DNA of 64,000 bases from Melieria omissa (Eukaryota > Arthropoda > Insecta > Diptera > Ulidiidae): contig OZ020268.1 of the NCBI GenBank assembly GCA_963971225.1, positions 38,199,348 through 38,263,347 on the forward strand, written 5' to 3'. Numbering within the stretch: position 1 is the first letter of the stretch; each line of letters starts with the position of its first letter. Both the position numbers and the translations under genes were made by a program. The notes under the pieces are model-generated. The model ran no database searches. It had not been told where the DNA came from and worked only from the letters and a program-made list of their open reading frames with translations. This document shows, piece after piece, positions 1-64,000 of the stretch.

Positions 1-327
1 GTAGGGAAGAAGATTCTGGATGTCGGTAAGCCAAAGCGCCCCTACAGTCTGAAAAACCAAAGACAATACCAGTCTACAGTGGTCTCTTGCTGTAAGGTTT
101 GTAGCTCCCCTAAGAATGTGAGAACCTGCTTAGGAAAGAGAAAGTAGGAGCCTCCTAAGGGCAAAAGGTTCTGAATGTCGGTTAGCTGAAGCATTGCTTT
201 CACAAAGCTATGCACGTTCGATGACTCAAGCTCCAGAGGCTCTTCCTCCCGAAAATCATACTGTCAAGTCGAAAGTGAATTCACATATGAATTATTTTCT
301 ATTCGATATTTTCATCATTGTTTCATA
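1..327. other. Non-coding stretch
   Basis: No open frame, RNA gene or clear repeat end can be supported here. The sequence reads like a decayed dispersed repeat, but I found no second copy in the window to prove it. Confidence 0.4.
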
Positions 328-767
328 GTGAAATTAATAAAGTGTGCCAGATAGCAGACACTCTCTCTTCATCGTACACTTATTTTCTGACAGTTAATGT
401 CATTATGCTCACAAATGTCAGAGTTCATAACCCGTCTGTGCTGTATGAAAAAATTTCAAAATAAATTATTGTTTGAAAATGTGTTTTGGACCAAAACCGA
501 CACAAAAAAAGCAATAACGTGCCAGGAAGAACGTGCTGTCTCTCCAAAAAAAAGCACGGCAAAGCAGTTTCTGTGTTTTTCGAACATAAAATACATAACA
601 AAAATTTATATTTCTGGAGTATTGAAAGTAAATTTTAAATTTTGGGCTATTTTAGCGACAACAAAAATAAAGGTTAACTGAACGGACACAAATAAATTGA
701 CACTCTGACAATTGCTACTCTGAGAATAAGTGTACGTCATCTACCTGGTACACTTTATTTATTTCAC
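328..767. mobile_element. TA-flanked MITE with long inverted ends
   Basis: The two ends are long imperfect inverted repeats. The left end begins gtgaaattaataaagtgt and continues to about 400; the reverse complement of the right end (about 690-767) matches it with a few substitutions and a small gap. TA dinucleotides flank both sides (326-327 and 768-769), as expected for Tc1/mariner-type target duplication. A 94-codon open frame inside resembles no transposase and is probably chance, so this is a non-autonomous element. Confidence 0.75.
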
Positions 768-905
768 TATGCATTGTTTCAAATTACTTTTAAAGACGAA
801 CTAAACAACTTAATTTTAAAACAATGCCAAACTTGGTCTAAGTGTGGTCTTGTTTGCTATCTCAACTTTCAAAATTTCCAAGCAGTTTTCTAGTGTCTAT
901 CAATT

Positions 906-1631
906 CATATAAGGGACAATTAAGTAAAGTAAAGACTGATTTTATTGTCGCGTTTGTGGTAAACCTGCGACCTTGAAATTCCCCTTTCCCTCTCCATTGA
1001 TATATTTACCATCGCTCTAGCTTGTTTAGTTCGCCTGCTGTGTCGTGTTGAGTAGACGTGTGTTGGTTGGATATGGTTGGTTTGTTGGAAAATGGAGAAA
1101 CGAAATCAAGAGCAACGCGTCGCGATAGCCTTTCGTTTTGATAACCGTGGAGTCGTCCACAAAGAATTTGTTCCATCGGGCCAAACCGTAAATCAAGTCT
1201 ACTGCCGCCAAGTACTCGAAAGATTGCGAAAACGAGTCAACAGGGTGCGCCCAGACATCGCTCGTAACTGGATCCTTCATCACGATAACGCGCCGTGCCA
1301 GACCGCCCTCAGCGTGTCCCAGTATGGGGGGATCGCCGTGTTGCAATAGCCGCCTTATTCGCCCGATATGTCACCCTGTGACTTTTTTTTGTACTCTACA
1401 ACAAAATCGGTGGTCAAAGGAACCCATTTTGAGTCGATTACGGACATCCAGGCGGCCGTGACGAAGGTATTCGCGGACATCCCAGTCGAAGCGTTCCAGA
1501 AATGTTACGAAGCGTGGAAAACGCGCTGGAATTATTATATAGCTGCCCAATTTGAAGGGGATGGTAGAGTTGTAGAATAATTTTTAAATATACGGTTTTT
1601 ATGGAATCAGTTACTTAATTGCTACACCTCG
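906..1631 (+). mobile_element. Internally deleted mariner element
   Basis: This is a short mariner-like element of about 725 bp; intact mariners are about 1.3 kb. It carries a broken transposase (1092-1580). The right end reads, in reverse complement, as a terminus containing caattaagtaa, and the same string appears near the left end at about 917-927. The outermost 10 bases of the left end have diverged, so the left boundary is approximate. A TA follows the right end at 1632. Confidence 0.7.
1092..1580 (+). pseudogene. Broken mariner transposase
   Basis: The frame starts with a short mariner-like N-terminus, then jumps straight to the middle of the catalytic domain. That domain shows the HHDNAPC motif with one catalytic Asp, and PPYSPDMSPCDFF with another. 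It ends with the family's C-terminal WNYYIAAQFEGD-like segment. The DNA-binding region and the first part of the DDE/D domain are missing. An in-frame TAG at 1347 interrupts the frame just before the PYSPD motif. In intact relatives this enzyme cuts and pastes the element at TA sites; this copy cannot encode an active enzyme. Assignment to mariner is secure from the motifs. Confidence 0.85.
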
Positions 1632-1911
1632 TATAAACTCTTTTCAGCATTTTCCTGTTAAATGACATCACAATGATAGTTGTATGTTGTCAGCATAAAA
1701 AATTCCTTTCAATACCTTCATTTCGTAGACCCCATACGAGAAGATCACAAGATTCAATATCTTGAATAATCTATGAAAAACTTTTCTACAGACGATTTGA
1801 TATAGAAGCCAGTAAAGCTTAAAGGTCGCGTAAATGGAATTTACCATTAGTCTGCAAGTCGTGGTTTCAAATACTCACTCAACCAGACCCAAATAAAACT
1901 ACTTTGCATTT

Positions 1912-2655
1912 TAAATTTTGCATTTTAAAATTTCGAATCTCTGGAACAGGACAGTCTTTGGAAGAGTCTCTCTAGTTTGTGTTTTCACTAATAAACAAAT
2001 TGTTGCATTTTATTATGTAGAATCTCTGGAACAGAACAATCTTTGGAAGAGTCACTCTAGTTTGTGTTTTCACTTCTTAAAAAATGTTTGCATTTTATTA
2101 AATATTTTGATTCTACGAAACAGAACAATCTTTCGAAGAGTCACTGTGGTGTTTTCACTACTTAAACAATTTTTGCATATAAAAATTTCGAATCTCTGGA
2201 ACTGAACAATCTTTGGAAGAGTCTATCTTGTTTGGGTTTTCAATACCTTAACAATATTTTCCTTTTATTAAATATTTTGAATCTCTGGAACAGGACAACC
2301 TTTGGAAGAGTCTGTCTAGTTTATGCTTTCACTACTTTAACATTTTTTGAATTTTGTTAAATACTTTGAATCTGTGAAACAAGTAGAACAATCTTTGGAA
2401 GATTCACTCTACTTGGTGTTTTCACTACTAAAAAAATTTTTACATTTTAAAGTTTCGAATCTCTGGAACAGGACAATCTTTGGAAGAGTCTATCTAGTTT
2501 GTCTTTTTTCTACTTAACAAATTTTTGCGTTTTATAATTTCGAGCCTCTGAAACAGGATATTTTTTGAAAACGTTTTTTCAAGTTTGTGTTTTTGTTACT
2601 TAAAAACTTTTGTATTTTACAGTTTCGAATCTCTAGAACAGGAATCTATAGTTCT
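1912..2655. repeat. Diverged tandem repeat, period about 85-90 bp
   Basis: About eight copies of a unit containing gaatctctggaacagga, then acaatctttggaagagtc, then a T-rich stretch with a cttaaca-like string. Unit starts fall near 1936, 2020, 2110, 2189, 2279, 2367, 2455 and 2625, with one more degenerate copy near 2545. Units differ by scattered substitutions and small indels. The array ends a few bases before the next MITE. Confidence 0.85.
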
Positions 2656-2666
2656 TGTTTTCACTA

Positions 2667-3043
2667 GAGTCGAGAACGCTTGACTGTCAGTCAAATTTTC
2701 CGACCTATTAATTGCAGTTCACTGGATGGATGGTTGGATGAAATAACCTTAGAAAGGTCATTAACACAAGCACTCATGCTTTTTAGCCCATTAAGTGCAG
2801 TTAACTGGAGACTTCAGTTAAGCGAACTCGGATTAAGTGAAAATCCTTTCACTAAGTGAAGTTCGTTTCAATTAAGTTGAAATTGTGTAAATTTATGTTT
2901 TGGACCCAAAATATTCTTTCCCTTAAGTTTTCAGTTATGCAAAGTTTCAGTTAATCGAACAGATTTTCAGGAAACTAATAAATAAAAATGGGTCCTGGAC
3001 TTTTATTTCAGTTAAGTGACTTTCAGTTAAGCGGTTTCGACTG
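2667..3043. mobile_element. pogo-like MITE (TA target site)
   Basis: The left end (gagtcgagaacgcttgactg) and the reverse complement of the right end (cagtcgaaaccgcttaactg) form a terminal inverted repeat. TA lies on both sides, at 2665-2666 and 3044-3045. The ends resemble the pogo class of Tc1/mariner elements, which also begin CAG and carry a CGCTTA core. The interior repeats short cagttaag/attaagtg strings in both orientations and has no coding capacity. Confidence 0.7.
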
Positions 3044-4779
3044 TACCCAATACAACTGAAGAAAAGGAAGCACCGTATGATCTCATTCTGCTTTATTTAA
3101 TTATAATTTCTGCTTCATCATGTCCATTGTTTCGAGCAAATAATAAAAAATAGAAAAATAGACCAAAATGGACAATTTTACATAAAATCAGATAATTGCA
3201 TAAATTTTTTTCGTTTTTTCCTTTTAATTGATTTTATAATTCCAATTATAGCACCGCCTCAACTCTTCCACATTCAATTAAATGCTTCTGAAGATTGCCC
3301 TCAATTAATTAAAAATATGCGCAAATTTTTTATCAAAAACCAACAAAATCACAAACCACACGTTTCAGTTGCAATGCAAAAACAAAAACATGCCAAAAAC
3401 TAGAAATCTTAAGCACTTCTAAACGCAAAAACGCTATTTTTGGCTGTTTTTAATTCGCAATTTCGGCTGCCAAATTTGTACGTTGACATTGTGACATTTA
3501 GACATTAGAATGCCGCGCCGAGTTGTTTTACCGGTTTGAAAATTATATTTTTCGGCTATAAAGCGTGGCTTTTGTATTTATTTTGTGTTAATATTTCATA
3601 AATTATAACTTAACGCACATAAATGCTGATAGTTCAAGTGAACAGCAATTTGCCAAAATAAATTCAAATTAAAAAAAAAGAAATAATCATTGGAGCAAAT
3701 CTTGCGATGCTTATCTCTGTAAACATAAAAGAGACATACACAAGGAAATTACAATAACAATGGACATAAACTTTCAACTGTTGCTCGTAAAAAGATATTC
3801 TGCTAAATTTGGCTGAGCGAGCGGCGCATATCGCACCGAAACAATGCCACATCGCCAGCGAGTTTTTACGCCCCGGTAGACTCCATAGTGCACACTCACT
3901 CGCTCGCTTCGACTTACGTACCCACATACGTAACTCGGCTGTTTCCATATGTAAACTATGTAAATCTCCTCATGTGAATTATTGCAAACACGGAAAAAAT
4001 CTGCAAAACTATGAAACGCACACATAATCATAACTGCAAAGGTGGCACATTGCTATTATTAATCCCCATGTTTTTGTTGGCTTTTTTATTGTCTTGCATT
4101 GTGTTGTTATCTCGCTTTTGCACTTTTCACATTTTGCATGCCAAAAAAAAAAAATAATAGTAATTCACTATGATTTACTTTCGGCGGCTTTCGGTTCAGC
4201 TCCACTCACCATTACATTGTTGTTGTTATTGTTAACCACAGCACATGTCATATAGTATAGTAAAGTAGTCTAGTAATCGAGTGTGTTGTTTCCACTTAAA
4301 GATTAGTGGCGCTGATTTTGCTGGCATTGTTGTTGGTGTTGGTTGGTTAGTGTTGGCGGCTGTGCCAACCATTTCCATTCGACTACACTGACATTCTTTC
4401 GAGAAGGTCAACTGGTTTCAATTGCTGTTGTTATTGTTATTGTTATTGTTTTTTTGTTGTTGTGCATATCTTGTTTGGTACGTTCTATGTACTAGAAAAT
4501 CTTTTGCACATGATTTTTCTAATGTTATATCGAAACTTGTTCTGCATTTAATTCGTTAGATATTTCTTAATTATTTATTTCTTGTAATCTCTTCTCTCTA
4601 ATGAAAAACAAATACAAATTTTTAAATGTAAAAAACCGTTAAATCTTATTCCGTTAAGTCTTATTAAAAAATTTTAATGGAATGTAGCAAAACATCATTG
4701 ATCAAATTGACCAAATGCAGAGTTGTGTATTTTTACTTGGAGCTGGATTTAGTTTAAAACCTGCAAGGGAGCCAGCAGA
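3044..4779. other. Non-coding stretch with simple repeats
   Basis: No gene is visible. There are (TTG/TTA)n microsatellites at about 4218-4232 and 4424-4460, and long A runs at about 4142-4154. Short open frames on both strands around 3664-4031 overlap one another and resemble nothing. Confidence 0.5.
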
Positions 4780-6700
4780 AGATGTTTTGTTATAGAAAAA
4801 ATGATGAGGAGAGGGGTTACATTTATAGCTATGAAATTGAACAAATCAATAAAGGAAAAGATTACTTCCAAATGCAAATATACAATGATTGAGTAAGGGA
4901 AAAACTGCCAATTGTATATCAAAGTTACATCAAGTAGACTGATGGGAAGGCTATTCTAAAGTTATATAAAATGACTGAACGGGGAAAAAAATAAATGTAT
5001 ACATATAAAGGTGGTAAGATCAAATGAAGTCATGCAAATATGAAAGGGTGGATAAGTGAATGAAGAATGATTGACTAAGAAAAATATTGATTATAATGTG
5101 TCAACGTTTTGTCAACGTTTTGATAAGAAAAGAAAATAGAATAGAATAGAATTGACGAAGGTAAAGATTGTTTATTGTATCCCAAAATAATATACAAACG
5201 ACTGATAGAAAAACTGTTGCAAAGCTATATAAAATGAATGAACGGGGAAGAGGAAAAATGTAGACATATAAAAGTGCATAAATCGAATAACAAATTTAGG
5301 GAATGAAGAATGATTGACAAAGGCAAATATGGCTTATTATAAGTAAAAGTTATATAGAAAGTATGTTGCAAAGTTATATAAAACGAATGAGCGGGGAAGT
5401 AGGTCAATTTATACTTTTTGAATTAGATCGATTAGTCATTTGCATGACTACATGGAATGATTGACAAAGAGAAATATTGCTTCTTATATGTCGAAGATAT
5501 ATCAATTAGACTGATAAGAAATCTGTTGCAAAGTTATGTATACAAGTCATATAAAAGAAAAATTTGTACTTATAAGAATTGATAGATGGATTGACGAATG
5601 TAGTCATGCAAATTATGTCTGATTGAAAAGGGAATGAAGAACGATTGACGAAGAAAAATATTGCTTATTATGAGTCAAAGTTATATCAAGTAGATCGATA
5701 GAAAGTCTGTTGCAAAGTTATTCAAAATGAATGAAGGGGAATGATGAATGATGAAAATTTATTGAAATGGATCGATTGACGTATGTAGTCATGATTGATC
5801 AACGAAAAGATTGCTTCTTGTATATCAAAGTTATATCAAGTAGACTGTTAGGAAGTCTGAAAGGAAAATATATAATTTTGAATTGGATCGATTGACGCAT
5901 GTAGTCATGCAAATATGGAATAATTGACAAAGAAAAATATTGTTTCTTATATGTCAAACATATATATGTACACAAAGTTGTGTACACAAGTCATATAAAA
6001 GTGAATAGATAGAAGAACTAATGTAACCATGCAAATATGGAATGATAAGAGAATGAAAAATGATTGACCAAGAGGAATGTTGCTCATTGTATGTCGAAGT
6101 GATATCCAATAGACTGATACAAAGTCTGAAAGAACAATGGGTGCGTATAAGAGTTGATAGATGGATTGACGAATGTAGTCATGCAAATATAGATGATTGA
6201 TAAGGGAATGAATAAAGATTCACAAAGAAAAATATTGCTTATTATAAGTCAAAGTTATATCACGTAGATTGATAGAAAGTTTGTGCAAACTTATAAAATG
6301 AATAAACGGAGAAGATTGAAGTGGATCGATTGACGCATTTAATCATGATTGACGAACGAAAAGATTGCAAAGTCATATCAAGTAGACTGTTAGGAAGTCT
6401 GAGAGGAAAATGTATACGTACGAGTAGATGGACCTATTGACGAATGAAGTCATTAATGATTTACTAAGAAAAAGATTGCTTATTTTGTGTAAAATGATAT
6501 CAAGTAGACTGATTAGAAATCTATAGCAAAAGTATATATAAAGGATGAAATGGGAAAGCAGGGAAATGTAGACGTTTAAAGTAAATTGATCGATTGATGA
6601 ATGAAAACATGCAAAGATAAAACGATTGACAAATCGAAAGATTACTTAATGCACTTAAAAGTAATATTAATAAACTATCAGTCATATAGTTAGTACTCTC
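4780..6700. repeat. Strongly diverged repeat array
   Basis: Recurring blocks are gattgacaaagaaaaatattgctt, ttatatcaagtagactgatagaaagtctgttgcaaag, ataaaatgaatgaacgggga and gatcgattgacgaatgtagtcatgcaaat (parts only shown). They recur about every 150-250 bp, at least eight times, in the same order, with many substitutions and missing blocks. It behaves like an old satellite or a minisatellite-bearing transposon. No coding potential. Confidence 0.75.
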
Positions 6701-9400
6701 TCTAAGCTTTCTAAAGATTACTTGAGTACACCAAAAACAAAGGAGTGTCATCTCAAATTATCTTCAGGTGGGTTCTCAACCTTCTTCTTTGATGATGCTA
6801 ATGCAAACCTATTCAGACAAATTGCGTCGGTTCTGATAGCAAGCAAAGATTAGAAAACAAGGTTTTGGGGAACAAATTTGTGTACACTTGGCTTGAATTC
6901 ACCCAAATTACAGGTGCAGGTGAAAATTTCCACAGGGAGTTAATTTCTTATACGTTCCGTACAAGACCAACAACTCTCGAACTTCACTGAGTCCTGTGGT
7001 TCACTAAGTGTTTTCTCAAAGAAACCATCTACTGCAACCTGTTTTTGAAGCCAACTTTCCATTGAATCAGACATATCTCAACTCTCAACTATTCATCAAA
7101 TCCAATGAAGCCTCCTTTACGAGCCAATTTCTTAACTGCATATAAAGTCCGCAATAGCTATTTGATTGAATTTTAAAATCGCTTTTCACATATTCCGGGA
7201 AGCACAATTTTCATTTTATGCTTTGATGCCAATAATGGCATTTCCTCATTTTCCCATCTGGCACCAAGCAACATGGAAACGTGCAGCAGTTTTTCAGTCT
7301 CGCTTCATGCCGATAATGCGAGATATTGAACTTGAACTGCACAATGCGATGAACGATAAAGCAATAATGAGCAACTTGAGCCGAAAATGGCTCGTCGCCG
7401 TTGCAGCGCGGAAAATCGTGCAAGCTCATCTGCAACTTCCACAACAACATTGGCAATTGAACAATTGAGGCCGAAGATGCGCTGCCGGTTTTCCGTTCGA
7501 CGGACGAAGGCCACAGCAGTCAGCGGCGCACGATTGGGGCAGACAGTGTCGCAGTCGTGACTGAATTTGACTGGCGGATGGCTTTCGGCCAGCAGACGAG
7601 TTGGTGCTGCACTTGGCCACTGTGGCTGGGGGTTTTCAAGAGCAGCGTCAATGTCAGTTGCAATTCTAGTAAAATAAAAGTTTCTATAACAATTTTGTCA
7701 AGTTTATAAACAAATTCTTATAGAGTCTTCATCACTTGAAGCGCGCGTTGTCCGTTGACGCTCGAATGGCCATGAATACGCCTACACAAGTTTCCTTATG
7801 AAATATGAAAATGGTTCGCGTGTTTTGCTTCTCATCTCAGAGCTCAGAGCTCAGCGCTGACCATAAGATTTGCATAAAAATCGCATTGAACTAAACGCGC
7901 GTTGCTCTGCTCACTAGTCAACAACTCATACAGCTGTGGCTTACAAAGGGTTAACCCGCGTACGACCGCAAGACGTAATTTATGCGCAAATCAATAATCA
8001 AATACGAAAACAAAACGTAAACAGCAAGAAATGCCAAACGGTGGTCCACCACAAAATGAAATTGAAAGCAACGCTTTTGTGAAATACCGCAATAAGCAAC
8101 TCTGTGTTAGTGTGTATTAGTTTGTTAGTAGGTCTGCGCTTACTAAATTATTAAAATCGCCAATCTGGAATGCTGGTCAAAAGCGACGACGGCAAAGGGT
8201 TACGTAATTTCTTTTTGGCGCATATTTTCTGCTGTTGCTGTGTTGATTTTTTTCGAGTTGCTGCCTCATTCGATGATGTTGCAGGCTACCATTTTCGTCT
8301 TATTTGGCTCTCTTCCGCCTTTTACTTTCGACGCTGACCCACCCAAAAAAACGCGGGTGTAGCTTTGGCACTGGGATTCTGCGTCAACATCGACCACTCT
8401 GCTCCATCGCTAATGACACTTCGACAAGCGCTTCCGATTCGCCACAATCGTAGCTTTTCGTTCATCTATTTGTCTGTTTACTATTGTCGCAAATTTACTG
8501 TACAAACACATGAAGTCATCAGCGTCATAAAAGCGAAGTGATTTTCACTTTCGATTTCACTTGCAGGGTGCGCAATTTATTTGCTTGTTAAATGAACAAA
8601 AGTACACAATAATTGCAACAAGTATTTAGTTTGGCGGCATTTCACGCATTCCATTAAGTTTTGAGGCATTAATCATTCAAGCATTGCTGTGCGGATTACT
8701 GTCTGAGGTTGCAAATTCGAGATAGTTGTTGGTGATTGTCGCCTCACCAAACCGAGAAAACTTTCTTCTGAGCGCGGAACATTCACATAGAACATGGAAT
8801 AATGGCTCTTGTTCTTACTCATACATGCCACACAAAGAAAAAGAATTTAGTTCGAGTACTGTCAATTCTTAGCCCTGGGTTCCTATCCACACATTGTTGA
8901 GAACATAGATTGGGAGTTTAAGCTTTGAATGAAGTTGAAAAATGAAGCAGACAATGCAATACCTACGAAGTACTTGAACTCGAGAAGAAAAGATAACCTA
9001 AAGGATAATTGACGATAGGAGGGCAAATTTTCTATAGAGTCTTTGGCATGGGTACTGATCGGAGACAGTATAAGAAGAAGTTATAAATTCTGAAGATTAA
9101 GTAAAATATTTGTGGATAGTAGGAGGAAAAATTGCGGCGAAGAAAAAACTACTTATATAAGTGGTCATTACAACCCGTTAGCCCGTTAAAAAATTGCTAC
9201 AGATTTGGAAGAATAACTTCGATTAGATGAAGAATGTAAGTTGAAGAGAGAAACTTGTACGTTTTCGCTACCAAATTGGAAGTTAAACGTAAAGTTTTCA
9301 TAAAGAATTAGATAACAGAAAATATACTAAGACATTAATTTTTTTGTTTTTGTTTTCATAAAGAGTTCTATGAAAGAAAATATGTTAAGGCATTATTAAT
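6701..9400. other. Non-coding stretch
   Basis: No supportable gene. Several 60-100 codon open frames at 7166-7620 lie on both strands in one GC-richer patch and share no recognisable domain. A short tandem of agctcag occurs at about 7840-7855. Confidence 0.45.
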
Positions 9401-9652
9401 CTTTGAAGAGAAAACGTTCAGTTGATTAAGACAAACTGCGCTAATTGGTGGAAAAGCAATAAGTTAGAGAATAAATTTGTAGCTCTAAGCATTGAATTTA
9501 ATGACATCGAGAAGAAGAGCAAATGCCTAAAGAGTGTTAAAGAAAAGGAGTTGGATTTTTGATGTTACGAAAACAAATCTGTTGATAGATTATATAGAAG
9601 AGAAAGTCTTCGTAGGGAGCTTAAAAAGCGTCGCAAATATCGTTTTACTTAA

Positions 9653-10249
9653 GGGGACCCGCTGGTCTAGAGCACGAAAATTTCACCTGTTTTCACGTTT
9701 TTTTTTTGCCATTAAAAATTAAAAAAAACGATGTTTCAACTTTTTGGGCTTATTACTACGTTTATTGAGCATACAAAACATTTTTGTTTGCATTTTAAAA
9801 ACAATATTTTTTATTATAAAAATGCTGCTAAAGATGACCCTCTCGAAAAATCGGACCCGGACGGCGTACGTGATTTCGAGACTTCTACTCATCTGATACA
9901 CAAAATTCAAGAAAACTCTTAATCAGAAAGAGTGCAGTTATGGTCGGAACTAGAACAAATCGAAAAAATTAAAAATTGACAAAATGGCGCGCTTTTGAAA
10001 AAAAGTTCGTAAAATCGGGTCTTTTTTCACTAGTTTTTTAGTGTAAACAATAAGAAATTATTTAAATAAAATTATGATTCTAGTTCCGACGATAGTCATA
10101 CATGTTGTGAACAACATATCCAAATTTCAAGTGATTTGGTTAAATAGATAGTTTTTTTGTTTTCATCCGCGTCGTGCCGAAAAAAGTCGTTTCAAGATAA
10201 ATGAGTTTAAAGTTTGAATTTTTTGAAATTTCTAGACCACCGGGTCCCC
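9653..10249. mobile_element. TTAA-flanked MITE (family ggggacccg)
   Basis: The left end reads ggggacccgctggtctaga. The right end is its inverse, ctagaccaccgggtcccc, with one or two mismatches. TTAA flanks both ends (9649-9652 and 10250-10253), the signature of piggyBac-type transposition. The 597-bp interior holds only small chance frames. It sits inside a tandem array: the left flank (about 9530-9650) matches units of the array at 10388-11880. Confidence 0.8.
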
Positions 10250-10253
10250 TTAA

Positions 10254-10387
10254 TGGGCTATAGAAGCTATAATATTGGGAATTTCCGCATGAAAAGTTCA
10301 CTCTTACATTCTTAAGATACTATACTTTCGAAATATCAAAAAAACAAAAAATCGATTTTTTGAAATTTCTAGACCACCGGGTCCCCT
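10254..10387. mobile_element. Second right end of the same MITE family
   Basis: A further copy of the right terminus, including aaatttctagaccaccgggt, lies at about 10360-10387 and is followed by TTAA at 10388-10391. No matching left end precedes it, so this is a partial second copy, or the element has one left and two alternative right ends. Confidence 0.65.
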
Positions 10388-11880
10388 TAAAGAAATACTT
10401 TGCAGTTTGAAAAAAGAAATCGGTTGAAGAACATTGAATATTGAACAGAAATGAAATTAAAAGAATTAATGAAAAAAATCAGTTGATGGATTGTATAGAA
10501 AAGAAAATCTCTGTAGGGAGCTTGAGAAGAAGTGATAGGTTCAAAAAAGATCGAATAGAAAAAACACTTTATTGCTTCAAAATGGAAATCGCTTGAAGAA
10601 TATTGAATATTTAGCAGGAATGAAATTTAGTCAATCAGTGAAGAGAAGTTAGATTGTAAACGGTCCAAATAAAACTGCTGAGAGACTATATAGAAGAGAC
10701 AAATATCCATAGAGAGCTGCAGAAAAACTGATAGGTTCAAAAAAGACCGAATAAAGGAAACATTTTGTTGTTTCAGAAAAGAAAATTGATTGAAGAATAT
10801 TAATTATTGAATATGAATAAAAATTAGTCAATTAGTAAAGAGAATTTAGATTGTAAACGGTCCAGAAAATCTGTTGATGGACTATATTGAAAAAAAAATA
10901 TCCGTAGATCGGTTGGAGGAAACATTTTGTAGTTTGAAAGAGGAAAATGGATTGAGGAATATTGAATGTTGAACTCGAATGAAATTTTAGTGAATCGGTG
11001 AAGAGAAGTTGGATTACTTATGCAAGGAAAAAATATGTCGAAAGATATCGACAGAAACATTTGATCTGACGGATAGATTCAAAAAAGATCGAATAGTGAA
11101 AACACATTGTTGTTTCAAAAAGGGGAAAACTATTGAAGAATATTGAACTACAATAGAATGAAATTATTTGAATCAGTAAAGAGAAGTTAGATTGTAAACG
11201 GTTCAAAAAAATTTGTTGGTAAGAAATATTTTGTAGTTTGAAAAGGAAAATCGATTGAAGAATATTAAATGTTGAACTAGAATGAGATTTTAATGAATCG
11301 GGGAAGAGAAGTTGGATTACTTAGGTACGGAACAAAATCTATCGATAGATATCGACAGATACATTTGATCTGACGGATAGATTCAAAAAAGATCAAATAG
11401 TGAAAACACTTTCTTGTTTCAAAAAGGGAAAAACTATTGAAGAATATTGAACTAGAATGAAATTATTTGAATCAGTAAAGAGAAATTAGATTGTAAACGG
11501 TTCAAAAAAATGTGTTGGTAGACTATATAGAAGAAAAAATAACCGTAGAGAGCTTAACAAGAAGTGATAGGTTCGCAAAAATCTGTTGTAAGAAATATTT
11601 TGTAGTTTGAAAAGGAAAATCGATTGAAGAATATTAAATGTTGAACTAGAATGAAATTAAGTGAATCGGTGAAGAGAAGTTGAATTACTTAGGTAAGGAA
11701 AAAAATCTGCCGATACACTATATACCAAAGAAAGTATCCGTAGAGAGCTTCAAAAGAAGTGATAGATTCACTTTGCAGAGACACACTTTGCAGTTTGAAA
11801 GAGGAAATCGGTTGAAAAATGTTGAATATTGAACAGGAATGAAATTTAGTGAATCAATGAAAACAAGTGAGATTATTCAA
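10388..11880. repeat. Diverged tandem array, period about 165-190 bp
   Basis: A unit containing ttgaagaatattgaatattg, gaatgaaatt..gtgaatcagtgaagagaagt, agattgtaaacggt, and ctatatagaagag..ccgtagagagctt recurs about nine times, near 10430, 10595, 10790, 10955, 11135, 11255, 11440, 11620 and 11810. Order is kept, but units lose blocks. Another partial unit lies left of the MITE at about 9530-9640, so the MITE inserted into the array. Confidence 0.8.
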
Positions 11881-13463
11881 GAAATTAAGTTAAGTGAATC
11901 ATGCAGCTTTGGGTATTTCTATTTCAAAACTTTACTTCCCAACGTACTGAAAAGCTATAGGAAAGACACTAAGGTAAAATAAAGATGATTAAAGGTAACT
12001 CAATGTTTTCAAAACAAGTTACATCCTTAACAATTAGCATTTTGCCATAAAAAAATATTTTATCACGACTTTATTATTACTGATTGCTGTTTACATCTTT
12101 GCAATGAGCAACTTGGACCAATTTACGACGAAACACATATTTTAGTATTTCTTGAGAGTTTGTAAACTTAAACACTGGCATTCAGCTTATCTCAGGCACT
12201 CGAATGCTGTGATTACAGCGAAATCGATGGCTACTGTACAGAGTTGAACGCCGGCGTCGCGATTTTCAAAACCAACAAATAACTATTTGGCCATTCGCTG
12301 ATTCGATGCTGTGTGGCCCTGAGTGTCTCATCAGCAGACGTAATTGAATATTTTTTAATGCACATTTTTCGGTTTACGGGCCAATAAGTAGTCGTTTTCG
12401 TACTCATTGTAAAGTTAAACACCGATGATGACGATGGCGTTGCGCGGGCGCTTTCGTTTTCATGCTCACGACCGTCGCGGCTTTTTCACGCATTTTTAGG
12501 CCACTAAAATTTATAATGAGAAATTTGTAGGTAAGGAAAATAGCAACAGTTGCTAAGCATTTGTACAATTACTGCACATTTGTTGTTGTTAATTGCTGTT
12601 TGTTATCTTAAGTGAGTTTGGTGTTTGCCGGTGTAGAGTTACGTGTTGTTGTGTTGCTGTTGTTGTTGTGGTTGTTGAATTTACACCACTGACTTTCTTT
12701 TCGACTCGTTACGGCAAACATCAGCAATTGAACTGCTTGCGTTGCCATGGCTACTGCAGCAGTTGTTGTTTTTTTTATTGTTGATGTTGTTGCATTATTG
12801 TTGCATTTAATGAAAACGTTCGTCAATGGCGGCTTTGATTTTGGTTTTTAAATGCACAACTGCACGCGATTTGCCAGATATATTCCAAATCATATATACC
12901 AATGCATTTTTATATATGTATGTATGTGTATATATATGTGATCATCTGGTTTTAACAACGACGCCTAATGAAGAGCGGCATTTGCTTTTCTTGTTCCTCT
13001 GCTGCTCCTCAGCATATTTTGCTGACTTTTTTCAGCTTTGTTGCCACATTTACTTTCTACTTTTCATAATCAGCAAACTTGGCCATCTGTGTGGTGTTTG
13101 ATGGTAAATAAGTTATAGTGAGGTGTTTCTTGTGGTTTTTTCCCGTTTTTGATATAATTTGTTTACACAACATATCACTTGAGAAGTATTTGATTAAATA
13201 TTTTATTAAACTGTTATTGCATTTAATTGAATGACTTTTGACGTTTTCATTTGCTTGAAGGTGTTTTGCATGTTTTCAAATTGAATCAAATTATGCTGAC
13301 AATTCTATCAGGAGTTGATTCATAGGCGATTCGAAAGATTTGAGTTTAAACCCTCAGACAAGCATTTTCACAGACTAACCCCTAAGCCAGTCGCCATCAA
13401 ATGCGACCTAATAGTTCAAAAGTTACAGTTGTCCAAAGTTACTATCAAACTTGCTAAGTTTAA
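11881..13463. other. Non-coding stretch with simple repeats
   Basis: Nothing gene-like is supportable. TTG/TTGTTG microsatellites occur at about 12580-12600, 12644-12672 and 12778-12800, and a TATG/TATA run at about 12909-12940. The 60-110 codon frames here are low-complexity translations of these repeats or share no motif with known families. Confidence 0.5.
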
Positions 13464-13700
13464 CCCTTTCGGGACTACTGGGATAATACGTCCCAGCAGG
13501 TTTTTAATGGCCCTCAAAACAATTATTGAAATCTCACGACCCACGCAAAATATTTTTTCGATTACGATGTTCCCGCATAGAAGAATGATTTCAGAATATG
13601 TGAGCATCCAATATAATTTTCTAACCCTAACATTCATAGCATGAGAATAATTCTACTGAGAGTGTTTTGCATTTCAAAAATAAACTCCGTCCCGAAAGGG
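13464..13700. mobile_element. TTAA MITE, 'ccctttcggga' family, copy 1
   Basis: A 237-bp element with perfect terminal inverted repeats, ccctttcgggac at the left and gtcccgaaaggg at the right (allowing one mismatch inside), flanked by TTAA at 13460-13463 and 13701-13704. Two further copies at 36551-36787 and 39457-39698 match along their full length. The TTAA duplication and the CCC start point to a piggyBac-type non-autonomous element. Confidence 0.9.
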
Positions 13701-13704
13701 TTAA

Positions 13705-14370
13705 GGCCTCTAAATCTTCTATTCTTATTGACTTTAAAATACATCTTTTGATTTTTTCAATTTTTTGTTGGGATATCGCGTAGATTGAGCCTCTTTTGAA
13801 AACCTGAAACCTTCTACTATGTCAACTATTTCATTTTATTTCATTTATTTCAAGTCTATAGTAAATGAACTTACAGACTAAGCAAACAACAATTTATGAA
13901 CTTACAAATATAATAACAATGGGAATATAACTTAAGAATAGAATACCAATAAGAATTACGTTATTTCAGACCTCTAACTCCTAAATTATTGCTTCAAACG
14001 TACCAAATTTTGGGCCTCTGCCTCTTCTAGTTTAGGAATTAAGGGCATTTTAAGATTATCTATTGCCTTTTTCAACTTTTCGTTTAGATAGCGAGGCAAT
14101 CAAACCTATATTGGAAAGCTGAAAACTTCTACTATCCAACGCACCATATTTCATACCTCTAGCTCAAGAGTTGTGTCGTCGTGTCAAGTTTTGGGCCTCT
14201 AACTCTTCTATTTCAGCAACTAAGGACATTTAAAGTTAATCTATTGACTTTTTCAACTTTTCCTCGGGATATTGAGAGCTTTCATCTCATTTTAGAAAGA
14301 ATCTACTATCCAACGCACCATATTTCAGACCTCTGGCTTTTATAGATCAGAAGTTACAAGTATTCGAAGT
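13705..14370. repeat. Short diverged tandem repeat, period about 180 bp
   Basis: Three to four units each contain gggcctctaactcttctat, attgactttttcaactttt, and then acttctactatccaacgcac followed by catatttca. Well-matched parts lie at 14128-14170 and 14306-14340, and at 14010-14100 and 14189-14280. The first unit (from about 13705) is the most degenerate. Confidence 0.7.
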
Positions 14371-15399
14371 TAAAATCAAACCTCAATCAAGTTTGCAGGA
14401 AGTGGAAGTGTTCATAGATACCGATGAAACCATACTTCCCGATATACCTGCTAAATATCCCTTTGTTACAGAAGTTGTGTGTGGCAAATATGGTTTCAAA
14501 TGGCATTAGACTCAAGAACTGTGTACGGACCCCACTCCAATTGAAATCCTGTTACCGACACAACCTAACTACTACCTTACCTTCTCTACTTCTAAATTAC
14601 CTTCTCTGATTGTGCAGGGGTATTAACCAAGGTCGACCAACTAGTGACCTAGTGGATCCCTTTTTGTACCTCTGTTCGTGTAAGTGATCTGACGATTGGC
14701 TATAAATATTGATCCCTTTCTTTATAACTATGTCAGGTGTTTTCCCCAGAAGAGTTTTGTTACTAATGATCCCTATGATCCTCTGGTATAAAGGTTGAGG
14801 CATTGAGGTGCCTCCTGTAGGTTCGATGCCCCCTAATACTGATCAAAATTTTCTACAGTGAGAAGTTTCAGTTCACCTTTTGTGGTGTCTCAAAGTTATT
14901 CAGTTGTCAACCAGAACATTGGCCTTCAAATCGCTTAATCCAATTCTGGGTTTGGATTCACAGAAGACAATTCTGATTAGTTAATTCAGCCGCTTGCTTA
15001 GAACCGAGAAAAGGATGTCTCTGTCCCAACATGTGCCTCGGGCTCTCTCAGGCTCGACCTGCTGGGTTTATGAATGCATTCCAACGCTAGTTTGAAGGTA
15101 CTATTCTTACTTACTTTCTTCTTAGTTAATCACCGTCTGGTTTCTCAGCGTTAAAAAAGATCGATCTAATAGACTCCTGTCAGCCAATTTGGCCAATGCA
15201 CGAGTCAGTCCAAGCGATTCTATCTGAGTTACCAGCACGTCTCGAGTTAGTTGCAGGGTGCAAGCCAGATTCTGTTCTTTCGAAAAGATTTCGAGTCAGA
15301 TCCATTTCAAACAGATGGGGAAATCGGAGCGGGTTTACAACTTCTTGTCGAACATGGGTAAAGTTTATAATAAGTAGTTCAAAAATCTTAAAAAAAAAA
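14371..15399. other. Non-coding stretch
   Basis: No coding region or known repeat can be defended. The 61-71 codon frames here have no recognisable motif. Confidence 0.4.
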
Positions 15400-15790
15400 T
15401 CTGCGAGGTAAACGATGGATTAATAATATTTAGTTTGTATGGAGAAACAAGATTTTATGGACCTTTTGACTTCAAAATTGGTAAAAACACTTGCAATCGA
15501 ATATAATTAAATACGTGTTTTTCCGTTTTTTTCTTATCAAAATCTGACGGCGTCAACCATGGGTTAATAGTTTGCGTGGAAAAACAGGATTTAATGAACC
15601 AATTGACTGAAAAATTTGGGGAAAGCAATTCAAATGAGAAATAATTAAACCTTAGTATTTTTCATCCAAATCTGAACGGGTCAACTTAGGGTTAAGAAAA
15701 ACATGATTTGCTGGGCCATTGACTTTTGACTTGAAGAAAGTACTTTGAGTACTTATTCAATGCATATTTTTCAACATCAGAGGCGGTAAA
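15400..15790. repeat. Dispersed ~160-bp tandem family, locus 1
   Basis: Two to three units built from 'aatctgacgg.gtcaacnatgggttaa', 'agtttgtatggagaaacaagatttnatggacc' and 'ttgacttcaaaattggtnaaancacttcaa' (parts only). The same blocks in the same order recur at 35190-35815 and at 43960-45430, so this is one repeat family at three places. Confidence 0.75.
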
Positions 15791-17959
15791 AAGTTTATTT
15801 GAAATAAAAGTTCTTAAATACAAATATAAAGTTTGTAAGAGATTAAAAATTTAAAAAAAAAAATCTTAATATTTATGGCAAAACAATTCAAAGCACAAAA
15901 ATGCCATTTTATTCGAAAAAGCAGCGACGTTTTTGTGCCACAAATATTCCGAAGGCCATGGGACGAGGTTAAGCAGCCAAACTGAATTTGACGTATTGAT
16001 ATTCAAATCTTTGACATTTAGAAAACTTGACACATTGTACGAAAATATAATTTAATGATGTCCGAACTCAATTGTTTCTGTCAGCTGTCATTGTCATCAT
16101 ACAAAATACATTTTTGCAAGTCGTGAAATCGTGATCAGCTTTTGTGTTGCTATTTTTAGTAGAAAACATTAAATTTTCATTTGTGTGCATAACAAAAAAG
16201 TAGTGCAAACACATTCGAAAGCAAATCATGTGCGCTGATCATTCAAGTGTGGCTGAATATCTCGTTTAGCTCGAAGTTTTCGATGATAAAATTTGCATTT
16301 TGTCAAATGTCGGCGCACCGCCGAAATTGAATGCGGCAAGTGGTGACAGTTTGTATTACAGTTACCAACTTTCGCCTGTTCAATTGATTTTATTTTGCCG
16401 GCTGAGAGGATTTCACAAAAATATTGCACGAACAGTGAAATTTCGTATCTTTCACTTTGCAGTGCAGTGTTGTTTCGGTTTCGGTGAAACTGTAAGCAAT
16501 ACGGATTGCAACAGGATTTCGGAGCAAGTAGGCGTCGAATTCTGGTAATTTGCATCAAACCAGAGGATGATAAGTTTGGTTAATAATGTTGCAGCGATAA
16601 GTGAAGAGAGAAATCGGCTTTCATTATTTGTTTGCGTGTGTCAATGAGTTTGTTGGTGCGAGATATGTAAAGAAGTAAATAATGAGTTAATGTTTGTGTA
16701 AAGCCATGTAAAAATCAGTCAAACAATCTTTCAATTAAGCAAAACTTTATCATGATTTTAAATCCCTATGGCAACAACGATTGTGAGCCCTCAGTTGCTA
16801 AGGCAAACTGCCTCAAAGTGTTCACTAAAAGTCTCCAAACGATTTAAAATTCTTCACTTGCCCAGCCAAATTATGCGCATCTCGTTTGTCACACACAATT
16901 TCCGCGATATTTAAAGTGCTTAACATCGCTTTGTGACTTATTCACAAACGTGTTTCAAATAAAGTGTGGCGATAGACAGCAAACCAGAAACAGCGATTCA
17001 TTAAAATTCCTTTCAAAAACCTCAAGAATCAAATTCTTTAAAATGCATTAGTCGAAGACTTGACTTGACAGGTTTGTTCTTTTTGTTGGAAACAAATGAA
17101 AACAACACCATCGCTGACTCATTCAAATGGCACTTTCGAGTCTTGAGCGACAACTAAAACATGTAAATTGCAAACCGACCGAGCGACATTTGGTCTTTAA
17201 CGGTGATCTCATCGCAACAGCGACTGTGAATCGTGCAAACAACTACAAAATTCTAGCCGCACCACACTTAATGATTAAAAATGGTTTTGGCGCAAACTCA
17301 TCAATTTTTCTTTTACATTAATTTAATCGCTCCGGCAAAAACTTAATAAATTGCTTTTTGTGCCCATGTGGGCGCCCGCAACAAAATTATAACCGATGCC
17401 TTCAAGTGCGACGGCCACATTGCACTTGTGCCCAAAAAGTTGTTACGAGAGCCAGTCGAGTGTTTAATTGAATTGCGCCGTTCACGTTTTCGCGCGGCTT
17501 AAAAATCATAGCCAGCCGCAATGCCGCCTGCAGCCAGCACAGACGCGAGTCCGACTAGTGGACCCCACTTGCATGTATGGGAAACAAACAAACTGATGTG
17601 GGAGTAAACTGACCTGCAGTCTGCTGCCCAGAAATTGCTGGCCGGTGTCGTCGTTGCCGCATGGAGCTCATTATGTCGCTGCTCTATGTGTGTGTGTGCG
17701 TGTTGGCGCCGTCTGTTTGCCAATGCATTTTAACAACATTTGCATTTTCGCTACTGTTTGCAAATTAAATTAATATGCGCATATTTTTCGCATACTTAAG
17801 CCAGCTCCATGGCAATAAAGTCCTTAATGCTGATTGGCCACTTGTTGTGATCCTTTGGGCCTTCATTGAGTGTCTGCAGCATGAAGCTCAAAGGGTTAAT
17901 AAGCTTATTTTTCATCAATAAATAAGACTTGTTTAAGTTAAACTTTCTATAGAAAAACA
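15791..17959. other. Non-coding stretch
   Basis: No gene supported. Overlapping frames on both strands at 16226-16558 have no known domain. A CA/GT-rich stretch lies at about 17688-17702. Confidence 0.45.
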
Positions 17960-17982
17960 TTTAATTTTTAATTAATGTTTAC

Positions 17983-18010
17983 TTTTTCTCTTTTTTCATT
18001 GCAGGTGAGT
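17983..18010 (+). promoter_or_regulatory. Candidate recursive splice site (ratchet point)
   Basis: A long pyrimidine tract (ctttttctcttttttcatt) runs directly into gcag, and the very next bases are gtgagt. This gives a consensus 3' splice site abutted to a consensus 5' splice site at 18004/18005. That zero-length exon layout is the defining feature of ratchet points in long fly introns. A second donor, gtaagg, follows at 18041, so an optional 36-nt exon (18005-18040) could form. That 36-nt segment is noncoding, with stops in all frames that would matter. The + strand orientation matches the chitinase gene whose first exon is missing. Whether it is used cannot be seen from sequence alone. Confidence 0.6.
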
Positions 18011-18041
18011 TTGTAATGAAAAATTGCAGTTGAAAAGAAAG

Positions 18042-19261
18042 TAAGGTTGATTTTTCATATTCAATAAAAGTTTGGATGAGGTATGATTATTAGTTCATAT
18101 AAGTACAAAATTTTGTAAAAAATGCATTAAGTTTTATATATAAAATTTATTGGCTAAAGGCAGATTATCTCACATGGTTCATTGAGGTCGAGTAGGTTTC
18201 TAGCGCTTTTAGATCGAAAATGTAAGATGTCCTTTAAGTTTTACATGTAAAGACACAATTCACGCATCTACATTGAAGAGAACTGCTAATCTTTAAGAGC
18301 TTTGGGTTAAGGAAAGTCTTAAATTTTGATTAGGAATTTTCCAGAATGTAGATATGTGATGTTTATTGAAGCCTTAAACTTACATTAACCCACATAAGAG
18401 GAGCTTAGATTAATCTTAGCAAGATTATAGAAGTGAACCAGGTGGAATGACGGCCTCTGCTTTGTATTACAAAAAGAAAGATATTTAAAAAATTATATGT
18501 CATTTACATGACTCAAAAAATGTAACCCTGAGTAATACACAACAGTTTCAAACTTGGTTGCATTTCAAAGAAAATGTTTTTAATAGGCAAAGTTTATATT
18601 TCAAATTTTACGTTTTAAGCTTCGATGTGGTCATTTTAGCAACATTCCATAAGAAATTTTTTAATTTGTATACTCGAACCCTGTATTTTATAGTGTTTTT
18701 CTATGAGAGCAACCACATAGTTTTGGCTGTAATAATTACTTAAACATAAAACTTTTTACGCATAACAAAAATTTGAATATTTCTTTATTTACTCCAACCA
18801 AAATTGAAAAAAGTATCAAAATTGAAGGAAAACGTCAAATTAAAAAGTTCTCTAAATTTGTCTGCTTCTTCTTCTTTTACTATGTCAAGATATACCCTTA
18901 AATAAACGTGTATTCTTCTCTTCTTTAATTTTAAATATTCAGTTTATTAATTTCGTATTTTTCCTAAAACTTCAAACTATTCTAAGGTCCCACAAAAAAT
19001 GTATTCTTGAAACCACAGACAGTTCAGACGTCCACAAAATAGCAATGTGCCATATGGCAACAAAATAGCGAAAGGGTTAAACAAGAAAATTCTAGGGAAT
19101 CGTTGCTGTATTGGCAGCAGCACATCTGACATAATAAGTTTTGTCCTAAATCATGATTCGATATATGACAAATGCGATCCTTGGGCATATTCATAACGTT
19201 TGCAATATCTTCAAACCTCACTGTTTGCAGTTTCTGAACGTTACGAACGTTCATTGTCTCT
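18042..19261. other. Non-coding stretch
   Basis: AT-rich sequence without a supportable gene or repeat boundary. Confidence 0.45.
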
Positions 19262-19612
19262 CAAGTTGGTGGGTTGGTAGGTAGATTGCAATGGCTGCCT
19301 CTGTATGGGCCCTTTGTGATACCACAAATTCGACCCGTTTATGCAACACTGTGTTTTTTCAACACACATTTCAAACGGTTGGGGGAATGGGAGGGGACCC
19401 TCAGTTTTACGCCGAACCCGAACGACAGTTTTTGGCAACTTTTCTTTCACACTTTTGCGATTCTTGTCATTCTTATCTGCTTCATCTCATCTCATCTGCG
19501 ATTCTTGTCATTCTCATATGCCAGAAAACAGCCCGAGCCAGAAATCGAACCTAGGGTCTCTGGTGTGAGAAGCCGGCGCACTACCCGCTGGACTATCGAG
19601 GCCGGCTTTGTG
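19262..19612 (-). mobile_element. tRNA-derived SINE, head type A
   Basis: Read on the minus strand, the element begins with a tRNA-like head: gccggcctcgatagtccagc, an A-box-like tagtccagcgggtag and a B-box-like ggttcgatttc. The body then contains, read on the plus strand, cagttttacgccgaacccga. The same head and body occur in the opposite orientation at 33800-34225. The boundary away from the head is approximate. Confidence 0.75.
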
Positions 19613-22600
19613 GTATAACTTATCGCAAAAAGGTTATCGAGAATGTGGGCTACACTTCAATGAATCAAAGAACGATTTGAGAGCTGTTGGGTTAATGCAG
19701 TAACGAAATTTTTGACAGAAAATGTTTTTTTATTTTTATGAAAAAATACAAAGCCGTGTCTAAACCTGGTCGACTGCATAGTGAAACAAACCAAGTGATC
19801 CAAGTAGAGACAAAACTCTTATTTTAAGAAAATTTTTGCCAAATAAGTTTTTTCAAATGTCTTTTCTATCATTAAACTAAATACTTAAAAAAATTGTACC
19901 TGAAAAGGATCTAAGAACAATATTAATTTATTCACAACTCTGGTCTCTTGTTTTCCCTCAAACACTTTCACGCTTTGTTAGAAAAAAATTCAGATTAACT
20001 CTTTGCTCAACTTAATTCGAAATTAAAATATTCGTAGAACACAACAAACACTCATTTAATTACAAGGAATTTACGCACAAATTCCCAAAACTAGGCTCTT
20101 AAACAAATATTTAAAGAGGAAATGACAGATGTAGATATCAACTTAAAAAAAATCCAACGATTCCTATTTCGATTTGTGCCTTGAAAATATTGTGTCAAAG
20201 TTTAACTTATAACTTCTTTACCGTCTTTTTTGTTTCGTGTGTAATTTGGTACAGAAGGATGTATATTTGCAGTTGCAGTTATATATACAATGCGTAATCT
20301 ATTTTCAAAAGTATGCTTTGCTTTTCTTTTGCTTTTTTGTGTAATTTTGTTAATTACAGTAAAGAGATTTTGAAAACATTAAATTTATACTTAGTTTATT
20401 TTCGCTTTCACACACATCAAACCAATACAAAGTGGACGTTTCAGGTCAAATTCGTCATAACTATTTTTCTAATTACTTAATTGAGTTCTCTGCACATTAG
20501 TTCATAAAGAAAATTGTTGCACAGGTATACAAATCAATTTTTCACTGTCCACTGAAAAGTCGATGTTGATGTTCATTGAGAATCACTTATGTACACTGAG
20601 TCTCCCTGAAGTTGAGTTCCTCGATCTAGCAATAAGGAATGGAACGTAATAGCAAATGAGAGAGGTTCAAATCATTCCTAAAAAATACGTTCCTTCAATG
20701 GTTTAACAAACCCGCTGTAAGGTTACTTACAGAAGTTGTCATTGAACATTTTTCAAGTTATCATTAAAGTTGTCATGATGAATAAGAGTTGAAGCCAACT
20801 CATCACTTTCCATGTCGATGTCCAGGGCTCCAGTCAAAGCGATTTAAATATTTAGGGTCAAGCTGCCTCATAGATCAAATCATCGATCCGCCAAAATATC
20901 ATCTGCGACAGAAATGCTTCAACAGGGAAAATACTTTGGTTTCATACTGGAACCTCGGGATAAAAGAGTTGCCTACTGCTGGCACTCGCAGAGGACACAT
21001 GCAATGGCCAACAATGGTTTCAAATAGAAGTAAAGGCTTTTCTTGTTCGCCCTCGGAATTTAACCTAACTTAACCTAACTTGGATATATATTTTAAACTT
21101 ATTTATTTCTATTTAAACATATAATCCTTTCCACGCTCATTAAACTTTCTTAACATTTTCTGCCATAATCTGAATACACTTCACCGAATAACTCCTAAAG
21201 AAAAAATCTTTTGAATGTCTTTGACGGCATTTCAAAGTGGCCTACGGCGTTCATAATTCATCTCGGCATGCCAACCGTTAGTATCGTCGGCTGGCCAGTG
21301 GGCAGTGGCATCTCTATTCGAAAGCTGGCCAGCGCAACTCCGCGTAGCTGCTGTCCAAGTGAGGCGCAAACTATTTAAACGGCTCGTTGCCACATTTTGA
21401 TGCATTAATAATGACACTAATGGCTGCGTTCGTAGAGTGGAAAAATGCTAATAGCGCATCGAGTGTCTATTTTGTATTAAAAGAGGCGGATGACTTGTAC
21501 AAATATTTAAATAATTTATAATTGATGGCACTTGAATGTTGGCGCCATGCAAGTGATCGTTGCAAGTGATGGCACTGCGAGAAGATGCAATGTGGTTCAA
21601 CAAGAAAACGTGTTAAGGTGTTTGCAAAGACAGATATTTGTCTCTCTTTTCGTTTTAATTCATTTAAATTGCCATTTAATTCTTATACCTCACATTAACT
21701 GGGTTTCATTAAATCCTTTCAAATAGTCTTCACTACTTCTTACTCACTTTAATTGACTCAAATATTATTGTCAAATCTTACAAACCTTAAAACAACATTG
21801 TCCAATTTTAACACCAAATTAAACCAAAAACACAAATCATTCCAAATCAGTTTTTTGTTTTGCATTTAAAGTGCGTCTTTTCCATTTGAATCATTTCCAT
21901 TTGTCGTCTGTCTGTCTGTGCTACGAACAAATGCAAACTGCCAGCCTGCAGCAATTTGAATTCCATTTAGCAAACGTTGCACATATATGAACATGAAATT
22001 GTGCAACCGCAGCCTAAACTCACATGTCGTCTTAGGAGCCAAGCAGCCAACATTGAAAAGTAGCATTTTATCTTTGGGACAACTGTGGGAACACGGCTTG
22101 CAATTGTTGCTTCATTTTGCTCCCCTTACGGAAAACTATGGGCAGACATGTGTGCGTGTGTGTGTGTGTGTTTGAGTGCATTTAAAACAGAGCGCGTGAA
22201 GAGAATTTTGTTTAGGATTTATGGCGTTGCAAGTTATTTTGTAATTACCATAGAAAATAGAAATACAAAAACCCAAACGAGACTGCATGACCGACGGATT
22301 AAGTCGGCTGATGATGGCAAGAATTGTATATTTAACTTTTCATAAGACAGCAATGACAGTTATAAATTACAGTTTTGAAAGATTTGACGCATCATGACTG
22401 AAATTAATACCCACTTGCTGTATTGTTATTGCTTTTTGTGAGAGATGAAAATTGTTAAAATTTGTGTTCAATTTTTGAACGTGGGAAGCGTTTGATGGTT
22501 TATTTTGTTGAAGGATTTGTCAAGATAAAGTTTTAAAGTTTTGTTTCATCTTAAATTTTATATATTTTTTAAATTATTTTTCATGTAATGGTAAATAAGA

Positions 22601-22742
22601 GAATGTACGAGTAAGTAGGAGTGAATTCTGAGATTTGTGTCGAGATGCAAGATTTTTTTTCGTATGGTTCTTTGTTCTTTACAGAGAAGAATTAATTTTT
22701 TTTCAACCTAAATTAAAAAAGTTGAAAGCACGAAATTCGACA
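19613..22742. other. Non-coding stretch
   Basis: No gene supported. aacctaacttaacctaact lies at 21063-21081 and a GT microsatellite at about 22150-22172. The patch 20789-21073 resembles dispersed repetitive sequence, but I could not align it to a second copy with confidence. Confidence 0.45.
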
Positions 22743-23397
22743 TATAGGGTCGGTTTGGGAAGATTTCCAGTAAAAATGATCCAGTAAAAAATATCAGGAG
22801 AGTAAGCCAGCTTACGCTCCGTATAATCAAACTATCCAAAAAAGTAAACAAACAGCAATTTGTAAGAATTTGTAAGTTTTAACTCTTGGTTACTCCACTG
22901 GGACTTGGTCCACTCACAATACACAGTAAAAAGTGTGTAAACATGAGGTTTAACGAATGAAACAGCTGATCTAAAAGGGAAAATTCAGTTGAAATAGAAA
23001 TTTAATGCAAAAGGCAAATGGTTCGTTGGGCTCAATCTACGATTCTTCCCTTTCAGCTGCAGCAAGTAAAGCTGAGCAAAACGGTTGTTGGTCAGCAGAC
23101 TCGCGAACGCACAATTTCTTTGCTGAATGCATTTTCCTCCAAATGTTTACAAAATTTCTTTTTCTGCAGTCGATCATATAGCAACCAGTCATATATTTTT
23201 CTTGTTCTTCTTCTTACTGGCAAAAAGTTACTGGACAAACTTTCTCCAGTAAAAACTTGCAAGTTCTCACAAAATGAACTGTCACTTTACGCTCTCAGTT
23301 TGTCTCTCGTTACTGGAGATTTGGCGTAAGCAAACAGGATCTAGTAAAAATGTTTAAAAATTTGTACACATTATTCGTTGCCAAACAGACCTATAGT
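22743..23397. mobile_element. Probable MITE with 'tataggg' ends
   Basis: The left end (tatagggtcggtttgggaa) and the reverse complement of the right end (ctataggtctgtttggcaa) form an imperfect inverted repeat of about 20 bp. Inside, 'ccagtaaaaa' and 'actgg' strings are repeated in both orientations near both ends. No clear target duplication is visible, so the superfamily is open. Confidence 0.55.
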
Positions 23398-26300
23398 CGA
23401 TAAGGCATATTACAAAAAAACTATTGGACGTGTTCCAGGATATTCAAGGATTCTATTAGTGTATTAAGTCTATGGATGACAATAGATTCTTACAGACTAA
23501 GATGACAAAAAGAAATCAAAGCCTGTTCGTCTGAATTTCGTATAGAATCTTTTCTAATAGTTTTCAGCAGGCAATAATGATTCCTTTCTGAGTACACAAA
23601 AATGCGTAAGTTGACGTTTAGAATCATCTGTGACTACAAATTGCTTTGCGAGCCCAACAAAATCTTTATAGAAACTGGTAATCCCGTGACATGAACTTAG
23701 GTTAGGTTAGGTAGGGAAAGCGTGTGCGCGATACAAACAGAACTTCCACTCGGAATCCAAGAAGGTTGCCGCTTTTTGTGTGTCTTTTTAAATCGCTCTG
23801 GAGCTAACCAACAGTCTGAATCTGGAGGACACCAGTTCGACCTCTTTTTGAAGGAAAGCAGACCCGAGATTCCAACTTCTGCAGCGCTAACCAGGTCCGT
23901 CAGAAATCTTAATCTCAGAGCCGGTCAGTGGTACAGAAAGTATTGTATGGTTTCTACTTCTTCTTCATCTCCGCAGCTTCTGTACTAAGGATCCAATGGC
24001 GCAGTGTCCAGGAATGACTTCAATAAGCTGCCAAATGAAAGTTCGACTCAGGCACAGTACAAATTATTTTTTCTCAAGGAAGGGAAGGTCCATAGTGACC
24101 GGTAGGTTCTGCAATCAGTCCTACTACGCCATGAGTACTCAATGTATTTTTTGCTAAACCTGTCAATATACATGTACAGGGCCGATATCGGAGAAAGCAC
24201 CTCGTGCTTATTTCTTTCTTCTTTTCTTTCTTTATTGCAATCTCGTTCGCTGCTTCGTTGAACTTACTACGAATGAATTTATTGTAATCTACAAATATGT
24301 AGTTCTTCAACGTTTGTTCTTGACACAATTTCAATATTTCAATCTTAAATCGGAGAAACTTAACGAGGATCACTCGCAGCTTACAAATGTAAATAGATAG
24401 CAAAATTTTTTGGGTGACCGCACACTTTCGAAATAAAAGCGTTCGCCTTTCCTCACCTCGGCCAGACGCGCGTAAAAAACTTTCTTTAATTGTCTGCATT
24501 AACTGGAATAATACAGTTGGCTGTGCCACCGAAATGGACAAACAGGATTTCGTTTTGAAATTGTGAAAACGCCAACACTGCCCACTGGTCCGACCGCTGC
24601 GCCCGCCACTCGTTAAACTAGAAAACGGCCACCAAATTACTGCAACAATACAAAGGCAAGCGGTGAATGTGAGGCAGCCACCAATACGGCCGTTAAATTA
24701 GCCGCCAAATGGGGGATGTCGCTCTCGATGAGGCGCACAAGCGGGCGCTGTCAGCGGTGGCGCTGAAACTGACCGGCGACTGCTGTGTAATGAACCAAGG
24801 CGTCTTTGTCGATTTTTAAGCCATTTCGATGGCTTTTCTTTTGCTGCTCATCGGCATTGATGGCGAAAGTTTTGTTACCAAAAAAAAAACATGGTCGCAA
24901 ACAAATTGTAAAAACAAGAAAAACCGTTTTTCAAGAGCACACCGGATGCCGCCATATACGCGTCTTTTGAGTCGTTTGTATATTTTCGATGTGGTTGTTT
25001 GTTGTTGCGCGCCGGCGATCATTTACACTGAATTACACTGACTGCGTTTCATTGACCTACAGCGCCGCTCGCTGCAAATGTTGCAAATTTGTCATAACAT
25101 TCAACAACAACAAAAACAATAAGTTGTGGGTTTATTAGGTGGCGGAAAGCGCGTTTCATTTGTCACAGCCTATGAATTGCATGCGGCAGCAGGTTTTCGG
25201 CGATAGGCGCCTGCGCGGCTGACCAGCTCGCCAACAACGATCACTTAGAGGCACACAATATTTTCTTCAAACATTTAATTGACCATAAACCACACGCAAT
25301 CAGTTTAGTGGCCATTTCCACGCTCACGCTTGTCAGTTTCGGCGGCCGTGCTCGGCTCATTGGGACACAACATGTGCGTGCCGACTTCATCTCGAGTCGA
25401 GCCCGAGCGCTTTGTTTGTCTAATCGCTGTGTGTTGCGCATCGCATTCATTTCTCCATTTGACAGTTGAAATTTTGATTTATTTACTTGGCGCAGTTGTG
25501 AGTTTGACGTTTATTATGGCTGTTTGTGGCTTAAAGTGCATTCGCGCTTCACTTGAACGCATTCGCTTTGAATGTTTGTAGCATTTCGCAAGATGTGCCA
25601 CATTTGGTGACATTAATCACACATTTAACGTGAGTTTGGCACCGCAACACCACTGTTGACGCCACTGTTAGCTCAATGATTGAGCGCTTGCGGAGTGTTT
25701 AACTTTTTCTTTTCAAAGAAGATCAATTAGAAATATTTGCATAGGAAGATTTGAGAAGTTTGAAAGTAAGTTAAGCGTTAATACAAGTAAAGTGACTACA
25801 AGTGAAGTGCAATGATAAAAAAGAAGATGGCTCCAGTGCTTTTTCAGCAGCCATATTGAACATTAGACAGGATTTACTCCACAATTTTTGTATTGCGATA
25901 GTTATATAAAGATCTAGTTTTATGAGACTTGATGATGAAATCTATGAGACAAACATGGGAGGGCATGGGAATCAAAGCTTACAAAAATTGTGAGCAATTC
26001 AACAATTAGCTCCACAGCTGCTCAAAAATTACTCTAAGATCTATTATTGTCTCCCCTAATTCTAACTTCTGAACATTTATCTTAAACAACCTAACACCTT
26101 ATCTCCATCTTTAAGGGAACTGCCGTACAAAATGGGCTCAAACCGTTTTAAAGTGGTCCAAACAAGTCAAAAATAAGACTAATCCCATTTATTTTGTCCT
26201 TTCAAATGTTTCTTCCAAATATAGCTATGCTCTTTCTTCAATTCTTAGCACTAGAAAGACCATTGGGGTAATTTTGACGGTTTTTCATTTTTAAAAATCT

Positions 26301-29300
26301 GTATTTTCTCCAATATTTCTATCAACTTTTGCCTTGGTGACTTTTGTTTTTTTATCGTAAAAAGTTTTATATATTTTTTTAAATTTATATTGTGAAAAAT
26401 TAGCCGAATCCGGTGTGTACTTTTTGAGATATTAGCGGATTAGATTAGGTTAGATTACGGAAGGGGTGTGTGCGGAAAGCACTTCCACTCGGAGACCCTA
26501 TTGGGTTCATTGTGAATCCCTTCATTTTTCGAAAATATTAGCGGATATGTGATGTAGTCTTTGTAGGTATAAAATACTTGCGCTCTTTCTAGTGTTAAGG
26601 GGTCTTCCATAAAATTTACAATAAAATGCGTGAATTTCTTTTCTTTTCTCTTTTTCGAGTACGTAATAAAGTTTGTGAGGAACGTCGTATCTGAGAAACT
26701 ACTGAACCCATTTCAACAACTTTTACAGTGCTGAACAAAAATCTTTAGTGCAAAAATACAAAATTAATTAAAGTTCAAAAAGAAAGTTGTGAAATGGCAA
26801 ACTTTTGAGTTTCAATCAAGCAAAAATCAAAGCACTACGAAATTGCATTGAAGTCGCTGCCTCAAATGTTTTGTAATTTTAATTGAATCTCAGACTAACA
26901 AGTAAGGTTCAAGACGCGTGTTCTGGCAACCCATACTTCCACTCGAAGCCATTATTGACCATTGTGAGTGTTTTCTATGAATGACAGAAAGAGGCACATA
27001 CCTAAATTTGCATTTTGAGTACCGGCATTTCAATGTTTGAAGGAAAAAATTGCACCCATCGCAGAGATGTTCATTCCTATCAACTTATATATGTACTATA
27101 TACATAATTGAAATTGTTCTGAGGTCTTTCGGGAAGGAAGTCCCAATTGCGAGATCCAGGAAGTAAAAATCTTTCTGATCCCATAATTGAAATTGTTCTG
27201 GGGTCTTTCGGGAAGAAAGTTTGCTCTTTTCTGGGGTTCTGGCAAAAATCCATTTTGTTAAATTTTTTGTCTTAAAACTTAAAAAAGTCTGATTTGAGAA
27301 TCACATGTCGAATTAATTTGTAAATTTGTTCTTATTTGAACTCATTTGAATTCCATTAAATAAAATTTAAATATACCTGACTGCATTTATGTAGAATTTC
27401 AGCCTTTTTGAATACAAAGAAATCATTAAAACTGACTTTAATGACAGACCAATTTCGTGCTATAATTATACAGGCGCCGTAAAAATGTTCAGTAACGACA
27501 CATTTGACATTTATCGACAAGACTAAAGTTCTTTATTTAGCTCCTGGAGCAACACAAAAGCCACACTGAAAAGTCCAAATGAATTTTTTTGCCCAAGACA
27601 AAAGATTCGAAATTGCAAATCACAATTCACACGATCGAAATCTATTTTTGGGCTGTGCTCAAGTTGAACTCTGGCTTTGTTGTACAATGAACGAACAACA
27701 GACTTGTTCGACAGACAAACAACTGCACTAACAGCTAACCAACCAGTCAACCAAGCGACCGACCACCGACCGACCAACCGACTAACTAACAGTCCAATTC
27801 CAAGACAAAAGAAAATCGTTTTGTTGTGACTTTTCTTCGGCCACAATACGCAAACAATTGCCACTTGGGAAAACTTGGCTGTCACCATAAATTCTCAAAA
27901 CAAACAACAACAACGATGGCAGTCGGAAGCTTTGGTAGCCAATAACAACAATAACAATAGCAACACAATCAAGATATGTGCACTCAAGTAACTGTGCTTT
28001 ATGACCATTTACCAGCACGGCAACAACAACTGTAACAGTTATTGCAGTAGAAAATTCTCACTGCACTGTTGGCCATTGTGAATACTCCACTTTGTGGCGG
28101 GTTTTGGTGCAAATTCCAAATGTCAAATTTAACAATTTTCTATGACAGCAACTACAACAAACAGTTTGGGCGGATGGCGGGTGTTGTCTGGACTCTGTTT
28201 GGCTACTTCAACAACAACAACTGGCCGCAAACATTGGCACTTCATGTCTCTCTCAGTGCTGGTCTATTATGCTCATTGTTGTTGTTGGTTAATTGTGACT
28301 TTGGTTTCACTTGCGCCGCACTCAAAGAACATAAAGCAAAAAGGAAAATAAAAATAGAAGCAAAAACAAAAAAACCAAGCAACAAGACTAAGACAATGGA
28401 GCAAAGGCCTCGCGTTACATACATACAGACATGCAGAATGCCAAATGCCGGCTTCGGCTTAATTTCGATTACTCAAGCAGGTGGGTGTGTGCGACTTGTA
28501 GCCGCCAGCTACTGTGGCGCTTGCGTGGCTTTCAAGAAGGCAATGATCTTTGGGCGCTGCCAGCTACGCAGACGTGAATTTTCGAGCGAACGTGTTTCCT
28601 TAAGCAATTCGACATTCTGTGTCGACCATTGTATGGAAATTTTGGGCAACGTCACACTCAAACGAAAAATTCATGTAATTTGAAAAAAATTATATTATAA
28701 AATTATTGAAAATAGCTTTGCTGCCCTACCTGAGCTCCAAGTCAAGTAAAAATGCTGGCGCCACTTAAATCTTGCTCTGCCTTATTAAATGCTGCGGCCA
28801 ACACCTTTTTTCGTCTGCAACATGCGGCACACATACACAGCTACATGCATAGGTGCACGAGGTCAGCCTGAGTGGTGCTGGCACGTTTTAGTCTCCTTCG
28901 TTCACCACTGACTGGCGCTGCAACTCGTCGACGTGTGACTATTGCGCCCAAGATTTCCAATCTCAACATTTTTCTCACACATCGCCACGAAAGCATTCAC
29001 CAAAGAATCGCCGTCACAAGCATTTAAGGTTTAATGCAAAAAATGAAAGGCTTCAAACTGGCCACATGGAAGAATCTCAATCACGTGGGCACTGATTAAA
29101 GCATTTTTCATATTTTTATTACAATTTTATTTGTGCGCTTAAACAAGTTTTATTTATTGCTGCATTAAGCACAGATTTAGCGTCCACAAAATTTTTTGCC
29201 ACAAATATTTGAATTCGTCAGCAAAGCTCGCTGACTGGGCCGAAAAGCGGGTTTTGCAGATGATAAATAAAAACCACTTCATCATTTTGTTAACTGCTCG

Positions 29301-29867
29301 TGGCAATTTATTTTGCAACTTTGAACATACAATTTATAGTTCTTGACAGTTTGTTTGCACTAGGAATGGCAGATTATTAAGCTTGCTGTCATTAGTCATT
29401 GAATAATGAAGAGTTAGTTCGGATTCAAAGCAAGGAGAGACAATTCCATTTCTAATTGTATGATTGGATGGAATAACTGCCAAGAGTTGCACTAAATAAT
29501 CAGTGCAATATTATGTTTTTCCTGACTAACCGATTGACTGATTCGTCGAAAACTTAACTTGAAACATTTCATATTTGAATTTAAAATTTAAGTCCTGTCG
29601 ATTCCATCGACACGTAATCCACTACGGATTGTAATCCCAGGATTCCGAATTTCGGAATCCCGGAGAAATTCAGTCCAGAAAATCTCGGGATTGCAAAACT
29701 GGTCCCAAAACTAGTACCCACATATTTGAATACCACAGCGGTATATCCATGGCAGCACTGCCGGCATAGAATATTCTAGAGGCATCACCGTCACATCACA
29801 AAAAACCGAAAGTACCTATAGTGCCAAAAAAACAGCGATAATAGCGTCAAAATAAAACTATCGGTAC
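23398..29867. other. Non-coding stretch
   Basis: No gene can be defended. Notable items are (TTAGG)3 at 23697-23711; a direct duplication of about 38 bp (cataattgaaattgttctg and what follows) near 27103 and 27182; and caa/caac runs at about 27905-28030. Open frames of 155 codons (24074-24541, minus) and 204 codons (28069-28683, plus) show no recognisable domain or signal and read like translated noncoding DNA. Confidence 0.45.
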
Positions 29868-29887
29868 TATCGATAGTACTATCGATA
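29868..29887. promoter_or_regulatory. Two DRE-type motifs (TATCGATA)
   Basis: Two perfect TATCGATA octamers lie 12 bp apart (29868-29875 and 29880-29887), and a third near-match, ctatcggta, precedes them. In flies this octamer is the DRE bound by DREF in housekeeping-type promoters and at some chromatin boundaries. No gene start can be tied to it here, so function is open. Confidence 0.45.
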
Positions 29888-30237
29888 GTTGTACAGCTCT
29901 ACCGGGACCTTCATCTAAGCTTAAGTGACATGGTTTAAGTTTGGAAATAATAGGCTTGAAGAATTTTGTGAGAACGGTTTTTCAAACTTCAAATAAGATC
30001 TTGACGAGCTCAAAATAAAATGACACTTTTTTAAAGAAATCATTAACAACTAACTTACTAACTCTAATGAAATACACTAATTAGTGAAGTAATACAGTCA
30101 TTTACTACTTGGAGATACTAACAAATTCGTAGGGAGTGTACTTGTAGTTTCAAAGCTTTTTACGCTTTTGGGCTGCTCGCAATTGCGTTCGTCCAGTTCG
30201 AATGTTGTACTGTTTTTAGGAGCTAAGCCAAATGCTT

Positions 30238-30332
30238 GCCGGCTTCTATAGTCCAGCGCGTAGCTTTGGCTTTTCATAGGCGGCGGTAGGTTCGATTCCT
30301 ACTTCGGGCTGGTGAAACGCTCGTCTACACCT
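30238..30332 (+). mobile_element. tRNA-derived SINE head (type A, partial)
   Basis: The segment begins gccggcttctatagtccagc, has an A-box-like stretch and the B box ggttcgattcct, then cgggctggtgaaacgctcgt. This parallels the head of the SINE at 33800. The SINE body is absent: a tandem repeat starts directly after the head. Confidence 0.7.
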
Positions 30333-30917
30333 TTTTAAGTTTGATTTCAGAAAGTGTAAAAGCAATTTCAGAAACCGTAAATTTAATTTCAGAAAGCGTA
30401 AATTCAATTTCAGAAATATGAACTTAATTTCAGAAACCGTAAAAGTAATTTCAGAAAGCGTAAAACTATTTCAGAAACTGTAAAAGCAATTTCAGAAACC
30501 GTAAAAGCAAAAATTTTCGGAAAACGAAATATAAATTCAATTTCAGAAACCGCAAAAGCAATTTCAGAAACCGTAAATTCATTTTCAGAAATATAAATTC
30601 AATTTCAGAAACCGTAAAAGCAGTTTCGGAAAACGTAAATTCAATTTCAAAAATATATATTCAATTTCAGAAAGCGTAAATTCAATTTCAGAAACATAAA
30701 TTCAATTTCAGAAACCGTAAAAGCAATTTCGGAAAACGTAAATTCAATTTCAGAAATATAAATTCAAATTCAGAAACCGTAAAAGCAATTTCAGAAACCG
30801 TAAATTCAATTTCAGAAATATAAATTTAATTTCAGAAACCGTATAAGCAATTTCGGAAAACGTAAATTCAATTTCAGAAATATAAATTCAATTTCAGAAA
30901 CCGTAAATTCAATTTAC
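30333..30917. repeat. Minisatellite of 'aatttcagaaaccgtaaa' units
   Basis: About thirty short units of 18-22 bp alternate between variants such as aatttcagaaaccgtaaaagc, aatttcagaaatataaattc and aatttcggaaaacgtaaattc (each a single unit). A higher-order pattern of three to four units is visible. The array begins right after the truncated SINE head. Confidence 0.9.
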
Positions 30918-33799
30918 CTATAGCAGGCAAACTCAGCACCGGTTCAGCTCCTTTCAAATGCACTTCTGAACCTTGTTACAATGCTCTCTTGTTCAGCTAC
31001 CCATTGTAAAAGAGAACCCTGTGAAAAAATTATAAGCAACTTTACTATCACCACACAAGACTCATGTGTGAAGCTTCTAAATTGACCCTGTATATCCTGA
31101 CATTGTGAGCCATCAGACCCTATCAAAGCTTACAAATATACAAAAAGTAGAGACTTGTGTGTTGCAGATAAAATGTGCACTCAAACGGTTAATTGGTTCC
31201 AACTATTTCTCAGCTTCAAATATCTTAAGCACTGGTTCAAGGCTCTTACAACAACATTAAAGTCAAATAAGTCGAATTTTATGCGAGTTTTTGTAAAAAT
31301 GCAACACAGAATGTTGAATGTTGCTCAATGCAATTTTCATTGCAATAAATTCTTGAATACTGCAAATTCAGACATAAATCTTTTTCTGCTGTTTTGCACC
31401 AAAACCGTCAACGATACCAATGTTTGCTGATTTTTTGCTGTTGTTGTCTTGGAACTGTGACAACTTGTTGCAATAGCACAAAAACAACAACATCAACAAA
31501 GCTATTTATAGCTTCATAAAGTTGAAACTTTGCTTGGCTGGTGGCTGAAGCGGCACAGCCCGTGAAGCCGAATCAAGTGGAAAAATCTTGTTCCAGTTTC
31601 TGACTTTGAATTTATTAGCTGGCGCAAGAAAAAAAAAATATCAAAACAAAAACAATTTAATGCAAGAATGTGGCGCCGACGTCATTCGTTCAAGGTTAGC
31701 AAAGTGACACATTGTTGTTGGCAATAGAATGTTTAATTGAAGAACACCGAAAATGTTTGTCAATAAGATTGATTGATTGCTGCACAGTCAAAGTGGAGGC
31801 TTTTGAATTTGCTGCCTGTACGCAATTTACAATTTATGTGGCAACGACGCACGCAATTGGCAACTGTTGGTAACTGGCGCAGCGTAACTGTGCATTATGT
31901 AAGCGCAGGCACCGTTTTTTTCTTTTCGAAATTGCCGCATGCAGTGGATGCAGCGACTGCGGCCAGCGTTGCCAACTACGCATATGCGCTCGTAAACATT
32001 ACGCACCACCGACGGCAAAAAGTGTGGCTTAGTTTTTAAAAAATTGCGCGCGCTACCAGCAATTCGGCTCTATTAAAGCGATTCTCAATTGCCAGCCGGC
32101 AGCGATTTCGACGAATATGTTGTTGACAAATACACGCAACGACAACAACTGCTTACATGCTGTTGCAGCTGCAACAGCGTTGGTGGCCGCTGGCGCAAAA
32201 GCGTTTTCTGTACATTATTGTGTTTGCTGAGTTGAGTTCTGTCGCACATGGTTGACGCCGCTTACAGAAGAAAATCGCTCAAATTGTTGGAACGCCTGAC
32301 ATGGTGCAATGTGTCATTATATAAGCGAGCGCGCCTCGGGCAATTTTATTATTTCACCTGAAAGTGTTGCTCGGAATTTGAAAATTTCAATGATTTGCAG
32401 GTTTACTGTCGTGAGGACCGAAGAGGGAGGAATTGTTGGGAAATGGTCGGCCCAGGAAATAAGGCAATCGTTAGAAAACGTCCTGGACGGTAAAGGTAGA
32501 AGGACTAGCTCCGAAGAGGGTAAATGAAGAGCTCGCTTAAGATGGTTTTTCGCCTCCGAAACATAAAATGTGGCGATTTCCAGCACCAAAGCTCCGTTTC
32601 AAAGTTGAACAGTAAGTCTCCGCTGCACGCGCCATGTCCATATCGACAATTCTTGACGGCAGCCAAAATCGCCTAAACATCACCCAGCACCATACAATGA
32701 ATTAGTCAACAGCAATAACAACAACAACAACAGTAGTTACTGCAACAGCCATCAAACCGTACAGTGACAGTGCCGCCAATGGAAAATTTGGGCAATGGTC
32801 CGAGGCTGTGCCTTCGATTTGGCACTGGCCACATCCATAAAATCAGCCGTGTGCTGCAATGCAGCCTCTGCAGCTTTCGAGCGACTATCAGCCACCAGCA
32901 GCGTTAAGTGCGGCCCGAGTGCTCGTGGTGTGCACAAAATTACAAAACGCACACTCAAGCGTGTTGAATGGCGCGAATGAAGAAATAAATGCGGCCGCAA
33001 ATTAGCGCATAACTCAGTGCACATGCACTGAGCTTGTGCAAATGTTTGAGTGTGTGTGTGTGTGTGAGGAAATCATCCTCAGCATTGCTTAAAATCGCCA
33101 ACACGCTTAGGAGGTTTTGTTCGAAGCCGGCAGCCGGCAGCAACTTATGACAGCCAGAAGCTGCTTTAGGTGGCGTTGTTCAATAACGATTGCTTTGGCC
33201 AATTGCCGCATTAGAAAAAAACACCATCTTGGTTGTGTTTTCCTTGCATGCCATGATACCAAAGTGGGATTCATTGAAATGTTTTCATTATTGAAAATTC
33301 TCAAGTTAATTAATCATTTTAATGACAAATATGAGCCGAGTGAATGTTACTCCTACTTGCTTGAGCAACAAAATAAAAGTTGAAATTATTTTCAAAAACT
33401 ATTTGTGTGCAGTTTTGCAGTTTCACAATTTCGCAATGTTGAAATCATGATTGCAGGAAATCTTGGAGTTACTCGCAAACTCAGTCAAGCTGTTGATGAA
33501 GCGTTGGGCGTATTACAAATCATAAGATCAGAGTATGAAGTCAGCGTTACTGAATAGCCGAGTACGTAGACACATTTTTCGTGCAGAAGATGGACATTTT
33601 CATGGATTCTAAAAGACAGTTGTCATGTCTATTAGTAGGTCGTCATTTAATAGTGGTGAACTGACGTTCTATCCTATAAAAGATCATATGATGTTTCCGG
33701 ATGATGATTCACAATGTTTAGAATCACTCCCACGGTCTCGATGGGGTTTATCCTATCTGGGACTGGACTGATGGCTGGACTGATGGCCTCTTTAAAAAA
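30918..33799. other. Non-coding stretch
   Basis: No supportable gene. A GT microsatellite lies at about 33050-33066 and a caa run at about 32713-32731. Numerous overlapping short frames on both strands carry no known motif. Confidence 0.45.
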
Positions 33800-34225
33800 A
33801 GCCGGCCTCGATAGTCCAGCGGGTAGCAATCGGACTTCTCATACCGAGGCCCCAGGTTCGATTCCTTGCTCGGGCTGGTGAAAAACTCATCTACTTCTAT
33901 CGCGATCCACATGAAGCAGATGAGAATTACAAGAATCGCACAAGTGCGCTCTTGTCAGGCAATGGCAAAACCTCCAAGTGTGAAAGAAAAACTGCCAATC
34001 GCCGTTCGGATTCGCGTTAAACTGTAGGTCCCCCCCCTCCCTTTCCCCATCCGTTTGAAATGCATGCTGTAACATATGTTGGAAAGAGCAGTGTTGTATA
34101 CACATTTCAAAACGGGTGAAATATGAGATAGTTGAGAGTGATCATCTCCTTCCCTATCCCCCATGGGTATAGTACAATGGTCCGACATGGACTTAGTGCT
34201 ATGGAAGGCTTGTAGCCTTCCTGCC
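33800..34225 (+). mobile_element. tRNA-derived SINE, head type A
   Basis: It starts gccggcctcgatagtccagc, followed by agcgggtagca (A box region) and ggttcgattcctt (B box). The body contains the inverse of the cagttttacgccga string seen at 19262-19612, in the same orientation relative to the head. The 3' end is approximate. Confidence 0.75.
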
Positions 34226-34676
34226 CACCCTCACATTTCATCTCAGTAGGTCGTTTAATTATACTAAAACCACCTTCTGCTAAAGGGGTTTTCCTGCCAT
34301 TTTGAAACTGCTCGGACGCGGCGACAAAAGATAAATTTTGTGGATTTTCTTTGGAGCTAACTTATGAGTTTGGTTAGGTGAACTTTGAAAACCCAGTTTA
34401 TAAATTAATGTCAACTTAAAGAATCCGTAATTAAATTTGCTTTATAAAAAGAGGGGCACAAAAGGGTCCTCAAGACGCTATGTTCCATCAGGTTACTCTG
34501 CAAAGATTCCTAAAAAAGACAGGAAATGGAGCTAGTTCAGAATGGCTGACCTCACTGTCAGATCACATTTCAAGTCAGGTCCCTTTTTTAGCATCTAGTC
34601 TATTGCTTTATTTCTTTCCACTATGTTGTTGTGTAGATCTTGGCGCAATACTTCTGCAACACTTTCAATTTTGCCT

Positions 34677-35006
34677 ATAGGGGTGTTCTCGATGTCTTGC
34701 AATATTGCAAAACTTGCAGAAACTGATCCTTGCAACCCTAAAAAGTGCCAGACTTCGAGAACATTCAAAAATTCAAATATTGTAAAAAATGCCGCGAACA
34801 GTCGAAAATTCAAAAATAGTTGATTTTTTGATTGAAAGTGCTTTTGTTTTGAAACATGGGTTTCGGTGTTGCAAATATTGCAGAAGTTGCAGATATGTTT
34901 TTGACTGTATTTTGTTGTTGTATCATTGTACGGATTGCAAAAGTCTGCATAATCTGCAACTTCTGCAATGTGCAAGGGTTTTGCATAACATCGAGAATAC
35001 CCCTTA
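34677..35006. mobile_element. MITE with 'aggggt.ttctcgatgt' ends
   Basis: The left end (ataggggtgttctcgatgtc) and the reverse complement of the right end (taaggggtattctcgatgtt) form a terminal inverted repeat that extends inward through ttgcaa/ttgcag strings. The 330-bp element has no coding capacity. TA-type flanks are possible but not clean. Confidence 0.65.
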
Positions 35007-35189
35007 TGTATCAATGCTAACAACGACAATTGTACTCAGTGTTTTTGGTGTTTTCTCCACTGGATCTTCTGAACTTTTGACACTAAAACTAGAACATTTT
35101 TGATTCTCTGACTAGTTCTTTCCATGGCAAGACCTTGCGTTCATCTGCAAGTATATACAGACCACAGACATATCATACTTTGTGCTAAC

Positions 35190-35815
35190 TGGCTGACTGA
35201 CGGATTTATTCATCATAGCCCAGCCCAAACCGATCATTAAATAAAATTGAACTCCGTTAAGGCGAAAATCGGGGTCTTAAGATACAAAACATGGGTTAAC
35301 GTGTTCTTTGTATCAAGAACCGTGATTTAATGTGACCATTGATTTCAAACTTGGTGAAAATTACACGTATTTCTCATTTTTTTTTAAGCAAAACTTTAAG
35401 GGGTTAAGGGTTAAAAGTTTGTATGAAGGAATATGATTTTTTACGCCTATTGACTTCAAACTTGCTGAACGTGCTCTTAGTAAGAAATATTTCGATACGT
35501 TTTTTCATTTTTTTCGAAATAGAAATCTAATAGGGTCAAAAATGGGTTCAGAATTTATATGACGAAACAAGATTTGATTGACCTTTGACTTCAAACTTAG
35601 TAAAAGCACTTAACATGCGAAATAATTTGATACGTTTTTTCACTTTTTTTGAAAATCAAAATCTAGCAGGTTCAACAATGGGTTAATAGTTTGTATGAAA
35701 AAACATGATTTTTTACACCTATTGACTTCAAACTTGGTGAAGGCACTCTTGGTGAGAAATAATTTGACACTTGTTTTTTATGGTCTCCTTTTAACCGTAG
35801 ATCGAGCTTCAACAA
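35190..35815. repeat. Dispersed ~160-bp tandem family, locus 2
   Basis: It begins with a non-repeated leader, 'ctgactgacggatttattcatcatagcccagcccaaac' (part), matched at 43960-44020. Three to four units follow, built from 'aatctagcaggttcaacaatgggttaa', 'gtttgtatgaaaaaacatgat' and 'cttcaaacttggtgaaggcact' (parts). A leader plus tandem tail is typical of a mobile element carrying an internal minisatellite. Confidence 0.8.
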
Positions 35816-35821
35816 AATTAA

Positions 35822-36546
35822 GGGGGCTTTCCCGTTTTTCGGTTTCAAAAAATTTTTTTTTTTTTTTTACAGAAATCGATTTATAAATACTATAACAATA
35901 TCAAGCCAAAGTTTCATAATGAAATATGCAATAGTTTTGAAGTTATAGCCAAAAATGTTTCGGCACGCACAGCCTCGCGTACGCTCCGCGCGGCGAGTAT
36001 TGTAACTTTAAACGCGTTTTTCTCGAAACCATGTTTTTGTGAAGTTTTTTACACTTTTTTCGGATCTAATGAACCGATTTGGATAAAACTGAATTTCACG
36101 TGTTCACAAATGAATTCTCTATCGCACATCATAGGATTTTTTCAATATTGTGAAATTTCGATTTTTAACAACACTTTTAGTACCAAAATTTTGCAAAAAA
36201 ATCGATTTTTTTTTCAAATTTGCGCCAAATTTCACCAAGTTGAAATTTTTCAAAAATCCTCCGATGTGCGATAACTAAAACTATGTAATTAATGAAAATG
36301 ATGGTCAATTTGATTTCAGATAAACCGTACCCGAGAAAAGTGTAAAAACTGGGAGTATGTTTTCCAAACAAGTACTTGGCAAGCCGGCGGCCATTTTGTT
36401 TTTTTTCCAAAAAAAAAAATTTTTTCAACTCACTATTGTAACAACAAACAAAATAAAAAAGAATTACAACATTTTATCAAACTGTCGTTCCAAAATTAAT
36501 TATTGAAAAACACCTCATTTTTCGACGAAAAAACGGGAAAGCCCCC
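35822..36546. mobile_element. TTAA MITE, 'gggggctttcccg' family
   Basis: The left terminus gggggctttcccgttttt and the inverted right terminus aaaaacgggaaagccccc are near-perfect. TTAA precedes the left end (35818-35821). The right flank is GTAA (36547-36550), which reads as a mutated TTAA. The 725-bp interior has no transposase. It abuts a MITE of another family through this shared four-base site. Confidence 0.8.
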
Positions 36547-36550
36547 GTAA

Positions 36551-36787
36551 CCCTTTCGGGACTACTGGGATAATACGTCCCAGCAAGTTTTTAATGCCCC
36601 TCAAAACAATTATTCAAATCTTACGACCCACGCAAAATATTTTTTCGATTTCGGTGTTCCCGCATAAAAGGATGATTTCAGAATTTGTGAGCATCCATTA
36701 AAATTTTCTAACCCCAGTATTCATAGCAGGAGAACATTTCTTCTGAGAGTATTTTGGATTTCTAAATTAAACTCCGTCCCGAAAGGG
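36551..36787. mobile_element. TTAA MITE, 'ccctttcggga' family, copy 2
   Basis: Full-length match to the element at 13464-13700, in the same orientation, with the same inverted ends. The right flank is TTAA (36788-36791). The left flank GTAA is shared with the preceding MITE. Confidence 0.9.
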
Positions 36788-39456
36788 TTAAGGAATCCTA
36801 TCCTATGTATACAAAGGAGAGAATTATACACTTTTCAATTTTCTCAAGACCTGTTTCTTAAAAAGTGTGAAAGATGGTTTTTTAACAAGCATAATCCCAA
36901 CACAGCAAAGTCACAAAGAATGGTTAAATTAATTATATCCTGCAAAAAGTTATAATAAAACAAAAATCCAAATGTATCATTTTTGATACAAAGCAAAGAT
37001 CTACGGTTAACTAAATATTCTATTTTGAACTTTCAGGGCCAATGACACATGTCTTGGATCTCAGTCTGTAGATTCATACATTCATGTAAATTTTATTCTA
37101 TTTCAAAATTCTCAAAAAAGGTACACAAAACCCCACCCCCCCACCCCCGAATCAAAATCCTGCGTGCGCCACTGGGTAGATCTATCATATTTAATCGACC
37201 AATGTTTTCAAATCAACAATTTACATTTCGCCAATTAGTCGATTAACAGTAACTTGTTGTCTACTATAAGTTAGATTTGGATCTTTCTCAACCGATTGCC
37301 GCAATTCTCCTCTATTTCTTTCGCTATGCAATTATTTTTTTTTACCTCAACTGACCTTCACATTCCCGACGCTTCAGCCGAATGGCCGGCAAGCGAATAA
37401 AACTCTCTGCCATTACGAGCGCCACTCAAGCGATTAAATCAATACATATAAAGTGGTTTGGTTGCATTTATAATTGCACATTCCAGAGGCGTCCGTGCGC
37501 CATGAAATTTCGTTCAATTAACGGAAATACATTAAGCCAATTACCCAATAAGCGAGCAAACTTACTTTTATCGGCGCTTCGGACTCAAGTTTGGGCATGT
37601 GGGTCCCGCCGAAATTAGGTAACGCTGAAAGCGTTGCGAACAAGTAGTGAAATTTTTAATACGCATGCAAATCAATAAATAAACGAGAGGCGAGCAAAAC
37701 AATGGAATGAAAAAAAGTAGTGTTTGGAGAACGCGCGCCTGGCACATGGCTGACCGACAGACCCCAAAGCATGCCAGCAGTTGGAGCTGTGAGTCAGTGG
37801 TGCGTCGCGCAGTCTCGTAACTAACCGGATTTGGTTGGGCTTTTGACATGGCGCTGGCAACAATGGCAGAAGGCGGACCTATGACACGCACACACACATA
37901 CTCAAACGCTAATTGAGTGCTGCGACAAAAATAGAATTTCGCGTGGGTGTTTTTAATAGTTAATTATTTTTTGATCATTTATGTCTTCTTATGGACATTT
38001 CGACAGAGCGAAGAAAGCTGCAACAAAGTGCAAAATTGTGTAAATGTTTTGGTTTCGTTTTTGGGTTTTTTTTTGGTGAAATTTGTCAGTGAAATACTAT
38101 CAATTACAATTAATCATAGTTTATAATCAGATTCGTAACGCCACATGCAACAAAGCCAAATGTTTCATTATTGCACCGTGAAAAATTGCAACAAAAAAGT
38201 TATCAAGAAACAACAAGCCAGACCCCAAATGTGAGAAGTCTGAAGAGTCCGAAGTCTGTCAAAAAACCCTAAAAGTATTCGAAGAGCGCCAACCTGTTTT
38301 GATTTCAGACTCGAACAGCAGTAAAGTTTCTTCAATGAAACCTTCGTGTGAGTAAGCTTCATGCATGTGAGTGTGTATGTGTGTGTACGTGGCGGTCAGC
38401 ATGTAAGTTGCGCTTGTGTGCCACAAATCGCCATGCCGTGTAACTTATGTAACACAAACCAAGTCCAAACACAATAAAAGCGAACAGCAAAAAGTTCATT
38501 GATTACGGCTGCCGCTGTCGTCGCCGTCGTCATCGTCGTCTTCGTTGCCACCGCTGCTGCTATTTTTATTGTATTGTTTTTGTGTTTTTTTGTATTTTAA
38601 TGTTGCCGTTGTTTCGGTTGTTGTTGTGGATAAGTTCACCACCGCCACCAATAACAATAAAATTTGTATTATTTTTTATTTGCATATTTTTGTTGCCGTC
38701 GTATTGCCACACATTCGCAGCGGTATTTATTAAAATCCGCTTATTGCTTTTAAGAAATGTCTGCGCGCATTGCTCATTTGCCGTTTGCCAAGTATTTTAA
38801 TTGTGGCGTATTTGCGCGCTGCCATCGCTCCTTCGTTTTCGTCGCAAACAATTTGCAATTATTTGTTGCATAATTGCCGCCACGCAGTGGACACTTGAAT
38901 TATAATTTTTAAATACAAAACAATATATCTTTTGCAATGCATTTTTGTTGACTTTAAGCACTTTTTAATGGACACAAATAGTCGGCACCGCTTGTAACAA
39001 TGTTGTTGTTGTTATTTTGTGCAAAACCTAACCTTAGCGTAAAAAACTATTAAAACAGCGGGATTTGTCTATTGTAAGAAATAAGTGAAATACTTTGGCA
39101 GCTTAATTACGGTCGTTTTGGTTTTTTCGAACGCATAGTTTAAAATAAAATTATTATTTTTTAACCATTGTTAGGTTATTTGAGGTTATTTGTATTTGAG
39201 GCTATTACAACACGCAATCAGTACTGATTTTTGATTTTTTTTTTATTTTGGATTTATAGATATCAGATCTCCTCTGGGACTAAAGTTGCCGCTCCTAAGT
39301 GGAGACATAATTTTCTGCTGAGTGCAGGCTTCTCTTTCTTGGCTCCTGATTGCATTTACTGATAATATCCCAGTAAACAGTGACCAGTCTAGTATCCAAT
39401 GAGTTATCCTTCTTTAGTACGAGGAGTTTTCTGAATACTGCTTTGTCTGGGTTTAC
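36788..39456. other. Non-coding stretch
   Basis: No gene supported. It includes a transposon end at 37130-37174, a CA/GT-rich run at about 38360-38390, and a GTCGTC microsatellite at about 38515-38562. The frames at 38545-38800 are translations of T-rich and GTT-rich sequence. Confidence 0.45.
37130..37174. mobile_element. Isolated transposon end (CAGTGGCGCAC type)
   Basis: The segment ends tgcgtgcgccactg. Its reverse complement, cagtggcgcacgcagg, is nearly the same as the start of the segment at 39741. Both look like termini of hAT-class elements, which commonly begin CAGNGG. No transposase is visible nearby, and the two ends face away from each other, so they belong to different insertions. 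Confidence 0.45.
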
Positions 39457-39698
39457 CCCTTTCGGGATACTGGGATATAACGTCCCAGCAAGTTTTTAAT
39501 GCCTCTCAAAAAAATTATTCAAATCTTACGACTCACGACTCACGGACTCATTTTTCCGATTTCGGTGTTCCCGCATAAAAGGATGATTTCAGAATCTGTG
39601 AGCATCCAATATAATTTTCCAACCCCAACATTCATAGCATGAAAATATTTCTACTGAGAGTATTTTTGATTTCAAAATTAAACTCCGTCCCGAAAGGG
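39457..39698. mobile_element. TTAA MITE, 'ccctttcggga' family, copy 3
   Basis: Third copy of the 237-bp family, in the same orientation as the others, slightly diverged, with a small duplication (gactcacgactcac) in the middle. The right flank is TTAA (39699-39702). The left flank TTAC is a mutated site. Confidence 0.88.
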
Positions 39699-39740
39699 TT
39701 AAAAACAGTTTCGTCTGATTTCTTTAGCCATTGTTGTATG

Positions 39741-39790
39741 CAGTGGCGCACACAGGGGAGTTTTGGGTGTTCATATCCACCAAATACAAA
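39741..39790. mobile_element. Isolated transposon end (CAGTGGCGCAC type)
   Basis: Begins cagtggcgcacacaggggag, matching the inverted end at 37130-37174. Only the terminus is recognisable; the rest of the element, if any, has decayed. Confidence 0.4.
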
Positions 39791-40036
39791 ATGTATCTAT
39801 CTGTTAAATGTTAAAAATGAAATCTATTTGTTAAAATGGCTCATATTCGCTTACTAAAGTTACAGTGGATACAGCAAGATACAACGATGGTCAAAACTTA
39901 ACACGCAACTTTTGCTGAATTGGTTAAAAATTTAGACCAGTCAGGACTAGGATGTAGCAACTCTCAAATATTAAATTTTCTAATTTTTTGTTATCAAAAA
40001 GTATTGAAACTAGAAAAATTTTTGTTTTTTATTTTT

Positions 40037-40133
40037 TTTTCGGTGTTAGCGCAACGGAGTATTGAACCTGGGTTCGAGCGTCGCATTTGACTCGCAGCCC
40101 AACGCACTAGCCAGCTGAGCTACGGCGGCTGCA
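40037..40133 (-). mobile_element. tRNA-derived SINE head, type B (partial)
   Basis: Read on the minus strand it starts gccgccgtagctcagctggc, contains the A-box-like tagctcagctggctag, and has a B-box-like aggttcaatactcc before a T-rich flank (A-rich when read on the plus strand). The head closely matches the full SINE at 45002-45304. The spacing between the boxes and the lack of a foldable acceptor stem argue against a functional tRNA gene. Confidence 0.7.
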
Positions 40134-40259
40134 GGCACTTGTTGAAAATAGTTTGAGGTATCTACTAAGTTGGTGATATCTAACTTCTGGATAGCATTGA
40201 GACGAGATTAGACTCACCTTTGCATTGAGAATTGACATAAGTTTTAACTCACTTAAGTA

Positions 40260-41001
40260 TCAGGTGTACAACTTTGCTTCCGCCGTTTTTTTCCAAAATT
40301 AAAAGCTTTATTGCGAAAAAGTGCTTACAGATGTATTATTCAAAGTATTGTCCGTCGCTAGCGACAACTTTCTCCCATCTTTCCGGCAATTTTCGGATCC
40401 CGGCTCGAAAAAAGGAGTCCTCTTTTGACGCTATCCATGAAGCAATCCATTTTTCCAATTCTTCGAAGGATTGAAAATGTTGATCTGCCAGGCTGTGTGC
40501 CATCGAACGGAATAGGTGGAAGTCAGAAGGGGCGACATCTGGGGAATACGGCGGGTGGAGCAAGACTTCCCATTTCAGCGTTTCCAGGTACTTTTTGACC
40601 ACTTTTGCGACGTGAGGCCGAGCATTGTCGTGTTGGAGGATGACTTTGTCATGTCGAAATCACCATTTTTAAAACGTTGAAACCACTCCCGATACGTTCT
40701 TTCACTCAGAGCAGCATCACCGTAAGTTTCTGAGAGCATTCGATGCGCTTCAGCTGCATTTTTTTTCGAATTGTAACAGAAAAGTAAAACTTCCCGCAAA
40801 TGGCGAGAATTGGGCACATAAACGGACATTTTCGAGCGTAAATAATACGAAAACAAGAACAACTGTCACTGAAACGGCGATGACAATTCGTTAGGCACTG
40901 TCCACACTCACTTTAAAGGCATTACCATCTATGTATTTCAACCAGCCTCAGCCGGTACAGCCACCTATCGGAAAACGGCGGAAGCAAAGTTGTACACTTG
41001 A
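40260..41001 (-). mobile_element. Internally deleted mariner with perfect borders
   Basis: Terminal inverted repeats of about 30 bp (tcaggtgtacaactttgctt and on, against tcaagtgtacaactttgctt) differ at only two positions. TA duplications flank both ends (40258-40259 and 41002-41003). At 742 bp it is about half the length of an intact mariner. The preserved ends could still be recognised by a trans-acting transposase. Confidence 0.9.
40336..40862 (-). pseudogene. Internally deleted mariner transposase
   Basis: On the minus strand, an N-terminal helix-turn-helix region (RHLREVLLFCYNSKKNAAEA and on, through ERTYREWFQRFKNGDFD) runs to about 40640. It is then joined, out of frame, to a segment reading DKVILQHDNARPH, which carries a catalytic Asp. 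The C-terminal part, with PPYSPDVAPSDFHLF and the ending WEKVVASDGQYFE, lies at 40336-40602. The central catalytic region is deleted, so no active enzyme can be made. The motifs place it firmly in the mariner branch of the DDE/D transposases. Confidence 0.9.
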
Positions 41002-41375
41002 TATTACAATGTTTTTTACCGCTGCCGTTCTAAAAGTAAGACAACACTTACAAAAGTTTCTGGAAATATACTCAATAACTCATAGGTTACTCTTACGATT
41101 TTGTGTCTTTTTAACCTTTTTGTTCTTTTAGAACCAGCACGTGCGAAGCTTGCGCGTGTATGGAAGTATCACCTGAGTATGGGTTTTCAGAAATATTTAA
41201 GCAGTTTTTCATTTCGAAATTGTACCGAATTGCTCACTCAAAGTTGATCTAAAGACAAAGGACTCTGTTACAATAACTATGCCAATGCAATGGTTCAATC
41301 TTGACTTCGGTTTTGTACACCAATTTTTTAGTGATGGATTGTTACCGATTTAAGTTTCTCACTTGTGCTAAGTGC

Positions 41376-42619
41376 TTGGGAGTACAAATTAGTTCAGTTC
41401 GTTTTTTGTGGCCGAAAAGAGCATTTATTTCAAAACAAAATGGATGAAGAGATCCATCAAAGTAATCGTTGGTTACTAATTTTTCCCAATTTTTGAATTT
41501 TATTTCGAAACAATTTCTCTTATTTTGAGGCGATTCCTGCTAAAGAAGTGAACCAGTAACCTGTCAAATTGTGCTGCATCCGTCCGTTCAACCATTTATC
41601 AGAAGGAACAATGTCCGGAGAATGCGACGGGTGCGGTAAAATATCCCACTTGAGCGTTTCCAAATATTTGTTTACGAATTTTGCAGCATGAGGCCAAGCG
41701 TTGTCATGCAAACCAATAATTTTGTCATCAACAATCAATTGTCAATCAACGTCAATGACTCAACTTTACTTTATACCGAACGCCTGTAATGAAATCGCCA
41801 GATTGAAGAAGCTCATAGTATGAAACTCCCTTTTGGTCCCACCAGATGCACTATGTGACCTTAGAACCATGAATATTCGACTTTGGCGTTGATGTTGAGG
41901 TCAATGGCAACGATTGATCAGACATAGCGCAGTGTTATTTCTTTTAAAGTTGTCATAGAATATCTATTTTTCATGCCCAGGCACAGTTCAATCAGTTCAA
42001 AACCTTTTCTTTTTGCCTTTAAATCAGCTGCTCGCAAGTGAAAGATGGCCTTTCAACGTGTCTTGTTTTCCGTTCATAAAGCACCCAATTGCCTTTTTTA
42101 ACCATTCCCATGAATTTGAATTGAACGGAAATTGTTTGCTGTGCCACTCCCTATGATTCTGCAAGCTCCTCTTGTGTTGGACTCGGATCTTCATCAAGTA
42201 ATGCCTGCAATTCTTTGTCTCTGAAATGTTTTGGCTGTTCAGAGCGGGACTTGTTTTCAAAACTAAAATAACCATTCTGAGAAACGTCGAAACCATTCTC
42301 CATGTGATTTTTCAGTTGGGATATTGTCACCATTAACTTCCACAAACATTCGATGTGCTTCAGCTGCACTTTCTTTCAATTAGAGCAGACAACTAAACCT
42401 TCCCGCAAATGTTGCTTAGTTAACACAAAGTTGAACATATTTAACTATACAACACAGCAAAAAACACAATTTGTTTCTAATAAATTTAAAGCAATATTAA
42501 ATGAATGTTTTTGACAGAAACAGATGTATCAGAAACAGATGTATCACCTGTCACTATGAACCATTCACAACATACATAGCCATCTTTTAAAAACGGACCG
42601 AACTAATTTGTACCTCCAA
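41376..42619 (-). mobile_element. Near full-length but decayed mariner
   Basis: The ends form an imperfect inverted repeat (gtacaaattagttcagttcg against gtacaaattagttcggtccg in reverse complement). The 1,244-bp length is typical of a complete mariner. The transposase on the minus strand is split over several frames. Recognisable pieces are a helix-turn-helix region with NHMENGFDVSQNGYF near 42270, a PSPTQEELAES segment near 42160, and HDNAWPHAAKFVNKYLETLKW with SHSPDIVPSD near 41600-41700. Target-site TA is not clean at the left. Confidence 0.8.
41520..42430 (-). pseudogene. Degenerate mariner transposase
   Basis: The minus-strand remnants run from an N-terminal region near 42400 to the catalytic HDNA motif near 41710 and the SPDIVPSD motif near 41620, in the order expected for a mariner transposase. 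Multiple frameshifts and in-frame stops break it. It differs in sequence from the mariner at 40260-41001, so it is an independent, older insertion. Confidence 0.8.
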
Positions 42620-43694
42620 TCGTTAAATCTTTTTAACATTTTAGTAAACATATATTTAGGTTTTAATCATAAACAACACATAAATTAATTCAAAATCAAA
42701 CGACAATCGAACTAAATGTCAACACAAAAACCAAAGCCATACAAACGCTGTCCAAGCAACTTGGCCACAACATGTTCCCAGCCCGTTTCTCTTTCTCTTG
42801 GCTAAAGCTGCCCACAAACACACATATGTACATATTTTCACACGTTCACATACACACACGCACACGAGCATGCATAATTTATTTAATTGGCTTATAAAAT
42901 TATGTAACTTTTCTCGACAATACCACAAAGCCGCGACCTTGATAGGGTTAATCAATCTGCAGTGTTTTATGTGAGCGTGTGTGTGATTTTTTTTTTATTA
43001 TTTTATTATCTTTTTGCATATTAATTGCGGTATTCTACAGCTGCCGTATGTGTCTGTATGTGTTTTCAACTCTTTCTAATGCGGCGAGAATCTCGTATTG
43101 CGGTCAGAGGGTCAATGTTAGTTTTATGTTTTGTTTATGCTAATTTTAATTGTATGTGATTTTGGAAAATTTTCAGTCGGTAGCGCCCAAAGTTAACCCA
43201 AGTTATTCTTTTGAGTTGTCCGCAACAACAACAACAAAGTGCAGCTTAAGGCAACACGTAAGTGAAATTCACTTGGTGTGTAAGCGATTATTTGACATTG
43301 GTGTGCGGCTCTTATGAAATGCATTGCTTACTTGCCGCACTTTGGTTGGGTTCGGATTGCGTGAAGCGACCGACGCACTGCACCGACGCAATCGAATCGC
43401 ATCGAATATGTGCGTTGTGTCGCGTTGCATTGCGTTGACCGTTTTTCGATGTTGGATTTTAATGTTTCGGAGCGATTGTTGTTGCGCTGAGTGAGTTCGT
43501 GGAATGTTGTTGTCGTCATTGCAGCGCTGCGCTTGCGCCCATCGAAAGACTTTAATCGCTTTTTGTTTACTTTAAACTGAATGCCTTGTAGTGTCTTTGT
43601 TACCACTTGCATTGACAGAGTTTTGAATATATTTTTGGTTGTTGATCACCTATATGATTGTTTTTAATCGTCTTTTTGTTTGCTTTCTTTTTAG
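42620..43694 (+). other. Non-coding stretch upstream of first visible exon
   Basis: No exon could be assigned. CA-rich and GTGT stretches occur at about 42850-42870 and 42970-42990, and a caac run at 43223-43238. The segment ends in the pyrimidine-rich 3' splice site (tgctttctttttag) of the signal-peptide exon. It may be the end of a long 5' intron. Confidence 0.5.
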
Positions 43695-43755
43695 CTTCCG
43701 CGAGGAGCGGTTTGGCAAGCCCTCTTCCTCTTGTGTGCGGTGCTCTTCGTAAATG
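43695..43755 (+). CDS. Cht6: Cht6 signal-peptide exon
   Basis: A 61-nt exon between a 3' splice site (tttttag, ending 43694) and a donor (gtaagt, from 43756). It encodes LPRGAVWQALFLLCAVLFVN, a typical signal-peptide hydrophobic core followed by a likely cleavage region. It has no in-frame ATG, and an in-frame TAG sits right at the acceptor, so the start codon must come from an upstream exon ending in phase 0. It ends in phase 1 and joins 45891 to give a Glu codon. Confidence 0.85.
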
Positions 43756-46700
43756 GTAAGTTTTGTGCATTGCGTAAAATATTATTGAAACATTGTCATA
43801 ACTGAAGTCATTCGATATGGAAATCAGTGGCCCAGTGCCTGCTGGGTAGTTGTTAGACAAAAAGGAAGACATTTGCCGAGTTACAATGAACCATTTGTCT
43901 ATGTCTCTTATGTCTTGGACAATCCTCATCTATAGGTATACATATAATTGTTTGTCTTCACTGATTGACTGATTGACAGACTGACTGACTGATTCATTAT
44001 AGCTCAGCCCAAACTGATGAAGCTATACACATGAAATTTTAATTGTACTTAAATCCACTTCGCAAAAGTGATTGATTCTGAAATTCGGTGTATAAAGGGC
44101 GAAACATGGGTTAACGTGTTATATGGAGAATCCTGATTTAATGGACCTATTGATTTCAAAGTTGGTGTAAGGGCTTCAATTCGATTCAATGATTCGACAC
44201 ATCGCTCCTTCGCTGCAAGAACGTCATAACTCAAACAATTTTTGTTTCAGTTTATGGCAGCCCTGTGTGTATCTGCATATGATCTTTTATCTGTCAAAAG
44301 CTCTTTGTAAAATATTCAATACTTTGCTCACAAGACGACATGAAACATTTTTTGATACCTTGAACTGCCTGGAATGGTAAATTTTAAAATTGAATTTTCT
44401 CGGAATGATGTAGTTTTGGGTTATGACGTTCTTGCAGGAGCGACATATTTTTCAGTTTTTTAAAAATTAAAATCTGACGGGTCAACAATGGGTTTAAGTT
44501 TATATACAGGATGATAAAAAAACCTGAACTGATAGGCCTTTAAAATTTTTGAAAGCCTTTAAAATGGAAAACAATTGGACACGTGGCTTTTCTTTTTTTG
44601 AAATTCAAAATCTAACGAGGTAAACCGAGGGTCAAAAATTTGTAAAGAGAAACACGATATATGGGCCTTTCTGACTTTAAACCGTGTGAAAAGACTTCAA
44701 ATTTAAAATAGGTCGATACGTGTTTTTCAGTTTTTTGAAAATAAAAATTTGACGGGTCAACAATGGGTTAAAGTTTGTAAACAAGATGATAAAAAAACCT
44801 GAAAAATAAATTGAAAAACAATTAGTGTGTCGGTTTTTTCTAATCAAAATCTAACGGGATCAACATTGGGTTACAACTTTGTATCGAAAACGATACACGT
44901 GTTCCAAACGAGAATCGCGTTCTTCACTTTTTTGAAAATCAAAATCTAGCAGGGTTCAAAGTTTGTATAGGAAAACATAATTTAATGGGCCTGTTGACTT
45001 CTTCTTCTTCTTGACTGGCACGACAGCCCGATTACGAGATTACGAGACTAAGGCCTAGCTACCCGCAATCAACCGTGTTGTGCGTGTGAATTTGTACGCG
45101 GTTGGAAGGGGCCTACAGTTTTATGCCGATTCCGAACGGCGAGTTAGGAGCTTTTTCATAGGCAATTTTACTCTCAGTTTGCCATTTCCTGCTGAGAGGA
45201 CAGCCGCCGAAAGAAGAATTGTTGTTTTTCTTTTTTTCGGTGTAAACGCAACGGAGTATTGAACTCGCGGCCCAACGCACTAGCCAGCTGAGCTACGGCG
45301 CCTGCCTGTTGACTTCAATTTAAAAAAAAGTACTTCAAATGAGAAATAAAAAACAAGTAGTCATAGTCATTCAAATAAAACGCTGTAAATGCAGTCTTAG
45401 TTAAATATTCGTGCCCAAAACCCATGACATTTACATATATAAAAAATGATTTCGGAGTAAAAAGTAAAACTCTGATTGCCTGATCCTTCACATTCAAAAG
45501 TTTTCTTCGAAAATCAATTCTTTGGCCAACAATTTCGACAACAGTCTTTTTGCCAAATGGAAATGGAATGGAAAATTGCATTCGACCACATAGCACATTT
45601 GAATTAATTACTAAACATTGAAAGCCGAATAGCTAAGCATTAACAAATTCCTCCAAAGCACTTCATATCCACACAAGTGGTAAATTTTCATGAGTTCCTT
45701 TATTCATTCGCATTCCACATAATTTTCTCAAACTGCCAAATTCTTTGGCCACTGGAATTTCATACGTAGAAATTAAGCATTCACCCCCCACACTGCGTTA
45801 CACAGCACATTTCGTGCACTCACCCGCATGAACCAAAGTCGTCTTCACACACCCTCAATGAAAGCTTTTCGTTTGGTCCGGCCATTGCAGAGGTCCGTTC
45901 CGAGGGAAGGGTCGTTTGCTACTACACCAACTGGAGTGTCTATCGACCGGGCACAGCGAAATTCAATCCGCAGAACATAAATCCATACCTGTGTACACAT
46001 CTGGTGTACGCTTTCGGTGGATTCACCAAGGACAATCAGATGAAGCCATTCGACAAGTATCAGGACATCGAGCAGGGTACGTAGCCAACCTCCACGCAAA
46101 TATCAAATTTAATGAATAGCTCAAACACAATTAACACTCTAACCACTCCCTCTCCCCGACCGTTCTGTTGACTCATTTATGTTCATATTTGCATGCACAC
46201 ATGTCCGCGTCCTTGCGGCTGTTCAGGTGGCTATGCCAAATTCACCGGCCTCAAAACGTACAACAAACAGCTGAAAACGATGATTGCCATCGGCGGCTGG
46301 AACGAGGCATCGTCGCGCTTCTCGCCGCTCATGGCCAACGCAGAGCGTCGGCAGCAGTTCATCAAAAACATTCTGAAATTTCTGCGGCAAAATCATTTCG
46401 ACGGCATCGACCTGGACTGGGAGTATCCGTCGCATCGGGAGGGTGGCAAGTCGCGCGACCGCGACAACTACGCCCAGTTCGTGCAGGAGCTGCGCGCCGA
46501 GTTCGAGCGGGAGTCGGGGAAGACCGGACGTCCGCGTCTGCTGCTGACAATGGCCGTGCCGGCGGGCATCGAATACATCGAGAAGGGCTACGACATACCG
46601 AAGCTGAACAAGTACCTGGACTGGTTCAATGTGTTGTCATATGATTTCCATTCATCGCACGAGCCTTCGGCCAATCATCATGCGCCATTGTATTCGCTGG

Positions 46701-49700
46701 AAGAGGAGTCCGAGTACAATTACGATACCGAGCTGAATATTGTGAGTGGAGCGAGCGACTATGTAAATGAAATGTTGAAATGCATGTGCGGAATTTAATT
46801 TGCAGGACTACGCGATTAAATTTTATCTGAAAGCGGGTGCCGATCGCGACAAGCTGGTGCTGGGCATACCCACGTATGGACGTTCGTACACGTTGATCAA
46901 CGAGGAGAGCACAGAAGTGGGTGCACCCTCAGAGGGTCCCGGCGAGCAGGGCGACGCCACACGTGAAAAGGGCTACCTGGCCTACTATGAGGTGCGTGCG
47001 ACTTTAATATCCAATAAATGTGGCGATGCTCAACACATCTGAATTTGGTTTTTAGATTTGCCAGAACATCAAAGACGACCCCGAGTGGACAGTGGTGCAG
47101 CCCAATCCGAATGCCATGGGTCCGTATGCCTACCGGCGCAATCAGTGGGTCGGCTACGATGACGAAGCTATCGTACGCAAAAAGGCACAGTATGTGGTGG
47201 AGCAGGGACTGGGCGGCATTATGTTCTGGGCCATAGACAACGATGACTTCCGCGGCTTGTGCACAGGCAAACCATATCCCCTGATTGAGGCGGCCAAGGA
47301 GGCCATGTTAGATGGCTTGGGGTATGTTGATGGCATTTGTAAAAAAGAAAATAATTTTTTGACTTTCTTGATATTCATCTTGTTAACAGACTTGGCATCA
47401 ATGAAGTAGCTAAACCCAATGCTCCTAAGAAACCATTACGCTCCAGAAGTCGCGAAAATTCGTCGTCAAAACTAAATCGCATTGGCGGCAGCACCGCTGA
47501 AAAGTCCTCGGGTGGACGCCTTTCAACAACCAGTGGACGTCGACGCGTGCAGGCCAGTTCGACTGCCGCACCCGAAACCACAATACGGCTCACAGCCGAG
47601 GGCTCTTCGTTGTACATTGGCGGACGTACCACTACACCAGCGCCACCTACCACACCCGATCCGGGCACTGGTAAGCGTAGTATATGAACTGTCTTGTTCT
47701 CTTATAATTATTATTTGACTTTTAAATAGATTTCAAATGCGAGGAAGAGGGCTTCTACCAGCATCCACGCGATTGCAAGAAATACTACTGGTGCCTGGAC
47801 AGCGGTCCATCAGGCCTGGGCATTGTGGCGCATCAGTTTACTTGTCCGTCGGGACTCTATTTCAATCCGGCCGCAGATTCGTGTGATTTTGCACGCAATG
47901 TGCCCTGCAAAACAAAGAAGTAAGTTTGGAGATTGGAAATATATCAAGAATGCTGAATAAAACAAAACTTATTTATGAATTTTTATTAGATCCTCAACTG
48001 CAGCGCCTGCAACCTCAACCACAACAACCACCACCACACCGCGCCCTACAGCCGCCGTAAATCGCGTTACCGCCGCCACTTCACGCACGTCGTTCTTCCG
48101 AACCACCACTACGACGACACCTGCTCCCATTGAAGAGTACGAAGATGAGGAAGAGGAGGAAGTGCCAACGCACTTTAAGGACAAAGAATCCGAAGAGGAT
48201 CCACAGGTGATCAAGGAACTCATTGAGTTGATACGCAAAGTGGGTGGCATCGAGGAGCTGGAAAATCTTCTGCAGCGCAAAGACGACGGCACCATTGCCA
48301 TCAAGCAATCTTCCAGCGGCACCGATGTGGCTACCACGCCTTCGCCGATAAGCAAATCGCTCTATGAAAAAGTGTTAAGCAAACCAAAAGCCTTCAATTC
48401 ATTCCGCAATCGGTTGACGTCGTCGACGTTGTACCGCAACTCTGGTCAGACCAAGTCTGACGAGGTCGTGAGTGAGGTTGCCAAATCTGTGGAGGCTAAA
48501 GAGCAGGAAAGCGAGCGTGGAAGCAGTGGCTACTCGAAATACTCATCCGTGGTGCGCGGTGGCAACAGCAGACAAGGTCCACAAAACGAAGGCTTGGACA
48601 AGCTGTCCGACTTTGACGGTTTCCTCAAGGAACGCAAACAGTATGTGACCATAAATAGAAATCGGGGTGCGAGCAGAGGTCAGGAGGATGGCTCCGAGTT
48701 GGAAGAGAACGAAGAGGACGAAGAGGTGGAAGAAACCGTAAAATCCACTAAACGTCCGCTGACTACCGTGACACCATCCTATGCCAGCGTACGCAGAACC
48801 AGGCCCACAAAACTCAAATCTGAAGCCGAAGAGGAAGAGGAAGAAGTGAAGGTTGTGAAGGATGTCGAGGAAAAGCGCACCTACACGTCGCTAAATAGAA
48901 ATCGCGGACGCCATACCACCACGGAGAGTACCCAAGATGCTGACGACGCTGAGTCAACCACAAATCGGTAATATATGAAATTTCTATAAAACTAATGAAG
49001 CATTACAAATCGCTTTTATATTTTGAAGGTACAAAAACTTGGAACGAACGCGACCCACACGGCGCCCATTCTCATCTAGCGCGGCAACGGAGCAAACCGT
49101 GGCAGCGACCGACGACGACGACAGCAACGAGGAGAGTGATGACGAGGAAGAGCAAAATGTAACGGTACACTTAAACGCGGCCGCAAAAGATTCCACACAA
49201 AAGTCAACACAAAGTACACAACGCATCTACGCGAGCATAGGTCGCAGAACTACAACAACAACAGAGACTCCAACTTCCACCACCACAGCCACCACAGAGA
49301 CTCCAACAATTAAAACCAATCTTATAGAGAACACACTTTTAACTAACGAAACACCTGAACCAATCCTAACAACAACCGATGCTTCAGCCGTCTCAACCAC
49401 AACCGTTACTAATCCCGCTCTTATTTCCACTACCACTGCATCCGCTTCCACATCCTCATCCATTCCTATCATAACCACTACCACTGCTGCTTCCGAAACA
49501 TCCGAATCCACCACCACCGTCGTTCCCAACGAGTTGTCTACCCTTGAGCAAAGCTCAAAGGAATCATTAGCTCTCTCCCTTGACATCAATTCCCTCGTAC
49601 AAGAGTCCACAGCTCAAACCAACGCGGAATCGAAACAATCGACCGAAGCGCAGGCCGATGAAGCGGCCCGTAGTCAATCGACAACGACCGAAACTCTGAC

Positions 49701-52700
49701 CACAACCGGTACCACTAACACTGACGACCGCTCCGTGGACGAGGTAACGAATTTGAACAAGAAATTAAGCAAGACACAATACAAATACACCACACGAACA
49801 AGAAATACCACAGTCACCGGTACCACAAGCGAAACAACGCAAACTAGTCTAAACAATAGTAGCAGTAGCGATGGTTTAAGTAGCAATAACGTTAGAGGTA
49901 GTACCGTTAAGTACTCTGGTGGTAGGAGACAACAACAACAACAGTTGAACGAGTTGCTTAATCGTAAAACCCAAATCCAAAACCAACAGACAGCATCAAG
50001 CACCCCAGCCACCATAACCACCACAACCGAAACAGCTCCCACTAACGAGTTCCTGGGCAGTGTGTCCAGTCCCAGGCCGTTTGGTTTTCCGAGACGTCGT
50101 ACGCGTCCCACTAGCGCCAATCCGACGACTGATACAGGCAATACTAACATTGAAAATAGTAATGAAGAGGAAGCGAGCTTAGTGAAAACGAAGCAAACCG
50201 CCGTCAATACGAGTGTGAATTTGTCTAAGAATAAGGTGAGTTCTAGCGCTGAGGTACAAGATGGATTGGAAACCAATGCAAAGGGCAGCACTGTGAGCAC
50301 CCAAATTGAAAATCAATCGCAAACGCAAACTCACACCCAAAAATCGCATGTAGTCGACGTAGAGGTAGATGGTGTCAGTAGTACAAGTAGTGGTAGTCTA
50401 AGGCATGTTGTAGATAGAACCAATAGTTTAAGTAGCGAAACCGAGACCGGCAACGCCGACGCGAAGATTTTGTGGAGTGATAAACGCACCGAGCAGAAAC
50501 CAAGCAGAGGTAATTCCGTAACCGAACGGGGTAAGGACAGTGTTAAGGTAGGTAGATATCGAGGTAAGAGTTTTACGAGTCCGTACGAAGAAAATATCGC
50601 CGACGAAGAATATCCTGGCCCGGGCAAATATCGCGGTCGCGGCTTGAAAATGGTCAGTGACGAGAACGGCGACGATGCGGCAAAAACGACAACACAGCAA
50701 GCAAGGAAACTGATAAAGAAGGAAAATGCCGCTGCGGAATCAAATGTTTCCGATCTTACAAAAACTGGTTACACCAAGATTAGCAGAAGTAATGCGGACA
50801 ACTCGAAAACGACTTATACCACCATTACAAGAAATAATGCAGAAAATGGCGACGCGGAAAATGGCGTAGAACGCAAAGAAACCACTTATACGACCACTAC
50901 CACAAATAACGATGGCGATGTGGTCGTTTCCGAAGTGAAAACAAACACCAACGAAACGGTGACTTCGGACGATGGTAATGGCGTTGTTACGAAGCAAACG
51001 ACCTACACCACGATAACAAGGAGTGGCAGCAATCGCGAAGGTGCTGAAAACAATAATGCAAACGACGACGAATTAGCTGAAGAAAAAATTCGTTTGACTG
51101 CTAAAGAGAGTAATGGAGAAAACGCCGTCAAGTATACAAATATTGTTCGAAATCACCAGAATGTGCTTGAAGGTGTAAAGAAAGACGAGTCCAGTGAGGT
51201 GGCGAATGCGGGCGCCGTAAACGCCACTACAGAGGAGCTGATCGACAACAACACTGTGCGTAAGACTTCAAAATATCACACAACCTCCAGAAACAACGAT
51301 GGAGTGCAGCAAGTTACCACCGTCGAGGAGACAATTACCACGACACATACAGAGGGCGGCGCAGACGAGAGCGGAGTGCGTGGCACCAAAACGTATCAGA
51401 CGATTAACCGCACTGCAAGCCATGGGCCGTCCTCCGAAACACTACATTATAAAACAATAGCACGCGGCAGCGACGGCGTGCACTTGGATGACGGCGAATC
51501 GTCTTCATTCTTCAAACATTTAGGAAACGCCGCAAAACAAGCGGAACAAAGCCGTCAACGTGTTTATCAGACCATCTCAAGGGGTGGTAAAGTTCCAGAC
51601 GCTGTGGAGAATGCAATTGCTGAAAGCGCTGAAAAAGTTGAAAACAAGGCATCGGTTGTTGGTGCAGAATTCAATGCAGAGAATACGGCGCACACTTATA
51701 GGACTATACAGAGAAACAGTGCAAAGGTGGAAAGTGATGAGACCGCATCATCGTCAAGTGGGCAACACCAATCAGCAGCGAGCATGTTTAACGGCATGAA
51801 CTCGGAAAATTTGGTCAAGACCGAAGTAGGCTCAGCCTCACTGAGCAGCACAGCGGAAAATACAGCATCAAATAATATTGAAAACATCAATGAGACTTTG
51901 GCGATTTCTCAGGAACAGACCGCAGAAATCGAAGATGTCAGCACTTTGCCAACTTCGACCGAAGCCATCAGCACAACGAATGACGTATCTTTGGAAGACG
52001 AAAATATCGCCGCTGAAATTTCAGACGATGTAACCACAAAAATTGAATCAAGCACAGACAGTATTGTTACGGCTGAGCCTGTAACAACTTCAACTGAAAT
52101 AACAACTGTCACTGAACCAACTGAGACCACAACCAAAAAAACAATTCAGAGAAGTCGCGGTACAACTACAACAACAGCGCCCACAACTGACGTAAATAGT
52201 GCTGAGACCACAACCAGAAAAACCAGTCAGAGAAGTCGTGGCACAACTACAACAAGAGCGCCCACAACTGACGTAAACAGTGCTGAGACCACAACCAGAA
52301 AAACCAGTCAGAGAAGTCGTGGCACAACTACAACAAGAGTACCCACAACTGACGTGGACAGTGATGCAATTACAACAGGAACAACAGACGAAATCTACAA
52401 ATTTTCCACCAGAAAGTTAAACAAAAGTGATAAGTCAAAAACAACAAATAGTGAAACAACCACATTGAACACCTCTGTCTCTTCAGAGGAGTCAGGTACT
52501 GGCAATAGTTCGACTGGCACAAAATTCAAGTTTGGCCGCCGACCCACCACAACTCCAGCCAGCGTCATCTCAGAAACTGTAACCACTACAATTGAATCGA
52601 CTACGGATGAGCCTGTAACAACTGTCACTCAACCTGCTGAGACCACAACCAAAAAAACTATTCTGCGAAGCCGTGGCACTACAACAACAGCGCCCGTAAG

Positions 52701-55700
52701 TGACGTGGACAGTGCTGCAATTACAACAGGAACAACGGACGAAATTCACAATTTCGCCACCAAAAAGTTGTACAAGATCAATAAGTCAACAACAACAAAC
52801 ACTGAAACAACCAAATTAAATACCTCCGACTCTTCAGAAGAGTCAGGTACCAGCAATAGTTCGACTGGTACACCCACCACAACTCCAGCCAGTTTCGATT
52901 CAGAAACTGTAACTACTACAATTAAATCGAGCACTGATGAGCCGATCGTTACAGATGAACCTGTAACAACTTCAATTGAAATAACAACTGTCACCGAACC
53001 TGCTGAGATCACAACCGAAAAAACCATTCAGAGAAGTCGTGGCACAACTACAACAACAGCGCCCACAACTGAGGTGGACAGTGCTGCAGTTACAACAGGA
53101 ACAGCGGACGAAATCCACAAACTCGCCACCAAAAAGTTGTATACGATCAATAAGTCAACAACAACGAACACTGAAGCAACAACATTAAATACCTCCGACT
53201 CTTCAGAAGAGCCCGGTACTGGCAATAGTTCGACTGGTACAACCACCACAACTCCAGCCAGTTCCGATTCAAAAACTGTAACTACTACAATTAAATCGAG
53301 GGCTGATGAGCTGATCGTTACAGATGAACCTGTAACAACTTCAATTGAAATAACAACTGTCACCGAACCTGCTGAGATCACAACCGAAAAAACCATTGAG
53401 AGAAGTCGTGGCACAACTACAACAACAGCGCCGACAACTGACGTCGACGGTGCAGCAATTACAACAGGAACAACGGACGATATTAAAAAATTCGTCACCA
53501 GAAAGTTGTATAAAACTAATAAGTCAAAAACAACAAATAGTGAAACAGCCACATTGAACACCTCTGACTCTTCAGAGAAGTCAGGTACTGGCGTTAGTTC
53601 AAATGGCACGAAATTCAAGTTCGGCCGCCGACCCACCACAACTTCAGCCAGTTCCGATTCAGAAAATACAAATAGTGTAGAAGAAACAACTAAATTTAGA
53701 AGTCGCATCCGAACCACTGCTGCCACCGATGCGATCATCGATACCACTGAATCCATACCCAGTTCAACGATAAAACCCGAACCCGTACGAAATTTGATTT
53801 ACAAAAGTCGAATCAAGTCCACTACGGCTGCTGCACCTACTGAGGCCGAATCCTCAATAGCGGTCGCGGATGTGTCGTCGGAGAAATCGGCAACAAGACG
53901 TAAATTTGCCATAAGAAAGTCCTCCAACAGAGCAACCAATTCAGGTCTTCAAGACGAAGTGCAAATTAATGCTGTGACGCAACACGAACACGAAGAAGAA
54001 TATGTGGACACTAGTGAAGAAGCTTTGCAAAGTGGCGACCATTCAACTGCGTCCCCACGACGCCGCGTCATCTATCGTGGCACCTATCGGCCACGCAGTG
54101 ACAAAGACGATCTGTCTTCATTGCTGGCTATTGACCTCAGCAAACAACAACACTATAAGGGTGAAAGTCAATACGGTGTAGGGGTGAAGCGCAGACCCGG
54201 GGATCGAGCCGTAGTGGAGAGTAGCATTGATGAAAATGCACTTAAATCAAGAAGACCAACACGCCCAGTGCGTCTGCAAACCGATACCGGAAATGCTGGA
54301 GAAAATAAAGACAAATTATTGGAAGGTTTTGCGGTAGCTGAAGTGGACGCTGCCGCCGTCGAGATTAATGCAAAGAGTGGTTTGAGAACGAAATTCAAAA
54401 CTACAACTGAAAGTGACAGCACGAGCATAAGAAAGAGAATTTATGGCAGCAGGAGTTCAGTTGATAATACGAAGGAAAATAAATCTGAGGCCAGGACAAA
54501 TGGCACTGAAAGTGTTGACGTTATTGGCGGAGGTTTAGAGTTAAAGACTCTGAGCGGAAGTGGCGAACTCAGCAAAAATACCGAAAGCGATGTTTCTATT
54601 TCCGAAAAATATCAAAAAAATAAGAAAAATGTGAGTAACTCAATAGAAACGAACTCAACACTGGACGCGAGTGCGATATCAGACACAAGTGACAGTGCTA
54701 CAAATAGCAACACCTCGAAAGAAATATTAACTGCTGACAATGTTGGCTCCAGCGAATCCCAGACAAGTGGTGAACACAATACTACAACAACAATAACATC
54801 CTTTGAACATTCAAATAAGCATTTAAAAGCAAACACAACTTCCATCGATAGTTCCAAGGCACATGCTGACTCGACGGACTCGAGCAGCTTGGGTGGAAAT
54901 TCCGCTACCACTGAAACTGAAACCACAAGTCAGCAGCATCAATCAACAGTTTTATCTCAAAAAACAGGCGAAGACAGTGGAGTAGCTAATCAAGAAGAAA
55001 GTGATAGAAGCACTGGCACAGATAGCGAGAACTTAACTTCCGCCAAAGGCTTCCGACGTTTCAATCAATTTTCAAAAACCAAAACTACAATCACAACAAC
55101 TTCGGAAGAGGATGTTAGTAATTCGACCGCAGAAAATAATGACAAGGTTTCGTCAAATTCTTCTAAAGGCTCAATTAAGACTTCCAAATTCAACTTCAAT
55201 AGAAATCGTGATAGCAAAACCTCTTCGGCAGACGAAAAAGCAAACAATGAAGCCGGAAAAGTTGAAACTAATAGTACCACAACCCCAGACGCTGAACAGC
55301 AAACCAGTGGTAACCGATCTTCCAGTCGGAAGAACCTTAGCCGTTCTAGATACAATTCTCGCTCGCAGCACAACACTCAATCCCAGCCTCGAGGTCGATT
55401 TGTGGATGGCAATACCACTGAAACAGAAACCAGTGAAAATGGTGTAACTAAAACCCGCACCACGCATACACGTACGTTCAATACTGACGCCAATACACAG
55501 AAAACAGTCAAACGTGTGCACACAAAGACAATACAGAAGACGGATCCCGAGTACGAGTACGTCTATGAGGTAATAACAGAGAAAGTGCCAAGCACCACGA
55601 TGCGTCCCATTACAAGGAATCGAGGTTCGGTGAGATTCCAAAGTACAGATTTATCATCTCTACTTTCGTTGGATTACGCACCGAAGAGACAGCGCAAGTA

Positions 55701-58700
55701 CGAAGGCGAGAAGACTGTAGTGAAGACTAGAAGGCGTATAATTAAGAAACCGGAAGTCATCTCCGAATCGGAAGATATCGAGGAATACGAATATGAGACC
55801 GAGCAGCCGAAGGCGACTCGACCGCCACGTCCTACTACCAGCAGCACGCCAAGCACTGCAGCTGTGCACACTGTGCGACGTACTAGGCCTACAAGACCAT
55901 TGCGTACAACTACGCAGAGGGCTACCACCACCACTGAAGCAGCTGAAAGTGACGAAAAAGTAGAAACCACTAGAAAAGCGGAAGTTCTAACCACAAGAAA
56001 GAGTTTTGCATTCAAGCGACCAATTACCTCAACCACCACCACAGCTACCACAACCACTGAAGCAGCTGAAAGTGAAGAGGCAGTAGAGACCACCACTATT
56101 GCGAATCTCTTAAGTTCGCGAAGAGGATTTGCATTCAGACGACCAAGTACCACAACAGTCGCTCCTACCGAAAGCACAACTACCACAACAGAGCCAACGA
56201 CAACCGGCGCAACTGAAAGACATGTAATAAGGCGTACCAAGATTATCAAAGTTAAAAAACCCACAAATTCTCTTGAAGACACTAAAACCGAAGAAGAAAG
56301 TGTGACAGATGTAAAGAGAACTTTTGCAACACGCTTACAGCAAAATTCGTCCTCCAAAAAATCAGAGTCCTCGGCCAATTTCACAAATGTTGAAGCAGAG
56401 ACCGAAAAGTCCGTAACAACGACGGAAGTTCCCACAACAACAATAACAACAGCAGCAGTTGACGATCCGTTGCATATTTTGAAAACGCAGTTTGCTACCG
56501 CTGTTAATAAACTGAAATCATCGAATAATACTCTCACCACTAATGTAACAACTATAACAACGACAACTACTACTAATGAAAATGGCGCCGTGACACACTC
56601 TCAAACTAGCACTGAACTAAAGAATGTAGTTACTGAAGCAGAAGATGCCACGGATACCGCCTCCGAACCTGCAGATGATTTGAAGAATGAACTGAATGGA
56701 AGCGGAGAGGATTCGCTCTCTTTACCGATCTATCATCGACGTAAGTACTATCAGTACTACAAAGATTCGCCTGTAATTCATGTTGGCAAAGCAGGATCAC
56801 TGTCTTCAACGCAAACCACCAATGTCGACATAAAGAAGCAAATACACGAAGTCTTCAATGTCAGCAATGACAACGATCAAACCCCGACTAGTTCGGAAGA
56901 AACCGATGCACATTTAGCCATAGAACAAGCCATGGAAATTAACAATGAATTGAGTCATTTTTTATTGAAAACCCCCGGGTCAAAGTAGATGGGCACCTGG
57001 GGGCAAAATCAATCGGATCAAAATTTACCGTATCAGGAGAGGAAATAATTGATGACAATGATGCTAAGACTGAATTGGAAAACATTTTAGGCACTGTGCG
57101 CAATCGCACCCAAATCATCAAAACACGAGTCAATCGCATAAACTCCACAACTGAAACAACTCAAACTGAGAGCAACGTCGATGTGGATGACAAGAATGCC
57201 GGTACTGAAATCATAGCCGAAACAGACGACGAGGAAGCATCGACTGATACTAGTGACACGAAATCACATCGCGTTGGAAAAACTTTCAGAGAACCAACTG
57301 AAGTTGACAACACAACATTAGCATACACAAAACTTTCGATCTTAAAAACCGAATTAGATTCTGCCCAAACCAATGCCACTACTGAAGCAACTATTGCCAA
57401 AACGCCAATCATCAAACTGACCATACTTCCACAGGACCATGAGCAACCCAACGATAAAAATCGCGCCGATGACACAAGAGCACTGCGCAAATTCACAAGA
57501 CCTAATCGCACACGTACTACAACAGAACGCGGCGCGGATACCACAACAGAGACCACAACTGTTTCTGCTGCTGCTGATGAAGCCGATGCGACAACGAAGC
57601 GTACTTACGGAGCGTTAAACCGCTTGCGTACGAGACCCATTACAAGTGGTAAGGCCACTGAAACCACTACGGAGAAAGAAGACGTGACCGATGCAGCTGA
57701 AATTACTGCAAGACCCGTTTTCAGTGCTCTCAGAAGTCGCGGCACAGCCAACAGACCCTTACAATCTACAACGAATGAAACTAGCGAAGAAACTATCACC
57801 AATACAACCACCACAACAACGCTACGCCGACCATTTGTGGGCTTGAGAAGAACAACAACAAAAGAGCCTGACGTATCGGATGAGGAAGTAGTATCTACTA
57901 CTCCAAATGCCTCAACACGACGAACTTTTGGTGGTTTTAGTCGACCTGGAGTAAAACAAACAACTGCCAAACCAGTTGCGGAAGACATAGAGGATATATC
58001 AGAAGAGGAAGTAAAAGACCAAGTGTCAAGTACTCTAAACACGACTGCCCCAACAATACGCCGAACTTTTGCTGGTTTTAATCGACCAGGACTACGAACC
58101 ACAACCGCCAAGGTGCAAACAAATGCAGAAAAGGAAGAAACATCAGACGAAGAAACAGAAAATTCCAGTACAACAAAAGAAACAACGCGTCGTCCCATAG
58201 GTGGTATTAATAGGTTATCTTTTCGGACGACAACTGCGAAAGGCATTGAAGAGGAAATATCAACTAAGTTAGACGACGAAGCGATCCTCAGCACAACGGG
58301 CGCCGCAGTTAAGCGACCCTATTCTGGCATCAATAGGTTAAATATAAGAACAACAACCGCAAAGCCACAAGAAACTGAAGAGGATATATCGGCTGACTTG
58401 GACGATGATGAAACCCTTAGTACTACTGAAGCTACCACAAAACGTCCCTACTCTGGTCTCAGTAGAATAAATTTAAGAACAACCACTGCAAAACCACAAG
58501 GCACTGAAGAGGATACATCACCGGAACTGGATAATGATGTAGCTGATAGCACTACTGGTGTTTCAGTTAAACGGCCCTATTCTGGCATCAACAGGTTAAA
58601 TCTAAGAACAACCACAAAACCACAAGAAACTGAGGAAGATATATCGGCTAACTTGGATGAAGATGAAACACCTAGTACTACTGGAACTATCATTAAACGT

Positions 58701-61700
58701 CCCTATTCAGGTCTAAATAGGTTAAACTTAAGAACGACTACTGCAAAGCCAAACGAATCAGAAGAGGATATATCGGCTGAACTGGATAATGCTGTAGTTC
58801 GTAGCACTACTGGCGCTACAGTTAAGCGGCCCTATTCTAGCATCAACAGGTTTAATTTAAAAACAACGACCACAAAGCCACAAGAAACTGAAGAAGAGGA
58901 GGAAATATCGGATGACTTGGATAAAGATGTAGTTCATAGCACTACTGGCACCTCAGTTAAACGGCCCTATTCTAGCATTAACAGGTTAAATTTAAGAACA
59001 ACGACCACAAAGCCACAGGAGACCGAAGAGGACATATCAGCTGACTTAGACGATGATGAAACCCCTAGAACTACTGGAGCTGCCATTAAACGTCCCTACT
59101 CTGGTTTAAGTCGATTAAATTTAAGAACAACGACTACAAAACCACAGCACACTAAAGAGGATACATCACCTGAGCTAGACAATGATGTAGCTCAAAGCAC
59201 TTCTGGCGCTACAGTTAAACGGCCCTATTCTAGCATCAACAGATTAAATTTAAGAACAACAACCGCAAAGCCACAGGAAACAGAAGAAGAGGAGGAAATA
59301 TCGGTTGACTTGGATAATGATGCAATTCATAGCACTACTGGCGCCTCAGTTAAACGTCCCTATTCCAGTCTTAATAAGTTAAATTTAAGAACAACAACTG
59401 TCGAGTCTCAAACCGATTTAGGCAAGACATCAAGTGAAACAGATACACTAAGTGCCATAAATAGCTCCACGCGGCGTCCGTACACAGATATCATCAGGAC
59501 TTCAACGCAGAATGTAGTTGATGAAGATGACGAAGAAGGAAATGAAAACACCACCGTAGAACCAGAGCTTTCAAATGATGATCAAAACAGTACAACCACT
59601 ATAACAGAGACAAAAACACTATCGTATAATATTTTAAATCGTTCGAGTACAACAGAAAACGTGGAGGGAAACGAAAGCGGTGCATTGCATTCAAATGTAA
59701 TAAACAGTGACGAAATATCAACTGACGAAGAGCTCAGTGCTGACATCGATGATTCAGAAAATGACGTAGATCAAAGTGAAGAAATATCAACAACTATGGA
59801 AACAGTCACAGAAAGTGTGCCGACTAATAGCCCTCGACGAACGGTGATCATAAGAAAGCGTATTCGCGTCACAACCACCGCCAGTACAACGATTGATGGT
59901 TCCGCGGAAGATGAGGATGAAGCCGATGAAAATACTACAACCCCGGAGACGCTGACTGAAAGCATAGTTGATGATACCACACGCCGCACTGTACTCGTGC
60001 GCAAACGCATACGCATTACAAATGCAACGTTGGTTTCAGACAACGAAGCCGTTTCGGGAGAAGAAAAAACTTCCGTCGAGTCCACTGCAACCAGCAAAGG
60101 CACACGGGGTCCGTTGATTTTGAGAAGGCGTCTCAACACCACTAGCACCACAGAAAATACCACTGACACGGAATCTGGAGAACTTTCAACCGATACGCAA
60201 TCCCCAGCACGACGTACGTTCACCAACTTGAATAGACCACGTGTGCGAACAACGGCAGCGCCCGAAGATAAAACTGACAACACGACTGAAGCGACTGCAG
60301 TATCTGATAGACGCGGTTTATTACAAACCAATCGACATCGTGCCTTACTGAACCCGACTACGGAGGCTTCCGTCGAAGAGCCTAGTGATGATGTAACAAA
60401 AGCAGTAAACCAAACAGAAACAGAGTCAACTACACGTCGCTCGTTTTTGAAGACCGCAATTCGCTTGCGTAGCACAACTGTTGCACCTGACGATGAAACA
60501 GATGACGTCAAAGAAACAACGCCGCCATCTGGCGGATCCACCACTCGTCGCAAATTTTTGAGCCCAGCGAGACGTTTCGGCAGTACAACTGTGGCCAGTG
60601 ATAGGGAAGATGACGATGTTAAAGAGACAACACCGTCAAACATTCCCGAATCAGATTCTAGTACGCGTCGCGCATTTGTCAGACCCGCTAGTCGATTCCG
60701 TAGTACAACCATTGGCAGTATTGATGCAGACACAAGTGAAACAACGGAAAAGCCACAAGAAGACTCTGTCAGGGATTCGTCGACCCGTCGCACATTTGTG
60801 AGGCCCACGAATCGGTTCCGCAGCTCTACTATTTCCACAGTAGATGACGACGAAAGCGCACATGAGGAAGAAGCAGAAGAGCCTCGAGTAGACACCTCGA
60901 CGAGACGTACCCTCGGCGCCTTTAGTCAGCGCCAGCGGCCAACTCCTGCAACTCGACTCCAAACAACCAGCAGAAGACCTCTGCCCACATTCAACAGAGA
61001 TTTATACAAAAGAGTAGAAGACGAAGATAATGAAAATGATGATGAATATAGCGAGGAAGAGGAGGATGTAGCAGAACAAAAACCAACAATACCGAAGCGA
61101 CCTCAGTTTACTACAACCGAACGTCCTCGTCCGCAATTTACCACACGCAGGTCATTCGGCATTAACCGTTTTCAGGCAAATCGAAATCAAAATGATGACA
61201 AAATTTCTACAAATATTGACGAAGATGAAAACGACGAAAACGAAAATGTATCGAACGAAAACGAAGCCACCGGTCGACCCGTAAACAGTCTGCTTGCTAA
61301 TCGCGATCGTCCGCTAAAGCCCGCCACAAATGGACGCCAAAACAGCTTACAGAAGTTACGCGATCGCGTCAAATTAGCACAGACACAAAGCACTGACGAT
61401 GGTGTCGTCAGCACCAGACTGACGGCAATTCTAGCCAATAGGCCTAAGACGACAGGAGATAGTAGGGCCAAGACTACCTCAGATAACAACGACGACGACG
61501 ACAGTAATGAGCGGGACGGTGATGAAGACATTGCATCTAATACGCACGGCACGAGCACGAATACTAATCAAAGCAAAACCCCTGTAATTAGTTTGATTGC
61601 AAATCGTAGTGGTACTAACCGTAGCAGCACCGTAGCCAATTATTTCAATAGAACTAAATTTAATTTAAGTCTTAACGCTAACAACACCCGAGTTCATAGT

Positions 61701-64000
61701 AAAGTAGATGCTGAAGCAGCGCGAGGCAATGATAATGAAGCTCTCGATAGTGATAACGATGATAATGTTGATGATAGCGAAGATGAAAATGCTGATGACG
61801 ATGTTAGCACTAATGATAAGGGTAATGAAGTTAATTCTACACGACGTTTTCAGAAATATCAATTCAACCGCGCAAGACCAACAACAACAGCAAGAACAAC
61901 TACCACCACAGTTACACCAAATGCAAACACACAATCAGGAAGAAATAGACCCATAACAAATCAGGTAAATCATTTAGTAGATGATGATGATGATGAAGAA
62001 GAAGAGGATTATGATGATGAAGATGAAGATGAAGATGATGACGAAGCAGGCCGCACTACAACCACTACCACTGAAAGCACTTTGGGCTCTAGTCCACCAG
62101 CGCCAACACCAAGACGCGTACGAGTCTTGACATATCGTCGACCCGTTGGCGGTGCAACCAGCACCTTAGTTGATAATAGAAATAGTAGTAGTTCTGCCAG
62201 CAATGCTAGTGTTACTAATACAACCAACACCGACAATGCTACCAATAGTGTAGATTCCCTTAGTGTAGACAAATCCGAATCGGGTTCCACAAATCAAACT
62301 CAAACAGCGGACGCAACACCACCCAAACGCTTCCGTAAAGTTATCCGCAAGCTCATTAGGCCGGTCAATAGAACGCTGGAGAGCACCACCGTCAGCGACG
62401 GTGATGGTGTTGGGGTGGGAACACAGGCAAATGCCACTGTCAGCACGGTGAGAACGCCAATCTTTAGTGCTGCAAATCGCACGCGCTTTGCAAATCGCCC
62501 TATTTCAAGCACGACGGCGTCGCCTGAAGACTCAGATGAAGATGAGGATGAGGAAGAAGGTGATACCGCATCGGAAGTCCCCTCGCAAAAGCCAGCACCT
62601 GGCAACAGTGAGGCGGGCTTATTGGCATCACGTCGGCCATTTGTATTTTCTAGGGTCAGCACAACCACGCCGGCCAGCGACGATGCGGAGGACGACGAAC
62701 TGGTAGCCGAAAACGATGACGAGGATGACGAAGCTAAGCCACAGTCACAAGGCATAGTTGGTACATCGCGGCTAAAGAAACTTCTCTTAGACCGAAATAC
62801 GACCAGCGCAATAGCAAACAATACCGAAGAACAATCAGATGGTGAGCGAAACGCCACGCAAACGTCATTTAGACGTCCATTTGTGCCCGGTGGAAGACCC
62901 AGATTCGGTCAAACCCAAACTGAAACTGAAACCGAAACTAAAATAGAAACTGAAACTGGTATCGAACAGACGAATAGTGAATCTACAACTAGGGCACCGC
63001 TGCCAAGCCTCGGTTTCCGTCGCAAGCTTGTTGCCAAACGTCCCTATGTACCACCTAGAGTATCAGCGGCCAACGTCACAACCACGGTGCGTCCACCACC
63101 TGAAAAACCAAAAAGAAAATTTGTGAGGCGCAAGTTTGGACGATTCCATCCATTTAATGCCGTTAACCGCAACACGGGCGAAGGTTTCTTACGCACGGAT
63201 CCCAGAAACTCTTTACTGCCTGGCACTAATCGCTTCAAGGTGGAAGGTCGTCAATCTGGCGAGGAAGGCGATGAAGAATACGAAGAATATGAGGACGAAG
63301 AAGATGAAGAAGACGAAGAGGAAGAGAACACAGAACCTGCCAAACCGCCAATTGCAGGCCTGCCAGTAAAACCAATAGCCAGGCCTCCAGGCTTGTTTGC
63401 TAGAACGCAATCGCCCATATTAAATAAGCCAGAACCCAAGGAAGAGGCAACAGATGATGAGGACAACGATGAAGACGATGATGAGGACGACGACGAGGAA
63501 GACGAAGATGACAATACCGAACAGAAACCCGCTGCACCCGATTCCAATACCCCATCTTTCCGTCCGAAGGACAATCGTGCACCGCCAGGTGCGAGACCCG
63601 CTTTACCCACATCTACTCAATCCACCGGCAATATTCCCTTTAATTCACGCAACCGTCAGCCACCTGCCTCAAATCGTTTCGGTGCCGGTAACAACCCCGG
63701 CGTCACCCACACCCGTTTGGGCCAATCTGGTTTCGGAGCAGCACGGCAGACAAATCGTCCACGCGTCGTCAACCGTCCGCCTGGCGTAGCGCCACCGAAT
63801 CTCCCACTGAAGCCCATTGCCACCGACTTCGAGCGCACCACACCGGTCATACCCACCAAACCAGCGCCGTTCATATCAACCAACACGCGCACTTACGAAC
63901 GCAAGTACAGTGCCACATCTACCGAAACACCGGAAACAAACATCGATAACTCACTCATTGAAGACTTGAATATCGAGGCACTCAATGCACGCAATAAGAA
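43695..64000 (+). CDS. Cht6: Group VI chitinase, partial at both ends
   Basis: This is an extracellular GH18 chitinase with a CBM14 domain and a giant mucin-like tail, an architecture specific to insect group VI chitinases (Drosophila Cht6). Nine exons are visible. The GH18 part has the KTMIAIGGW motif, the catalytic FDGIDLDWEYP motif (general-acid Glu codon at 46421-46423), the SYDFH motif and the GGIMFWAIDNDDF motif, so it should be active on chitin in cuticle or other chitinous matrices. The CBM14 domain has all six cysteines. The tail is rich in Thr, Ser, Asp/Glu and Arg and carries internal repeats. About 5,880 residues are visible, which is longer than I recall for the Drosophila protein. 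The start codon lies in an unseen upstream exon, and the end is beyond the window. A -1 frame change at about 56958-56988 interrupts the tail. Confidence 0.93.
43960..45430. repeat. Dispersed ~160-bp tandem family, locus 3 (Cht6 intron)
   Basis: This lies inside the first visible Cht6 intron (43756-45890). It has the same leader (gactgattcattatagctca and on) and the same tandem units as at 35190-35815, with about five units: 'aatctgacgggtcaacaatgggtt', 'aagtttgtaaacaagatgat' and 'ttgacttcaa..ttggtg' (parts). A SINE at 45002-45304 splits one unit. Confidence 0.8.
45002..45304 (-). mobile_element. Full-length tRNA-derived SINE, type B, with target duplication
   Basis: It lies in the Cht6 intron. 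A 12-bp target duplication, cctgttgacttc, flanks it at 44990-45001 and 45305-45316. On the minus strand the head is caggcgccgtagctcagctg, with A and B boxes (gagttcaatactcc). The body includes, on the plus strand, cagttttatgccgattccga, shared with the type A SINEs. The 3' tail is an aag repeat (ttcttcttcttg on the plus strand). Confidence 0.9.
45891..46076 (+). CDS. Cht6: Cht6 exon: start of GH18 domain
   Basis: It begins after gccattgcag and ends at donor gtacgt. It encodes the first beta strands of the GH18 barrel (GRVVCYYTNWSVYRPGTAKF and on) and the THLVYAFGGF strand. These are hallmark N-terminal GH18 segments. Phase 1 at both ends. Confidence 0.92.
46227..46741 (+). CDS. Cht6: Cht6 exon: GH18 catalytic core
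   Basis: It begins after gttcag and ends at donor gtgagt in phase 0. It encodes 171 full codons, including the KTMIAIGGW motif, the catalytic FDGIDLDWEYP (46397-46429), and the WFNVLSYDFHSSHE substrate-binding region. All catalytic acidic residues are present. GC content is clearly higher than in the flanking introns. Confidence 0.95.
46806..46991 (+). CDS. Cht6: Cht6 exon: GH18 barrel with insertion domain
   Basis: 62 codons in phase 0 between a 64-bp intron and a donor, gtgcgt. It encodes DYAIKFYLKAGADRDKLVLG, IPTYGRSYTL and the GEQGDATREKGYLAYYE segment. These correspond to the barrel strand and the small alpha+beta insertion common to insect chitinases. Confidence 0.93.
47056..47321 (+). 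CDS. Cht6: Cht6 exon: end of GH18 domain
   Basis: It begins after tttttag and ends within a Gly codon at donor gtatgt. It encodes ICQNIKDDPEWTVVQPNP, the NQWVGYDDEAIVRKKAQYV segment and GGIMFWAIDNDDFRG, the last conserved GH18 motif, whose Trp lines the active-site floor. Confidence 0.93.
47390..47670 (+). CDS. Cht6: Cht6 exon: linker between GH18 and CBM14
   Basis: 93 full codons of low-complexity linker rich in Ser, Thr, Arg and Pro, after a ttaacag acceptor and before a gtaagc donor. It has no folded domain. A linker of this kind usually carries O-glycans and separates the catalytic and chitin-binding modules. Confidence 0.9.
47730..47919 (+). CDS. Cht6: Cht6 exon: CBM14 chitin-binding domain
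   Basis: 62 full codons encode one peritrophin-A type (CBM14) domain. Its six cysteines are in the order and spacing of the family: FKCEEEGFY, RDC, YYWC, FTC, DSCD and VPC. Aromatic residues at the usual sugar-binding places are present (KKYYW, GLYFNP). It should anchor the enzyme on chitin. Confidence 0.94.
47990..48967 (+). CDS. Cht6: Cht6 exon: start of mucin-like tail
   Basis: 325 full codons. It opens with a Thr-rich stretch, then an acidic stretch (EYEDEEEEEVPTHFKDKESE). A predicted helical segment follows (QVIKELIELIRKVGGIEELE), then the first copies of an aromatic-x-x-aliphatic-x-Arg motif (QYVTINRNRG, TYTSLNRNRG). The exon ends in phase 2 at donor gtaata and joins 49029 across a 61-bp intron. 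Confidence 0.9.
49029..56988 (+). CDS. Cht6: Cht6 giant exon, zero-frame part
   Basis: After the acceptor ttttgaag, the frame is open for about 2,650 codons to TAG at 56986-56988. The sequence is Thr/Ser-rich and mucin-like, with (a) many copies of Y-x-[ST]-[IL]-x-R, such as TYTTITRNN, TYQTINR, HYKTIARG and VYQTISRG, mainly from 50760 to 51720; (b) Thr-rich tandem repeats at 52150-53700; (c) two DLSSLL modules near 54105 and 55645; and (d) arginine-rich RPTRP-type segments. It has no transmembrane segment. The stop lies only 22 nt after a canonical -1 slippery heptamer, and coding clearly continues in the -1 frame, so this stop is unlikely to be the end of the only product. Without frameshifting, it would give a shorter tail ending in LLKTPGSK. 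Confidence 0.88.
52150..53700 (+). repeat. Thr-rich coding repeats in Cht6 (27- and ~120-residue units)
   Basis: Three 81-bp units (starts 52150, 52231 and 52312), each containing RSRGTTTT, are followed by units of 354, 366 and 369 bp (next starts 52666, 53032 and 53401). A long unit reads RSRGTTTT, TGTTDEI, KLYKINKS, SSEESGTGNSSTGT, TTTPAS, TEITTVTEPAE in order. All lengths are multiples of three, so the frame is kept. These are likely dense O-glycosylation blocks. Confidence 0.88.
56958..57003 (+). promoter_or_regulatory. Candidate programmed -1 ribosomal frameshift signal
   Basis: The heptamer T TTT TTA (56958-56964) is in the right register (zero-frame codons TTT and TTA). A 7-nt spacer follows. 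Then CCCCCGGGT (56972-56980) can pair with ACCTGGGGG (56995-57003) as nine consecutive pairs with one G-U, around a 14-nt loop that contains the zero-frame TAG. Heptamer type, spacer length and a stable stem all fit the known rules for -1 frameshifting. A single missing T in the assembly at the same run would give the same frame picture, so the call needs read-level support. Confidence 0.55.
56964..64000 (+). CDS. Cht6: Cht6 giant exon, -1 frame part (open to window end)
   Basis: From the slippery site the -1 frame is open without a stop to the last base, about 2,345 codons. Style and content match the upstream part: Thr-rich blocks, acidic runs (for example 61979-62042, 63260-63330 and 63448-63510), and the recurrent [FY]-x-x-[ILF]-[NS]-R motif (TFAGFNRPG, PYSGINRL, FTNLNRPR, SFGINRF). 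Nine tandem units of about 43 residues occupy 58314-59483. Upstream, this frame is closed by TGA at 56946-56948, so it cannot start earlier. It has no methionine-led start with a signal sequence, so it is a continuation of Cht6 and not a separate gene. The end lies beyond the window. Confidence 0.88.
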   Translation, partial: MENPRVKVDGHLGAKSIGSKFTVSGEEIIDDNDAKTELENILGTVRNRTQIIKTRVNRINSTTETTQTESNVDVDDKNAGTEIIAETDDEEASTDTSDTKSHRVGKTFREPTEVDNTTLAYTKLSILKTELDSAQTNATTEATIAKTPIIKLTILPQDHEQPNDKNRADDTRALRKFTRPNRTRTTTERGADTTTETTTVSAAADEADATTKRTYGALNRLRTRPITSGKATETTTEKEDVTDAAEITARPVFSALRSRGTANRPLQSTTNETSEETITNTTTTTTLRRPFVGLRRTTTKEPDVSDEEVVSTTPNASTRRTFGGFSRPGVKQTTAKPVAEDIEDISEEEVKDQVSSTLNTTAPTIRRTFAGFNRPGLRTTTAKVQTNAEKEETSDEETENSSTTKETTRRPIGGINRLSFRTTTAKGIEEEISTKLDDEAILSTTGAAVKRPYSGINRLNIRTTTAKPQETEEDISADLDDDETLSTTEATTKRPYSGLSRINLRTTTAKPQGTEEDTSPELDNDVADSTTGVSVKRPYSGINRLNLRTTTKPQETEEDISANLDEDETPSTTGTIIKRPYSGLNRLNLRTTTAKPNESEEDISAELDNAVVRSTTGATVKRPYSSINRFNLKTTTTKPQETEEEEEISDDLDKDVVHSTTGTSVKRPYSSINRLNLRTTTTKPQETEEDISADLDDDETPRTTGAAIKRPYSGLSRLNLRTTTTKPQHTKEDTSPELDNDVAQSTSGATVKRPYSSINRLNLRTTTAKPQETEEEEEISVDLDNDAIHSTTGASVKRPYSSLNKLNLRTTTVESQTDLGKTSSETDTLSAINSSTRRPYTDIIRTSTQNVVDEDDEEGNENTTVEPELSNDDQNSTTTITETKTLSYNILNRSSTTENVEGNESGALHSNVINSDEISTDEELSADIDDSENDVDQSEEISTTMETVTESVPTNSPRRTVIIRKRIRVTTTASTTIDGSAEDEDEADENTTTPETLTESIVDDTTRRTVLVRKRIRITNATLVSDNEAVSGEEKTSVESTATSKGTRGPLILRRRLNTTSTTENTTDTESGELSTDTQSPARRTFTNLNRPRVRTTAAPEDKTDNTTEATAVSDRRGLLQTNRHRALLNPTTEASVEEPSDDVTKAVNQTETESTTRRSFLKTAIRLRSTTVAPDDETDDVKETTPPSGGSTTRRKFLSPARRFGSTTVASDREDDDVKETTPSNIPESDSSTRRAFVRPASRFRSTTIGSIDADTSETTEKPQEDSVRDSSTRRTFVRPTNRFRSSTISTVDDDESAHEEEAEEPRVDTSTRRTLGAFSQRQRPTPATRLQTTSRRPLPTFNRDLYKRVEDEDNENDDEYSEEEEDVAEQKPTIPKRPQFTTTERPRPQFTTRRSFGINRFQANRNQNDDKISTNIDEDENDENENVSNENEATGRPVNSLLANRDRPLKPATNGRQNSLQKLRDRVKLAQTQSTDDGVVSTRLTAILANRPKTTGDSRAKTTSDNNDDDDSNERDGDEDIASNTHGTSTNTNQSKTPVISLIANRSGTNRSSTVANYFNRTKFNLSLNANNTRVHSKVDAEAARGNDNEALDSDNDDNVDDSEDENADDDVSTNDKGNEVNSTRRFQKYQFNRARPTTTARTTTTTVTPNANTQSGRNRPITNQVNHLVDDDDDEEEEDYDDEDEDEDDDEAGRTTTTTTESTLGSSPPAPTPRRVRVLTYRRPVGGATSTLVDNRNSSSSASNASVTNTTNTDNATNSVDSLSVDKSESGSTNQTQTADATPPKRFRKVIRKLIRPVNRTLESTTVSDGDGVGVGTQANATVSTVRTPIFSAANRTRFANRPISSTTASPEDSDEDEDEEEGDTASEVPSQKPAPGNSEAGLLASRRPFVFSRVSTTTPASDDAEDDELVAENDDEDDEAKPQSQGIVGTSRLKKLLLDRNTTSAIANNTEEQSDGERNATQTSFRRPFVPGGRPRFGQTQTETETETKIETETGIEQTNSESTTRAPLPSLGFRRKLVAKRPYVPPRVSAANVTTTVRPPPEKPKRKFVRRKFGRFHPFNAVNRNTGEGFLRTDPRNSLLPGTNRFKVEGRQSGEEGDEEYEEYEDEEDEEDEEEENTEPAKPPIAGLPVKPIARPPGLFARTQSPILNKPEPKEEATDDEDNDEDDDEDDDEEDEDDNTEQKPAAPDSNTPSFRPKDNRAPPGARPALPTSTQSTGNIPFNSRNRQPPASNRFGAGNNPGVTHTRLGQSGFGAARQTNRPRVVNRPPGVAPPNLPLKPIATDFERTTPVIPTKPAPFISTNTRTYERKYSATSTETPETNIDNSLIEDLNIEALNARNK
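58314..59483 (+). repeat. Nine tandem 42-45 residue coding units in Cht6
   Basis: Unit starts are at 58314, 58443, 58572, 58698, 58827, 58962, 59091, 59220 and 59355 (spacing 129, 129, 126, 135, 129, 129, 129 and 135 bp). Each unit opens with RPYSGINRLNLRTTT or a close variant, then AKPQETEED, an acidic stretch and a Thr/Ser stretch. More diverged relatives precede the array from about 57900. The units are much more alike than the rest of the tail. Confidence 0.92.

Follow-up and report, generated by a model that had tools for sequence, protein, structure and literature searches.

Among cellular animal genes, frameshifting has a low prior probability. In HIV-1 gag-pol, −1 frameshifting uses the slippery heptamer U UUU UUA. 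In the accessible text of a FlyBase review, the only frameshift genes given are Oda and, added in proof, Apc (PMC4528330). Drosophila Apc resembles the locus described here in being a conserved insect cellular gene with a −1 shift; its −1 part, however, spans 125 residues and its zero frame gives the longer protein (PMC5009743), whereas the −1 part of the present Cht6 gene spans about 2,970. Oda, which encodes antizyme, is likewise a fly gene with conserved recoding, but its shift is +1 and polyamine-sensed (PMC4528330). Short and long products from overlapping frames also arise at multiphasic exons with variably spliced introns (PMC4528330); these require a spliced intron, for which the Cht6 locus offers a candidate.

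Group VI chitinases are defined by a GH18 domain, one chitin-binding domain and a long Ser/Thr-rich C-terminal region (PMC9933517). Knockdown of Cht6 harms tracheal tubes, moulting and wings (PMC7414880, PMC4738247). Predicted Cht6 proteins have 4,498 residues in D. melanogaster, 2,369 in T. castaneum and 3,405 in A. gambiae (PMC3097210); the D. melanogaster length suggests that its model spans both of the parts described below, and some join may already have been modelled. The Cht6 isoforms of Diaphorina citri provide another parallel, a group VI chitinase with two tail lengths, although there it is the Ser/Thr-rich region separating two chitin-binding domains that varies among isoforms, and the accessible text mentions no frameshift (PMC9933517).

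The window analysed here is a stretch of 64,000 nucleotides of Melieria omissa, from a genome assembly of 490 Mb in 164 contigs. Judged by its sequence, the gene in the window is a Cht6-type group VI chitinase, laid out as follows:

46040..47322, + strand: exons of the GH18 catalytic domain, with introns (Pfam PF00704 and tblastn)
47729..47920, + strand: chitin-binding exon (aligned to the chitin-binding part of the D. subpalustris protein P0014)
48968..49028, + strand: short AT-rich intron 5′ of the giant exon (boundaries set by splice score)
49027..56988, + strand: ORF1, the zero-frame part of the giant Thr/Ser-rich exon, with stop codon TAG at 56986-56988
56714..56985, + strand: conserved terminal block of ORF1, LPIYHRRKYYQY..HFLLKTPGSK (from the alignment of relatives; start approximate)
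56949..64000, + strand: ORF2, the −1 frame, open on to 65885, beyond the window end

All elements of the group VI definition were found: a GH18 domain by Pfam (PF00704 at 46172-46795, E 1e-53), a chitin-binding exon by alignment to P0014, and an ORF1 in which Thr and Ser are the commonest residues. By tblastn, P0014 matched the GH18 exons at 73-87% identity, and its chitin-binding part matched the exon at 47729..47920 at 98% identity across 64 residues; the underlying PF01607 assignment was precomputed for P0014. The tail is interrupted by the 61-nt intron at 48968-49028, whose donor, GTAATA, is weak (score 4.1) and which contains the branch motif CTAAT; the sequences flanking this intron are both aligned by the D. 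subpalustris model.

The zero frame is open to TAG 56986, as the sequence-only reading had it, with the ORF starting at 49027 rather than 49029. An open-reading-frame scan likewise bore out its account of the −1 frame, which has a stop just upstream, TGA 56946-56948, and then stays open from 56949 as far as 65885 (about 8.9 kb). An extension of more than 2,300 residues had been proposed; the long −1 ORF is there, and its actual length, running past the window, is about 2,970 residues. ORF1 and ORF2 overlap by 37 nt (56949-56985), and if the RNA is unspliced here the frame switch must therefore sit within that interval. Codon statistics place the move of the favoured frame from zero to −1 somewhere within about 56940-57036, and clearly favour the −1 frame from 57036 onward. 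Between 57036 and 57290 the −1 frame coding score averages 0.9, which is exon-like. The 16 codons of the −1 frame at 56988-57035 score −0.14 (2.2% of coding windows are this low), and the conserved zero-frame block upstream of 56988 also scores low (0.30; 1.9%). Stop-codon readthrough was rejected as an explanation of the long product: past the TAG, the zero frame closes after 19 codons.

Within the overlap and just beyond it lie the elements of a putative frameshift signal:

56958..56964, + strand: slippery heptamer T TTT TTA, in zero register (CAT TTT TTA), from the sequence
56965..56971, + strand: spacer of 7 nt, from the sequence
56972..57003, + strand: stem-loop of the predicted fold, in which 56972-56980 pairs with 56995-57003

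The heptamer is the only in-register X XXY YYZ within 56944-56990, and it, the 7-nt spacer and the 9-bp stem stand as first described. The predicted stem includes one G-U pair and encloses a 14-nt loop that contains the zero-frame stop; it forms the core of a 56-nt fold of −17.6 kcal/mol. It starts 7 nt past the heptamer, inside the 5-9 nt range for the stimulatory structure of a −1 frameshift. The codon GGG accounts for 2.7% of the 261 Gly codons counted in the gene, a count that includes one in the stem; within 56977-57002 there are three GGG codons, one of them in the zero frame and two in the −1 frame. Like known −1 frameshifting at X XXY YYZ, the locus combines an in-register heptamer, a 7-nt spacer, a stable stem, an early zero-frame stop and a long −1 ORF. 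Unlike HIV-1, Cht6 is a host gene, its slippage is putative, and a pseudoknot stem does no better than in shuffles. The gene is a group VI chitinase whose mechanism would work like known −1 frameshifting, and it is a candidate member of the frameshift class.

We compared the signal with the rest of the gene and with redrawn versions of the site. The portions of ORF1 and ORF2 inside the window contain 11 strict in-register heptamers, only one of them TTTTTTA. The 45 nt past it fold at −17.4 kcal/mol, as against −8.4 for the next best of the 11. A strict heptamer occurred in 2.5% of 4,766 codon-aligned windows, each of 42 nt, taken from this gene, and a heptamer with an equally stable fold in none; the fold stability at the site was reached by 0.25% of sampled gene positions. 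When synonymous codons were redrawn from the gene's usage with the peptides held fixed, under two nulls that differed in their treatment of the post-stop bases, a heptamer together with an equally stable fold arose in 1 of 20,000 draws under each null. Taken separately, the heptamer arose in about 8% of draws and the fold in 0.115% or 0.035%, depending on the null. Local dinucleotide shuffles fold nearly as well as the native sequence (z −1.45 for the 56-nt fold, with 14 of 200 reaching the native value; z −1.01 for a 161-nt fold, with 31 of 200), so the oddity is the presence of a GC-rich self-complementary stretch exactly here, not pairing beyond what composition gives. The putative frameshift signal follows the canonical layout and, by the standards of this gene, is far from what chance would give. 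A pattern search of the genome was too loose to be informative: counting both strands it gave 7,681 matches, and its reversed control gave more.

The prior favours a splicing explanation, since genes are alternatively spliced far more often than they are frameshifted; the improbability of the signal outweighs that prior in part only. The main rival is an intron that would join ORF1 directly to ORF2 when removed; when it is retained, the block would be translated and the TAG would mark the C-terminus of the short form:

56741..57036, + strand: candidate alternative intron of the rival reading, 296 nt, frame-compatible (splice scores)

This intron pairs the best donor (7.8) with the best acceptor (6.2) of the stretch, its length is 2 mod 3, its donor scores within the range of the gene's own introns, and the −1 frame coding score, poor over 56988-57035, climbs at its end, 57036. 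In FlyBase, moreover, multiphasic regions are present in 269 gene models, in most cases through variably spliced introns (PMC4528330). Against it, the acceptor scores below those of the three resolved introns (8.6-9.6), though above the 5.0 alternative at 47055; the length of 296 nt compares with 61-73 nt in the gene's resolved introns; and there is no CTRAY branch motif, which is present in one of those three. The splice-site weights behind these scores were not trained on this genome, and three introns of the gene are not cleanly resolved by them. Removal of the intron would excise a strongly conserved block, both annotated models of relatives read through the donor at 56741, and in the relative P0007 the donor codon is altered from Lys to Asn. 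Splicing here would also leave the slippery site and the stem to chance. We regard this intron as unlikely, if a serious rival. The programmed frameshift proposed by the sequence-only reading is partly supported, by its canonical signal, its shared frame break and its conserved −1 ORF; it is qualified by an in-frame intron with plausible sites and by the 4,498-residue D. melanogaster protein, which may already join the two parts.

The interruption of the frame recurs in related sequences. A search with the ORF1 end returned nine relatives, of which seven are unannotated and two are annotated Drosophila models (D. tropicalis and D. subpalustris). All seven unannotated sequences end ORF1 at the same place, in HFLL[K/S]TPGS[K/V], where the window has HFLLKTPGSK; the two annotated models change course there, leaving the frame after TPGS and TPG respectively and continuing with other sequence. 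The relatives are protein sequences only, and we infer the stop codon past their ORF1 end. Their counts refer to sequences rather than to lineages: P0009 is nearly a copy of P0010, P0007 and P0013 group by eye, as do P0011 and P0012, and P0004-P0007 and P0009-P0013 all carry the source tag 'lgn'. All 10 sequences compared, with the window counted among them, share HFLL, TPG and the distance between the two. The terminal block has many further residues that are just as invariant, and HFL permits the heptamer without requiring it. No DNA of the relatives covering the site was found in a scan of genome contigs and viral contigs, and a search with a 188-residue protein returned no relative among 71 candidates.

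The shared end point in the relatives indicates that the frame break is old. The T6 run and the C5 and G5 runs at the site could suggest that one base was misassembled, or that the sequenced fly carries a frameshifted allele, but seven relatives finish ORF1 at the same residue; a break common to relatives is not a private error of assembly, and we consider this explanation very improbable. The same end point bears on a different splicing scheme, in which a conserved intron has its donor adjoining the stop (as xx|GTRAG, which unspliced translates as one codon and a stop), or in which the layout differs in some other way, for example through a separate start for ORF2. All 7 unannotated relatives share the codon of the end point, the K and V before it are both compatible with a phase-2 donor, and both annotated models exit the frame exactly here, although both look incomplete. 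For a donor at 56985, the only in-phase acceptors up to 57320 are 57172, 57253 and 57289, which lie within 305 nt and all in exon-like codon statistics, and the nearest in-phase AG is at least 188 nt away. We think such layouts improbable, more so than the intron at 56741-57036.

ORF2 has relatives of its own. Among 7,973 candidates scored because they shared the most words with it, two proteins were found, of 3,128 and 3,049 residues. The first 480 residues of ORF2 match P0004 and P0005 with E 2e-14 and 33% identity, and one stretch of 1,135 columns in the comparison with P0004 reaches 51%. The 3,128-residue relative aligns in a single piece to 57249-65807 in window coordinates, at 37% identity. 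On these comparisons ORF2 is conserved coding sequence and must be reached somehow. The first Met of the relatives lies 26-27 residues ahead of the motif RVGKTFRE, which is about 107 codons into the ORF2 of the window; their ORF2 proteins start at that Met, and the junction is consequently not visible in them.

We consider it fairly probable that the giant Cht6 exon is decoded by programmed −1 frameshifting to give group VI chitinases of two lengths, one short and the other very long. This reading draws on the two ORFs, the heptamer, the spacer, the predicted stem, the ORF1 end shared by the relatives and the conserved ORF2 protein; it supposes that the mRNA is unspliced here, that the relatives have a stop codon at the same point, and that slippage occurs at some efficiency. 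The proposed order of events is as follows: the majority of ribosomes would terminate at TAG 56986 after reading ..SHFLLKTPGSK. Some would pause at the 9-bp stem with CAU UUU UUA in the ribosome, and these could slip one base back on U UUU UUA. Slipped ribosomes would then continue ..HFL-IENPRVKVDGHLGAK.. for about 2,970 further residues. Two products would in this way come from one mRNA: a chitinase whose Thr/Ser-rich tail, about 3,000 residues long, ends in the conserved block, and a form about twice as long. The degrees of confidence given here for frameshifting and its rivals are judgements, not computed posteriors.

On a broader claim our confidence is evenly balanced. Under it, −1 frameshifting at an HIV-type heptamer would be a conserved property of Cht6 in higher flies, the rate of slipping would set the ratio of the short chitinase to the one about twice as long, recoding alone would account for about half of a protein that is among the largest extracellular ones of the fly, and current gene models would mask this with invented introns. 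If frameshifting is the true explanation, Cht6 would be a conserved third such gene beside Oda and Apc, the two listed for D. melanogaster (PMC4528330), and false introns may join the parts of current Cht6 models. Normal animal genes rarely use a virus-like frameshift signal, and Cht6 would be one that does; it would also be a directly testable instance of translational control of a giant extracellular protein.

No description of Cht6 frameshifting was found in the accessible part of the literature searched. The first 300,000 characters of PMC5009743 contain neither 'chitin' nor 'Cht6', and Cht6 is not named in the accessible portions of PMC5100048, PMC6886504 and PMC2291194. Dunn et al. (2013) report several transcripts with footprints more consistent with a frameshift, which the accessible text leaves unnamed (PMC3840789).

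Some minor observations accompany the locus. The segments GTAGAT and ATTTAC (56985-56990 with 57023-57028) could pair as a pseudoknot over the stem; we do not claim one, as 392 of 2,000 shuffles reach six pairs. A search of Rfam gave a single match, on the opposite strand, to a bacterial sRNA, with a score far below cut-off. The −1 ORF contains in-register A AAT TTA heptamers at 58469, 58988, 59117, 59246 and 59381, the last four of them 129-135 nt apart within the repeat ..NRLNLRTTTAKPQETEEDIS.., and the folds past these heptamers are unstable (−0.1 to −6.7 kcal/mol). On the minus strand, long antisense open frames at 59771-60925 (384 codons) and 55674-56600 (308 codons) lie over the Thr-rich tail and are probably a by-product of its composition.
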